Shown one piece after another: positions 1-64,000 of a DNA stretch of 64,000 bases. The notes under the pieces were generated by a model. The model ran no database searches. It saw nothing but the letters and a program-made list of their open reading frames with translations, and was not told where the DNA came from. The position numbers and the translations under genes were made by a program. Source of the DNA: Rhododendron vialii. Its lineage: Eukaryota; Streptophyta; Magnoliopsida; Ericales; Ericaceae. The stretch is taken from the NCBI RefSeq assembly GCF_030253575.1, contig NC_080559.1, positions 32,669,501-32,733,500 on the forward strand. Reading direction: 5' to 3'. How positions within the stretch are numbered: position 1 is the first letter of the stretch; the number at the start of each line of letters is the position of its first letter.

Positions 1-1652
1 GATTTAAAAAAGAAGAAGAATCAAGGGACATGATAAGGGTATATCGGTCTTTTAATATTGTGTCCGAATGGAAAACATAACGGCATGGGGCCAATCCGCA
101 CATTTTTAAAATCATAGGTAGATTATGTGCTCAATTTTGAATAATTAGGAGAGTATCCGCACATAACGATAACCACAATGGGTCAAAATGGACTTTGCCC
201 TTCAAAATAACCTACAAAATTATAAATTGCAAGATATAATCGATTCAAAAGTGACACGGACTCCCAAAAAGGACTAAAGAATTGGAATGGAGTGAGTAAT
301 TTTTTGTGAATTCCGTAATAACGGCTTGAATGGATTGCCTCTGACTGGACCGGAAAAGATTTAATTGAGATGCGCGTAAATTAGCCCGGACTGGGAGATT
401 ATATTGATCTTGTGGGAATGGGGACAGCGGGTGGTGTTTTGCCGTGAGTGGCACTCATCATAAAGTCGCGCTTCAGAGGCGCGAGGTTTGTTAAAGTGAT
501 GTCGGCCGGGTCTCAGGAGACCTCGCTTCTTCAAACAGCCGAGGTTTCTCTAGTAAAGCGTCGTTGGGCTTACACCAACGTGTGATTGGTCGATTGTGAA
601 CTCATGCTGGATTATTTTTATGATCGAAATATCCAAGTTGTAGAACTCATCAAAAAGATAAACCATGTCAATGATCAGTTAAACCGCATACCGTTTAGTA
701 CATGATCAAAGATGATTTGAGCGAATTTATTTTTAGAAGATTAGGTTTGATCACACTCTATCAAAACTGTAACACCCCTGACCTTCAAGCACCGCAACTC
801 AAATCAATAAACAACAGATAACAAATGAAACACCAACACCCCACTTCCTTAAATTTTACAAAACAATTTCGTATCTGATAAGCTATTTCTCACTAATTAA
901 TCTTCTCTCCTATTCTCGTTTCTCTTCTTTTCCATTTCCTCTCATATTTTCCCTTTCTCTCCCCCAGGCTCTAGTTTTCCCCCCTGTACCCACCTTTCCT
1001 TCTGTATATTTATAATCCAAACCTGTCCAAAACAAATTAAATTCTCTCTGTCTTATGCTTCTTTTATTTTCTTCTTTTCAAGTAAGTCCAAGTCCCCAAA
1101 AGAGACAAAAGCCATATGCATGGACAACACACCATCTCTCTGTTATTAGCCCTCCACGGATTTCTCTCTTTTCCATTCTTGTTTCTTTCTCTTTCAGTAG
1201 ATTACTTCACACTTGCACCTCAAATGTCTTCCACGTCCACAGTTCACACACAGCCACACACATATACAACTTATGGTATTAATTCATAACTAAACCCTTC
1301 AAAGAGATTACATTGAGGGCCCACATAAAAATAAAACTCACTTTCCATTTTTTTTTTTTTCACTTATTCTCTTTCTTAAGAACCGGCTCTCACAAAAACC
1401 ATTTATTACACGAGTGAATATATTTGAGAAATGATTTTTAAACTCTCTTTTATCCATTGGTTGTCTTTAATGTGAAATTACTAAATTATTCTAATCTCTT
1501 GAGTCACTTTTTTGTATGGAGGCCAATTTGGCACTTCTAGGTGAATAAAGAAAAAAAAAGAAAGAAGAAGAGGAGGAGGAGTGTGGGGTGTTAAAATCAT
1601 CTCTCATTTATTTTTGTGAATATATTTTTATGAACTTGATCCCTTATCTCTG

Positions 1653-1700
<48 letters not shown>

Positions 1701-2456
1701 GCTTGGAAAATTGTAGTCCAAGGAGAAAAAGATCTACCCTATGAGCTAAGGAATTAGAGTAACTCTTATTAAAGTGCTCATCCAAGACACCGCATTGAGT
1801 TAAAATCTTTTTTGGTACGTAAAGTGGGAGTGCATGTATGGTATTTTGTCACCTCAATCACCGTGGCATCAAATCCTCAATCACCGTGGCATCAAATCAC
1901 ATTGTGGGTGGAGTATGTTTGACTCCAATGAGAGGCTATGAGAAGTGAGAACTTGAACATAAGCCTTGTCTAACCAAGTCCAGATTTCCAATTTCTAAGC
2001 ACTGAACCAACCCCTCATTAGTACATTTAGTTTCAAACAAAAAACAGGCCTAATTTTCAAATTTTCACCATAAACCAAACCATTGCGTGAATGTAGCACC
2101 CCAGTAATGAACAACAAACACCCTCGCATGCTGTGAGGACCACATTTTTCGTGGGCCTCAAAACATGTCAAGAGTTGTGATTTTATTCTGATGGCTGATA
2201 GGTTTGTCTGTAAACCATATATGAAAATAAAGGTACTCAATACAATTTCCTTTTAGTACTCCATCATCTAGCTATACAATACCTTATCTCTCATTACCAA
2301 GCTTTGGATTTCAGGTTGGCCTACAAAAATATAATCACGTGGAAAGCCTCATAAATTTATTTTCTCATACCATATTGCTAATTACAACCACCAAGTTTAT
2401 CTCATCCTAATATAATATGGATGGATACGAGTAGCGATCTGTAGAGTACTAAAACG
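1..2456. other. Spacer downstream of the phosphofructokinase gene
   Basis: AT-rich sequence with no coding region I can support. It holds a (GA)n microsatellite at 1656-1699 and a 23-bp direct duplication near 1853-1900 (unit around ATCACCGTGGCATCAAAT). The short open frames here lack family resemblance and splice context. Confidence 0.6.
1656..1699. repeat. (GA)n microsatellite
   Basis: About 21 uninterrupted GA units, read directly. Confidence 0.95.
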
Positions 2457-5400
2457 TTAACCGATAACTGCGTGCTCGCTCATCTCTTTGTTCACCATTA
2501 ACTTGTCATCGGCAGAGTTGTCATCAGACGTCTGAGTCTGTGGAGTCTTTGGTGGCTCTTCTTCCTCCCTGCTATCTTCAATCACATCTTTAGCAGTTAT
2601 AAAGCTCGGCTGGTTGGTCGATGATAGGAGCCTAGCCCACATCCTATCTGTTATCACCACATTGTTCTGTCCCTCATTTATCCGCTGCACACAAACATCA
2701 AGATTCAAGATTAGGAATTAAAGATGCTCCAAAATAACTACTATATTTCATCTGTTCATCGAATTGGAATGGAAATGTGATACCACCTCATATCTGCTTT
2801 TAAGTTTACCGGAGCCAAGGCCCAATGGAAATCATACCGGGTAAAAAGAAGGAAACAGTAAACATCAAGAATATTACTATGTTTCATGTGGAAGACATTT
2901 TAAGAATTGGAATTTTTTGGTATTGATTTTTGAACTTGTCAAAAGTTCTGTCAATATCAGGAGAAATGCAAATGACAAATCATGAAAATTAAGCAGAAAC
3001 AAGCAGTTTTTTTAATGGCAAGGACTGACTCACATAGAAGGGTATATAACAATGTCTTCCATTGACAGGCCCCACTGTAAAGCCCGTGTACCCTGCCATC
3101 GCTCCATGAACAGCACTTTGTGCAAGAAGTGTGCAGTACACGTTGTCGGATGCATTGCTTGGAATAGCTCGGATCATGTATGTGGGATCTGGCAGTCATG
3201 AAAATTGCAGCATTCGGTAAGACAGTCATTTGAAAGTTTTATGCTACCAGGGAACTTAAAGTACCAACCTATATATTTGAGGTTGATGGCCATCTTCTTT
3301 TGTCTTGAGAAATGATCCTGAAAATTAAAACCAAGAATTTAACTACCAATATCTCACTTTGTTTGCATGCAGCCAAAAAAAGAAGTCACATGTAGCAAGT
3401 TCATGGATAGACCATGATCTGAATATTCCATGAACCAAATGAAGAAAAGGGAGTTTAGAAAACCACATTTCAATAGCTTTCACCCGTGAATAGCTGTTAT
3501 TTTGGCTGCCTAACTCTCACAATAGCCATTTTTTAATCGTGCATGGACAATCTTAGTGCTTCCTAAGTAGAAGGACTCTATTGTATGATTTCAATCAAAC
3601 CATTTTATGACCGAGTCAAAAGTTTCACCTTGTCAAAGGATGAACAGGAATCAAACTAAAACCTATGGTTGATCTAAACTTTAAGCTTTGTTGAATAGGT
3701 CAGCCAGCCTAGCTAGGTAAGTGGCTTTGTTGGAAAATTCTTGGGCTTGAATTTTCCAACAAAATGTGCATGGATCAACATTTGGAGAATACAATTCCAC
3801 AAACTAGTTTGGAACAGGACACAAACCTTGATACTCTGAGATATCCAAAGCCCAACGTCTTGGAGAAGCTTGTTTCCTGAAGCATCTTGTTGATGACTAG
3901 AACGCAAGACCTCAGAAAGAAGCTCCTGTCCTGCACCTTCGGCTATGACAATAACCATGTGTCCGTTTTCCTTTAGTCTTTTCTCTATGTACTCAAAAAG
4001 TCCGCCTGCTCCTTCGAGATAAAAGGGCGACTCTGGAATCAAGCAACAGTCAACATCTCGGCTGGCTAGAGTAGCATACATTGCAATATAGCCTGTCACG
4101 CCAAAGTCAAATGTAAATAGTAGAACCAAGATAATTATTATGAATTGACAGAACAGGTCAGCTAAGATTTTCCTCTTCAATCCAAAGACCAAGAACAGAA
4201 GAAAATATTGGAAGAAATACATGATATCATAGATAACACCACCATATCATTCAGGCATGAAGCAATTTTAGATTCCCACCACGTAGCGTTCAAAGCCAAT
4301 TATCGATTCAAGGGTTTTAAGAATAAGGCATGAAATTAAGCTACTTGAAGAAAAGGACTATACTGTAAACTTACCACTGTAGCGTCCCATTAACTTCACA
4401 AGGCCAATTCCATTTTCAATACTATCAGATTCAACGTGTGCTGCATTTATGGCACGTTGAGCCTCCTCAACAGCAGTATCAAAGCCAAAGGACTTGTCAA
4501 TTACCTGTAGTACGGAAACAAAAGTTAAGCAAACAATTTGGGAACAGATTTGATATTCTGTATTAAGCAGCGGTTCAGCATAATCCATCATGTTCATGGC
4601 TGCATAAGAAGTACCGGAATGTCATTGTCAATCGTTTTAGGGATTCCAGCAACCGCAACTTTGAGACCGCGCCTTCTGATTTCCTGCATAACAGCGAATA
4701 AAATTTACGACAAGTAGCTCTACAGTTAACAACTACAACCATGAGACTTAAGACTCCCAAGAATGCAAAATTCAAGGACTAATTCATGTAAAACGCAATA
4801 CATGAAAAGCGACTACAAATATACCTCATAGATCACTGATGCCCCTCTTTGGGTACCGTCTCCTCCAATAATGTAAACCTGATATATAACGAATCATACA
4901 TTCATACAAGCAACGGGGTAGTCACTTAACTAATAGAAAAGTGCATTAACATAAACGTTGAACAATGAATAAGACACTTGAACCTGGAAAGAGCATGTCA
5001 ATATCTTCTTACTTGATTTATACCCCGGTCCTGAATGCTGTCGACTATTTTTCCAGTATTGTGGCCACCTCGTGATGTCCCAAGCACCGTTCCACCACGT
5101 TTGTGGATGTCGTTTACAGTTTTGGGTGTTAAAGCGATTGTGTTTCGAGCATAGAAACCCCTGTATCCTCCCTGCGCATCCAACAACCTATTTCATTGGC
5201 GCTGCTCAAAACTATGCATTAGAAAGTAGAAACTGAGTGGTGCATCTCTTTGTATGATACAGAACGTACATGAACCTATCCTCAGTTTGAAATCCATAAC
5301 ATCCGACAATACACTAGAACACTACCATACCTTAGTTTGAGAAATCATTGTTCTCCAAACCAAGGAAAAGCATCAGAGGTTTTTCCTGTTGGAGTACAGC

Positions 5401-7565
5401 TCCAACAAAAATTGACATGGTTCTTTTTCTTTGACCCTAATTATTTATCTGTGCTTGTAAATTATAGTACCATCAAAAGGGAACACCTGAATAGTCCAAA
5501 AGGCATGTCCTTTTTGCAGAATAAGAACACTGGAATAGTCCCATGATTGTCCAGGGAATTGCTAGTTAATTAGTAGGCTAGGCATGTTTCTAGTTATGCT
5601 TGTGCAAAAAGGGCATGCAGTGTCATCGGTTGCTTAGCAGTTCCCTTGCCGCATGGATTCCCCACAAACTGTGCAGCTAAATAACAGGAATTGCAATTCC
5701 TAAGATGAAATTGTGTGTCAAGATGGAGAAAAGCTCCTCTGATTTTGCTTTTAGATTCAAGAAAAGTAACGCCAACATTTCTATTAATATCTCCATTCAC
5801 TCAAGAGTAGATCATCAGAAGCCCAAAAAGAAGAGTATTATCTGAGAACAAACTACCTTTAGAGACATGGAATTGGAAATCTAAGTAACAAATCACTTAC
5901 ATCTATTCCCAGGACTTTCTTCACACCATACATATGGTGGAGGCCACATACTATTTCCCTAATCACTGTGTTGAGACCAGGACATAAGCCTCCACATGTG
6001 ACAATGCAAGCATGGACTTCATCCGACTCAAAATACACCTGAAAAGAAATTGGCAAGAGTATGCGTCAATGTCGAGTGAGTGACACACCATTGCACATAT
6101 TACACATAAGCCAGATAAAATAGGTACCTTTTGCCGGGGTCCAGCGCGTCGAAAATGTGTCCCTCTTGGACTATCCTTGTGGACGACAATCTACAAGTGA
6201 AGAAACCAGGAATTGAAAACCCATAATGAGATATAAACTGCAAACATCAATAAAGATTAAAGACCAGTGATGTCCTATACCCTGCTAGCTCAAACCATGA
6301 GAACGATGTGCCCTTGGAGGATGAACCTTAAAAATTCTTCTCTGTCGTGGTTGTGGAAATGCAGGCACCGACTTCTCTATTCGAATTTAGCCATCAAGAG
6401 AAGTTTTTCAGTACTGCCTCTCCAACTCTAGTGACAGTACCATAAAAGTGAAGGAAGGCCCTCATGAGGCACATTTGCTCTCATGCAGTGAACCACTATG
6501 AAATTACATGCGAATACTTCCATTTAATACTGCCACAATACAATAACTTTTTTCCTTGGTAAGTAAAAGAGAATGCAAGAATTCTTCCGATATAACAACA
6601 GAAAAGAAAACAAGACCAAAAAAAGAGAAAAGAGAATATTTGGAACTCATAACAAAATGTTCACCTTTTTTGCAACAGTGTCATCAACATTCACAAAATA
6701 TTGCCTGTCAAAAACAAAAATAAAAATCGTGTCTATGGTTCAGCAACAGGCAGAAAAGGAATACAGAACAAAAATCACCAGCTACAAGTGGAAGATAGCC
6801 TTGGTCAACTTACTTAACAACTGAGTATGCTGGGTTGTCTTGCAATGGATTGGGAAAAGTCTGCCATCAAGAAACACAGGTGAAATTTAGGGATATGCTC
6901 TTTTTAAAAAATTCCTACCGCAATTCAACATCAACCGGAAGTATATAAATGGTAGAACTACAACTCATTTTTTCAGCCTCAAAAAACAAAATAAAACATT
7001 TTACCAATCGAAGACATAACATTTTATCACTCGAAGGCACAACATTTTACCACAGAGCAAACAGGGGGCACCCAATAACTAAAAATTGAATATTTTCTTC
7101 TCTCTCATGAGCCAAACAAGAGCACATGGTCTGTGTGTATTACAATCCAAAAACAGTGACAACTAACGATAAGTGCATTATAATACAAGTGTATATGTAG
7201 AATGTAATTAGAAATGTAAGCTTTGTGACAAAAGAAACAGGTTAGAAAATCCAAGAACGCCTTGGGAAGGCTCCTAGTCATCGAAATAAACAAATGACTG
7301 GAAAAGTTTACTTTTACTTTTTTTCTTTTACTACTTACTACAATTCTTAAACCTATTCGCTTATACAAAAAACCCCAGGTAAAAAATCAACTCACGGATT
7401 ATGAAAAACAGAAGTGCAGAGATTTAAAGGAAATGAAACGCTTCAACTAAAGCAAATCCGATTCTGAACCCAATTCACAAGTCCGCCATAAAAAAATCAG
7501 TCAACCCTCTCCAGCAGAGTCGAGCTTAACCTCAAAATAGACAATTATCCAAACTGACACACACA

Positions 7566-7620
<55 letters not shown>

Positions 7621-7850
7621 GGAAGATCGGGAATGTAATCGATCAAATGAGGAACGTCTTCGAGAACGTAACCGGCCTCGCCGGTGACGATCTTCGGCTG
7701 AGAATTGCCCGGAAAACTCCCCATCGGCAATTGTACAGAACCGTTGTTTGAATTGGAACCAACCGATGAGTTGGGATTACCACAACGATCGAGCCCTCCA
7801 CGAAACTTGAGAGCAGGGACCGGAGAAGAAGTATTACAAAGCGAGCCCAT
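2457..7850 (-). CDS. PFK3: ATP-dependent 6-phosphofructokinase, 13 exons
   Basis: Phosphorylates fructose 6-phosphate to fructose 1,6-bisphosphate with ATP, the committed step of glycolysis. Exons, in transcript order: 7850-7620, 6860-6814, 6704-6665, 6190-6128, 6038-5901, 5171-5013, 4878-4825, 4683-4615, 4504-4375, 4092-3827, 3317-3269, 3188-3034, 2684-2457. They give 1629 nt in frame, 542 residues. Visible motifs: GGLCPGLN at 143-150; GGDGT at 231-235, the glycine form typical of ATP rather than PPi use; PKTIDND at 259-265, with D263 matching the bacterial catalytic base; MGR at 306-308; PE at 330-331. The N-terminus (first about 55 residues, Ser/Asn/Gly-rich) and the acidic tail after residue 490 are variable in the family. 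No clear transit peptide, so probably the cytosolic PFK3-like group; that subgroup is inferred. The start is the first ATG in exon 1, about 95 nt below a TATA-like site. The intron-1 donor abuts a long (CT)n run. Confidence 0.95.
7569..7617. repeat. (AG)n microsatellite at the PFK intron-1 donor
   Basis: About 23 AG units. On the gene's strand, intron 1 starts GTAC and runs straight into (TC)n, so the repeat begins 3 nt inside the intron. Confidence 0.9.
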
Positions 7851-7943
7851 TCAAAAAATGACCACAAGCTTCAACTGATGATTGTCTTGTCCTAGTGGTA
7901 ATTTGTACTCCTATACAAACATCCATCCTGCAGGAGGATAGGC

Positions 7944-7956
7944 GTATTTATTTATG
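7944..7956 (-). promoter_or_regulatory. TATA-like element of the PFK gene
   Basis: On the minus strand this reads CATAAATAAATAC, about 95 nt upstream of the start codon at 7850. The position is right for a core promoter. The motif alone is weak in AT-rich DNA. Confidence 0.35.
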
Positions 7957-8544
7957 GTATTAATAGGGGAGAGTGTTGACCAAGAAATACTCCTAGAAGA
8001 CGAGAAAAGTAGCAGGGGTAATGAAAACGTTGAGCCTTGCCCAAGTTTTTCGGGCGACAGGGGCTGTTTTTGGTTGCCTGCAAAACGGGGGGCTGGGTTT
8101 TTCTGGAGGTTTCTTGACGCAGCTCACAAGAGTATGGGAGAAAGAAAAAGGAAAGAAGGGGGGAGCGAGTTTTCTACGATGAAAAGTTTATAGTATTTCT
8201 AGATTCCGAGAATATTATGTGTTGTCGTGAAAATTGTGGCCCATGCTGTCAAATTAATGGCCTCGGGATTGTATTAAAATTACAGCGTTGACATCGGCGC
8301 GCGCATGATCAGGTGACGACGGCCGGCATATTTGTGTGCCAAATGAAATGAGCATTGGGTCAGAAGGTTTGGGAGTTGCTATAGTGCGGCGGATTTGCGG
8401 TCCTTCTCGATATAAAAGGTTAGGATTTAATCCGAATTCTTATAAATTCGAGTCGTCCATCGTACACGTGTAGTGCAGGGATGCACTACAACACTTCCGG
8501 ATCCGGGTTAGAAGTTGAGATTTGGACAGCTACGATCTCTACTC

Positions 8545-8767
8545 ACCAAAGAATTTTTCAGTGCCAGGTGGGTACAATATGGTGCCCGCTCGGAACATCC
8601 GGGCCGTCTATTGCTGTTTTGGATAGCTCGAATTTGGAGAGAGAAAAGTGATGGGGTGAAAGGAGAGAAAGAGAGTTTCAATCTGTTCCGTCCAAAAATG
8701 CATTGGACGGCTCGGATGTGCCGAGTGGACACCACGTGAGATATACCCATCTGACACTGAAAAATAC
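8545..8767. mobile_element. Inverted-repeat MITE, family A (Mutator-like), copy 1
   Basis: The ends are inverted copies (ATTTTTCAGTGCCAGGTGGGTA against ATTTTTCAGTGTCAGATGGGTA, the latter on the other strand). The interior shares the CACGTGGTG and GGACGGCTCGGAT-type blocks seen at 13767-13997 and 39921-40166. It has no coding capacity. A Stowaway element sits directly against its right end, so no target duplication could be read. Confidence 0.6.
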
Positions 8768-8769
8768 TA

Positions 8770-9040
8770 CTCCCTCTGTCCCTTTATTACAGTCCAGTAT
8801 TCCATTTTGGGCTGTCCCTTAATAAGTGTCCATTTTGTAAAGTTAGTGGGTAAAAGTTGGTGAATTGTCTATTTTGTCCCTAAAAGTAGATTCCATTTTG
8901 AAAAGTTAGTGAATAAAAGTGTAATGATGATGAGTAAGTAGGGAAAGTGGAGGAAAAAGTTGATGTAAAAGGTATAATGATGATGTCTTTTTAATAAGTT
9001 GGAGTTACGAAGCAGGACATTTAAAAAGGGACGGAGGGAG
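8770..9040. mobile_element. Stowaway-like MITE
   Basis: Terminal inverted repeats CTCCCTCTGTCCC and GGGACGGAGGGAG, flanked on both sides by TA, the Tc1/mariner target duplication. 271 bp, AT-rich, non-coding. Confidence 0.85.
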
Positions 9041-9236
9041 TATCTTCTAATCACCATTTAAATTTAGAATTTCTCTTATTTTTACCGACATTTTTTAGTT
9101 GTGACCAAAAAAAAAAAATAATACGCGACACCTTTGAATCCTGGAGCACTCTTCTTTCCATCACTCTTATTTCCTATCTTAATATCTTTTTACTTTGCTA
9201 CTGTATGTTATAGAGAAATCCTATATGTATCGACCA

Positions 9237-9495
9237 TTTTTGTAGGGAAACCGAACCGACGGCCGCACGCGGCAGTCTCCGGCCACCGGACGTCCGATCC
9301 AAGCCGTCCAAAAAATTTAAAAAAAAAAACCGAGGGGCCCAACGCGGGAATCAACGGCATCCGATGTGTGTTGGGTGCTTGATCTAAACACCCTATTTTT
9401 CGGGTATATTTTATTTAAATTTTTGGACGGCTCGGATCGGCCGTCTGGGGGCCGGAGACGGCCGCGCGCGGCCGTCGGTATGCTCCGGTCGGTGT
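9237..9495. mobile_element. GC-rich hairpin element, family B, copy 1
   Basis: The arms carry ACCGACGGCCGC...GTCTCCGGCCACCGGAC and their inverted counterpart ending GGCCGTCGGTATG. Shared internal words include CATCCGATGTGTG and GGGTGCTTGATC. Two relatives lie at 44650-45030 and 51345-51701. Short open frames here are by-products of the GC-rich arms. Confidence 0.65.
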
Positions 9496-10010
9496 AAATA
9501 GCAGTACTCGTATGTTATATAGGAGTGTGCAAAAACGAAGTAAAGGAAGGGCAATTTGGTAAGTTCAAATGAAAAGAGATACGTAAAAACTAAAAAGAAG
9601 TGAAACGGCACAAAAAGGATCCGTGAAAATCAACATAAAAATAATATACGTACAATTTAAATTATTAGTCTTTGACGAATTATGATGCCGGCCCTTGATT
9701 GTATTAATTGATGTGCAATTGTGTAAAATTGCAGTCCTACAAAAGTGGTATGTACTATGTAGGAATCAAATCAGGACCTGTAGTGAGGAACCCTTGTAGC
9801 ACCTCTTGTAGGACGCAATTCGAGTCGTTTATCTCGACAATCAATAGTTTAGATATATTTATTACTGTATTTATTACTGGTAAAAGTATTCTTTAACCGA
9901 TAAAATTTATCAACGAATCTAAACCATCGATTGAGGAAACGAACAGTCCTAATGATCACTATATCTTTGTAGTGACTTGCTTACTACAAGGTCCCGGATA
10001 CTTTTCTAAG

Positions 10011-10215
10011 CTAAAGCAGATGACCCAATGAGCAATGTCTCCACTGGCCAAGAGGTTTGGGGTGTGATTTCGATTCTCGGTATATGCCAACCAATTGAAA
10101 AGTGAAAAATCATATGAGTAACCTCGTGGGGGGGCGTTCGGTGTTCTCCTCTCCTATCTGCTTTTCTTGTGTGTTGATTTCCTACGGTCGGCCGTTGGTG
10201 AATTAGTCTTTTTTG
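10011..10215 (+). mobile_element. Possible tRNA-derived SINE relic
   Basis: The stretch contains a box-B-like GATTTCGATTCTC about 70 nt from its start and the look of a plant SINE head. No clean box A, poly-A tail or target duplication was found. The left neighbour (9496-10010) has only AT-rich, partly self-complementary sequence. Confidence 0.3.
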
Positions 10216-10286
10216 ATTGTTGGTGAATTAGTCTCATTTGATTTTGGGTGTGGGTAAACCTCATACTATGTTGTTAAAAAAGAAAG

Positions 10287-11256
10287 GGAAAATTCAAAAA
10301 AACCCTTGAACTTTGAATTCAATGTCAAATAGGCACCTGAACTTAAATAAATTTTAATTGAACACCTGAACTTTCACTCCGTTATTCAATTTACCCCTTC
10401 CGTCTCAATCCGTGACTTTCCTAACGGCAACTGCTGAGCTAGACACTAACAGACAAAACAAAACGTTAGAGGGAGAAATTGGAGGAAAACAACAGTGATC
10501 TGGCACCTTTTTAAGGCCCCGTTCGGCTAAATAAGCTTATTGGCTTATTTTTTTGTCTTTATTTAATTTTTTTTGTATTTTTTATTGTTCTCTTTACAAT
10601 TCAAAAAGAATTTTTCAAAAAATTCCCTCTAGATTCTCCCTACTTCCAACATTTCTTTTTCTATCTCTTTTCACTTATTACCCCTACTATTTTTTCAAAA
10701 AAAAATTCAAACACTAATCCAAACATAGCAAGTTTTTCATCATTTTTTTGGGGATTATTGCATCATTATGATTAGAGGAATCTAAATAGTAACAAATTAC
10801 GATCGAAACTTAATTTTTTTAATAAAGACAAAAATAAGCCAATAAACCAATTTTTTCGTTTTTATTAAAAAATATGGATTTCGATTATAATTTTTTACCT
10901 TTTAGATTCCTCTCGTTATGACGATGCAATAATCCCTAAAAAATTGATGAAAAACCAACAAATATGAAAACAAAAATTGAATAAGGACAAAAAATAAGCC
11001 AATAGGCTTATTTAGCCGAACGGGGCCTTAAAAAGGTGCCAAATCACTGTTGTTTCCCTCCAATTTCTCCCTCTAACGTTTTGTTCTGTCTGTTAGTGTC
11101 CAGCTTAGCGGTTGCCGTTAGGAAAGTCACGGATTGAGACGGCAGGGGGTAAATTGAATAACGAAGTGAAAGTTCAGGTGTTCAATTGAAGTTTATTTAA
11201 GTTCAGGTGCCTATTTGACATTTGGTTCAAAGTTCAGGGGTTTTTTTGAATTTTTC
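10287..11256. mobile_element. Large foldback element, about 970 bp
   Basis: The two halves are near-complete inverted copies. The outer arm words (AATTCAAAAAAACCC, CAGGTGCCTATTTGACA, ACGTTAGAGGGAGAAATTGG) recur inverted, as do inner words (AAGGCCCCGTTCGGCTAAATA). The inner about 520 bp resembles the Tourist-like elements at 33318 and 46078, so this may be one MITE nested at the centre of another. Non-coding. Confidence 0.75.
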
Positions 11257-11280
11257 TAAAAAGAAAAGAAAAAGCAGAAA

Positions 11281-11668
11281 GTCTATACACACATACAATC
11301 TGTGCACAGATTGTGCACAGATTTTATTGTGGGGCCCACCACGAGTCCCACACAAATCATCCAAACCGTTCATTAAATGTAAAATATTTTTTCAAGGGTC
11401 CCCGTAAAAAATAATCTCAATCCGATACCTATAGATACTCGATCCAATCGTATAACTTTTCATTATTCGAAAATCTGAACGAAAAGTTAGATGGTTGGAT
11501 GAAGCACATATAGGTATTGGATTGAGCTTATTTTTTACGGGAACCCTTGAAAAAATGTTTTACATTTAATGAACGGCTTGAATGATTTGTGTGGGACCCG
11601 TGGTGAACCCCATAATAAAATCTGTGCACAATCTGTGCACAGAAATCTGTGTGGATAGCACAGCTCAA
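11281..11668. mobile_element. Inverted-repeat MITE with TGTGCACAGAT ends
   Basis: The left end has CAATCTGTGCACAGATTGTGCACAG and the right end the inverse. The arms also share GTGGG(G/A)CCC, TTCATTAAATGTAAAA and TTTTTTACGGG. Unrelated in sequence to the preceding foldback. Confidence 0.65.
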
Positions 11669-12675
11669 GAAAAATTTAATATGTACATGACGGTGCACTT
11701 TTGTCAAAAGCAATGCTCTTTTTGTTTTTTACTGTATACCTTTTACCTGTCAAACATTGACGACATGGCCGGCTTAGAAAACTCGTGACGAAATTTTCAA
11801 CTTTGATTTTTTGTATTCCGGTGAAAAACTGGGTCCGTTCAACCTTTTTTTTTTATTTTTTTTCGAATAACAATAATTAAAAAAACATGTTTGTTTCTCT
11901 ATAAGAAAAAAGGCTAATTTATCTTAATTTTAATTGGCTACCTCGATTTGCCATTGTCCGCTTCAAAGTGAAAGAGGTCAACGAATCAATAATCAGAATT
12001 GTTTGTGTTTTCTCACGGAGCACCTACCAATCTCAGCCGTCTATTCACATAAATAATGACTGAAATTCATTTTCAATTATAACCGGTCACAATTAACTCT
12101 TTCCATAAAAAGTTTTATTAACATCTTGACCCTCTAAAGCACTTTTGGACGGTCACGATTGAGTGTTGTAAAGAAGATTTTCTCCTTCTCGCGTGGTGTG
12201 TTTGTTTAGGTTTATACATACACGTGCTGCCAAACTTTCTTATATGTTGAATTGTTCGATTTGACGTAGTGATTCTTCCAACAATTGAAAATCATTTCTT
12301 GTTGATCGAAGCAAAAATATTCTGGTCAAAAACTTTAAAAAAATAATTTTGAAAAACTAGTTTTTAAAGGAATCTGACTTGTTTGCACTTTGCAGTCTAG
12401 TTTTGGACCGCAAAAGCGAGGTTTAAGTGATCGCAACCGTCGAATGACATTTTTAATGGTCCAGATTTGTTTTAATATTCTTACCGGAAAGAATATACTT
12501 TTACCGATAAAAGTTTCAACAAATCTGAACCATTAATTATCAAAATGAACAGTTCAAATTTAACCGCACATGCTTCTCTACGGTTGACCGCAGAAAAACA
12601 GATTTAAAAGCTTGTGTTGGGGTAGGGGTGGGTTTTAATTAGGTGGTTTGGTTGAGGTGTTATCCTTAAAATGAG
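11669..12675. other. Spacer with degenerate inverted repeats
   Basis: No gene seen. The part near 12405-12600 is a weak inverted repeat (GACCGCAAAAGCGAGG on one side, TTGACCGCAGAAAAAC on the other), probably an old MITE. Confidence 0.45.
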
Positions 12676-13003
12676 TTTTCTTCAGCATTCTTTTAGACTT
12701 AATTTAAACTTAACTTAAATTTAAAAAATTTGTCCTTATTCGATTTTTTTTTGCATTTTTTAGTTTTGCGACAAACTTTTTTGGGTTATTGATTCGTCTC
12801 GACGAGAGAAATCGGAAAAATAAAATTTTGGTACTTTTACTCAAGTATTTTGAGAAATAACAAATTTTTAGCGCAAAAATGTATCATCTTGTCGAGATGA
12901 ATCAATAACCCAAAAAAGTTTGACACAAAACTAAAAAATGAGAAAAAAATTCAAATAAAGAAAAAATAAATAAATTTAAGTTAAGTCTAAAAGAATGCAG
13001 CTA
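12676..13003. mobile_element. Inverted-repeat MITE, family C, copy 1
   Basis: Ends AGCATTCTTTTAGACTTAA and TTAAGTCTAAAAGAATGCAG are inverted copies. The interior has TTGATTCGTCTCGACGAGAG and its inverse. The same interior words occur at 55885-56216 and, more decayed, at about 49320-49510. Confidence 0.65.
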
Positions 13004-13029
13004 ATTGTTGCCGTGTTTTATTTTATTGC

Positions 13030-13636
13030 ACTAAGAGAATCCATAGTGGAATGAATGAATAATCAAAGTTTGCCACATTAGATTTGTTTATTCATTTAGA
13101 AGTTGCTGAAGTTAGCAATCTCAAGTTCTACAGTGATTATTTTTGCCCATAATCAAAACCATTTCCCTCCAAACTTTTTCCCTTCAATTTTTCACTCCCA
13201 AATGTTCCCGCCGTTCTGTCCCCAGAGAGAAGATGGGTACCTTAATCCGGCGATGGTGAGTTGGATTCTTGTCGAGGGAGAGGATGACTTTTAATTTGTG
13301 GTAGAAACGGTGAGAATGAAGAGGAAAGCAGAGAACAATAGGAAAGAGGAGAGAGAAAGGAGCGTTGGACGTGCACCAATTTTTTCAGCCAACCAATTAA
13401 GAAGCGCGTGTTGCCCAAGTAGGAGACCTCCGGGTTGTAAAAACTTGTGTAGGTGGGGTCCCATTATTTTTTGTTATTGACAAAATATTGCTAGCTTTGA
13501 TTAATGAAGAGTCAAAATTTGATGAGTTGTTAAGAGATTGCTAGGTTTGATTATTTCAATGTGAGCACTTTTTTATCCAACATTATTAATTTTAACAATT
13601 TTTTGTTTTGCTTATTCCCTATGGATGTTCTAATAA
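13030..13636. mobile_element. MITE with AGAGAATCCATAGTGGAAT-type ends
   Basis: The left end AGAGAATCCATAGTGGAAT and the inverted right end (AGAACATCCATAGGGAATA on the other strand) are terminal repeats of a type like that at 41295-41730. Two short open frames inside (13103-13294, 13298-13480) have no recognisable product. Confidence 0.55.
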
Positions 13637-13766
13637 GACAAAACCAGTGGTTCTTAACCAGGAATTACAAAACCATTAAGAGCCTTAATTTGTGAAGGAC
13701 ATGGTCAGGTCAGAGGCCAAGAAGGTTCCGAAGAAAACAAAATTAATGGCCAAGTTGGTGTTGGGT

Positions 13767-13997
13767 CGAGAAAATTTTCAGTGCCGCCGGGAGGGCACGG
13801 TCACGTGGTGTCCGTGAATGCACTTGGTCGTCCAAACTTGTTTTTGATTGCTCAGATTTATTTGGGTTTGAGTGGATGTTTTGGTAATTTTGCACTAAAA
13901 AATTACTCAAATAAATCTAAGCCGTTCAAAACACGTTTGTCGAGATGCGTGCACGAACATCACGTGACCGTGCTCACCCGACAGTGAAAAATTTCTC
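13767..13997. mobile_element. Family A MITE (Mutator-like), copy 2, with 9-bp target duplication
   Basis: Terminal inverted repeats start CGAGAAA and share TTTTCAGTG...GGGCACGGTCACGTG. A perfect 9-bp direct repeat GTGTTGGGT flanks the element (13758-13766 and 13998-14006), the target size of Mutator-superfamily elements. 231 bp, non-coding. Confidence 0.75.
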
Positions 13998-14511
13998 GTG
14001 TTGGGTCAGTCCACGGGTTTTCCTTTTATGCGGATGCGGGGTCTATTAAGGAAACTTTAAACCTTGTTTTAGCAATACAATGAATTTACCCAAAAATTTA
14101 GAACAAAAGCTCATTCTTGTGCGACAAGAAAATTAAACGCTGAAATTCCAAAACAGAAATGCTTCATCTTTGAATATTTTGCAGCATCATAAATATGAAT
14201 GGTGTGACCATGCATAACAAACAATGATGGAATATTATAATTCAGTTCGGCGTATATGAATATTATGAGTCACCAGAATTTTTGACGATGAAGCACTTAC
14301 TGATGTATAGCGTAAGAAAAAAATAAGACGAGACATTCAGGTCGTTACTTTCGTGAATCAAAACTATTATTGATATCAATCTTGTCCACGTCAGTCGTGT
14401 TTATTTTTTTTTAAGAAAAATGATCTTTACTGTAGAATTTTTCTGAATAGATTTTTTTTCTTTCGAATAAATTCAGGCAATCACCCGCAACTCACAAATT
14501 TCTAGTAAGGA

Positions 14512-14726
14512 GAGTTTTTCTTTTCTGGTTCGACGGTCACGGGGAACAGGTTAGCTTATGCGCACCTCAGCTAATTCCCTCTCCGGTCGGTCAAAGGCAC
14601 ACCATCCACGGCGATACTAGAGAATTCACAAGAAATTACTTTTCTTACAGCCTGACTCTAAGAATTGAACCCCCGGTCAATTGTGTGGGCAAACCCACCA
14701 ACCAGCTGAACTAATCTTGAGACTTA
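14512..14726 (-). mobile_element. tRNA-derived SINE with target duplication
   Basis: On the minus strand the head carries box A TAGTTCAGCTGG and box B GGTTCAATTCT about 40 nt apart, the Pol III promoter of tRNA-like SINEs. The tail ends in an A-rich run. A 9-bp direct repeat TAGTAAGGA flanks it (14503-14511 and 14727-14735). 215 bp. Confidence 0.75.
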
Positions 14727-14778
14727 TAGTAAGGACATTTGTTGTCTGCTATAAGCCAAATACTATAGCTCTAATACT

Positions 14779-14972
14779 ATAGCTCTGTTTGGTAAAGTGC
14801 CATTTTTTTCCCGTTTATGAAAAACAAGAAATGAGTTTTTGTTTTTTGTATATTAAAAAATAAAAACAAAAAAACAAAAACAGTAATACTAACATGTTTA
14901 TGGTGCCTGTTTCAAAAAATATCAAAAACAAAAATGAAAAGCCGAAAATAAAAACTTTTCCAAACAGAACCT
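14779..14972. mobile_element. Small MITE with CTCTGTTTGG ends
   Basis: Ends CTCTGTTTGGTAAAG and CTTTTCCAAACAGAA are inverted copies around an A/T-rich core of AAAACAAAAAC type. hAT-like in appearance; no target duplication established. Confidence 0.45.
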
Positions 14973-15947
14973 AGACTTTCGGGCCATGTAAATTTTATTT
15001 TTGTGAACAGTAGTTCCATTCTCATACGTATATTGTGTGTAAGTTGACTCTGCTTTTCCACTTTAGCATGCGTAGGTGAAAGCTGTATTTATTTTTGGAC
15101 ATTACTATATATTATTGTGGTGGCGGAGAGCTAAAGAAAAAACAAGTCATTGTCCAGTCCGAGAGTGGCTGGTGGTGTCAACACAGGGATTACGTGACGT
15201 GTTTTGTAACAGGCATTGTTAAACCCATGAAAAACAAGGATTTTCTCCATCAAAAAAGGCAGCTCAACTGCACAAGACAACACAAGCTTCTTGTGTAGAT
15301 TGTTGGGTGGGTTTACCTTTAGCTTGTAGCCTATAAATTTTTGAATTATAGAAGTATTTGAATAATATGTAAAATATAGTATTTCACACAAGGATTTTCT
15401 GCGTAGAAGTATAGTGATTTTTAGGTTCTCAATTCTCCAGTTCATTTCTAGTAATCGCGTTATCGTACGATGCGTTCTAGGTCTGGCTCTCAAACACCCA
15501 AAAACCGAAAACGTATAATTCAAAATGAAGAAAATGACCGTCCGAACAGGCCCCAAGTCCAAAGGAACTGCTAAATGTATATTTGAGGTTCACAAGTTAG
15601 ATTGTTCATTGTTGTTTTTGATAGAATGAACTTCAATTGAATTTTTTCATAGACGAACCGAACTTAAGTAGCTTGATTTTCTTGCACTGATCATATTGAT
15701 ATTGATCGAGTCGAGCACTACAATTGTCTGTGATATTGAAATCCAAAAATTGTGAGCTTGAGAAGTAGAGAAAATTGCAAGAAGCAGGTTTTTAGAGACT
15801 ATTCCTTAGATTTTTGTCTCAAGAGATACTGACATCATTGGAAACAGCTTTTCCCTCTTAGCTGATTCAAGCTACAAGCTGAAGCAAGTTCATAAGTTGG
15901 ATCCAAACGAGCCCCAAGTGTCCTGTTGTGGACAATGAGGTGTGAGC
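14973..15947. other. Spacer downstream of the Nudix gene
   Basis: No supported gene. A 143-codon open frame on the minus strand (15131-15562) has no recognisable domain and no splice context. Confidence 0.5.
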
Positions 15948-18945
15948 CTAAATTGTGCTCTTTTCATTGTAATAATACAAGAAGGACAAGTTCCCATCAA
16001 ATTTTGAGGTTAACTTATGGGGAATGAATCCACAGTAATCTCTTTCATGTGTAGCCATGCAGATCTCAACAATCCTTTTGGACATGTGATCTTCTCTGTA
16101 AAATGGTTGTTTCAACACTTCATCAACAGGCATCCACTGAAAACAGCAGAACACAAAACATGTCACCAACCACAAAAAAAAAAAAGAAAAGAAAGAAAGA
16201 CTAACGATTAACATATGTATGAATCCCTCTGTAAACCTGAAGTACCTTGGCAGCTTGAATTTCCTTTTCGTCGATCGTGATTTCATGGGACAGTGGTTTA
16301 AGCATGCACACAAACAGCAGATCCGACTTCTCAAAAGCCACTAGATGGGCATGTCTGCAACCCAGAAACATGAAGTGTCACTTATGTGAAGCAAAAAAAG
16401 AGACTTAAACCCCCCAAAGGGTATCTGTATTCAATACTCCGTGTTCATTGTAAATTTTTAAGAGCTTCAAGGTTGTGTTGGCGTTTGGATTGGAAATGAA
16501 TGGATACGGTGTCACTTGTTCAAGAGGTATAACCTCTCATCCAGTTTTCTGTTTCACTTTTTCGTTTACAGATTTGATTTGAATGCTTTGATTGATGGAT
16601 TTCAATTAACAATGTGACTATGCTAACATGAAATCCTTTCATTAAAGGATCCTAGATGGATTTTATTTCTTTTTTCCCACTGCTCTCCTACTTCGAGGCC
16701 GAAGTTCTTTAGGAAGACAATACCTGAAAGCAACCATTTCCTGGAAAATTGTGTCAACCTGCAAGAAGGGATGGAGCATAGAAAATTAATGATAGAACGA
16801 GGGTACTATGACAACTTTTACGGTGGTGATGGTGTTGAAACTATTGGTTGGAGTTGAATTCATGCTTACACCAGTTTCTTCTTTCACTTCTCTTACGGCT
16901 CCAGAAAATATGTCTTCAGACTAAGATGAAAGAAAAGGATCAGGAATCAGTCACTCCTTCAGAGAAACAAAATGCGGGAATCAACATTTACATAGGCCTC
17001 TGGGAGTTCTTACCCAAATTTGAAACAATTCTTGTCGATAAGAGGAGCATCTATAATAGAGAGAAGACAAATGTGTGTAGAAAACTAGAAAGACAGAACC
17101 AGCACCTTGTTAATATAACCAGTAGGCAACTTCCATACCCCCGAGCAACTGCAAGGGCATTTTTCTTTTACTACAAGAACCTAAACAGCATAAACAAGTT
17201 CAGTAAGGCAAAGTTAGATAAGATTGTGAAGAGATCTGGGAAAACTAGAATACCTCTCTTTTGTCATTCATCACAAACCCTGCAATGCCTATTTGATGGG
17301 AAGGGCCAGCAGGGAGCATCACTGGCTCGTCAGGAATCCAATACGTTAGCATAACATATCCTGATTCAGCATGATGGTAATTGAAACCCTCCTATGAATC
17401 AATTAGTAGAGGAGTTAAACAAGATGGTCCCATTTGTTTGGTACAGCTTTGTTTTCTGTTTTTCGTCTCGTCCTTGAGTTCTAAGAAACACAATGAACTT
17501 AGTTCTGAGTAGGTTTCAGAAAGATGTTCTTGAAATCTTGAAACTATTTCTGTTACAAAATGAAATAGATAATGAAAAAGCTGGTTGTTTTAATTTTGAA
17601 AGCAGTTTCTAAAATGCATTATGCAAAACTGTTCTAAGAAAAACCAAATTCTATATTGAATAAGTTCAACAAGAGAGTAGAAAAAAAAATGTATGAGTGG
17701 TACGATAAGTATATAATAGTATCATATCTTGAGACATTGATATTGCAGTGTCAAACTGTTACCTGAATCGCTATCGGAACAAGTTCAGCTTGCTCTTGTA
17801 GAATCTTCAGCCATATCCCCCTTTTCCCCTGCACTGAGTTTGAAATAAGTAACAGAAGGAATTTGACATTTTTCTGTATCTCAAACTTTAATTCACCGTT
17901 ATACTGAAGTAGGTTCCACTTGCTCTCAGGTGAAAGTTAATTAGGTAGTTGTTTTTACGTCATCACAATTCGCAAGATCGGTGGACTATTAGTCTATAAC
18001 AGGGGTCTTTGATAACAGTTCCCATCAGAGGCAATTATCAGGATCAAAATTATTTGAACACTCGACAGTTAACGTCATCTGCTCAAATTCTTTTAGAGTT
18101 ACCATCTTAAATCTCAATTCGACCTCTTAAGCATTTTAGATAAACTCATTAATGATGAAGTCATTATGGATTTTAACAGGCTGTGTACATTTTAACTTTA
18201 ACTACCATGAAGTGGGATTACAGGAGCAATTGTAAACAACTCAACAATTACTGCCTTAAATTTTAGATGAGTGCAGGATTTTTGCTGCAATGCAAGTGGG
18301 GGATAAGGTGGAAACAAGACATGCTTGTGAGTATGTGGAGATTATATCTAACCTTCAACTTCCAGTTCAACAGAGAAGCCGGCAGTGTGGACGCAAAAGC
18401 ATTTGAGCTCAAGGGTAAGCTATATGGATCAACAATGATCCCCTCATATTCATCATCCCACGCACAAAGGAGCTCAACTGCTAAGCCCGGTGATGCTATA
18501 TTCGGAGACACAACGTGAACTCCTCCTTTCTTGAGCAAATAACTGCCACCAAGAAATGGCTTGGAGGAAATTGGCTTCCACGAAAGACCTGGAAAACAAG
18601 ACACAGAAATCCCAAAGTTAATTATTTCTTGCCGAATGGTAAAATTAGCTATCTCATGAGTCATGATGCCTGAAAAATGATGATTTACTCCTTGGAAATG
18701 CACGAGAACCAAGAAAGGACTTGGAGGAGATTGGCTTCCACGAAAGACCTGGAAAATGAAACGACAAATCCCAAAAGTGATTTCTCTCTGGCCAAACAAT
18801 GTAAAATTAGCTATTTTTCATGACTCAGGAAAAGTGGTGACTTACTCCTTGGCAATGCATGAGAACCATAAATTTTGGCCCATGTAGATGTAGGTGCTTC
18901 TGGAGACCATGTGCAACAGATACCAGTCCATTGTAAGGCCTCCAT
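15948..18945 (-). CDS. NUDT8: Nudix hydrolase 8-like protein, 9 exons
   Basis: Hydrolyses a nucleoside diphosphate linked to another moiety; the physiological substrate of this plant group is not evident from sequence. Exons, in transcript order: 18945-18846, 18748-18689, 18588-18353, 17828-17763, 17391-17254, 17180-17106, 16920-16870, 16758-16724, 16354-16246 and a final 16136-15948 (counting the short duplicated exon, ten pieces). They total 352 residues in frame. The Nudix box is complete: G221, E227, then REVKEETGV at 235-243, the metal-binding helix. Upstream is the plant NUDX8/2/10 pre-domain (DDEYEGIIVDP, GKRGIWLK, GYVMLTYWIP); downstream FEKSDLLFVCMLKPLS and WMPVDE are family blocks, and the tail CGFIPHKLTSKFD fits NUDX8. 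The start ATG at 18945 lies about 60 nt below a TATATATA box. Exon 2 (60 nt) arose by a 160-bp tandem duplication. The Ser/Lys-rich N-terminus could be an organelle presequence, which is inference. Confidence 0.87.
18551..18871. repeat. 160-bp tandem duplication spanning exon-intron boundaries of the Nudix gene
   Basis: Unit 18551-18710 and unit 18711-18871 align throughout (for example CTTGGAGGAAATTGGCTTCC and CTTGGAGGAGATTGGCTTCC; TTACTCCTTGG(A/C)AATGCA(C/T)GAG in both). Each unit contains the end of one exon, a whole intron and the start of the next exon. Confidence 0.9.
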
Positions 18946-19006
18946 ATCTGCTGCTAAGATCGTTGTTTTGGAGAAGAACTACAACAAAATAAAGCTTCCA
19001 TTGCTC

Positions 19007-19014
19007 TATATATA
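19007..19014 (-). promoter_or_regulatory. TATA box of the Nudix gene
   Basis: TATATATA within GCTGTATATATAGAGC on the minus strand, about 62 nt upstream of the start codon at 18945. It supports that ATG over a candidate about 1 kb further upstream. Confidence 0.6.
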
Positions 19015-21564
19015 CAGCCCTCACAAAAGGATGCATATGGGTCTGTAAGAGGGAAGAAAAGCGTGAATATGCAAGGGTATAGCATTCTGTAGAACAAGTA
19101 GGAGAAAAGAGAAGGTGATAACGGTATGAGTGGAGGTAATGTTGTGCAACTCTATAACATTTTGTATCAACAAATTCCACAACAAATTGCCCTGATCAGA
19201 TAGCAACTGCCAACTTTCCACTAGTGTACTGCTTATCTATCTATATTCCCTGGTTATCAGCATTTTCTGGATGTTGGATGTTCTACATGCCATCCGTCCT
19301 CTTAATCTGCTGTAAACTTTTTTCCTTTGGGAGACTAATATTCCCTGTATGACCATTTTAATGACTTTGAAATTGGAAGGTTATTGGATATGTGTGGAAC
19401 TGTTCTTATTCTTCCTCGGTTGAATCATTCTATCCACTAGCTAATATTCTCTTTATCTTCACATCCAAGACAGAAGACATCCAAGATGTCATATGGCATG
19501 TACTTTGCCACTAATATGAACTTGAGTTTATTTTCCTATCACCTCTCTATCTTAGTTCTTTGGAGGAGGGGAATGCAGGTCAATATCGAAGCAGAATCTC
19601 GATGAAATGCATGTTCTTCTGTACAAGCACAACAATCTTAAAAATATTTCGCTCTTGATTCTCGATTGCCTATGTGACTATATTAAGATGACGACGAAGT
19701 TGTGGAAATGATCTTCTGCAAAATTCAGTAGAGAAATTGGGATCGAGTTGGAGACATCTAACCTGAGAAATTGAACTTGACTAGCTAGCTTTCAGCTGCG
19801 TGCTACCTTCATTGGAATTTGGAAGGTAGATTCTGCAAATTGAAACCTTGGATTCAGTAACCTACAAAGGGAGAGGAGAAATTGGCAGCAAAACATTACT
19901 ACGAAGACAGATGACTAGAGATAAACCTTACCACTTAAAAGAGCGAGCGAAGCACCCGAGGGTTGCTGTTCCTGCATTACCATTTCGCGCGCATTCAAGA
20001 AAACAAGGGTGTGTAACATGGAAGAGTAATCATATCAAACAACTTCCACACAGACTATTTAGCCAAAAAAAAAAAAAAAACTTCCATACAGAGTGAATCA
20101 CTGTGAATGAGCAATATGGGTCAACAAGAATTTACCATGCAGCATATACTAGAGGAAGTGCCATATGAAACAAAGGACTTTTATGAATGTAGCATAGACG
20201 GTATCCTTTTATGGGTTTGACAAAAACCAGTTTTCATTGTTTAAATTGGGCATATAACTTCTTGTAACCACCCAATAAAGTAGCATTTAATTGAGACAAT
20301 TCATCAAACGACAAGCAAGCAATGTAGGTTACTTAATAACACAGATATTCATTAAGAGACAAATTTTTACCCCGAAATGCAGAAATATAAGTGGATTTAC
20401 GGCTGACGTAAAGGAAATTTTTACGTTAATAAGGCTTCTCCTGTGGACGGTGGAATTGGTCATCAAGATTAGTTGCCCACAAGCATGACACTGAGTTGTA
20501 AAAAAATATAACGAGAAAACAGTGCAAAAATGTTTCACTTTACCCCTCATACCCCGGATCACTTTACCCCGTGAACTATCTATTTAACCAATCAAACCCT
20601 TAAACCATATTAACTTGATTCCATTTTTTAGTAGTGTGGTTTGGTCACGATTTTGGTCCTAAACTGATCGGAACCGCAACTTTTTATATTAAATCAAATT
20701 GTTGTTTTATTTGAAAAACACTAGATAATAAGAGATCCAATCATGGTATACTATTTAACACAATTTTTATTGGTGAATGTGAGCTTAAATTTGTTTTAGC
20801 GAGTTTTGGTGGGTTTTTTTTTTATAATGAAATTGATTCAAAATTTAGTTTTATTTTCATTTTGTTACATAAAAATAATTATGATTTCATTAAATCATGA
20901 TTCGAGATCGAAACCGAACCATAGTCGGATGATGTGTATTGGTTCATTTCTATGCATTCGCGAATTGATCTGGTTGTCAAAATCTTTAATCCGCAAGAAT
21001 ATATTTGGTTATTGGTATACCATAAAATCGAACTAATCTGGTTCATCATCACTTCTGCTAATCCTACTAATCACTAACTGGATTACAATTTTTGCATAGT
21101 TGGGAAGGGATTTGGATTGTAAATGAACCATACTCGTGGCTCAGCTCGACTCGTTTAGTAATTGAGCCGAGTTCGAACTCAAATTTTAGGCCCGTTGACT
21201 AAACGAGCCGAATTTAACTCGGCTCGTTTTTGTAGGCTCGATTCGTTTAGAGAGACTTGTTAAAGAAATTAGCTAGGCTCATCTTGTTAAGGGCTTAGCT
21301 TAGCTCGAGCTCCAATTCTTAGCTCGTTTAGTTAACAAACCGTGCTCGAATCCAATAAATCTCGGTTCCACTCGGCAAGTCGCGCCATCACAACAACCTG
21401 ACCGACGGACCGAGAGCTCTCACGTGCCTTCGCACGTGTTTGTTACGCCCGCTGTTTAGAGAGAGAAACAATCGTCTCTCTCCTCTCCTGTAGGTGCGAA
21501 TCCCACAACCTTGGCCTAGAGAGAGAAACATTCTACGAGGGTTCTTCTCTGTGATCGGATCATC
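19015..21564. other. Spacer between the Nudix and MPP genes
   Basis: The divergent upstream regions of two genes. No supported gene inside. 21120-21375 is a dispersed repeat rich in GGCTCGTTTAG/CTCGAGCTC words, repeated in MPP intron 1. The 60 nt before 21500 are GAGA/CTCT-rich and probably 5' leader of the MPP gene. Confidence 0.5.
21120..21375. repeat. Dispersed GCTCG-rich repeat, copy 1
   Basis: Repeated words ACTCGGCTCGTTT, AGCTCGAGCTCC and CTAAACGAGCCG on both strands. A diverged copy lies at about 22200-22550 (GAGCTTGTGTTC, CTCGGCTCGTTTGG). Confidence 0.45.
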
Positions 21565-24500
21565 ATGTACAGGACATCAGCTTCTCGTCTCAAGGCTCTC
21601 AAGGTCAGTGGCCCCCACAATCCTTGTTCAACACATAAGTGTCTATGTATATGCGTTGCCCAATTTCGGGGGTTGTGATTGGAGTGCTGGAACGATGCGT
21701 ACTCCATTGGAGTCCCTAATGGTCGAAACCTTCCTATTCGTTCAACGAACTTCGTAGTCGTTTTGTGTTTTGTTTGTTGTTTTTTCGTGTGATGTATTGT
21801 ACTGTATTGTATTGATTGTAGTCTCAGAGCCACTGTACTTTTCGTGTTTGTGCAATGGTAAAATCTAGGAACACAACATCGTGCCCAAACATTCCTACGC
21901 GTAAGCGTGTGAAACAGCTGTGAGAGGGAGGGGCTGTAGGAATTAGTCAGAGTTCTGAGTTGCGCGCAAGCTGGCTTGGGCCACCCTCCATTGGAACAAA
22001 AAAAAAAGAAAAAACATTACTATCTGGCAGTGTTTCATTGGTTGTTGAAAAATAGCAATTCATCCCATTGCCAATGAAACACCGCCACGTAAGAATGTTG
22101 TGCAGGACGTTGTGAATGTCGTTATGTTCCTAAGACTTCCTCTTGTGCAACAGTTCATCAATTGTGGGTTACTTACACCCTTGTGGCATTTACTTGTTTT
22201 CCTGTAAATAGGGGGCTGCTCAACGAACCAAGCTTCTCAAGTTTGAGCTTGTGTTCACTTGTTAAAAGCTTGTTCAAAATTCGTTTGTTTCATAAACGAG
22301 CCATGCTTAAACATTTTTCTGAAGCTTTCAGACCAGACCAAACTCGATCAAGCTACTACTCGGCTCGTTTGGTTTATGATGTATAAAATACTCAAGTTAC
22401 TCAAGATCGGCTTGTGTTCGGCTCGATTAAAGTTCGTTTGAGATCGAATTATCTCATAACAAGCAAAGCTCAAACATATTTTTTGAAGTTTGTTAAGTTT
22501 TAAAGTAGCTTGATCAACCACCCGCTTGGCTCGTTTGGCTCATTTATCATCCCTCCCCGTAAATTTTAGGTCATTGGTTGTTCCATTTTTTAGTCAAACC
22601 ATGCATAATTTAGTTTTCAGACGGATAAACTGGACATGTGGGTTATTTTGATGGTCAATTGTGAAAGCAGGGTCATGCCGGCAATAGGTTACTAACCAGG
22701 TTTGCAAGTTCAAGTGCTGTTGCTACAAAGTCATCTTCTTCAGGTGGTTTCTTTAGCTGGCTGACTGGGGGGAGGTCTAGTTCGCTCCCCCCTCTACAAG
22801 TCCCACTTCAAGGTGTTACCCTTCCACCGCCATTGCCTGACCATGTTGAAACGGGTAAGACCAAGATAACAACCCTCCCTAATGGTGTCAAGATTGCCTC
22901 GGAAACATCTCCGGTATGTATGGAACGAATGTCTTTTTAGTTTATTGTTGCTTCTTCTGTATGTTTGAAGTTTAGTTTATAGTGTATTCAATTTGTTGGT
23001 TGGACAGCATCCTGTGGCCTCTATCGGGTTGTATGTTGATTGTGGTTCAATCTATGAAACACCAGAACAATTTGGGGCCACGCACCTGTTGGAACGCATG
23101 GCCTTTAAGAGCACGAGAAACAGGAGTCACTTGCGGGTTGTGAGGGAAGTGGAAGCTATCGGTGGCAATGTGACAGCCTCAGCTTTGAGGGAGCAGATGG
23201 GGTACACGTATGGTGCTTTGAAAACTTATGTTCCTCAAATGGTGGAACTGCTTATTGATTGTGCGAGGAACCCTGTCTTCCTGGATTGGGAGATCAATGA
23301 GCAGGTAAGCTTCTTCATCTTGCTGTGCTTCTTTATTGTTGTTTCTGGGTTATGCTTGTACTGACAAATGTTATCTTCAACAGCTTCTGAAGGTGAAAGC
23401 TGAGATCACCGAAGCTTCTAACAATCCATCAAGCCTGCTTGTAGAAGCAATTCACTCTGTCGGTTATTCTGGTGCATTGGCAAATTCTCTTCTGGCCTCT
23501 GAGTCTGCAATTGGCAGATTGGATAGTTCCATTTTGGAGGAATTTGTGGCAGTGAGTTGGAGAAAACTTTGCATTGCTATCTTACATTACCACTATTTTT
23601 GTACCGATTATAACCAAAGCCAGTCTCTTCATCATGATTACAGTTTTGGAGGAATTTCTGGCCATGAGTTGGATGATATTTTACATTATAACCTTATTCT
23701 TTGTTAGTTTTTCTAAAACAAAAGTATAACCACTATCAGTTTGTTTATCCCGTGTTCAACATTTTATGTGGGTGTTTTGCATATCTTAACTTTATTTTCC
23801 TTTGAAAATTGTAGGGAAACTATACTGCTCCTCGAATGGTCCTTGCAGCTTCTGGTGTTGAACATGACGAGCTGTTAAAATTTGCAGAACCATTGCTTTC
23901 TGACTTACCCAGTGTTCCTCATCCTGAGGAGCCAAAATCTGTTTACGTTGGAGGTGATTATCGTTGTCAAGCTGATTCAGGGGTATGTTTAATTACATAA
24001 TTAATCGTGATTGTTTTGTACGCTTCATCTTCTAGTCTAGGATTTGTTAGTGTTGACTCTTTAGCACTGTTGGATTTCTCATATAGGATCGGTTAGTTCC
24101 GAGACTGACATTTTTACTCCTTTATGGCCAGAAAACTCATTTTGCCCTTGCTTTTGAAGCGCCTGGTGGCTTGATTAAGGAGAAGGAAGCAATGACTTTG
24201 ATTGTTCTTCAGGTATTAAATCTCATTATTGGATCTTTGTTAAGGTTCAGCATGCTGTGATTCTTTTACCCCATTTATGAGTGGGATACAATTAAAAGAG
24301 ATTATGTTTCAAATTCTTCGTCTATTTGCTGTCCTTTGCATTCGTGCCATTGAACGTCGACTTTTTGGAAGCAATAATACAAACATATTCTCTGTGTAGA
24401 TTCTAATGGGAGGAGGTGGATCCTTCTCAGTAGGTGGTCCTGGAAAAGGGATGTTGTCAAGGCTGTGTAAGTGACTAAGTGTATATATCAGATGCTTTTA

Positions 24501-25829
24501 TCAAAGGGATATTATAGTAAGCTTGAGATGCTTGGAAATGCATGTCCGTATCTGCATGGTCATACAACTGTTTATAGTGGTTTACATAGCAAATGGTTGC
24601 ATACCTATCTACTTGTCGGAGTTCTTATTTTATCGTCCGGCAGTTGTATGTATATGATTGTGCTGATATGATGCGTAGATCGTCGTGTCTTGAACCAGTA
24701 TCCACAAATTCATGCATTTACTGCATTCAACACCAGTTACACCAATACTGGCTTGTTTGGAATTGAAGCTGCTACTGTAAGTCATTTCTCCTTCATATTA
24801 CATGTAATTACCTGTTAATAATGTATTTACTTTGGAAGTTGCTAGTTGCAACCTAATTTGGGGGCTTTATTCAATGTGCATGGATACTCCAATGGATACA
24901 GTCAGGGATATTATTGGCTGTCCCAAAGTGAGTGTCTTATTTCTTTAGGTGCCCCAAAATGGGTGTCCGATACATTTTTATGTTTAACACTTATGATAAA
25001 ACGTACAAATGCCAGAAGCATAGCACAAATATTATTCCTGATTTTATGATGGGCAATTGCTAGTGTATTGCCAACGTGAAGAATTGACTTGCGTCTGGGC
25101 TTTCCTTCTTGAACTTAGTGCTTTCCGAAAATATGTCACTCTTTTTGGAGAGAGGAAGTTTTATGAGAGCATGTAATGCATAGCTTGATATGGCTAATCT
25201 TACATTTTGTTTTATTTTGTAATGTTTTCGTGGTTATTCTGGTCTGAAGCTAATGGTGCTGCATTTTTCAATTCAGGGCTCTGATTTTGTATCAAAGGCC
25301 ATTGATATAGCCGTTACAGAACTTATTGCAGTTGCCACACCTGGAGAAGGTATGCTGTTATACCTTTATTCTGTTATACCTTTATTTGCTTGCATCCCTT
25401 CTCTGTTTTGGTTCTCGGGATTCCTTCTCCCTCTCGCATTTAGATTGTTGATAGTGGTATTAGGCATTTTAGTTGTTTATTTGGTAAGTGGAAAATGTAT
25501 GAGACGAACATCAGTAGGATGGAAGTTTGTTCTTGCACCAAAATCTATGGAGGACTTCACTTGTTACCTTTAGGAGAACATCACAGAGAAATGACAATTT
25601 TAGTTTTCAGGGCGTATATTAGTAGTCAAGCTTTCACTATCACCCCTTTTTGCCTCTATTCTTCATCTTTCTATTTCACTGCCTGGCAGTTGACCAAGTT
25701 GAGTTAGATCGTGCCAAACAGTCGACAAAGTCCACCATTCTTATGAACCTTGAATCCAGAGTAAGCAACCTCTTCCGTACATCAAACGAATGCTAATTAT
25801 TTGTGTTCTGGATTTCTTCTTCTTCCCCC

Positions 25830-25868
<39 letters not shown>

Positions 25869-26891
25869 GCACACTTTTTCCTGTCTGGCTTACATTGGTG
25901 TTTTTATCTTGCAGATTGTTGCATCAGAAGATATTGGTAGACAAATTTTGACACTAGGAAATCGGTAATTCTTGTTTCTCTGTAGTGACTGTGGATTTGA
26001 TTACCCTGTACTGTCACTTCATCAATTTTTATCTGCATGATTATGGCATATGATGCTGTATTTGAAGGTAGTTTTGTGAAAGTACGGCATGAGATGATAC
26101 TGATGGTTGACTGAATGTTTTGGTGTACAAATGAAATATGCGCTCCGGTCTATATGAGGTTTTGTTTGGTTGGAAGATATTAGATTACGCTAAACCCCAT
26201 AGTCAAGGTTACGTATGAGGGTTTTGAGTGCCAATTTGATTGTTACATTGACACAAACGTATACCTCACTGAATCTTGAAGCTGGTGTTGTAGCTAAAAT
26301 GCCGTCACTGTTTTCCAAAAAAGATCTAGTAGTATGATATTGTTTTAGATTGGGAAGACAGAACATGGTGGTGGCCTGTTTTTTTGGGATTGGCTCTAAA
26401 AGTATTCTGGTGGTGTTATTTTATTGAGCAACATAAACTTTAGGTTTAGGAACTTTAGGTTTAGCTGATTACCTGGGGATGAGTGCCAATTCCTGTCTTG
26501 CTTTCTTATCTTCATTTTTTGTAGTTCTGAAGTTGCTGATCTCAAATTTTGTAAAACAAAAAGGAAGCAACAATCTTGAACATATATTTCATCTTCTCTT
26601 GTCAGTAAAAGATTTCACGATTTTTCTTCCTAGGAAACCTGTGGAGCATTTCTTGAAGATCGTAGATGAAGTTTCATTGAAAGATATTGCTTCCATTGCT
26701 AAAAAGCTGATTTCTTCCCCTCTTACAATGGCATCTCATGGAGATAGTATGCCCCTATTTCACCACACTATTCTTTTATGAATTTCATCAGCATATTTTG
26801 GTGAAGTTTTTCCTAATATTTCTATCCTTCTCTGACAGTCGTTCATGTTCCGAGCTATGACGCAGTCAGCAGCAAGTTCTGTTTGAAATGA
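21565..26891 (+). CDS. MPPalpha: Mitochondrial-processing peptidase alpha subunit, 13 exons
   Basis: With the beta subunit it removes presequences from imported mitochondrial proteins; in plants the pair is built into the cytochrome bc1 complex as core proteins. Exons: 21565-21603, 22671-22913, 23008-23304, 23384-23551, 23815-23982, 24132-24212, 24400-24466, 24679-24776, 25277-25349, 25690-25760, 25915-25964, 26634-26746, 26839-26891. All junctions keep frame: 1521 nt, 506 residues, the usual family length. Seen: a basic/Ser-rich N-terminus fit for a presequence (MYRTSASRLKALK...); an M16-type N-domain with HLLER where the catalytic beta subunit has HxxEH, so this chain lacks the zinc site, as alpha subunits do; and the flexible glycine-rich substrate loop GGGGSFSVGGPGKGM encoded by exon 7. 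The protein ends SSKFCLK. Intron 1 (about 1.07 kb) holds a dispersed repeat and a small MITE; intron 10 holds a (CA)n run. Confidence 0.96.
22200..22550. repeat. Dispersed GCTCG-rich repeat, copy 2, in MPP intron 1
   Basis: Shares CTCGGCTCGTTTGG, AGCTTGTTCAAA and GCTTGTGTTCGGCTCG words with the copy at 21120-21375. Just left of it, 22020-22085 is a small inverted repeat (CAGTGTTTCATTGG and CCAATGAAACACCG). Confidence 0.45.
25830..25865. repeat. (CA)n microsatellite in MPP intron 10
   Basis: About 17 uninterrupted AC units ending 50 nt before the acceptor of exon 11. Confidence 0.95.
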
Positions 26892-27570
26892 AATTGCTCC
26901 GTGCTATTTTGAAAATGGGCACGCGCAAACCTTTGAGTTTGTCCTACAGGTTATACTGTGTATAATAAGAAGGAATTCAACTTGGTCTAGGAATAATATG
27001 GTGTTCTAGCGGGCAGAATTTTGCATTTGGAATTACTTTGTATGCCTTGTTTTTTGGTGTAAAGTTTTTCCATGGTTTTGACAAACGGGTATCGTTTGAC
27101 AGAGGAATTGTAGATTTTTCATGTTCGCTCAAAGTATTGCAGAGTCTGTTTCTGGCTTTCTGCTTCCCATTGCACATGGGCTCTCTCACATCTTTCGAAT
27201 TCGTTCTCTTTCTTCTGGCAAAGAATATGCTATGTATGTCTCTGCCTTGTGCACAATCATTGGACATTTTCTTTGTTTCTTGACTGGAAATTGAAATATC
27301 GGTTTGTCATCCCGTGCAATTAATTACTCCATTTTCGTCATTTTTAGCACAAAAAACCTCACTTGTTTGTTTTATTTAATTTAGTCAAAAAGTCATCCTG
27401 TCATAGCCCAAACTGCAGATGGAAAAGCAACCTGAACAAATTTTAGTTCATTCTCAAAAAGGTAAAATGAATTTGACTTCCAGACATTCCAAATGATTTA
27501 CTACTATATTATCTTTCTTAGCTATTTCCTCAAGGAAGCAGAAAAAAATTAAAAAGCTGGCTTTTCTTGA
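26892..27570. other. MPP 3' region and spacer
   Basis: Probably includes the MPP 3' UTR. Short open frames on both strands (26977-27283) overlap each other and show no family resemblance. Confidence 0.5.
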
Positions 27571-27572
27571 TA

Positions 27573-27786
27573 CTCCTTCCGTCCTTATTTAATAGTCTTT
27601 TGTTTTATTTGAACCGGATAAAAAATTAGTTATATTTTTAAATTGGTAACGAATTTTATATTCAATATGAATTTTGTTAATTTGATAAGTCTTGATTACT
27701 TCTATAAAATAATGTTTTTGAAAATCACGTAACGTTATTAAAAAGTGAAACTTTTAAAAGAGATTGTTAAATGGGGATGGAGAGAG
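27573..27786. mobile_element. Stowaway-like MITE
   Basis: Ends CTCCTTCCGTCC and GGGATGGAGAGAG flanked by TA on each side. AT-rich, 214 bp, non-coding. Confidence 0.7.
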
Positions 27787-27881
27787 TATCGCCAATGAAG
27801 CCTAAACATTCCCAATTGATCAGTTATATAAGGACTTCGAAGGGGCTACTTATGGTGGTATCAATTCAATTAAAATCAAGC

Positions 27882-30800
27882 TTTTTTTTTTTTATCAGCA
27901 AACGAAACATTTTATATTGCTCAAAAGGGTACATTGAGAAAGGGCATCCTAGCATAAAGAGCTTGGATACTCCGGAAAAGAAAGACATCCAACAGATAGT
28001 TGGATAAACACCTTAGACTACATTACAATTTTAATTTCCGGATTCCGTCTAGAAAAACCTTAAAATCCTCCACAGAATAGACTTTGATGTTCAATTTCGC
28101 CTTCATCCACATAGCTACCCTAGTTTTGACCAAATCTCCCACCTCCCAAGGTTGTTTAGAAGAGTTGTTGAAGACGAAGTCGTTTCGAACAAGCCAGATA
28201 GACCATAACGTGGCGTAGAAGCAAGACTCCCAAATGTGCTTCTCAAGGTTGTGGAACCCATTATCAAACCACCAACTAGCCAAAATCGGAACAGAGGGTG
28301 GGCATACCCACTTGACCTTCCACCAATCCAAAATTAGAGACCACACGGTCCAAGAAAAATGGCAATGGATGAACAGATGATGATGGGTTTCCAAATGTAG
28401 TAGACAAAGAGGACACAAAGCTGAGTGGATCTCACCGATAATGTTTCTACTCAAGGGAAGTGACCTGGTTGCCACCTTCTCTTTGATAGCCATCCATGCA
28501 AAGATTTCCACTTTTGGAGAGCAACAGTTTTTCCATAGAGAACCCAGCAAAGCATTATTAGGATAAGAGAGTTGTTCCCATTTCTCATATGCTAATTTAA
28601 CGCTGAAAATACCATCTGCCGACCATCTCCATTGTAAAAAGTCAGGCCTAGTTGGGTTCAGAGTCACCCCTTGAATCCTCTGAATCAAATTATCCAACTC
28701 TTGCCATTCCCGCCCAAAAGCCCTTCTTCGGAAAAACAACTCCCAGGAACCCCCCTCAGCCTCGCTCCTCATATCACTAATCAAAGCCATCTTTTGATCT
28801 GATAGAATGAAAACTCTCGGATAGACTTCTTTCAACGGGGTCTCTCCCAACCAAGAGTGTTCCCAAAACAAAGTCGCAGTACCCGAATTAACTTTGATAC
28901 AAAAGCTCTCTCTGACGGAATATCCCAGATGAGAAGATGAATCCTCCAATGAGCAAATATCCGTCCAAACTTTTGACATAGAGCCTGAACCAGGGGAGAA
29001 AGGGAGCCAGCAATTTGCATCCAGACCATACTTTCCTCTGATAACTCTCGCCCAGAGAGAGTCTTTGTTGTTGCCGAATCTCCACCACCATTTGGCCAAG
29101 AGTGCTAGGTTTTGTTGAAGCAACCTCTTCACCCCCAAACCCCCGTTGTCTTTGTTCCTTGCTATCTCATCCCATTTAACCAAGTGCATCTTCTTTTTGT
29201 CAGCTGTATCACCCCAAAAAAAATTTCTTTGTAGTTTCTCCAGTTTCCTAGCTACTGCAATAGGCATTTTAAACAACGACATAAAGTAAATAGGCACATT
29301 TCCGGTGTTGGAGATAATAAGAGTCAGCTTCCCCCTCGACGAGATACATCGGCTTCTCCAAACACTCAAGAGCTTTTCAGTCCGTTCGATAACAGGATCC
29401 CAAGTCTTAATCCTTCCAGGGTTTGCACCTAACGGCAATCCGAGGTACTTAATAGGGAGAAATTCCACTTTGCAACCCATTATTTCAGCCAACAATGCCA
29501 CAACTTCATGAGGGACATTCACTCCACTAAGAGAATTCTTAGAGAAATTGATTTTGAGGCCTGACATCAGTTGAAAGCACCTTAGGATTCTTTTGATATT
29601 AGCCATCTCCTCCGGATCGTTGTTGCAGAAGAGAATTGTGTCATCCGCAAACTGAGTCCCTTCTGCATATGAAATTCCTTAGAAGCTGAGCCGTTGATCA
29701 AAATGGACATAGACCCAGAAGAGACACACTCCAAAATCCATCCACGCCACCTATCCCCAAATCCAAACCTTGCTAGCATATCAATCAAAAAGTTCCAATT
29801 GACACAGTCGTACGCCCTTTGGAAGTCAAGTTTTAGGATAAGACCTCCACGAGCACTGTGTTTCCAGCTATGGATAGCCTCATTGGCTATAAGAACACCA
29901 TCCAAAATTTGCTTCCCTCCCACAAATGCAGCTTGAGCTTCCCCAATAATAGATGACTTATGCACTTTGATTTTGTTTGCCAACACTTTAGAGAGTACCT
30001 TGTAGACCCATCCCACCATACTAATAGGCCTATAGTCATAGAAAGACACAGGGCAAGCTACCTTGGGAATCAAGGCGACAAAGGTGGAATTGATACCTTT
30101 TGTAAGCTTCCCGTTGGCGTGGAACTCCGAAAAGAATTGAACGATCGTTCATAAAGTTCCAACCTTTCTTAACAAAAGAAAAATTGAAACCGTCGGGGCC
30201 AGGAGCTCTAAGGTTGCTACACCCTTGCACAGCTGCTAGAATTTCCTTCTCCTCAAAAAGGTTCTCAAGATGTAAAGCTATCTCCGAGCTTAGTTTCCTA
30301 GGGAACAAACCTTCCAGCAATGGTCTAGTCTTCCTTTCCTCAGAAAAGTTGTTCCGGAAAAAATTTGAGGCAGCTTCCCTTATTGTTCTGGCTCGACTAC
30401 CATCACTCCAGCAACGTTAACAGATCCCACCAAATTCCTTTTGAATCTGTTGTTTGCCGTAATTTGAAAAAACCTGGTGTTTTTATCACCCAACCGAAGC
30501 AACTTAACTCTAGATTTTTGTTTCCAGAGAGACTCCGAGAGCTTTGAGAGTCTCCAAAATTCTGACTTTGCTTGGCATCTCTGCGCTTTTTCCTCTTCAT
30601 TCAGTGGCCCATTTTCAGCTAGTATATCAAAATGATGAAGTTTGACTTCGGAGTCTTGAAGAGCAATATTGATATCCCCAAAAACCTCTTTATTCCACAC
30701 CCTCAAGCTGTCTTTAATGGCTCTCAGCTTCTGTACAATAATAAAACCAGCCCACCCATTCACTTTAAACTCCTCCCAAGTCTGTTTTGCAAGCTTCATA

Positions 30801-30945
30801 CAGTTTGGATCATCCAGCCATATGTCTAGAAATCTGAAAGGTTTAGGCCCCCAGTCCCTATTATCATCATGAAGCATAATAGGGCAGTGGTCTGAAATTG
30901 GCCTTGGAAGCTTGGGGCACATAATTACGAGGTTTTTCATCATAT
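27882..30945 (-). mobile_element. 5'-truncated L1-type non-LTR retrotransposon
   Basis: Minus-strand element. A poly-A tail (T run at 27882-27893) follows the plant-L1 3' word TTTGCTGAT. It contains the last part of the endonuclease domain (ISDHCPIML near 30890), the reverse transcriptase and a C-terminal zf-RVT region. The 5' part, with ORF1 and most of the endonuclease, is missing. I looked for a copy of the sequence left of the tail (AATTAAAATCAAGC) beyond the 5' end and found none. Confidence 0.85.
28023..30943 (-). pseudogene. LINE ORF2 remnant: reverse transcriptase and zf-RVT
   Basis: Three open stretches in two frames: 30943-30380 (end of endonuclease and linker, with ISDHCPIML), 30073-29582 (palm/fingers, with YRPISMVGWVYKVLSK) and 29606-28023 (thumb to C-terminus). 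The catalytic FADD block is present at 29651-29640, but the block normally before it (the RQGDPLSP region) is deleted and the frame shifts there; another break lies near 30100-30380. The C-terminal part has the Trp/Cys/His pattern of zf-RVT (CPLCLLHLETHHHLFIHC). Not functional as it stands. Confidence 0.85.
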
Positions 30946-30949
30946 GTGA

Positions 30950-31200
30950 TGTCTAGGTTTGAGTCTCATGTTTACCAGCTGTAACTTCCCCTACGCGGTT
31001 TAGCAATGGGTTACTTCAATTCGGTTTGGCTCTGATGTGGTCATGGGTTCAAGGCTCCCGTTTGAATTCCATGATCCGCCTATTGCCTTCTTCGGCCTCG
31101 GGTGACGTGGTTGCGCACCTCTTAGTTTCAAGTCTCCTTCGAGGGTTCCATCGTGGGTTTAGAGTCCCTATGATTCCTATGCGTGGTTGCGCCCGCTAAA
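30950..31200 (+). mobile_element. SINE relic adjoining the LINE
   Basis: The 3' part resembles the SINE at 36864-37146: both have GTGGTTGC..., a ...TTCG(A)GG(G/A)TCC block, then GTGGGT(T/C)(T/A)(A/G)GAGTC(C/T)CTATG and a (G)CGCCC block in the same order. A box-B-like GGTTTGAGTCTC is at about 30956. The head may have been lost where the LINE meets it. Confidence 0.45.
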
Positions 31201-31470
31201 GAATTACTCATGGCCGCAAAGACTTACGCATGGCCGCAAGGAATTACTCATGGCAGCACAGAATTACTCATGGCTGCAAAGAATTACTCATGGCCGTACA
31301 TAATTATCCATGGCCGCACAGAATTACTCATGGCCGCACAAAACTACCCATGGCCGCACAAAATTACTCGGCCGCGCAGAATTACTTATGACCGCACAGA
31401 ACTATCCATGACCACACAAAATTACCCTGGCCGCATATAACTACCCATGGCCACACAAAATTACTTCCTC
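31201..31470. repeat. 20-bp minisatellite, about 13.5 copies
   Basis: Consensus unit GAATTACTCATGGCCGCACA. Units 1-8 are exactly 20 bp; unit 9 (18 bp) and unit 12 (19 bp) carry small deletions, and later units diverge more. An 85-codon open frame runs through it only because three 20-bp units equal 20 codons; I do not call it a gene. Confidence 0.9.
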
Positions 31471-31758
31471 TCTCTTGCTTTCCCTCTTCTTGTTGATTAT
31501 CGAAACCCCAAGAATCCAATGACATTCTTCATATATCAAGTGAAACTCAGGAATTTAAGGTTTATTTCAGACTTCATATATCAAGTGAAACTCAGGAATT
31601 TATGGAGGACCAGTAGTGACGAAATTGGAGGAAGACAAGTGCCCCAAACCCTTGGTATGATCAGTTAAAGTCCAAGAAGAAGATGGAGATCGAGAACTTA
31701 AAATTAAGAAGCTAATTAAAGGGGAAACAATTTAGATGAACCAAACATGGACTTAATT

Positions 31759-31846
31759 AACTTGCTAGTCAGTCATGTCATGCCCAACCCACATGACAAT
31801 TACTAACTTGCTAGTCAGTCATGTCATGCCCAACCCACATGACAAA
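31759..31846. repeat. 46-bp tandem duplication
   Basis: Two near-identical units beginning AACTTGCTAGTCAGTCATGT, at 31759 and 31805. Confidence 0.9.
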
Positions 31847-33317
31847 AAGTAACCTTACACATCCTAACTTGTACGCTACCCCACTTCCCCCATTTTGGGT
31901 GATGATTTCAACTTTGCTCAATTTGCTAGAATTCCATCTTTCTCTCTCTTCTACCTCATGTTGGAGTATATATATGCATTAGATGTTTCCTTGGTTGGAA
32001 ATAAAAAATAGACACAAGGACAAAGACCATCAAAGAGAATGGAATGACATATAAGGGTTATGCTCAATCGTTACCTTCAAGATCTTGAAATTAGGCGAGG
32101 TACGTGTAAGTTGACTTTTAAAAAAAAAATAAAACAATGTGAAAAAGTCACCGCATATAAATAACACACATTAGCTAGCGTGCACAAATATTTGCCCACA
32201 CATTCTATAAGTACAGGGCTCCATGTAATTGTGTAAATATGGGTTTTACAATGCTCGTTTTGTTTTGCGAATCGAGCGAGCTGGTAACTCTCTCTCTCTC
32301 TCTCTCTCTCTTCATGCCCATAAAAATCACAAAAGAAATATTGAATGCCCATAGAATAACAAAAAAAAAAGTTAATGAATGCCCATAGAATCACGACCAT
32401 CACTTCAAATCTAAACCCATATATATAACGAGTTCCTATCACCTTTCCCCTCCTGTTTATATATTGGAAAAAAAACCATTTTTCATACATAGTAATTGGA
32501 CATGGGCCACATGGAATTTAGTGGCAAAAATATCGATAGTTCAAATTTCAGACTGTCAAACTCTTAAGAATTCCTAGTTGATCTCACGTAAATTACGCGA
32601 ATCTATTTTCGCATGCCACATATTCGGTGCAGTTTGTATTTAACTTAACTTTGTGCAAGAAAAATTTATTGGGTGGTCTTGAGGCACCACGTGCACCTCT
32701 TAAAATCATATATATTTCTATGGAGCACAAATCTACACTAGGTGATGTATAATTTATAAATTTTACAAAAGTATGGGATATTGGGACACCGTGTCCTATC
32801 AATGAATAATTATTTCATGGATAAATTATAGGGTGGTCGATTTCAGGGCACCACGTACGTGGTGTGGCCTTTACAAAATTTGTTTGATCATCCATGTATG
32901 TTTTGCTATACTTTGCTTTTGTTGTCCTTACACTTACTATTATTACCCTTGCAATGCAATAGTATTGACAAATTTTCAAGTTATATATAGTGTGGTCCGG
33001 AGTCAATTTTTACGCCTCCTTTCACTATTGTTTCAACCGCTTAATGACATATGGAGAGTTGAAAACGTGAGATTGCGAAACCCTAAATTCCACGCTTTAT
33101 ATATATATATATACTGTATACCACCAGGCCGCTTGAATGGGTTTTGAAATAACAACACACAGTCACATATGTATCCTAGATCATGCCGCATTATTTTTGT
33201 GCATGTTTATCGCGCCCATTAGCTGTAAAAAAAAAAAAATAATAATAATTAATGTATGGCTGTTTGTGTATATATGCAGTATACTTATATTTGATTAGCT
33301 CCAATAATTAATACTTA
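31847..33317. other. Spacer upstream of the NAC gene
   Basis: No supported gene. 32041-32120 is a 3' relic of the SINE family seen at 39516-39716 (GGTTATGCTCAATCGTTACCTT... ...TGTAAGTTGAC then A-run). 32288-32312 is a (CT)n run. Repeated GGGTGGTC...GGCACCACGT words at 32670 and 32832 are unexplained. Confidence 0.45.
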
Positions 33318-33675
33318 GGGGGTGTTCGGACAAATAAGCCAAAATGGCTTATTTTTTGTTCTTATTCAAATTTTTTTCGTATCACTTAGCTTATTATCAT
33401 TTTTTTGCATCCTCACGACAAGAGGAATCTAAAAAGTAAAAAATTTTGACCGAAATCCAATTTTTTTCGAATAAAGACGAAAGTAAATCAATAAGTCAAT
33501 TTTTTCGTCTTTATTCAAAAAAAATTGGATTTCGGTCAAATTTTTTTACTTTTTAGATTCCTCTTGTCGTGAGGATGCAATAGTCTCCAAAAAAATGACA
33601 ATAAGCCAAGTAATACGAAAAAAATTTGAATAAAGACAAAAAATAAGCTACTGTAACTTATTTGTCCGACCACCC
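33318..33675. mobile_element. Tourist-like MITE (PIF/Harbinger type)
   Basis: Starts GGGGGTGTTCGGACAAATAAG and ends CTTATTTGTCCGACCACCC, inverted copies. Flanked by TTA on both sides (33315-33317, 33676-33678), the PIF/Harbinger target duplication. The interior is also self-complementary, so the element folds along most of its 358 bp. Confidence 0.8.
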
Positions 33676-33750
33676 TTAATATGTTCCAACACTTTCGAGT
33701 ATATGCGTCGGTTTCAAAAAAGAAAAGAAAAGGGGGAAGAATAAAATACA

Positions 33751-33758
33751 TATATATA
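33751..33758 (+). promoter_or_regulatory. TATA box of the NAC gene
   Basis: TATATATA in ACATATATATAGCC, followed by a CT-rich leader. The start codon at 34627 is about 840 nt downstream, so the 5' UTR is long and probably spliced; 34408-34481 looks like a leader exon (TTTACAG before it, GTAAAT after it). Confidence 0.5.
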
Positions 33759-34016
33759 GCCTTTTGCTTTAAACTAGTCAAGAGACTGAAAAACGAAGGT
33801 GTCTCTTTTTATCCCCTCTCTCTCTGCCCTAACTTTCTCTCTCTAAAAATCTCCTGCGTGAGCTACTCGAACAGGCAAAGCCGCAAAGATCTAAAGGTGG
33901 TGGGATATAGCTAGGGTATGAGATGCTTTTTCCTTTGTATGATCTCACTGGCTTCAGTTAAAGTAGCCAGAGATAGAGGGAAATCTGGTGTTTTTCCCAT
34001 GCTATTTATATAGCAT

Positions 34017-34018
<2 letters not shown>

Positions 34019-34060
<42 letters not shown>
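34019..34060. repeat. (CT)n microsatellite in the NAC leader
   Basis: About 21 CT units, about 260 nt below the TATA box. Confidence 0.95.
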
Positions 34061-34065
<5 letters not shown>

Positions 34066-34626
34066 TCCTTATGCGAACATTTCCAGTTTTGGGTAATCTT
34101 TCTTTTGTGTTTTCTTCACTTTCATGTTTATGTTGAATTTCCCTAACAAAGCATATAACCTTGTATACTCACACTTCGTTCGTAAATATGTCAATTTTCT
34201 TGGTTTTTTTGTTGCTGCAATATTGTCCCTTTTTTTTTTTTTTCCTCTCTCTCTCTATGCAATTAATCCAGGTGCTGTGGTGTTGTATTTATCTAATTTT
34301 GAGTTTATTATTATTTTTGCAATCAAAATATCAAAAACATTTCTAGATTAATTATATGTAATCGTCCTAACAAAGAAGATTTTAATTTCTTTCTCTCGTG
34401 TTTACAGAAGAGTACCAAATTGATCTCTATCGATTGTGGATGAGGCGTACACTTGATATCAAAGCTTCCGATCGAAGAGAGGTAAATTGCAGCAGCATCA
34501 CAAGACAATTTTGTTGCTTAAAAATGATGATTTTGTGGAGGACGTACTATCAGTTGAGGTTTTTTTTTTTTTTTTTTTTCCTTCTTAAAATCATACACAA
34601 ATAAAGAAGCCGTTTTTTTTGAAGGC

Positions 34627-37600
34627 ATGAAATCAATTAGTAGCTCCGATCTCATTGATGCAAAGCTTGAGGAGCACCAGCTGTGTGGATCAAAACAATG
34701 CCCTGGTTGCGGCCACCGATTTCGTCAAAAATCGGTAGGGATATTCATCTCATACTAATATTCTTCAGATTTTGTGAACAAATAAAAGAGACAACAATAA
34801 ATAACAGTATAATTATTGCTTTGGGTTATATATATTTTTTCTTCTGTTTTTTTATTTTATTTTATTTTTTATTGTAGGACTGGGCGGGTCTACCAGCAGG
34901 AGTGAAATTTCATCCAACAGACCAAGAATTGATTCAACACCTTCAAGCAAAAGTAGAGTCTCAAGACTACTACCCTAAACTATCCCACCCTTTGATTGAT
35001 GAATTCATCCCCACCATTGATGGAGAAGATGGCATTTGTTACACCCACCCTGAAAAACTTCCAGGTAAGAAATATGTACTCTCTCTCTCCCTCTCTCTCT
35101 CTCTCCCGCTTACTATGCGCGAGTTTCCTCTAACGAAAAATTGCTTTTCGTGTAGAAGAAAACTAATTCAGAAATGATATGACAATAACGTTTTTTAAAA
35201 ATGTCGTCGTAGTAAAGCCTTTAAATTATATTTGAATGATCACATTAAGTATCAAAGTTTGGCGATAAAATTAACTTACACGTTTATGGTTTTCTAGGGC
35301 TTTTTGCCATCTTTTTTTTTGTTTGCTATGACTATTGAAGCATTTTCAATTCTTCCCCAATTTGTTACACCTAACTAAGTTTACTTGAGTACTTGGGCTT
35401 TGGTTAAACTAGCTTGCACTCTTTGCCTTCAACAGGAGTCACAAGGGATGGGTTGAGTAGGCATTTCTTCCACAGGCCTTTAAAGGCCTATACAACTGGA
35501 ACAAGAAAGAGAAGGAAAATCCAAACCGAATACGATTCCCAAGGCAGTGGTGGAGGAGGAGGAGAAACACGGTGGCACAAGACTGGAAAAACAAGGCCGG
35601 TAATGGCGAACGGAAAACAAAAAGGGTGCAAGAAAATTCTAGTTTTATACACAAATTTTGGAAAAAATCGAAGACCTGAAAAAACGAGTTGGGTCATGCA
35701 CCAATATCATTTAGGTCAAAACGAGGAGGAGAGGGAAGGGGAGCTCGTGGTGTCGAAGATATTTTATCAGACTCAGCCGCGGCAGTGCAATTGGGCGGAG
35801 AGGGGTGGAGCCACCTGCTCCACCCCTGGAGTACTGATTAACCAGAGACATGAAGCAGCTGCTGGTACAACAGTACTATCAAGTAGCAGGGAAATGGATA
35901 CTCAACAATATTTTGAAGCTGACCCTTTTGGCTTTGATGAGGTATATATGTAAATGATTATCAATAATATTTTTGCCGTTTCAAAAAAAAAATTATAAAT
36001 TTGTATCCACGCTTGTTCATACTCAATGTTTCCTAAAGATAAGTTTGATAAAGATTATAGAGCACATAATATTGGTATTTATACCGATACAACAATATTT
36101 CCGTCCAGATTAGTGTATAGTATATCATACGTACTACGATTATTATGTATTGTGTACATCTTTAAGCGAACCGCCTCCTACGACAATAATTGGATTAGTT
36201 GTTGCTACACCGAATGTCAGATATTTGTTTGTGAATTTGTTCTTGGTTTGTGTTTTTTTTTATCAGCAAATTTATTTTTTTTGTTATAAACTCGATAAAT
36301 GGTACATTGAAGAAGCAATGAGGGGCAAAACACCTGCTTCATGATATTGATGCATGAAGTGGGTGTTTGTTCTGGGTTTGTGTCATCGCAAGTCTAACAA
36401 ATGTGCTTACTTGTATTAATTGTGTTAGGAGTTTCACATTTTTAACTTGTTTTTGGTGGGTAAACCATGTAATTATATACGTACATATTGGAAAATAGCT
36501 AGGTTCATTTGATCCTAAAATAGATGCTGAAAAAAAATAGTATTGTAGAGGAAGCAATACCAAAATTTAAGGGGTTCCTTGTATTGTTTTTTTTTTTTTT
36601 TTGAAATGGAAAAAATATTATTGTTGCTTGTATTATCGTACAAAGCGTGAAAAATACCCTACTATCCACCAAAAGAGAAGGAAATAAAACCCAATGCGAT
36701 ACACAAAGTCTAAAACTGAAAGAGAGAACTAACCATACAAAAGAAAGATAAAGAGATAAAACCAAATCAGGCTTGCAGATGGATGGCAATCTGTTTAAAT
36801 TTAGATAAGGTTTATTTATTTGATAAGGTTCTATGCACATGATATGCAATATGCGACATTTATACCATCTGGGGTGATAGCCCAGTTGGTCAAGGCTTAT
36901 TTCCTTTGGGTTTGGGTGAGGTAGGAGGTACCAAGTTTGAGTTATGCTAGTGGCGCCTCTCTCGAATTTGGTCTTTTGATCTCCTCTGTCTGGTTTTGGC
37001 CCGCTAGTCCTTGGTGAGGCGGTGGTTGCTATGGCTCTTTGGTCCCTTTCGGGATCCGCTGTGGGTCTGGAGTCTCTATGGTCACGCCCAGAGAAGGGTT
37101 GCTATGCCCGGTCGCCTCCTCCTCCACCCTTTTTAGCTTAGCAAAAAATATGCGACATTTATCATGGTCTTGGTGATTTGGGCGGATTTGTTATGATTTC
37201 GTTATTTTAGCCAATTTGGTGTAATTCTTTGGAAAAGAAAAATGGTTCTGCCATTCACCGTTCACTAGGCAATAGATAACGAAAACAAAATACTTAAATG
37301 TTTGTAGTACATCTTTAATTCATCGATATCGATCCATACACTTTTTGCACGCTAAGCACTTAATTTTCACATGGCTGTGATTAGAATTTCCCCCCGAAAA
37401 GTCGTTTTCAGTTTATTCTTCATCAAATCTGTAAATATAATGAAAAACCTTAATTTGTTTGCATGTCATTTTCCTTCAATTATTTTTCACGTGTTTAATT
37501 TTTATTGCAGTTTGGAGGGGGTGAGGGCACAGGCACGTGCCACGAGCGTGACATTATGACCCATGATGATCAATATCAACATTATGATGAGAAGAATATG

Positions 37601-40493
37601 AGGCCTGCAGATCCTCTCCATCACGCCTCCCTTATTCTTCATCATAACAACGACTCCTTCCATCTAAATTTCCAGGTAACCAAACGTTTCATATTTATAA
37701 AGATTAATAAATTCTTTTTGTTTAAGAAAAAAAAAAACCCATATTTTCCTATTCCATTCCTAAAACTATCACCATTTATGTTGAGTCTCCCATGTAAGCG
37801 CGATCGATAATGTTAGAGTTTGTAAAACGCATTGATCAGGCCTCTGCATGCACAAGGCCCGTTACGTTGGGGGAGTAACTATAGAGTCACCGCCACACCA
37901 ATTTTGGGGTCGATATAAATTGAATGATCTTGGACGCACTTGAAAACTTAAGCTTGGAAATATATAATAAGTCATCCGATGTTATATTGAGATCCACCTT
38001 AATTAATTTTCTTTATCCGACCCGGGTATATTTGCGCCCACATGTTCTATAGTAATACTTAATTTTACAGAAGTTACCACATCCGATCCATATGATTTTT
38101 GACAGAATTGATGGTCTCAACAAGACATTAAAAATGAATAAAATCGAGCGATCATATATATATATATCGAAGTAAAACCAGAAGTGGCCGACATTTGCCT
38201 CCAACAGGACCGTCCAATCTCTACCGGAGAGGATATTCCTGACTCTTTACATAAAAACTGCCACTACTATATTATTTTGATAAAGTATTTCGATACGAAA
38301 ACTTCACAATTAAAATGGCCAATTCACTTACAGTTTAGCGATAAATCAAGTAATTAAAATTGTACATAACTTCACTTAATATATAGATGACTATCGCCTT
38401 TTTTTTTTCTTGGGTAATGCACGGTGTCCCGAGTCAGTTTGCACGCATCTTGGATTAATCCCTACATCCTCTTCCACTGCCGTTTCACACGCTTACTCTA
38501 TCGCCTTATTTGTGTTCTAATTTTCTAAACGTCTACCATAATTTTTTGACAGCAACATCCTAAAATGGAAGGGAGATCTGCATCTGGATTGGAGGAACTC
38601 ATAATGGGTTGCACATCAACTCATACCCATGGAGTAAGTATACATATCTACTTTTCGACCCTGAAATCTATCAGCCCGGGGGCGTGCTGCGCAATCTCAA
38701 CTGTTTGAAAGTGTTTTGAATGGTTCAGATGCAACTGAAACTTTTATGGGGAAAAGTTAATTTCTTTCCCGTAAATTTTTTATTTAAATTTGGATCATTG
38801 ATTGTCGAGATGGACGGTCCGGATGCTGCACAGCACACTGCGCAGCATGCATTGCACAACACGTCCCCGGGTCCGAAATCTATCAGCCTTATTTGTCGCT
38901 TTATCAACTAAAGTATAGGAGAAGAGAAAATCTTTTTAACGGCGAAGCCATGAATAGTTGTTTACAAAGCTAATCGTGACCGTCCAAAAGTGTTTTGAAC
39001 GGTTTAGATGGTATGAAACTTTTTCAGACAATAATTAAAATCCGGACCGTTCAGAACACTTTTACAAGGTCGTGATTGGTTGCTGCTATAAAGAATTTGT
39101 TCACGGCGAAACAGTGGATAAGTTTCTCTCATAGGAAAAAGGTGATAAGGGCATAAAAATGAAGGACAGACAAAGAAAATCTACTTCTTTGTAATCACAT
39201 TTTAATCTCAAATTAAAGGGAGGAAATAGAAGCCTTTTATTTGTCTATATCTCGATAGTTCCTCTTTGTATTTTTTCCACTTTGATTGCCATGGAGGGGA
39301 AGTAAAATCTGCGAAAAGCTGCCCGGAAATATGTCAGTAAACATTAATGAAATGTTAGCAAACATTAATGAATATATATAATTCTCCATTATATTATGGC
39401 TTTTCATTGAAGTAATTTCAAGTGTTTTATGAGCAATAAAAACACTTGAAATTCAGATGAAAAGCTAGAGATCAGTATGAAATTGAAATTAGTACATCTT
39501 TAAGGATTGTCTTGAGAACCCCAAAGGGTTTGACCAAGTGATTCTGAGAAAGCAATAAGTGCTCCTTCATGAGATCACATGTTTCATTCATACGGAGGCC
39601 AAACATTCCAAATTTTGGGGCCACTGTAGGTTGTGTTCGATCGTTACCTTTAGAGCCCTGAAATTAGTCGAGATGTATGTAAGTTGGCTCGGACATTCGT
39701 TTGTAAAAAAAAAAAAATTGTCTTGAACAACAAAAAGGAGTTGAAAATATAAAGGTTGGTGGAATTACTTTCACTAAGGTTGTTTCTAATTTGAACTTGT
39801 TGCCATACCAGCAAAATCCCAACGGTAAAAAATACTAGCTAAGAAAATGACCCCTGCAACTTGAAAAGTCTTTTCCCCCTGTTCAATGAAATCCTTGAAG
39901 AAAAAAAGATACAAAAGGAGAAATTTGAGAAATTTTTGGGTGTCGGGTGGGTACCACGTGGTGCCCGATTGGCGCATCCGGGCCATCCATTTTGGTTTTG
40001 GACAACTCGGATTTGGAAAGAGAAAAATGAGAGAGAGAGAGAGTGGTGGGGTGAGAGGAGAGAGACAGTTTCAATCTGAATTGTCCAACACACTTTGGAA
40101 CGGCCTGAATGGACTGCTGGGTCACGACTATGTGGTACCCACCCCATACCCAAAAATTCTCAAATGCAAAAGGCACCAATTTGTAAAGAGTCTTGCAATA
40201 AAAGGAAGATTGTGACCACATGCTTTTCTCATGCGTGGTATCCCAAGAAAAAACATACTCCCTCCGTCCCATAATATTTGTCCGGTTTGCAAAACGGAGA
40301 CATAAAAATAATACAATTTTTATAAAAAAAGTTGGAAAAAAATTCAACAATTTACTAGATCTTGACGAGTTCTTTTAACTTATGAAAAAAATTTGAATTT
40401 TTTCTTGAAAAAATACATTATTTTATAGTCCTCGTTTTACGGACCGAACAAATATTATGAGACGGAGGGAGTAGTATGCAAGTAAAGTAACCG

Positions 40494-40550
<57 letters not shown>

Positions 40551-40755
40551 ATTGATTGCATGGAAAAAGAACAAAAGAGGCAGTTAATTTGTTGAATTAT
40601 GCTTCCAATTAGTTTGATCAATTTTTTTTTCGAAAAAAACCTAACCCTAAATTGAACATTCTCTTCCATTGTTATTGCAGGAGTCATCAATCGCAAATCC
40701 ACAAGAGGCAGAATGGTTGAATTACTCAAACTTCTGGCCTGATCCAAATAATTAA
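34627..40755 (+). CDS. NAC075: NAC-domain transcription factor, NAC075/SND2 clade, 6 exons
   Basis: A sequence-specific DNA-binding regulator; relatives in Arabidopsis act in secondary-wall and vascular programmes, which is inference here. Exons: 34627-34734, 34878-35064, 35436-35941, 37511-37675, 38553-38633, 40681-40755; 373 residues, phases consistent. An N-terminal Cys pair (C25-PG-C28-GH) precedes the NAC domain. NAC subdomains seen: [15 protein letters not shown] from residue 40; [72 protein letters not shown] and [12 protein letters not shown]. The long TRKRRK insertion and CxxCGH head mark the SND2/NAC075/SOG1-like clade rather than classical NACs. The C-terminus keeps [11 protein letters not shown] and [14 protein letters not shown]. 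If intron 3 is retained, translation stops after three codons (TAA at 35951-35953), giving about 270 residues with the complete NAC domain. Introns 3 and 5 carry many insertions. Confidence 0.93.
36254..36365 (-). mobile_element. Severely 5'-truncated L1 stub in NAC intron 3
   Basis: Begins with a T run then ATCAGCAAA, and has GGTACATTGAagAA as in the 3' end of the LINE at 27882. An 18-bp direct repeat TTTGTTCT(T/G)GGTTTGTGT flanks it (36236-36253, 36366-36383; one mismatch). Confidence 0.7.
36864..37146 (+). mobile_element. SINE in NAC intron 3 with 16-bp target duplication
   Basis: Box A TAGCCCAGTTGG lies near the 5' end, with a degenerate box B (AAGTTTGAGTT) about 40 nt on. A perfect direct repeat AATATGCGACATTTAT flanks it (36848-36863, 37147-37162). 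The tail is short (TAGCTTAGCAAAA). 283 bp, non-coding. Confidence 0.85.
38677..38874. mobile_element. Inverted-repeat element flanked by 14-bp direct repeats, NAC intron 5
   Basis: The direct repeat GAAATCTATCAGCC abuts both sides (38663-38676, 38875-38888). Ends CGGGGGCGTGCTGCGCAAT and, inverted, CCGGGGACGTGTTGTGCAAT. Confidence 0.65.
38930..39125. mobile_element. Inverted-repeat element, NAC intron 5
   Basis: The left arm (AACGGCGAAGCCATG, CGTGACCGTCCAAAAGTGTT) and the right arm (AACACTTTTACAAGGTCGTG, TTCACGGCGAAAC) are inverted copies. Confidence 0.55.
39516..39716 (+). mobile_element. SINE in NAC intron 5 with 10-bp target duplication
   Basis: Ends in a 13-A tail. Direct repeat ATTGTCTTGA on both sides (39506-39515, 39717-39726). 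The 3' half (TTCGATCGTTACCTTTAGAG...ATGTATGTAAGTTGGCTC) recurs in decayed form at 32041-32120 and about 42530-42620. The Pol III boxes are weak. A different family from the SINE at 36864. Confidence 0.7.
39921..40166. mobile_element. Family A MITE (Mutator-like), copy 3, NAC intron 5
   Basis: Long terminal inverted repeats (ATTTGAGAAATTTTTGGGTG and the inverse, both then GGGTGGGTACCAC). Flanked by CAAAAGG on both sides, the core of a probable 9-10 bp target duplication. Confidence 0.7.
40258..40471. mobile_element. Stowaway-like MITE, NAC intron 5
   Basis: Ends CTCCCTCCGTCCCATAATAT and its inverse, with TA at the left; a near twin is at 56526-56740 (same CATAATATTTGT(C/T)CGGT start). 214 bp. 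Confidence 0.85.
40496..40548. repeat. (GA)n microsatellite in NAC intron 5
   Basis: About 26 GA units, 130 nt before the acceptor of the last exon. Confidence 0.95.
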
Positions 40756-40900
40756 CAACCTTCGTCATCATCAATTAAAGGTAGAGAGAAGAAGCGAAAA
40801 TTTGAAAATCATCTATTGGTCTCACCACCCACATCAGTTTGGATCTACAACTTATACATATAATTAGTTGTCCTCGGAACCATCCCGTACACACACTAAT

Positions 40901-41282
40901 TGTTAGCTAGACTCGCTACATTGAATTTGTTACTTGTCGTTATCTTTATCTATCTTATCTTTGTTACTTTTATCTATCTTTTTTGTATTCATCTTTTCTC
41001 CAACTAATGAACGAAAAATATACACTTCTTCTCTCAACTTCACATGGTATCAGAGCACTGGCCTAGTGGCCTTATACTCTACAAACCGAACTTCCTGATT
41101 CTATTGATGAAAATAGTCCCTATTTTCTCCATCGCTCAGAAAGTCCAGAGACTGTACCGGTCTCACATTGCCTTATAGGAAAAAATTATGCTACATGGTA
41201 ATGTGTGATGAATATGGCCCTTATTGCCAAAAAAAACCCGGCCGCATATATAGCAACTCGTGAGGCCTAATTTCCCATCTTT
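40901..41282 (+). mobile_element. Ty1/copia fragment: short LTR, primer-binding site, start of gag
   Basis: Candidate LTR 40901-41044 begins TGTTAG and ends TTCACA; it is followed at once by TGGTATCAGAGC, complementary to initiator-Met tRNA and the usual copia primer-binding site. The downstream reading carries the copia gag start pattern (SPYFLHRSESP..., GKNYATW) and then an in-frame stop. No second LTR, protease, integrase or reverse transcriptase follows. It lies 145 nt beyond the NAC stop codon and may overlap its 3' UTR. Confidence 0.8.
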
Positions 41283-41294
41283 CCTCATCCCTTA

Positions 41295-41730
41295 AGAGCA
41301 TCCCTATTGTAATAATCAAATTGGTATAGATAAGCAAACTTAACAACAATGCTAAAAAAACACCTTATATTGTAATAAGCAAAGTTACAAGTCTTTTAGC
41401 AAATAACCAAATTTCACTCATTCCATAACCAAACTTAACAACTTTTACCAATAACCAAACTCAAAACTCAATAACTAAAAAATACCCCACATTAGAATCG
41501 TCTCATCGAGACAAATAATTTGGTTTGGTTGGATGCGTGATTGGAACTCGTTTGCAATTGGACATAGGTGCATTGCGTACTGTGGGGTTTTTTTTTATAG
41601 GGATGCAAAAATAACCAATATGGAGGTAAAGGTTATTAAGTTTGATTATGAACTAAATGAATAATCAAATGTTGACGTGACATATTTTGATTATTGATTT
41701 TGATTATTTCCATTGCGGATGCTCTAATTA
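41295..41730. mobile_element. MITE with AGAGCATCC ends
   Basis: Left AGAGCATCCCTATTGTAATAATCAAA and right end the inverse with mismatches (TTTGATTATTTCCATTGCGGATGCTCT), read directly; the interior repeats ATAACCAAACTTAAC words. Confidence 0.7.
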
Positions 41731-43950
41731 GAGGCAAAAGTAATTAACAGGGGAATATCACGTCTTGATTTTTTTTCTTAGGTGACCGACCATGAGGAAA
41801 TTAGAAGATCTAGTAAACACAAAACATTCATGTGAGGGGTGATCGGATTCTTTCCATGTACAATATTTTTTCCTTCTTGGGCCTGGCTAATTGAGGTGTG
41901 AAAGTTCAACTGAAATAACTGTACAACAACCCAAGATGGGGAAAGAAAAAACCAGAGAGAAGAAGAAAAAGGAACAAAGATAGATCGAGACAAACAAAGA
42001 AAACTAGTAGAAAAGAGAAAATCCTCCGGAGTAGAAGGTGGGGGGAAACAAAAGAACCAAAGCAAATCCATCCTGCATGAAAATCATCAACGCTACAAAA
42101 TTGCTCCCAATTTAGTTGGGAACGGGGATGCTGCCAAGCACTCACCTGCAAAGCGGCTGCAGAGCCGCCGATCCGGCCGTTCATCTCGATAATCGGCTAC
42201 ATCCCTTGTCCCTTTATTTGGGTAATAGTAATATTGTACTTGTACGGTAATTTGTATTTTCTATTTCTATGTATGCCCTTATCAGCTGGGGCTAACAAGT
42301 GGAATTGGGACACTTGGGATTGGATATACTATAATATACTTCCAAGGGCAGTCAGATATTTTGCCGGAAAATCGGGAACCCTAAATCTAGCTGCCCAAAA
42401 ATGAAGGACGTAGGGTGAGTTTGCTTAAAATGTGTTCTTGGAAATTTTGGAATTTTCGCATTTGGGTAACTGAATTCACATTTTTTTAAGCTAAGCCACT
42501 GTCGTTGGTTCGAGTCAATGCCTCCAAAAAGTCTTCGAGACCACTTAAGGTTGTCTAATCTTTACTTTTGAGACCGTGCGTAGAACTAGTTAAGGTTCGT
42601 GTTTGGGTGGGTGAAACCGTGAAAGTTCAGTTGAAATAGTTGCTATCTGCCTGCCTCCCATCTTTTGTCTAACTTATGGGCAGGAAATTGACGATACGTT
42701 AGAGTCTTGGACTTCTTGGTATCTAGGATAAAGTTAGGAATATTTTGCCTAGCATCTTTATGTTTTTTGTAATTAGGTATCGGGGTCAGTTTGAGTGCAC
42801 GTACCCGATTAATTCTGTGACCTTGAAGCTAACAATCGGACAAACCCTCAAATATTGGCCCAGAGGGACTAATAACATTTGAGAGGTTTCGAATCTGAGA
42901 CATAAGAAGGGAGCAAACCACCAAACCCCTAATTTTCAGTCCTGAACCATCAAACCAGCTCTTTGGAGTTTTTGACTGTTAGATAATATCAAAATAATCT
43001 TTATAATCAGTATCATTCAATATATAATTTTGATCTAGTGTGCATGCCAATCTGTTTTTTACCAAGATAAATGTGATTCAAAGTGTGTAATTGATCGATA
43101 TTTCATACAATATTTTTTTTTACAAGCTCTATATAACACTGCACAATACCAAAATATGCATGCATGATATAATCTTTACATTGACCCTGAGATACATTTT
43201 CCTCTCTCAAGTTGCACAAGCTATCGTAACCGCACACCTACGATGTCATATTCCTTTAGTTTTTCCCCCTCTTTGCGGCCAGAATCGCCACAATACGTAA
43301 AATTCTGGTTTCACACCTGTGTATATGCACGAGAAGGATAGATCGTTATATGCTCGTGACATAACATGGTGGGTGTTTGGAAGAGGAGAGATTGTGACGT
43401 GAAATTAAACATGATGATGGGTTCTTTGGAGAGAGAGAAAGAGGGAAGTAATGGGAGACAACATTAAGACCTAATGACAACAGCAGGCATCAGCTAGAAA
43501 AAGGGCAGTCCCACTATCTTGACCGATCGATCGAGGGTAAAATTTAGCAAATTTTAAACTGGTGAATGAGGTAAATTTGCCATCTGAAAAGAAAATGAGG
43601 AAAAGTTTTTATAAGGAAACTCTTCCAATATCATAGTTTTTTTAATCTACAACAAATTTATTAATGAAAACTTGACACAGAATACCTCTTCCAATACGAT
43701 CATCTTACCGGCCGCCTTGTGCTTTCTAGCAATGATTTCTCCTTTTTACTTTCTTCACCTGATGCATCTTCATCATTTTGCCTTTTCCAAGTTTTTTTTG
43801 GCTCAATCTTATCTCCTTACTTTTTTTTTTTTTTTGGGCAAAGTATCTTGTATCCTTACTCAATGTACTAAAATTAACTACCGTCTCAATTTCCTTTTAT
43901 TCGAAGCAAGAGTGTTGTAAATATAATTCGGAAACGTGGCGTCTCTCAGC
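41731..43950. other. Spacer between the copia fragment and the rDNA relic
   Basis: No supported gene. About 42480-42620 is a decayed SINE (GGTTCGAGTCAATGCC box B; AAGGTTGTCTAATCTTTAC as in the SINE at 39516). A box-B-like GGTTTCGAATCTGAG lies near 42887. 42090-42185 has GCGGCTGCAGAGCCGCCGAT..., part of a further inverted-repeat family also seen near 49130-49290. Confidence 0.4.
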
Positions 43951-44136
43951 TGGCGGGTAACGACCCGCTCTCACTACAAGTGTAGCTCACTCAGTTTACC
44001 AATAATCGACGGATTCAGAACTATGACCCTGTGCCTAGTCCTCAGAGCCAATTCTTTTTCCGAAATTACAAATCCATTTTGCTGACTTCCTTGCCTACAT
44101 TGTTCCATATCAACTAGAGTTCGTTCACTTTGAAGA
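43951..44136 (-). pseudogene. Decayed 25S ribosomal RNA gene fragment
   Basis: The minus strand matches a conserved segment of plant 25S rRNA: AGGTGAAC-like start, ATGGAACAATGTAGGCAAGG, AAGTCAGCAAAATGGAT, CGGAAAAAGAATTGGCTCTG, then GAGAGCGGGTCG. Most differences from the expected rRNA are G-to-A or C-to-T. About 186 bp; non-functional. The identification rests on my memory of the 25S sequence, not on a search. Confidence 0.8.
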
Positions 44137-44317
44137 TTGGGACCCCTGCCTACGTTGTCCCTTTGCCTACATTCTTCAATAGGTCCGGTATTGTTATTTA
44201 TTGTCACTACCACCCTATATTAGGATGTGATGCCTGCTGTCGTCCTTGGATGTGGTCCAATTCTCAGGCTCCCTCTCCCAAATCGAATCATAATTCTCCT
44301 TCACTTGTCACTACCAT

Positions 44318-44409
44318 AATAGACAACTATCCTACCATCGAAAATTGATCAGACAAAAATTTGAATAGACAACTATCCTACCAACGAAAATTGATAAGAC
44401 AGAAATTTG
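44318..44409. repeat. 46-bp tandem duplication
   Basis: Two units beginning AATAGACAACTATCCTACCA at 44318 and 44364 with three or four differences. Confidence 0.9.
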
Positions 44410-44500
44410 AATGATGCTTAACCGACATGAAGGCCATGTAATTCGTCGAGTTATCATGAATCTTCAAAGCATAAAATAAGCGATGAAATTTTTTTTTTTG

Positions 44501-44507
44501 TGTGTGT

Positions 44508-44538
<31 letters not shown>

Positions 44539-44550
44539 GGGGGGGGGGGG
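44501..44550. repeat. (GT)n run followed by 29 consecutive G
   Basis: A T run, about ten GT units, then an uninterrupted G29 tract (44522-44550). Such a tract can form G-quadruplexes; its exact length may be a sequencing artefact. Confidence 0.9.
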
Positions 44551-44649
44551 TGGTCATGATGTGAAATCACTCTAACTAGAGATAGAGTTCCATAAATAGT
44601 ATGGCATTTACAATGGGCATGATATAACTATCTCAGAAATCCTATGAGG

Positions 44650-45030
44650 ACTAACCAAAACCCACCGAAATCGTACCGACGGTCACCGCCAAGCCATCTC
44701 TGGCCATCGGACGACCGATCCAAGCCATCCAAAAATTCTATAAAAAAAAAACCGAGGGGGTCTTTGCAGAAATCAACGGCATCCGATGTGTGTATGGTGG
44801 TTGGATCAAGCACCCATTTTTTCGTGTATATATGTATATACACGAATACACGAAAAAGTTGGGTGCTTGATCCAACCACCATACACACATCGGATGCCAT
44901 TGATTCCACGAAGACCCCCTCGGTTTTATTTTTTAGAATTTTTGAACGACTCGGATCGGCCGTCCGGTAACCGGAGACGGCCCGGAGGTGGCCATCGATA
45001 CGATTTCGGTGGATTTTGGTCGGTACGGCC
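44650..45030. mobile_element. GC-rich hairpin element, family B, copy 2
   Basis: Arms pair almost end to end: CCACCGAAATCGTACCGACG on the left with its inverse at 45020, then GATCCAAGCC and ...GGATCGGC, then CATCCGATGTGTGTATGGTGG and its inverse. The centre is TATACACGAATACACG. Overlapping open frames on both strands come from the palindrome. Confidence 0.8.
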
Positions 45031-46077
45031 AGCAACACTCTAACTATCTTTTCAGCCTTATTTTCTCTTTGGTGATAAAATGTTGGTTGGCCTTGAGCCC
45101 TTAAACCAATGTGGGCCACAGAAGCTAGCTACCATCCAATAAAAAGGATGATTTCTTTGCACGCGCTTGCTTTTGGTATAAAAAATTGAAGTGCTCATAT
45201 CTCGTCACCTTCGTCAGGGGGCATTTTCTTGTCACATGAGTAATTATTCAGTGATTGCATCACTTAATCCGCCATTTATTATTGTGACGTTCATATATTT
45301 AGCACTGAACCCCGAAAAAATGGATAGTAAAAGAGTGTCAGAAAACCACATTGCAGTGCCCCAATTGCAGTGCCCCAATGACACCAGATACATAATTTGT
45401 TTCCATCACACCACACCATACCACATCACACCACATGGAAAACAGGACCGTAGCCGGTAGCCACTTAAAAGTTCTTTATTTTAGCAATCACTCCAAGGTA
45501 GGAAATTCTGAAATGATTAATGCGAAGGCTATGATTATGTTTTTATTTGTCCGTGGCCGGTAAAAGTAAAAGTAGAAATGGAAACAGCCATGCATGTCCA
45601 TCTTTTCAGTTAATTAAAAAAAAAACAGCCCAGATTTTTGGCCAATTATGCGTTTCTTCTCATTTTGTTCTATTTTTTCCCTTTCATTTTTCCATTAAAA
45701 TATATATTCATAAATCCATAGTTCAATAACGGAATAAGATTATAGAAAGTAATAAACATAAACTTCTCTTAGAGCCCGTTTGGGAGCCTAATTATTTTTG
45801 TATTTTTCATTTTGGATTGTGAGATATTGGTTTTGGATTATAGGCAGAATAAATTATAAATTTGGTAGAGTGTTTGTGAGATATGCGCAGAATAGATTTG
45901 GTAACAAAGTAATGTTTGATTAATAAGGCTCATAATAGATTACGAATTATCTTTTTACCACGTTGCCCTATTTTGAGCATTATCCAAAAATGTTGAGGTT
46001 TGGTATGAATTATGGTAAATTTACGTGAGAAGAAAACATAATCGGAGCTCTAGCTCGTGAACGATGTGATTGATCCA
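45031..46077. other. Spacer
   Basis: No supported gene. CACACCACACCATACCACATC-type satellite-like text occurs near 45410. 45771-46030 looks like one end of an AT-rich hAT-type element (AGAGCCCGTTTGGGAGC), related words being at 50860-50885. Confidence 0.4.
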
Positions 46078-46446
46078 GGGTGTTCAGACAAATAAGCCAC
46101 TTTGGCTTATTTTTTGTACTTATTCAAATTTTTTTCGTATCACTTGACTTATTGTCATTTTTTTGGAGATTATTGCATCCTCATCACGTCAAGAGGAATC
46201 TAAAAACTAAAAAAATTTGACCGAAATTCAATTTTTTTTGAATAAAGACGAAAAAAATCAATAAGCCAATTTTTTTGTCTTTATTCAAAAAAAATTGGAT
46301 TTCGGTCAAAAATTTTTATTTTTTAGATTCCTCTTGTCGTGAGGATGCAATAATCCCAAAAAAATGACAATAAGCCAACTGATACGAAAAAAATTTGAAT
46401 AAGGACATAAAATAAGCCACTGTGGCTTATTTGTCCGAACGGGTAT
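46078..46446. mobile_element. Tourist-like MITE, second copy
   Basis: GGGTGTTCAGACAAATAAGCCAC... and its inverse at the right end; the whole interior matches the element at 33318-33675 (AAGAGGAATCTAAAAA, TTGGATTTCGGTCAAA). The target duplication is not clear here. Confidence 0.75.
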
Positions 46447-46935
46447 TATAGCGTGCATAAACAGGTGTTCATGACCATGCACGATTGCAATTTAAATTAG
46501 TCAAAGTGTGCATAAACTGTTCCAAACAATTTAAATTCTAGCAAAAAAAAACACTCAATATATACTAGTTTAATGATATGGTACGAGTTTTCATCATATA
46601 TTGCAAAAAACAGGTATTCATGACCATGCACGACTGCAATTTTGACTTCTTCCTAAATAGCTCATACCACACCCAAAATTTCCCAAGACTATTCCCTTTC
46701 AATAATGTAAATTGGAGTAGAACCATCCCCAAAACGTATGAAGAGAATGAAATGAAATAAAAGTAATAAAATTCTCACTGCACAAGTTAAAGCAATGAAA
46801 AGCACATTGAAAACCAATCAACCCCACCACCTTCTCTCTTCAATGCTGCAATGCAAACATTGTCCCATATTAGGACAGCCACACTTTTAAAGTATCTCCA
46901 TAGAACAGGCCCAAGTCATTTTCTTCTCCTAAAAA
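46447..46935. other. Upstream region of the LRR gene
   Basis: Contains a short internal duplication (GTGTTCATGACCATGCACGA near 46467, GTATTCATGACCATGCACGA near 46614). No clear TATA box in the last 150 nt. Confidence 0.4.
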
Positions 46936-48174
46936 ATGAAGAACAGCTGGCTCCTAGCTTTTCTCCTCCTCCAAACAGTCTCAACAGAAGCAGATTTGGG
47001 TGTTGGTGGTGGTGTGGGAGTCGGCATTGGGGGCGGCAGTGGAGGAGGAGGAGGAGTGTGGATCGGTGGAGGAATAAACAGCCCAACAACCCCATCTGGG
47101 TCCACAGTTTCAAGCACCCACAATGCCTACTCTGCCCTCCAAGCATGGAAATCTGCAATCACGGAGGACCCTTTGGGGATATTGACCAATTGGGTCGGTG
47201 AAAATGTGTGTAGCTACAAAGGGGTTTTCTGTGCAGAAACTCAAGATGCAATGGGTAACCCAATTGGACAAGTGATTGCAGGCATAGATCTCAACCGTGG
47301 AAACCTCAAGGGCACTTTAGTCAACCAGCTCTCTCTCCTCACAGATCTCTCTCTCCTTCACCTCAACAGCAACAGGTTCACAGGCACAGTCCCTTACTCT
47401 TTCAAAGATCTTTCCTCACTCACTGAGTTGGACCTGAGTAATAACCACTTTTCTGGTCCTTTCCCAACCCCAACTCTCCTCATTCCAAACCTCCTTTACT
47501 TAGACCTCAGGTTCAATGACTTCTCAGGCCAAATCCCACAAGATCTTTTCAACAGGAAACTTGATGCAATTTTCCTAAACAACAACCTCTTTGATGGGGA
47601 AATCCCTTCAAACTTGGGGAATTCTCCAGCTTCTGTCATCAACCTGGCTAACAACAGGTTTTCTGGTAATATCCCATTTAGTTTTGGGTACATTGGTCCA
47701 AGATTGAAGGAGATTCTTTTTCTCAACAACCAGTTAACAGGCTGTGTTCCTCAGGGGGTTGGGTTGTGGCAAGACTTACAAGTCTTGGACTTGAGCCACA
47801 ACTCACTGATGGGTCATTTGCCTGACACCATTTCCTGTTTGGAAGAAATCCAAGTCCTGAATTTCGGGCACAACCAGCTATCAGGGGTGTTGCCAGATTT
47901 GGTTTGTTCTTTGAAGAGCCTTATGAATTTGACTGTTGCTTACAATTTCTTTTCTGGGTTTGATCAAGAATGTGCCAAATTGTTCTTTAGAAATGTGGGT
48001 TTTGATTTCTCTTTGAACTGTATTCCTGGTAGGGATATGCAGAGGCCTCAGCCGGAGTGTTCAGGGATCCCTGGAGGTGGGTTGAGTTGCCTTAGAATTC
48101 CTGCACCCAATCCTCCTCTTGCTTGTGGGGTAACTTTGGTTGACACTCAAGAGAATAGTACTTCTAGCCCATGA
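46936..48174 (+). CDS. Secreted leucine-rich-repeat protein, LRX-like without extensin tail
   Basis: Intronless, 412 residues. Residues 1-20 are a signal peptide (hydrophobic LLAFLLLQTV core), then a glycine-rich segment (about 22-50, GGGSGGGGG). An LRRNT-type cap with Cys pair (VCSYKGVFC) precedes about ten plant-extracellular LRRs from about 105 to 345 (LxxLxLxxNxFxGxIP, for example LTELDLSNNHFSGPFP). A Cys-containing C-terminal segment follows (FDFSLNCIPGRD, CSGIPGGGLSCLR). There is no membrane helix, kinase or Ser-Pro4 extensin repeat. It fits the group of LRX relatives such as Arabidopsis At4g06744, expected in the wall or apoplast, where LRX proteins bind RALF peptides; binding by this shorter form is not shown. 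Long minus-strand open frames opposite the Gly-rich part are shadows. A GA-rich 3' UTR begins right after the stop. Confidence 0.9.
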   Translation: MKNSWLLAFLLLQTVSTEADLGVGGGVGVGIGGGSGGGGGVWIGGGINSPTTPSGSTVSSTHNAYSALQAWKSAITEDPLGILTNWVGENVCSYKGVFCAETQDAMGNPIGQVIAGIDLNRGNLKGTLVNQLSLLTDLSLLHLNSNRFTGTVPYSFKDLSSLTELDLSNNHFSGPFPTPTLLIPNLLYLDLRFNDFSGQIPQDLFNRKLDAIFLNNNLFDGEIPSNLGNSPASVINLANNRFSGNIPFSFGYIGPRLKEILFLNNQLTGCVPQGVGLWQDLQVLDLSHNSLMGHLPDTISCLEEIQVLNFGHNQLSGVLPDLVCSLKSLMNLTVAYNFFSGFDQECAKLFFRNVGFDFSLNCIPGRDMQRPQPECSGIPGGGLSCLRIPAPNPPLACGVTLVDTQENSTSSP

Positions 48175-49770
48175 GAGAGAGAGAGAGAGAGGGAGAGAAA
48201 GAGAGAGAGAATAGGGTTACTACTGTAATACAGTTGGGTTATTGCTGGCTCTCATTAACTGAGAAAACTGATGATTCAGAGCTTCAGAATTTATTTTCTT
48301 GAGAGATAGGGTTCAGTGAATCTTGTATGGACTAAGACATGTGATCAATTGACAGAAGTTGATCTATCATTAGTCAATTTCTTGATATCTTTTTTTTGGC
48401 TTCTTCTGTTTCTAGTGTTTGGGCTAATCATATCTTGACTACCTCATTAGGAGTAAAATAATGACGAGGCAAGATATTAGTAAATGCACACTCACATGCT
48501 GTATATGTGGCGAAAAATCTTGACTTTTCGAGAGTCTTTTGTATGGTCTTCGTGACTATAAAGGCTTGTCTGCAGAAACCTATACAGGCTAGTGATAAAC
48601 AATGTTCATGGTCACATGGGAACAGAGAGCGGAATCGCATTATTTCCCTTCTAGTACTTCCCACACGCTTTGAACTGTTATCATCCATGCCACCACCCTA
48701 TTTGGTTAGATTCGATCTTGCTGCTGTCGCATGGAATCGGTCGTGATCTAAGTTGAGAATTTCGACCACGCCTTTGTGCCCTAACTCAGTGTACGAGTTT
48801 CTATCCGTCATGCGAATTTGAACACGAGATGAACTTGAATTGCTAGGTCTAATTGCGTTCGGTTAGCTCCCAACTATGATGGCTTAGCAAACATTTCTGC
48901 CCGACCCAACAGGCTCACCATTGCAGCTTTGTGGTTTGGAATGGAAACCGTGTCCCGTGATCAGCCATGACCGAATGAAAAGTGAAAACCCGCTATAATC
49001 AGCAAGTCTCCATCGTATAGCGGGGAGCTTCTTCAAAATGCACACCATTTTGGTCCTGGTACGCGTCCTCCACCCAAGTGTATGGATTGTGCTCTCAAAA
49101 CACAGGACCCGGGGTGTTGAAGTGCGCACCCTCCGCCAATCCGGCCGTCCATCTTGGCCGGTTCAGATTTTAATCCGAACAATGGACGGTTTAGATTTGT
49201 AGGAGTTTGAATTAAATCCGAATTGTCCGTGCCAACATGGACGGCCGAAGCGGCTGCACTACACGGTATAGTGCAGTGCACTATAGCCCCTCTGATTCCC
49301 AAAAGACACTGTTCATGATAAGTCATTTATTATTTTATTTTTTTGTCTTTATTCAAAAAAAAACATTTGTTAGTTTTCCGTCATACGTTTAAGGATTATT
49401 GTTTTGTCTCGATGAGTGGATTCGGAAAAATAAAAAAAAAATGATCGAAACTCATAATTTTTTTAAATAAAAACAAAAGGAAGCAAAAGATCTATTTTTT
49501 TTGGTTTATTTTTGTCTTTATTTAAAAAAAATTGAGTTTGGATTATAGTTCTCATTTTTGGGTTTTGGGTGTTTGGCAGGAAAAGGGAAAATGGGTTATG
49601 GGTAAAATGGATTTTCCGATTTCTTGTTTCTAAAAAAAAAGACAGAATCTGGTAATAGGAGCTTTTCCAATTTCCATTTTCCCGGAATCCAGTCATGCCA
49701 AAAAGACAACCATACCCTCTACCTTTTGGGATAATCTCCACTTTGCCTTTGGTTTTCAAGGACCCGGGGA
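48175..49770. other. LRR 3' region and spacer with old repeats
   Basis: 48175-48210 is a GA-rich run. 49130-49290 is a diverged inverted repeat (CCGGCCGTCCATCTTGG, CATGGACGGCCGAAGC). 49320-49510 resembles family C MITEs in decayed form. No gene supported. Confidence 0.45.
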
Positions 49771-50432
49771 CTAAAAACGGCAACGTTTTGGTTAAAAAAA
49801 AAAATCTTACCATCAATTTGCAATCCTATGGAGCAGAAACGTGATTATAAGAAATAATATGATCAGAATAATAAGATCTTCACACCCGTTCAAATGGATT
49901 AAAAATTGAAGTATTTAATTTTTTAACCATATTTTTTAATATATAAACGGTCTCAAAAAATTAAGTGCTCAAATTTTCACTCCGTTTGAATCGGTGCAAA
50001 TATCTTGTTTATTCTGATAGTATTATTCTAAAGCGTCGTAATTCATTTTTAACTCTAAGGCTCTCATATTAAGTATATGTTCTTTATTTAGGACTCTGTA
50101 GAGAAAAATGTGATTATGAGAGTCTTATAAATAAAAATTAATTATGACCCTTTAGAATAATATGATAAGAATAACAAGATCTTTGCACTGATTCAAACGG
50201 AGTGAAAATTTGAACACTTAATTTTTTTAGACTGTTTATATATTAAAAAATATAGTTAAAAAATTAAATACTCCAATTTTTAATCCGTTTGAACGGATGT
50301 GAAGATCTTATTATTCTAAAGAGACATAATCAAATTTTGTCTCTAAGCCTCTCATAATCATGTTTCTGCTCTATAGAATTGCAAATTGATGGTAAGGATT
50401 TTTTTTTAAAACCAAAACGTTGCCGTTTTTAG
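49771..50432. mobile_element. Large inverted repeat, about 660 bp
   Basis: Outer ends CTAAAAACGGCAACGTTTTGG and inverse pair exactly; inner pairs include CATCAATTTGCAAT, AAGATCTTCACA, TCACTCCGTTTGAATC and their inverses. The centre is near 50100. AT-rich and non-coding. Confidence 0.8.
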
Positions 50433-51344
50433 CCGTGGTAGGGGTTGTTGTGCCATGGAGGCAGCAAAGCCCCGGGTCCGTTTTGTAACGTTATCTCTCA
50501 ACTGATTTTCCTTCATCTCACACCAATTCTTCACATAACAGTAAACAATAATTGAAATAAAAAATATATAATTAAAAAAAGGGACACTTTCAGGTCATGT
50601 ACATCCAATTTCAAAAGTAAATTTAAAAAAATTAATTAAAACATTATTTATATACATTATACACTATTATTAATAATCGGGGGCAATATAGTAAAAAATC
50701 AATCCATAATTCATTTTCATTCCATATCTTCCAAACACTACTCCTACTGCAAAATGCATTCTGCACATATCATTCAAACACTCTACCAAATACAAAATAT
50801 TATTCTGATCATAATTCCAAAAGCCAAAAAGTCAAAAAATTAAAAATGAAAAGTCAAAAAGTTAGCTCCCAAACACTCCTTTAGTCATCCCACAAGACCA
50901 CTTTCAGTATTGATTGAAGTTGAGGTTCTACCGCTTGCTACAAACACGCAAGAGAATACTTCCATTCAGTCAAGTGCTAGTGATAGGAACACTATACTCC
51001 TTTACATTTGACTGTATTTTGTGTTTCAAATTTCACTCACTACAACTAACTAAGGCCCTGTTTCGAAAATCTTCTTAAAAAATAAGTACTTATTTTGGAA
51101 CTTCTCAAAGAAAAATAAGAAGAGTCATTTCACAAAACCCAAATAAAAAGTTTATTTTACATTTTCAAACTCAAAAATAATGTAAATGCAAAAAAAATTA
51201 AATTTTTTTTGCACCGTATTAAAGATTTCAATGAAATCTATCAAATAAGATTAATATTGATAAGAAAATTATTTGCATAAGCACATGATTTTTGAGCTTG
51301 AAATTGTCTTCGTTAAAAATAAGGAGTTGTGTTATGAATAATGG
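50433..51344. other. Spacer
   Basis: No gene seen. 51054-51100 and 51745-51805 may be the two ends of another AT-rich element (GGCCCTGTTTCGAAAATC, GGTTCTGGAACCAGCC) into which the next element inserted. Confidence 0.35.
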
Positions 51345-51701
51345 GCGCTGGGGAGGGAAATCGTACCGACTGCCGCGCCGGGCCGTCTCCGGCCATCGGA
51401 CTGCCGATCCGAACCGTCCAATTTTTTTTATAAAAAAAACGAGAGGGCGTGCGCGAGAATCAACGGCATCCAAGGTATGTAGGGTACTTGATCTGAGCAC
51501 CCATTTTTTGTGTATATATGAAAAAAAATCGAGGGGGACCTACGCGAGAATCAACGACATCTGAGGTGTGTAGGGTGCTTGATCCGAGCACTCATTTTTC
51601 GTGTATATATGATTTTACAGAACTTATTTGGGTTCGGATCGACCGTCTAGTGGCCAGAGATGACCCGGCGCGGCCGTCGGTACGATTTTCCTCCCCAGTG
51701 T
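51345..51701. mobile_element. GC-rich hairpin element, family B, copy 3
   Basis: Ends CTGGGGAGGGAAATCGTACCG and inverse. It shares CCGATCC(G/A)A(A/G)CC and GGGTGCTTGATC words with copies 1 and 2. About 65 bp (AATCGAGGGGGACC..., and ...GCACTCATTTTTCGTGTATA) appears twice in tandem inside. Confidence 0.7.
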
Positions 51702-52304
51702 CCATTGGTACCTATATAAATTCTGAAAAGGGTAGCACCTTCTTCTTATTTTTGTGAAACAACCCTTATTATTGAACAAAAAATAAGAATTTATTTGGGT
51801 TCTGGAACCAGCCTAATGCTACTCATTTGTTACCAAAAAAAAAAACCCTTGTTCAAGGGTATAATCGTAAAACTATTTGGTTGAGTGTGTTGTCAACAGA
51901 TATACATTTGGGATTGACGCTATCATCTCTCGTCTCCAAAAGTGCTGCACATATAACGGTTGTGTAAAATACAACACACAACTAATCTCTAGCCATCTGT
52001 TGCTATAATAAATGGCCAGGATTCGCTCAAACTCTTCTTCATAAAAGTTAAACTTTTCCTTGGAAGAGTTTTTTTTAAAAATCTAGACTGTCCAAATACA
52101 TCTGAACGGTCAAAATTACGAACACAATCAACACAATGGTTGTGCAAGTAACATTTTTGCTCTCATCTCTCTCTAGTTGAAGACGATAACAGTCCTCTCT
52201 ATCTGAGCTGAACAAAATCACCACTTTCACACAAAATTCCATACATACAAACAAAAAGCTAATCCGAAAGCAAGAAAAGAAGGCCCAAGAGTAAAGCGAA
52301 GAAG
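51702..52304. other. Profilin upstream region
   Basis: Contains an inverted repeat (51945-52160) with ACGGTTGTGTAAA and ACAATGGTTGTGCAAG ends, then a CTCTCT-rich leader just before the start codon. No clear TATA box picked. Confidence 0.4.
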
Positions 52305-54840
52305 ATGTCGGCGTGGCAGCCGTACGTGGACGACCACCTGATGTGCGAAATCGAAGGCAACTACCTCTCCTCCGCCGCCATCATCGGCCACGACGGCAGC
52401 GTCTGGTCCCAGAGCCCCACCTTCCCTCAGGTTTTTAATTTTCCCCTTATTTTTTTTTTCATTGGTGTTCTCGTTGATTTAAGCTTTGATTTTTTTGGTT
52501 TATCTGATTCCTAGATGTCAATTACGTGGTGGGTTTTGATGCTGGCATCTGCTTGGATTTGGATTTGCTATGAGGGTTTTGAGGAAAAAAAAACTGATCC
52601 CCCTGGATCTATCACTGCTTTTGATCGAGTAGTTTTTGTTTGTGCTTTCATGTGCTTTATGAATGGTTAATTTCTCCTAGTCGATCTGACAGTTCTATCG
52701 ATTGAGACCCACGTGTTTTTATTTGATTAACCGAGCTGGGTCTTGATAATTTTCATCTGATTAGTTGATAATTGAGGCTCAAGGGCGGGGAGGCTAAAAA
52801 AGGTTGGATATTTTTTTCTTGGTTGCCAGAGTGCAGAGAAAGAGAAAGAAGTTATCGTTTGTTTGACTTAAAAACACCAAGAATTCTGTTCTATAAAGTC
52901 GGTTTTGATTGGTCTATTGGGTGAGATCAATGTGTTCTTACTTTGCGGTAATGGTTACACACTTACCAGGAATTTCTCACATCTGCATACAATGCTCCCC
53001 AATGTAGCAAATTCCTGGGGTTGGTTTGTTTTCCTTAACGATTCTTCATATGAAGTGTTTCTATTTGTTTCAAGAAGTTAGAAGAATTGGATTTAATTGG
53101 ACAAAAAATACGATGATTTGATCTCCAGTTAAATTGGTAATACTTATTGTGGCAATTTTGTTCTTAAAAGTTTAACTGGACGCATATGCATCTGCATTCA
53201 GGGATCTAGGTTTCAACCGAGTCCTGTATGCACGCTAATGCACAGATGCACACTCTAGTCTTGTATGGGTGCTCATGCACACATGCATACTCTAAGGGCA
53301 TTTGAAAAGCTGTGGTTGTTGCCTTGTATTTTCTGATGATTTTGCATTAATTACTTGTATGTACAAATCGTCTAGATTAAGCCCGAGGAAGTAACAGCAA
53401 TGATGAATGATTTTGCTGAGCCGGGTACTCTCGCTCCAACTGGCTTGTACCTTGGAGGAACGAAATACATGGTGATCCAAGGGGAACCAGGAGCTGTCAT
53501 TCGAGGGAAGAAGGTGATGAACTCCCTTCTGATTTTGGTCTCATTGCTGCTTTGAAATTTTTTTTGTGCCTGCATGACACAACGTATTGAGTCGTGCTCT
53601 TTGATCAATATATGACCTAGACAAATTATAGATTGTTACTAGACTTGTATCTATTCTCAATGAGCTCTTTTGAAGTCATAAATAAGTTCACCAATGCTGG
53701 AGATGCGTTAGTTTCTTGTGCTTTGGTCTGCAATTTGGAAGACTTGACTTACCTACTAAGTAGTGTTGAGGCACTAGCAATGTGTTTTGTGGGATTCATA
53801 CGCTCTTAGACACATGGCTGCTGCCAAGTTACAAGATTTGGAAATCTGCCGGTTATTTGGCTCAGTTCAAGTCCCTTATACAAGAACATGTCATTCCTAG
53901 AAATGTTTCTATAGGAAAAAGCAAGATACAAACATTAAGTTCATGTGTACTGTTATGATACCTTCTCGCTTTTAATTGAAGATTGATTGTTAGTACACAC
54001 TTGTCTAATTATTTTTTTTGTTGAGAAAGAGTTGGGATCAAACTTGGGAGACAATTGTAAAATAGAAACTAGAGCTCAAATCTCCATTTTCTGGTTTTTA
54101 CGACATGGAGGGGCATGATGTGCGGAGGACACACACCAAATACATAGTTTTATTTTTTTTAAATTAATCTCGTATATAAGCGTAAGAGATTGTCACGTCA
54201 CATGTCATGCATATGAGCATGATGTTGTATAACATAATAGTACTAATTTCCAAAGCATAAAGCGGGAGAATGTATTATTCTCGTAATACATAACACGATG
54301 TCACATGTCACGCATATGAACACGTTCGTTTTGGGATTTTGGACTTTGGACTCTCTCTGTGCACGGTTCCCTATAAATTTTCTCTCAATTATTACTCTCA
54401 TTTCTTTCTCCACTCATTACCCAAAATCCTAAATCCTAAAACGAACAAGGCCAAATGTTCTTTTATCATTGGATTCCAAGTTCACTTGTAATAATGTGTT
54501 TCATGTGTGTGGAAGCGATGGACCAATGTTCTTTGGGAGTCTGAAATGTTTCCGTCTATCGGAGTTAAGAAAATTTCGCAACACAGTAGGATACGTTTGG
54601 AAATGTGTCTGATAGATGTCTAGATGTGTCCAATAAGCGTCTGTGCTTCCTAGCCTTCAAGCTATGTCAAAGCTTTCTCCCTGATGGCTGTACTTTCTGT
54701 TTCAGGGGCCTGGGGGTGTCACTGTTAAAAAGACTAATATGGCGTTGATCATCGGTATCTACGACGAGCCAATGACACCAGGCCAGTGCAACATGATTGT
54801 TGAAAGGCTTGGTGACTATCTCATCGAACAGAGTTATTAA
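52305..54840 (+). CDS. PRF: Profilin, 3 exons
   Basis: A cytosolic actin-monomer-binding protein that also binds polyproline and phosphoinositides; it regulates actin assembly. Exons: 52305-52430, 53376-53513, 54706-54840, all junctions phase 0, 132 residues, the normal plant length. Seen: the N-terminal polyproline-binding helix ([13 protein letters not shown], with W4 and Y7); [12 protein letters not shown]; the [19 protein letters not shown] core (profilin signature region); [14 protein letters not shown]; and the C-terminal helix [17 protein letters not shown]. The two intron positions are those typical of plant profilin genes. Plant profilins are also pan-allergens. Exon 2 begins IKPEE where most have FKPEE. 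Confidence 0.97.
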
Positions 54841-55307
54841 TCGTTTTGGTAAAGTTTTTTGTCTTGTGAAATCTGCATTTCAAGTCTTCTTCCCTTCTTT
54901 ATGGGCTCACATCTATTTTCCTTCTATTGATATGGTTGCAGTAAAAGACCGGTACGAGTACCTGAAGTGTTTGCAAATTACTTGTGAGAACATAATGTAT
55001 TTGGGGATTGAGAAGTGTCCAAGACTGATCTTTTATCATGGGTTGAACAGCCTTTTCTCTGTATTCTTCTTATAGAAGTCTTGTTATTGTTTCCAAGTAA
55101 GGCACTTATGTACTTTGGAGTGTTCTTTTTCTCCTCCTGGGAATTTCTAATAGATTGAAATATATCCGGTTAGTATAATTTGAGGTGTGTGTGTGTAAAT
55201 CATCTCAGGCGCCAGTTGTGTCCGGGGCAGAGCCATGCTTTGGCGCTCCCCCAACCCACGGTACCCACCTTCACGCGTGACTAATTCCAATTTATATCGT
55301 ATATATC

Positions 55308-55475
55308 TTGCATACCTACTTGCTCTCCTCTTAAATTCTTCCTTTTGAGAAGCTCTCTTGCTCTTCTCTCTGTCTAGCTCTCTAGGAGGATTTGCATACG
55401 TACTTGCTCTGCTCTTAAATTCTTCCTTTTGAGAAGCTCTCTTGCTCTTCTCTCTGTCTAGCTCTCTAGGAGGAT
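55308..55475. repeat. 84-bp tandem duplication
   Basis: Units 55308-55391 and 55392-55475 differ at about two positions (ACCTACTTGCTCTCC against ACGTACTTGCTCTGC). Confidence 0.95.
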
Positions 55476-55884
55476 TCTAGAAGGAAAATACGAGCTTTAG
55501 GATCAAAGATAATCCTAGTGGGATGTGCTTTGGCCTTTGTCATCGATTCACATGCAGCTTGGATCTAGAGGTTTTTTTTTTTCGGGTAGATTTTGTTTGT
55601 CATAATGCATTTTTTTGGGTTAATTTCCATTAATTTTGGCCCTCAACTATTCTAATTTGTTCGCTGTTCGACTTTAATTGTACCTATTTTGTCTCTAAAT
55701 TATTCAACTTAATGTTATTGAATCTAATTGACTCATGTATCCAAATTAGGGACAAAATACTTCGTAGTATAATGGGCACGCAATTTTAACTCACCAAAAT
55801 AAGTGTTTTTATGATAGTGACCAGAATGGAGATAATTTTGACCAAAATAAGTGTTTTTTAAGATAGTGAGTTAGGGCGAGTTCT

Positions 55885-56216
55885 CCTACACTTATTAGAA
55901 AATAAGTTGTCTTGCCCTTATTTATTTATTTATTTTTTGCATTTGTTAGTTTTGAGTCAACTTTTTGTGAATTATTGTTTCGACTTGAAGAGAGAGATTG
56001 GAAAAATAATTTTCTTTACTTTTTACTCAAATATTTTGAGAAATAATCATTTTTAGCAAAATATTTGGATAAAAATATTTTTTTTTTTACTTTTCCGATT
56101 CTTCTCATCAAGACGAATCAATAATCAACAAAAATTTGGCGTAAAATTAACAAATGCAAAAAAAATTCAAGTAAGGACAAAACAAACTTATTTTCTAATA
56201 AGTTTAGAAGAATGAG
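55885..56216. mobile_element. Inverted-repeat MITE, family C, copy 2
   Basis: Ends ACTTATTAGAAAATAAG and its inverse. The interior TTGTTTCGACTTGAAGAGAG and ATTTTGAGAAATAA match the element at 12676-13003. Confidence 0.65.
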
Positions 56217-56525
56217 GCCTTATTCTTGGTGGTTAGTGAATTGAATTTTGTTTTCATAAATATTTGATTTTTCCAATTTGTCTCTAAAGGAAAAAAGTCA
56301 AAAAGAACAACAATATGTGCAAATTTGTTGTGATGGGAATACGGTAGACAAGATTCACAAGATCTTTTTTTTTTTTTAATGTTGCTAAATGAACTCGCGA
56401 CAAGATTCGCAAGATCTTTTTTTTTTTTTTTTTCAGCAACTATAAATGTGACCTATTCGCAAGATCTCAATTAAAGTAGGCCAAAAAAATAAAAATCATG
56501 AAATATTTGCCATTCTAGCCAACTA

Positions 56526-56740
56526 CTCCCTCCGTTCCATAATATTTGTTCGGTCCGCAAAACGAAAACGTAAAAATAATATACTTTTTGCAAGAAAAAT
56601 TTAAATTTTTTTTAACAATTCACTAAATATCGATGAGTTCTTTTAATTTATGAAAAAAGTTCGGATTTTTTTATAAAAGAAATGCATTATTTTTAAGTTC
56701 TCATTTTGCGGACCGAACAATCATTTTGGAACGGAGGGAG
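56526..56740. mobile_element. Stowaway-like MITE
   Basis: CTCCCTCCGTTCCATAATAT and inverse, flanked by TA. Near twin of 40258-40471. Confidence 0.85.
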
Positions 56741-57166
56741 TACGACTTTCGGTTAACTTTACAGTAAATTACGTGGGTAAACAAGGAAGAACGTTAAATC
56801 CCCGAATAGCAGAAACACTACAGTCTGAGCTGGCATCCAAGGATGCTGAGTTGGCATCTGACTGTGCCAGATATAAACAGCTGGAACGTCATCACTATAT
56901 ATACACAGTATAGAACAAGAAAACTCGTCCGTCGGCACTCTCTCTCTCACGCCCTTTCATCTCCACCAGGGCTCTCGATCGCCATCATCGAACCACCGGC
57001 GTTGCGAGCTTTATGACGGTAGTTCAATTTGAGAGTTAACAATAGTTTAATTTGAGAGTTGACAATAGTTTAATTTGAGAGTTTTTTGAAACCCTAGCTA
57101 CCACGTGGATCAAATTTGAAGAAGATACACTTGGCCACCAACCAATGGTTAAACATGGAATTCAAT

Positions 57167-57167
<1 letters not shown>

Positions 57168-57210
<43 letters not shown>

Positions 57211-57230
57211 GCGCGGGCGCGCGCGCACTG
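57168..57230. repeat. (CT)n run joined to (GC)n
   Basis: About 19 CT units followed by GTGCGCGCGGGCGCGCGCGC, an alternating purine-pyrimidine tract able to adopt Z-DNA. Confidence 0.9.
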
Positions 57231-57609
57231 TGTGCATGCCCTGAGTTGTTTTCAACATAAACAGATTTGGAACAGGATGAAGAAAGTGTTGGGTCTTAAA
57301 GCAACAATTAGCGAAAGTTTTTGAAGTTTCCCTGAAGATGAGTTGGATGTAGAGAGCCTTATATGCAATGATGCAACTACCCACAAAAGAATTTCCTTGG
57401 TATTTTTCAGCCAAAAACTTGTTTTTGGAAATACAATTGGGTTGATTTTTCTTTGTATTGTTTGGACAAACTTGTCCTTGGAAAATACATTGGGTTGATG
57501 TTTTGAGTTTAATCTGTCCAATACTTCAATTTCTGAAGATTTTTTCGCAATAGGTACTTCTTATGCACTTTTTGTTAAATTGCTGAACTGGGAACTTCTT
57601 TTGGTGCAG

Positions 57610-58744
57610 AAACAATGCCATGAGCTTATGGGGGGGAAATAACTGGAAAGGGTTGAGAATTCAAAGGTCCCCAGCCAATTGGACAGGTACTTACGTTGGT
57701 CTTTTTCATGTTTTCTGAGAACTTAGTTTGTCATTGATATTATGATATTTGTGTTGAACATCAAAGTGGTACCATTGAATGGTAATTTGCACTCTAGGAG
57801 TTTTACATTGTTTGATCTTCGTCTGAAACATCTGATTGTATAATGTGACTGATGTCGGCCGAGAGAGCACTTTGAAATTTAATTCACTGCATGTATCAAA
57901 TGCCATGTCTTGTGCAGTTGTGCTTCATAATTTTATTTGCTGCGTAGAGGGATGGGGTAGTCTATGGCCACGAGGTCTTAAATTCCTTTCTTTCCTCCTT
58001 GTCATTATCTTCAAGCTTGCAAAACATGCTGGTTGACTCCCATTTAATGATACTGTACCCTGAAGCTAGCCATGTCGGCTTTGGTCTTTTTCTTGAAGAA
58101 TTGTTGGGAAACGGTTTTGGACTCGCCATACTGAAGTGATGTGCTTAGTTGATTTACTCAATGGAGCCAAGAGTCTCTGTAAATCAGCTACTGTCGAACA
58201 AGGTATAATAAGCAGTGACCAATGACCAAGGGATTATAGACTTCAGTTGTTTTCTTGTATTGAAAGTAGGTTCTTTGTGTATACCCTCTATCTATTAACT
58301 CATGAGATCTCATATTTTTTCATCGATTGGCAATGGATACATCATCTCGTGTCAACTCTGTAGGATTTTTTAATGGTGATCTTTCTATTCAGAAAGAACA
58401 TTGTAGAATGAGGTATAGTAAGTACTGACAAATTACCAAGAGATGGTATCTCCCTCCATCCTTAAATAAATGTCTGGCGCGGAAACCTAGAGCTTTAAAA
58501 AGGTGCATTTTAAAAGAACTCATTGATATCTATTGATTTGTGAATTTTTTAAAATTCTTTTTTTAAAAAATGCATCTTTTTCAAGGGCTTGGTTTGCGTG
58601 CACATTTATTTAGGGTCAGAGGGAGTACTTAAGAATCTGGACTTTGACACATGATGTCAATCGATCTTGGTCAGGTACGGCCGATGAATGGACAGAGGAG
58701 CAATGTGTTCAAACTGCTGAGACAGTTTGTTATGAGAATGTCAA
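57610..58744 (+). CDS. Two candidate exons of an unassigned gene
   Basis: I do not recognise the product. Exon 57610-57686 (after TTGGTGCAG, before GTACTT) has an internal ATG at 57620 and reads MSLWGGNNWKGLRIQRS... Exon 58675-58744 (after TTGGTCAG, before GTAAGA) reads ...TADEWTEEQCVQTAETVC... The phases match (1 then 2), giving about 45 continuous residues. A TATA-like TATATATACAC at about 56896 and a CT-rich leader lie upstream. Neither candidate continuation at 61845 or 62769 fits the phase, so the gene is incomplete, broken, or I have missed exons. A Stowaway MITE (58449-58625) sits in the intron. Confidence 0.3.
58449..58625. mobile_element. Stowaway-like MITE
   Basis: Ends TCTCCCTCCATCCTTAAATAAATG and CATTTATTTAGGGTCAGAGGGA, flanked by TA. 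177 bp. Confidence 0.75.
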
Positions 58745-58819
58745 GTAAGATTCTGTACACTTCTATGATATTTTACTTGGCAATGGGTACCTAGTTATTG
58801 TCATGTTGCTGCTATTGGG

Positions 58820-59203
58820 GTTTTTGGTGTGACATCTATCTTGTGTTAGCCGCGAATGCCATGAAGATCCAACTTCTAAGGTCTTGCTGAATTTTTTGGT
58901 CATACTCAAATAGTTCATGTTGTGTTTGGTGGTGATATCAGACAGATATATTTTGATCAGATGCTTAAAGAATGGGTATGTTTAAGGCAGTTACATGATG
59001 CCGGTTTATAGCGGTTTTTGATGTGACATCTATCTTGTGTTAGCTGTGAACGCCATGAAGATCCAACTTCTATGGTCTTGTTGAATTTTTGGTCATACTC
59101 AAATTAGTTCATGTTGTGTTCGGCAGTGATATCAGATAGATATATTTTGATCAGATGCTTAATGAATGGGTATGTTTAAGGCAGTTACATGATGCCGGTT
59201 TAT
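58820..59203. repeat. 194-bp tandem duplication
   Basis: Copy 1 starts GTTTTTGGTGTGACATCTAT at 58820, copy 2 GTTTTTGATGTGACATCTAT at 59014. Both end in CATGATGCCGGTTTAT. About 94% alike by eye. Confidence 0.95.
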
Positions 59204-59785
59204 GGTGTTATTACCCGTTATCATGGGCCGTGGCATTGTTACTGCCAGCGTAACATGTATGTTTTACTTGTTAAACTTCTTTGATGAACAGGGAAATATT
59301 GCAGTCTATCTGCTGCATGTACACACACAGAGCATAGAGCCTGCGGGGGTAGCAAAACAGCCGCCCAGTTTGACTGGTTATTCCTTCCATATATGAGGGC
59401 TCTAAATTCAACCTAGAGTCAAAAGGTATGCTTTTGGCCTTCACATCTATTTGTAGTTGGTATATTTTTCTAGAAAACCCAATGACTAATTTCCACGTTT
59501 TATGATCGTTCTTTGGGTCAATTGTCGTGCTTAACTTGTATGTGCTATATTTTGCTTTGAACCGAATCATGTTATAATAACAAGAACACTGAATTCATGT
59601 GCACACTCAGAATAGAAGAGTTTTCTCTCTTTCTAAATCTCAATTTTAGAACATTAATGACTAGTTTCCAATTTTAAATCATTCTTTGGTCAATTGTCTT
59701 GCCTAACTTGTATGAATGAAGATACTCTCGCTCTCTTGTAAAGATCCTCATATGGTTCCTCGTATGACATACCATTACTATATAG

Positions 59786-59793
59786 TATATATA
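59786..59793 (+). promoter_or_regulatory. TATA box of the small-peptide gene
   Basis: TATATATA followed by CTTTCCCTCC, about 100 nt upstream of the start codon at 59889. Confidence 0.5.
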
Positions 59794-59888
59794 CTTTCCC
59801 TCCTTTCTCATATGCATGTATAAATGCACTACTTAAGCGCAAGGTTTTCTGAAGCTAGAAATAAGGTTACTCAAATAGTCAGAGGGTA

Positions 59889-60053
59889 ATGGAAGGTGTA
59901 AAGACGAAGAGTTTGGGCATGAAGTTGATGGGGGTGATGATCATGGCCATTGTGGCTCTCATGGCCATTGGGGTTGAGAGTGGCATTCCTTCCTGCTGCT
60001 TTCATGACCCTGAATGCTGCCAGCGCGATATTGCAAGGGCTCAAAAACCCTAA
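59889..60053 (+). CDS. Small secreted cysteine-rich peptide, 54 residues
   Basis: Intronless open frame of 54 codons, below common ORF cut-offs. Residues 1-12 are basic, 13-29 a strong hydrophobic stretch (LMGVMIMAIVALMAIGV), with a plausible signal-peptidase site after about residue 31. The predicted mature part is about 23 residues with two vicinal Cys pairs, C36-C37 and C43-C44 (CC-x5-CC, SCCFHDPECC), enough for two disulfides. A TATA box lies about 100 nt upstream and an AATAAA signal 125 nt downstream, so a complete compact gene is visible. I cannot name the family; it could be a signalling or defence peptide, and that is only inference. The alternative is a chance open frame, which the promoter, signal peptide and poly-A signal together make less likely. 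Confidence 0.55.
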   Translation: MEGVKTKSLGMKLMGVMIMAIVALMAIGVESGIPSCCFHDPECCQRDIARAQKP

Positions 60054-60177
60054 TAGCTACCTTTATCCACCTACCTCCAACATGTAGTAGTAATTCTATA
60101 TTTTATAAGTCTTGTGAATCTTTCCACGCTTTGTGTGAGGATTCACTATTTAGTGCTTGTGGTTATCTTGTTCGTGA

Positions 60178-60183
60178 AATAAA
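60178..60183 (+). promoter_or_regulatory. Poly-A signal of the small-peptide gene
   Basis: AATAAA 125 nt after the stop codon, followed by a T/G-rich stretch (TTCATTCTATTTTGTTTGTCG). Confidence 0.4.
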
Positions 60184-63100
60184 ATGTTGGAGCTAGGAGC
60201 GTCGGTTCATTCTATTTTGTTTGTCGTGCGCTTGATCTAGTTTACCCATTGTAGTGAAATAGCTTTGTAATCCCAAGATGATATTTATTCTTCAACTTCC
60301 TCCTTTGCAGTCTGGTATATTCACTGCAGCAAGGGTCGTCTCAATATTAATTTTTGGCAAATGACCACCGACAATTTTAAGGAGATTAAAAAATGAGCCA
60401 AAAACCTTTAGAACCCCAAATGCAAAAAGAAAAGAGAAGAAGATATTTGAGCAAGTCCTCCAATGCGGCAGACGGAGACCCTGATCACATGCTTTGTGTG
60501 GAGGCTAACCTGTGTCGCTGTTCAATAAGATCATCCATCACTGACCCAAAGGTTAATTCCCTGATTTGCTCTATTGAAGCCAGTGAGGAAGTATTTTGTG
60601 AAAACCTCATGTTCGGAAAACCCAAAAGGTTAAAGATTTTGAACCATTTACCCCCTTCAGAAGTTATCTGTCTGTTGCATAAGTGGCCACTTTGCTCGAG
60701 GCAAAATTGGAATTTACTCTTTACATGAGTGCTATTCTTTACTTCAATCATATGCAATAGCTTCATCCAACAGAAAAAATAATGGCTTAAGATTTACTTA
60801 AGAAAGTTGGCTTCTAAAGACGCAAGGGTAAGAGGCGAGTGATGCTTATTTAATCACATGTTATTTCAAGAAATATTCTCTTTTAATTTAAAGATGACAG
60901 GGGAAGAAAATACAAATGATATTTCTTAATTTAAAAAGAACAACTTCCCTATAAGAAGACTTCCCCATAGAAAAAAGAGAAACATTTTGTTGTCTTCAGT
61001 GACAGAAAAAAGTTAGGACACTAACTCATAATTGTATAGCCTCATGGCAATTGGTTAAACTCATTTGGATTCCTTGTCGCTTGTCGGAGATATTCAGATA
61101 TGTTAGCGAACTTTTAGATTTGTCGGTTAATATTTCAGTACTTATAAAAATATTAAAAGGATCCAATGAATTGTGGGTTATCGGAATTAAAAGGGCTATA
61201 TGATTTTAGGATTGGTGGGGGTTCAATTTATGATAGCTTGAGCTATGCGAAAATGTTTGCCCTTTGAGCTATGCGAAAATTCTATTTGACCTGACATTTT
61301 ATTGAGAAAATGTTTAGTTATTGGAAAGTACTATGCAGGAGAAAGTCAAAAATTGTGGATAGGTGTAATCATTGAGATTTATCTAATCATTGTGATGTAC
61401 TTGTGGAAGGCGAATTTGGCTAAAACCCAAATTTGCCCGAACCATGTAAAAATCTTGGATTGTTCTTGTGGTTTGATTTTTTGGCTCAATATTTATTTTT
61501 GGTAATGGATTTTCTTCAGAGAGAGCATGTTTTTCATTGGTGTGTGGGCTTGAGAATTGAATGACATGCCGCCTATAGATTATAGAAGATTGTGAGAGTA
61601 GCATGAGTGGGTTTGTGATGGAAAAAGCTATGACATGGCTTTTCCCCCTTTCTTGAGACACTATAATATATTTGTTTCAAAGTTCCAACAATTTGTATAG
61701 CGTTGTTTTCTATTAGTCCTGTATTGACAATTTCATGCTTTCGTTAATTTATGATGTTTGCAGGTACTGAGGGTGGCAGTTAACGACAGCTATGCTTAAT
61801 TCTCTGAACTTCCTTGGACCTTGACCAGACCATCCAGTAAGTAAAATTCCAGATCTCATCTGATACAGAATGGCAATCCAAAGTAGTCGATGAGCAGGAT
61901 GAACAACCTCCCCTTCTTCCTGGTATTAGTTCAATCCCCTTGCCTGGGGTAGAGTTGTTAACTGGCAATACTGACTTGAAGATACAACTCTCACGTTTTT
62001 TCTTTTTTCTTTTTTTTTGATAGGCTATCTCATGGTTTTTCTTCTGTCTAATAATCCTTGGTCTTCTATTTACCTGACCTGAAAGGAGTTATTGTGTTTG
62101 TTGGCCTTCTCTAAAAAGAGTTGTAGATGATGATTGCTGCTGATTTGGGGTGAAAGTTGTGCAGGTCTGTCCAGTAACTTTAAGGAGTCCCCAAATTGCT
62201 ATTCTTTCTACCCTTGGTGTCATGCAAGACTCCCTTTTTAGAAAGTTCCAGTAGGATTGAATTACAATCCAAGCCTCTACAAACTAATTTAAAAAGTGTA
62301 TACCTTCCATGTGAGCTTTTCTTTTGGAAAAAAGAGAGTTTAATTTTAGATTGCACGTCATTTAAAACCTTTTGGATAATCACCCAGAACTTGCAAACTT
62401 GTGTGTTTTCTCTGATCTATATGCAGATTTAGTTATTTGATTGGGTGACACAGCGACTTATTATAGTCGTAATCAATGAACTTATGCATGAGGCTGACCA
62501 ACTTTATAGGGATGTCATGCTCCATACTCCAACTAAATGCTAGACCTTTTCAAAATGTCAGATTGGTACTCAAATGTGCAAATTGATTAATGAACACAAT
62601 TGAACAGGAATCCCTCTTTGAAAATGTTCTCTGAATTTGATTTTGACACAAGAACTTTCTTCTATTCTTTGGCTGAAAAGTTTCCATAGTTTGGTTTACT
62701 CGTTAGTGATATTAGAGTTTGTGGACTAAAATTTTTTAAGTATTCCTCGTTTGGTGCAAACAGGAGACAAAGAGGCGACCTGGGGCGACCAAATTGACTG
62801 CAAAAGCAGTTCTTGGAACTGCTACTACTGATTCTGCTGGTTGTCACCGTGACTCTATTCTCTCTTAGGCTTCTGTGAAAGCTGAACCAGCAACTTTTGA
62901 TACCAAGCAGTAGAGATGGGGCCATCAAGGTTTGGAAGTGAAGAACCTTGACTGTTAGTGATTTGCTGTACCTATTTAGTTCTGATGCTAGTGGACACAC
63001 TGTAAGTCTATATTACAAAACAGAGCGATTTTTGTCTACCCATACAAACATGAGCACCTCTATAGCCTTCTGATTAACTTTAAGTTAAGATTGTAACTGT

Positions 63101-63912
63101 CCAATCATTCCTCCTTTGAAATTATCCAAGAGAATCTTTCCTTATATATATTATACCAGAGAATACAGAAATATATGCATGGGAATTTGATTTCCAAGCT
63201 TTCATAGCTACAATAATGTTTCCTTATCTATATGTCCTTTTCAGTTCATAATTACCTTTTTAATTTCCCCTTCTTTACCTCTCCTACGTTAGCAAAAATT
63301 TAAAAAATTGCTTTTCCCATTATTTGCCTGCATCGGAGTGCACGGCTTTGTCTGTGAGTTCCGGTGTCCATGAGGTCAGTGTCGGAACTCTCTCTCTCTC
63401 TCTCTCCTTTAGCGTACATTTCATTAACTATCTTCTTCTTTTTTCAGGGAACAACAGTCAGATTCAATCTATTCGGGCTGGCATTTTCCAGGTTAGTATC
63501 GATATCAACCTGGTTCATTAGTCCTTACAAATGCATGGGCAGTTAAAATCAGTTATAACTATATTAAAAAACAGAGCAATTTTTTAGAAAATGTCTTGGC
63601 ATACAAATAAAGTAACATTTATTTGCCGTCTGATCATACAAATAGAGCGATTTTTTTTTCAAGGTTGTAGCCATCAGATTATTTCTTTTTTAAAAGATAT
63701 AGAGAATATACCCATTTATCCGCGGTTTTTAGGGAATGTATCCCTATTCAAATGTTATACTATCTTTTAGGATTAAATAGGAAAACGTCTCGAAATTGTA
63801 ACTAACGGTATGTATAGATTACATTTGTCGGGTAGAATGGGTAGTTTATTTATGTTGAGACTATATTAGGTTCCGACGTGCCTTTAGGCATGGGCATCCA
63901 CTAGTAACATAC
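60184..63912. other. Region with isolated exon-like fragments only
   Basis: No gene model closes. 61845-61980 (after TTCCAG) reads open on plus, ISSDTEWQSKVVDEQDEQ..., then PLLPGISSIPLPG. 62769-62870 (after GCAAACAG) reads ETKRRPGATKLTAKAV and stops. 60485-60766 is open on minus (...EQIRELTFGSVMDDLIEQRH) and 60393-60728 on plus. These could be remnants of one or more broken genes; no family recognised. 63391-63408 is a short CT run. Confidence 0.35.
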
Positions 63913-64000
63913 TAAGATCGAAGCTACGTTTCCATCACAAGTATGAGTTATACTTCTTTAACAGTTTTAAGATCGAAGCTACGTTTCCATCACAAGCATG
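63913..64000. repeat. 33-bp direct repeat, 55-bp period, cut by the window end
   Basis: TAAGATCGAAGCTACGTTTC begins at 63913 and again at 63968. More copies may follow outside the window. Confidence 0.85.

Follow-up and report, generated by a model that had tools for sequence, protein, structure and literature searches.

The Nudix hydrolase gene described here raises the question of whether a short tandem duplication crossing an exon–intron–exon boundary gave the gene an additional exon without breaking its reading frame, and whether that exon enters the mRNA. The gene lies within a 64,000-nucleotide stretch of the Rhododendron vialii genome (the window hereafter; NC_080559.1, positions 32,669,501 to 32,733,500 of the forward strand), to which all coordinates below refer. 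Its whole predicted coding region occupies 15948..18945 on the minus strand and is read from 18945 to 15948 as 10 exons encoding 352 amino acids, with nine introns that all follow the GT..AG rule (9/9). The product matches PF18290 (E 6.7e-29; 100.2 bits against a curated cut-off of 26.5) and PF00293 (E 2e-17; 63.9 bits against a curated cut-off of 21.1), and its nearest solved structure is Nudix hydrolase 7 (4zb3, E 1.2e-62), which we take to be the Arabidopsis protein of that name. The Nudix box, whose general pattern is GX5EX7REUXEEXGU, is intact in the translation (GYINKSEDIFSGAVREVKEETGV; compared with the pattern by eye). Given domain scores above cut-off, the match to 4zb3 and the intact box, this completely modelled gene appears to be free of visible pseudogene character; we believe it to be of the NUDT8 type.

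Exon 1 (18846..18945, minus strand; 100 nt) carries the sole in-frame ATG of exons 1–3, at 18945, a finding in favour of exon 1 as the beginning of the predicted coding region. Upstream, a candidate TATA box (TATATATA; 19007..19014, minus strand) ends 62 nt before this ATG. An upstream ATG at 19001, positioned 5 nt past the candidate TATA box and in a frame other than that of 18945, opens a 15-codon upstream reading frame that also begins MEAL; we considered this as a further duplication of the start region and rejected it, the best local alignment spanning 12 nt with a score that 242 of 1,000 shuffles equalled or beat.

The duplication consists of two units that adjoin without a gap and together make up the tract 18551–18867 (157 + 160 bp). 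Copy A (18711..18867, minus strand; 157 bp) runs from 22 nt before the end of exon 1, through intron 1, to 38 nt into exon 2, and copy B (18551..18710, minus strand; 160 bp) likewise from 22 nt before the end of exon 2, through intron 2, to 38 nt into exon 3. Two direct repeats tile the region, one of 89 nt with 79% identity at a spacing of 160 and one of 51 nt with 82% identity at a spacing of 157, and the local alignment of copy A with copy B scores 156, compared with a maximum of 29 among 1,000 letter-shuffled pairs. The tract is hence an adjacent direct repeat inside one gene that holds an entire intron flanked by exon sequence. An initial annotation had proposed a 160-bp tandem duplication in this Nudix gene, with an exon end, a complete intron (97 or 100 nt) and an exon start in each unit, and both proposals are borne out by the DNA; of the span that it assigned to the duplication (18551..18945), the lower limit stands, whereas the upper limit is the predicted start codon and falls outside the repeat, which ends at 18867.

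The repeat is bounded on both sides: the 5' flanks of the two units differ (CATCTACATGGGCCAAAATTTAT vs CAATCTCCTCCAAGTCCTTTCTT), as do the 3' flanks beyond a common GGT. A TGGT is common to the breakpoints (TTTATGGT where the tract starts, TTTCTTGGT both at the junction and where it ends), a feature that would fit duplication by slippage or mediated by microhomology. When the whole 532.6-Mb genome (13 contigs) was searched with a 461-base query, a search that may overlook diverged copies, this locus was the one match returned, and the duplicated unit hence shows no sign of being a dispersed repeat.

Between the two introns lies the predicted extra exon 2 (18689..18748, minus strand; 60 nt), which encodes residues 35–54 (LSWKPISSKSFLGSRAFPRS). 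Intron 1 (18749..18845, minus strand; 97 nt) and intron 2 (18589..18688, minus strand; 100 nt) are both GT..AG introns of phase 1 and are copies of one intron, and exon 2 itself is a chimera with an exon-3-like beginning and an exon-1-like end. It is in phase 1 at both ends and without a stop, such that the frame is kept; the initial annotation was correct in this respect, as it was in the peptide echoes that it listed (LSWKPISSK twice; GSHALPRS and GSRAFPRS).

We consider it very likely that an ancestral tandem duplication of ~160 bp across exon, intron and exon created the symmetric exon 2, which then survived in a tolerant N-terminal extension. In this account, a single intron of the ancestral gene would have separated its exon 1, with GSxAxPRS at the end, from its exon 2, which opened with LSWKPISSK. 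The duplication, with a breakpoint in either exon, would have repeated the end of the former, the whole intron and the start of the latter. As the full set of splice signals (donor, branch region, polypyrimidine tract and acceptor) would have been copied with the unit, splicing could act on both copies, and the sequence left between the introns would have turned into an additional symmetric exon (60 nt, phase 1-1). The DNA supports the origin by tandem duplication over the exon–intron–exon boundary that had been claimed at the outset; from it we infer a single-unit ancestor, the entry of exon 2 into most or some of the mRNA and its survival through a sequence-tolerant setting, in which 20 added residues would do little harm.

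The setting is that of a Ser-rich, acid-poor N-terminal extension, in which the 20 residues of exon 2 sit: residues 1–90 include 2 D+E, 10 K+R and 20 S+T, compared with 37, 26 and 26, respectively, among the other 262 residues. Exon 3 (18353..18588, minus strand; 236 nt) encodes the remainder of this extension and the beginning of PF18290. The Pfam matches start at residue 98 and the PDB match at residue 91, both downstream of the residues encoded by exon 2, and a large effect of exon 2 on the enzyme is therefore unlikely. The extension is probably an organelle-targeting region, which its composition resembles.

The acceptors and pyrimidine tracts of introns 1 and 2 are alike (14/17 pyrimidines each). 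The earlier description of intact splice sites is right for the GT and AG dinucleotides; it does not extend to the exon 2 donor, GGA/GTAAAT, which is weak and has A instead of G at +5 (compare GGA/GTAAGT at the intron 1 donor). At -3.7 kcal/mol, the predicted pairing of the intron 2 donor with U1 is the weakest of the gene's nine; the remaining eight span -5.3 to -8.0, with the intron 1 donor at -6.4 kcal/mol. As the weakest U1 partner in the gene serves exon 2, partial skipping of this exon is plausible, and we would expect its inclusion in the mRNA, possibly incomplete. The same donor favors a stronger reading, in which the duplication is real and exon 2 is mostly skipped by joining of the 18846 donor to the 18588 acceptor, leaving exon 2 as a minor cassette form; skipping would leave the frame intact and yield a 332-residue protein. 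In a simulation of neutral drift in exon 2 (with an assumed indel rate), an open frame and splice dinucleotides survive at p about 0.18, which is also compatible with mostly skipped transcripts.

The divergence of the two copies bears on this reading from the other side. Their exonic parts differ at 5/60 positions, with no gaps; inspection by eye places four of these differences in three codons with changed residues (H/R, L/F, S/P), and the fifth is silent. The intronic parts differ at 12–27 of 89–95 aligned sites, with 2–10 gap events in addition, depending on the alignment, or at 30–34 of 102–108 columns across seven alignment settings (two pairs of which gave identical counts). In Fisher tests, which treat sites as independent, the contrast between exon and intron over these seven settings has p values of 0.0003–0.0026 by differing columns and of 0.0013–0.029 with every gap counted once. 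Counted by substitutions only, it ranges with the alignment from p 0.002 to 0.43 (0.0023 in the MAFFT alignment, and likewise 0.0023 minus the splice-site ends; 0.017–0.43 in five other settings). The contrast is stable only when gaps are counted, and on this basis the exonic parts appear to have changed less than the intronic parts, which speaks against an exon 2 that is mostly skipped.

The low exonic change could stem from exons 1 and 3 alone, so that purifying selection on exon 2 itself is likely but no more than suggested. If exon 2 drifted with exons 1 and 3 static, five or fewer differences would be found at p about 0.07–0.10; the joint state observed (five or fewer differences, a gap-free open frame and AG..GT) has p 0.010–0.088 with the exon 2 copy alone drifting, in a simulation that used three intron divergences (0.297, 0.284 and 0.211, leaving out the lowest found, 12/89) and scored any indel as failure. 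Weighing these values against the weak donor, we regard a mostly skipped exon 2 as somewhat unlikely, and the duplication with an exon 2 that is expressed at least in part as the preferred account. Still less probable, in our estimation, is that exon 2 is a selected and regulated cassette, whose weakened donor would make inclusion dependent on tissue or condition and would yield two forms with a repeated N-terminal targeting segment of different length, and hence different locations of the enzyme.

The marked divergence of the copies indicates that the duplication is old and not a recent event. Neutral rates in plants are 2–7e-9 per site per year, and together with the intronic divergence they would place the duplication, very roughly, tens of millions of years ago. 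Such an age is also what would be expected if the two-unit state were ancestral to the family, unequal exchange between the two repeats having removed one unit from any single-unit relatives, and deletion between direct repeats is ordinary; the repeat would still require an earlier duplication, and we think it improbable that the history ran in this direction.

Paralogues within the same genome cannot polarise the duplication, as none of them matches the N-terminal part of the protein in a usable way. Exon 5 has six further genomic matches, just 51–57% identical over 47 residues, and the comparison covered six 9-kb regions around paralogous Nudix sequences (L010–L015; on C13, C6 (two), C4 (two) and C9). 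Searches of these six regions with residues 1–97 brought up no protein match (E up to 1), and the sole hit of the 461-nt DNA query was an 18-nt match in one of the six (E 0.86). With the whole protein as query, later parts of the protein match all six regions (6/6); L014 and L015 match by one stretch each per 9 kb at E up to 0.1 and may be fragments. One match in L010 is gapped, begins at residue 52 and runs through a stop at 29% identity, and its N-terminal part is taken as a chance extension.

Assembly errors can yield near-identical tandem copies (PMC4974935), but a single unit falsely doubled is so improbable here as to be negligible, with copies that differ at 5/60 exonic sites and about 30% of intronic columns, far above read error, and that each keep their splice dinucleotides.

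We compared the preferred account, an old duplication of a unit containing a whole intron, with systems described in three sources (PMC4974935, PMC2394523 and PMC3443670). In Arabidopsis TOUCH3, two internal duplications copied a complete intron together with the exon sequence flanking it on either side (Knowles & McLysaght 2006, cited in PMC4974935), and segmental duplications holding entire introns have also been reported (Gao & Lynch 2009, cited in PMC4974935). As in these cases, a whole intron and two-sided exon sequence are duplicated in the Nudix gene, and intron and coding sequence multiply together; the Nudix case differs in the gene concerned, in its one extra unit, in its position in an N-terminal extension and in its clearly diverged copies. 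The route is not an unusual one, since internal duplication multiplying a whole intron is already in print (PMC4974935).

Intron gain by tandem duplication has also been described in a potato RdRp gene (Ma, Lan & Niu 2016, PMC4974935). There, too, a boundary-crossing tandem duplication in a plant gene adds coding sequence and an intron, and the acceptor, putative branch site and pyrimidine tract are inherited; however, the potato unit crosses one boundary and relies on a cryptic donor that was newly activated, whereas the Nudix unit spans a complete intron, whose donor and acceptor are inherited alike. RNA-Seq reads and relatives were examined in the potato study. The duplicated H2 exon of vertebrate COE/EBF genes resembles exon 2 in sharing the frame of its neighbours and in that skipping would be frame-neutral; unlike the Nudix case, it is a whole-exon duplication with a proposed second, phase-restoring step and lies inside a functional motif, and its inclusion is seen in cDNAs, with no skipping in ESTs or by PCR (PMC2394523), whereas inclusion of the Nudix exon is predicted. 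Intron gain of the Rogers type, in which an exonic AGGT segment is duplicated (PMC3443670; PMC4974935), has in common with the Nudix case a tandem genomic duplication behind the extra intron; we rejected it as the mechanism here, as both introns are copies of one existing intron and none is born from exonic sequence.

The Nudix case thus appears to be a fresh instance of a known process, the multiplication of a pre-existing intron by internal duplication. No earlier description of it was found in the open-licence literature among the matches listed, a weak result that covers titles and the beginnings of abstracts. General understanding is unchanged, the route having been described already and the added residues lying outside the recognised enzyme domains. 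What the locus would add is a legible, old example of one duplication that adds an intron and an exon with the frame unbroken, and a setting in which inclusion and skipping can be tested where the competing splice sites share descent.

Several other features were recorded elsewhere in the window. Relic open reading frames of a LINE-type reverse transcriptase (assigned partly by eye) occupy 28023–30943 on the minus strand, with zf-RVT (PF13966) in a 527-aa frame and no Pfam match in a 187-aa frame at 30380–30943 (minus strand). A phosphofructokinase exon at 3713–4222 scores slightly below the Pfam cut-off (30.7 bits vs 30.9), a NAM (NAC) domain fragment lies at 35414–35953 (E 1.1e-13), and a 412-aa frame at 46936–48174 contains leucine-rich repeats and LRRNT_2 and resembles, by eye, a leucine-rich repeat extensin. 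Further tandem repeats are found at 51432–51612 (91 bp x 2), 55308–55476 (84 bp x 2) and 58819–59203 (194 bp x 2), and about 13 copies of a 20-bp unit form a minisatellite at 31200–31465.
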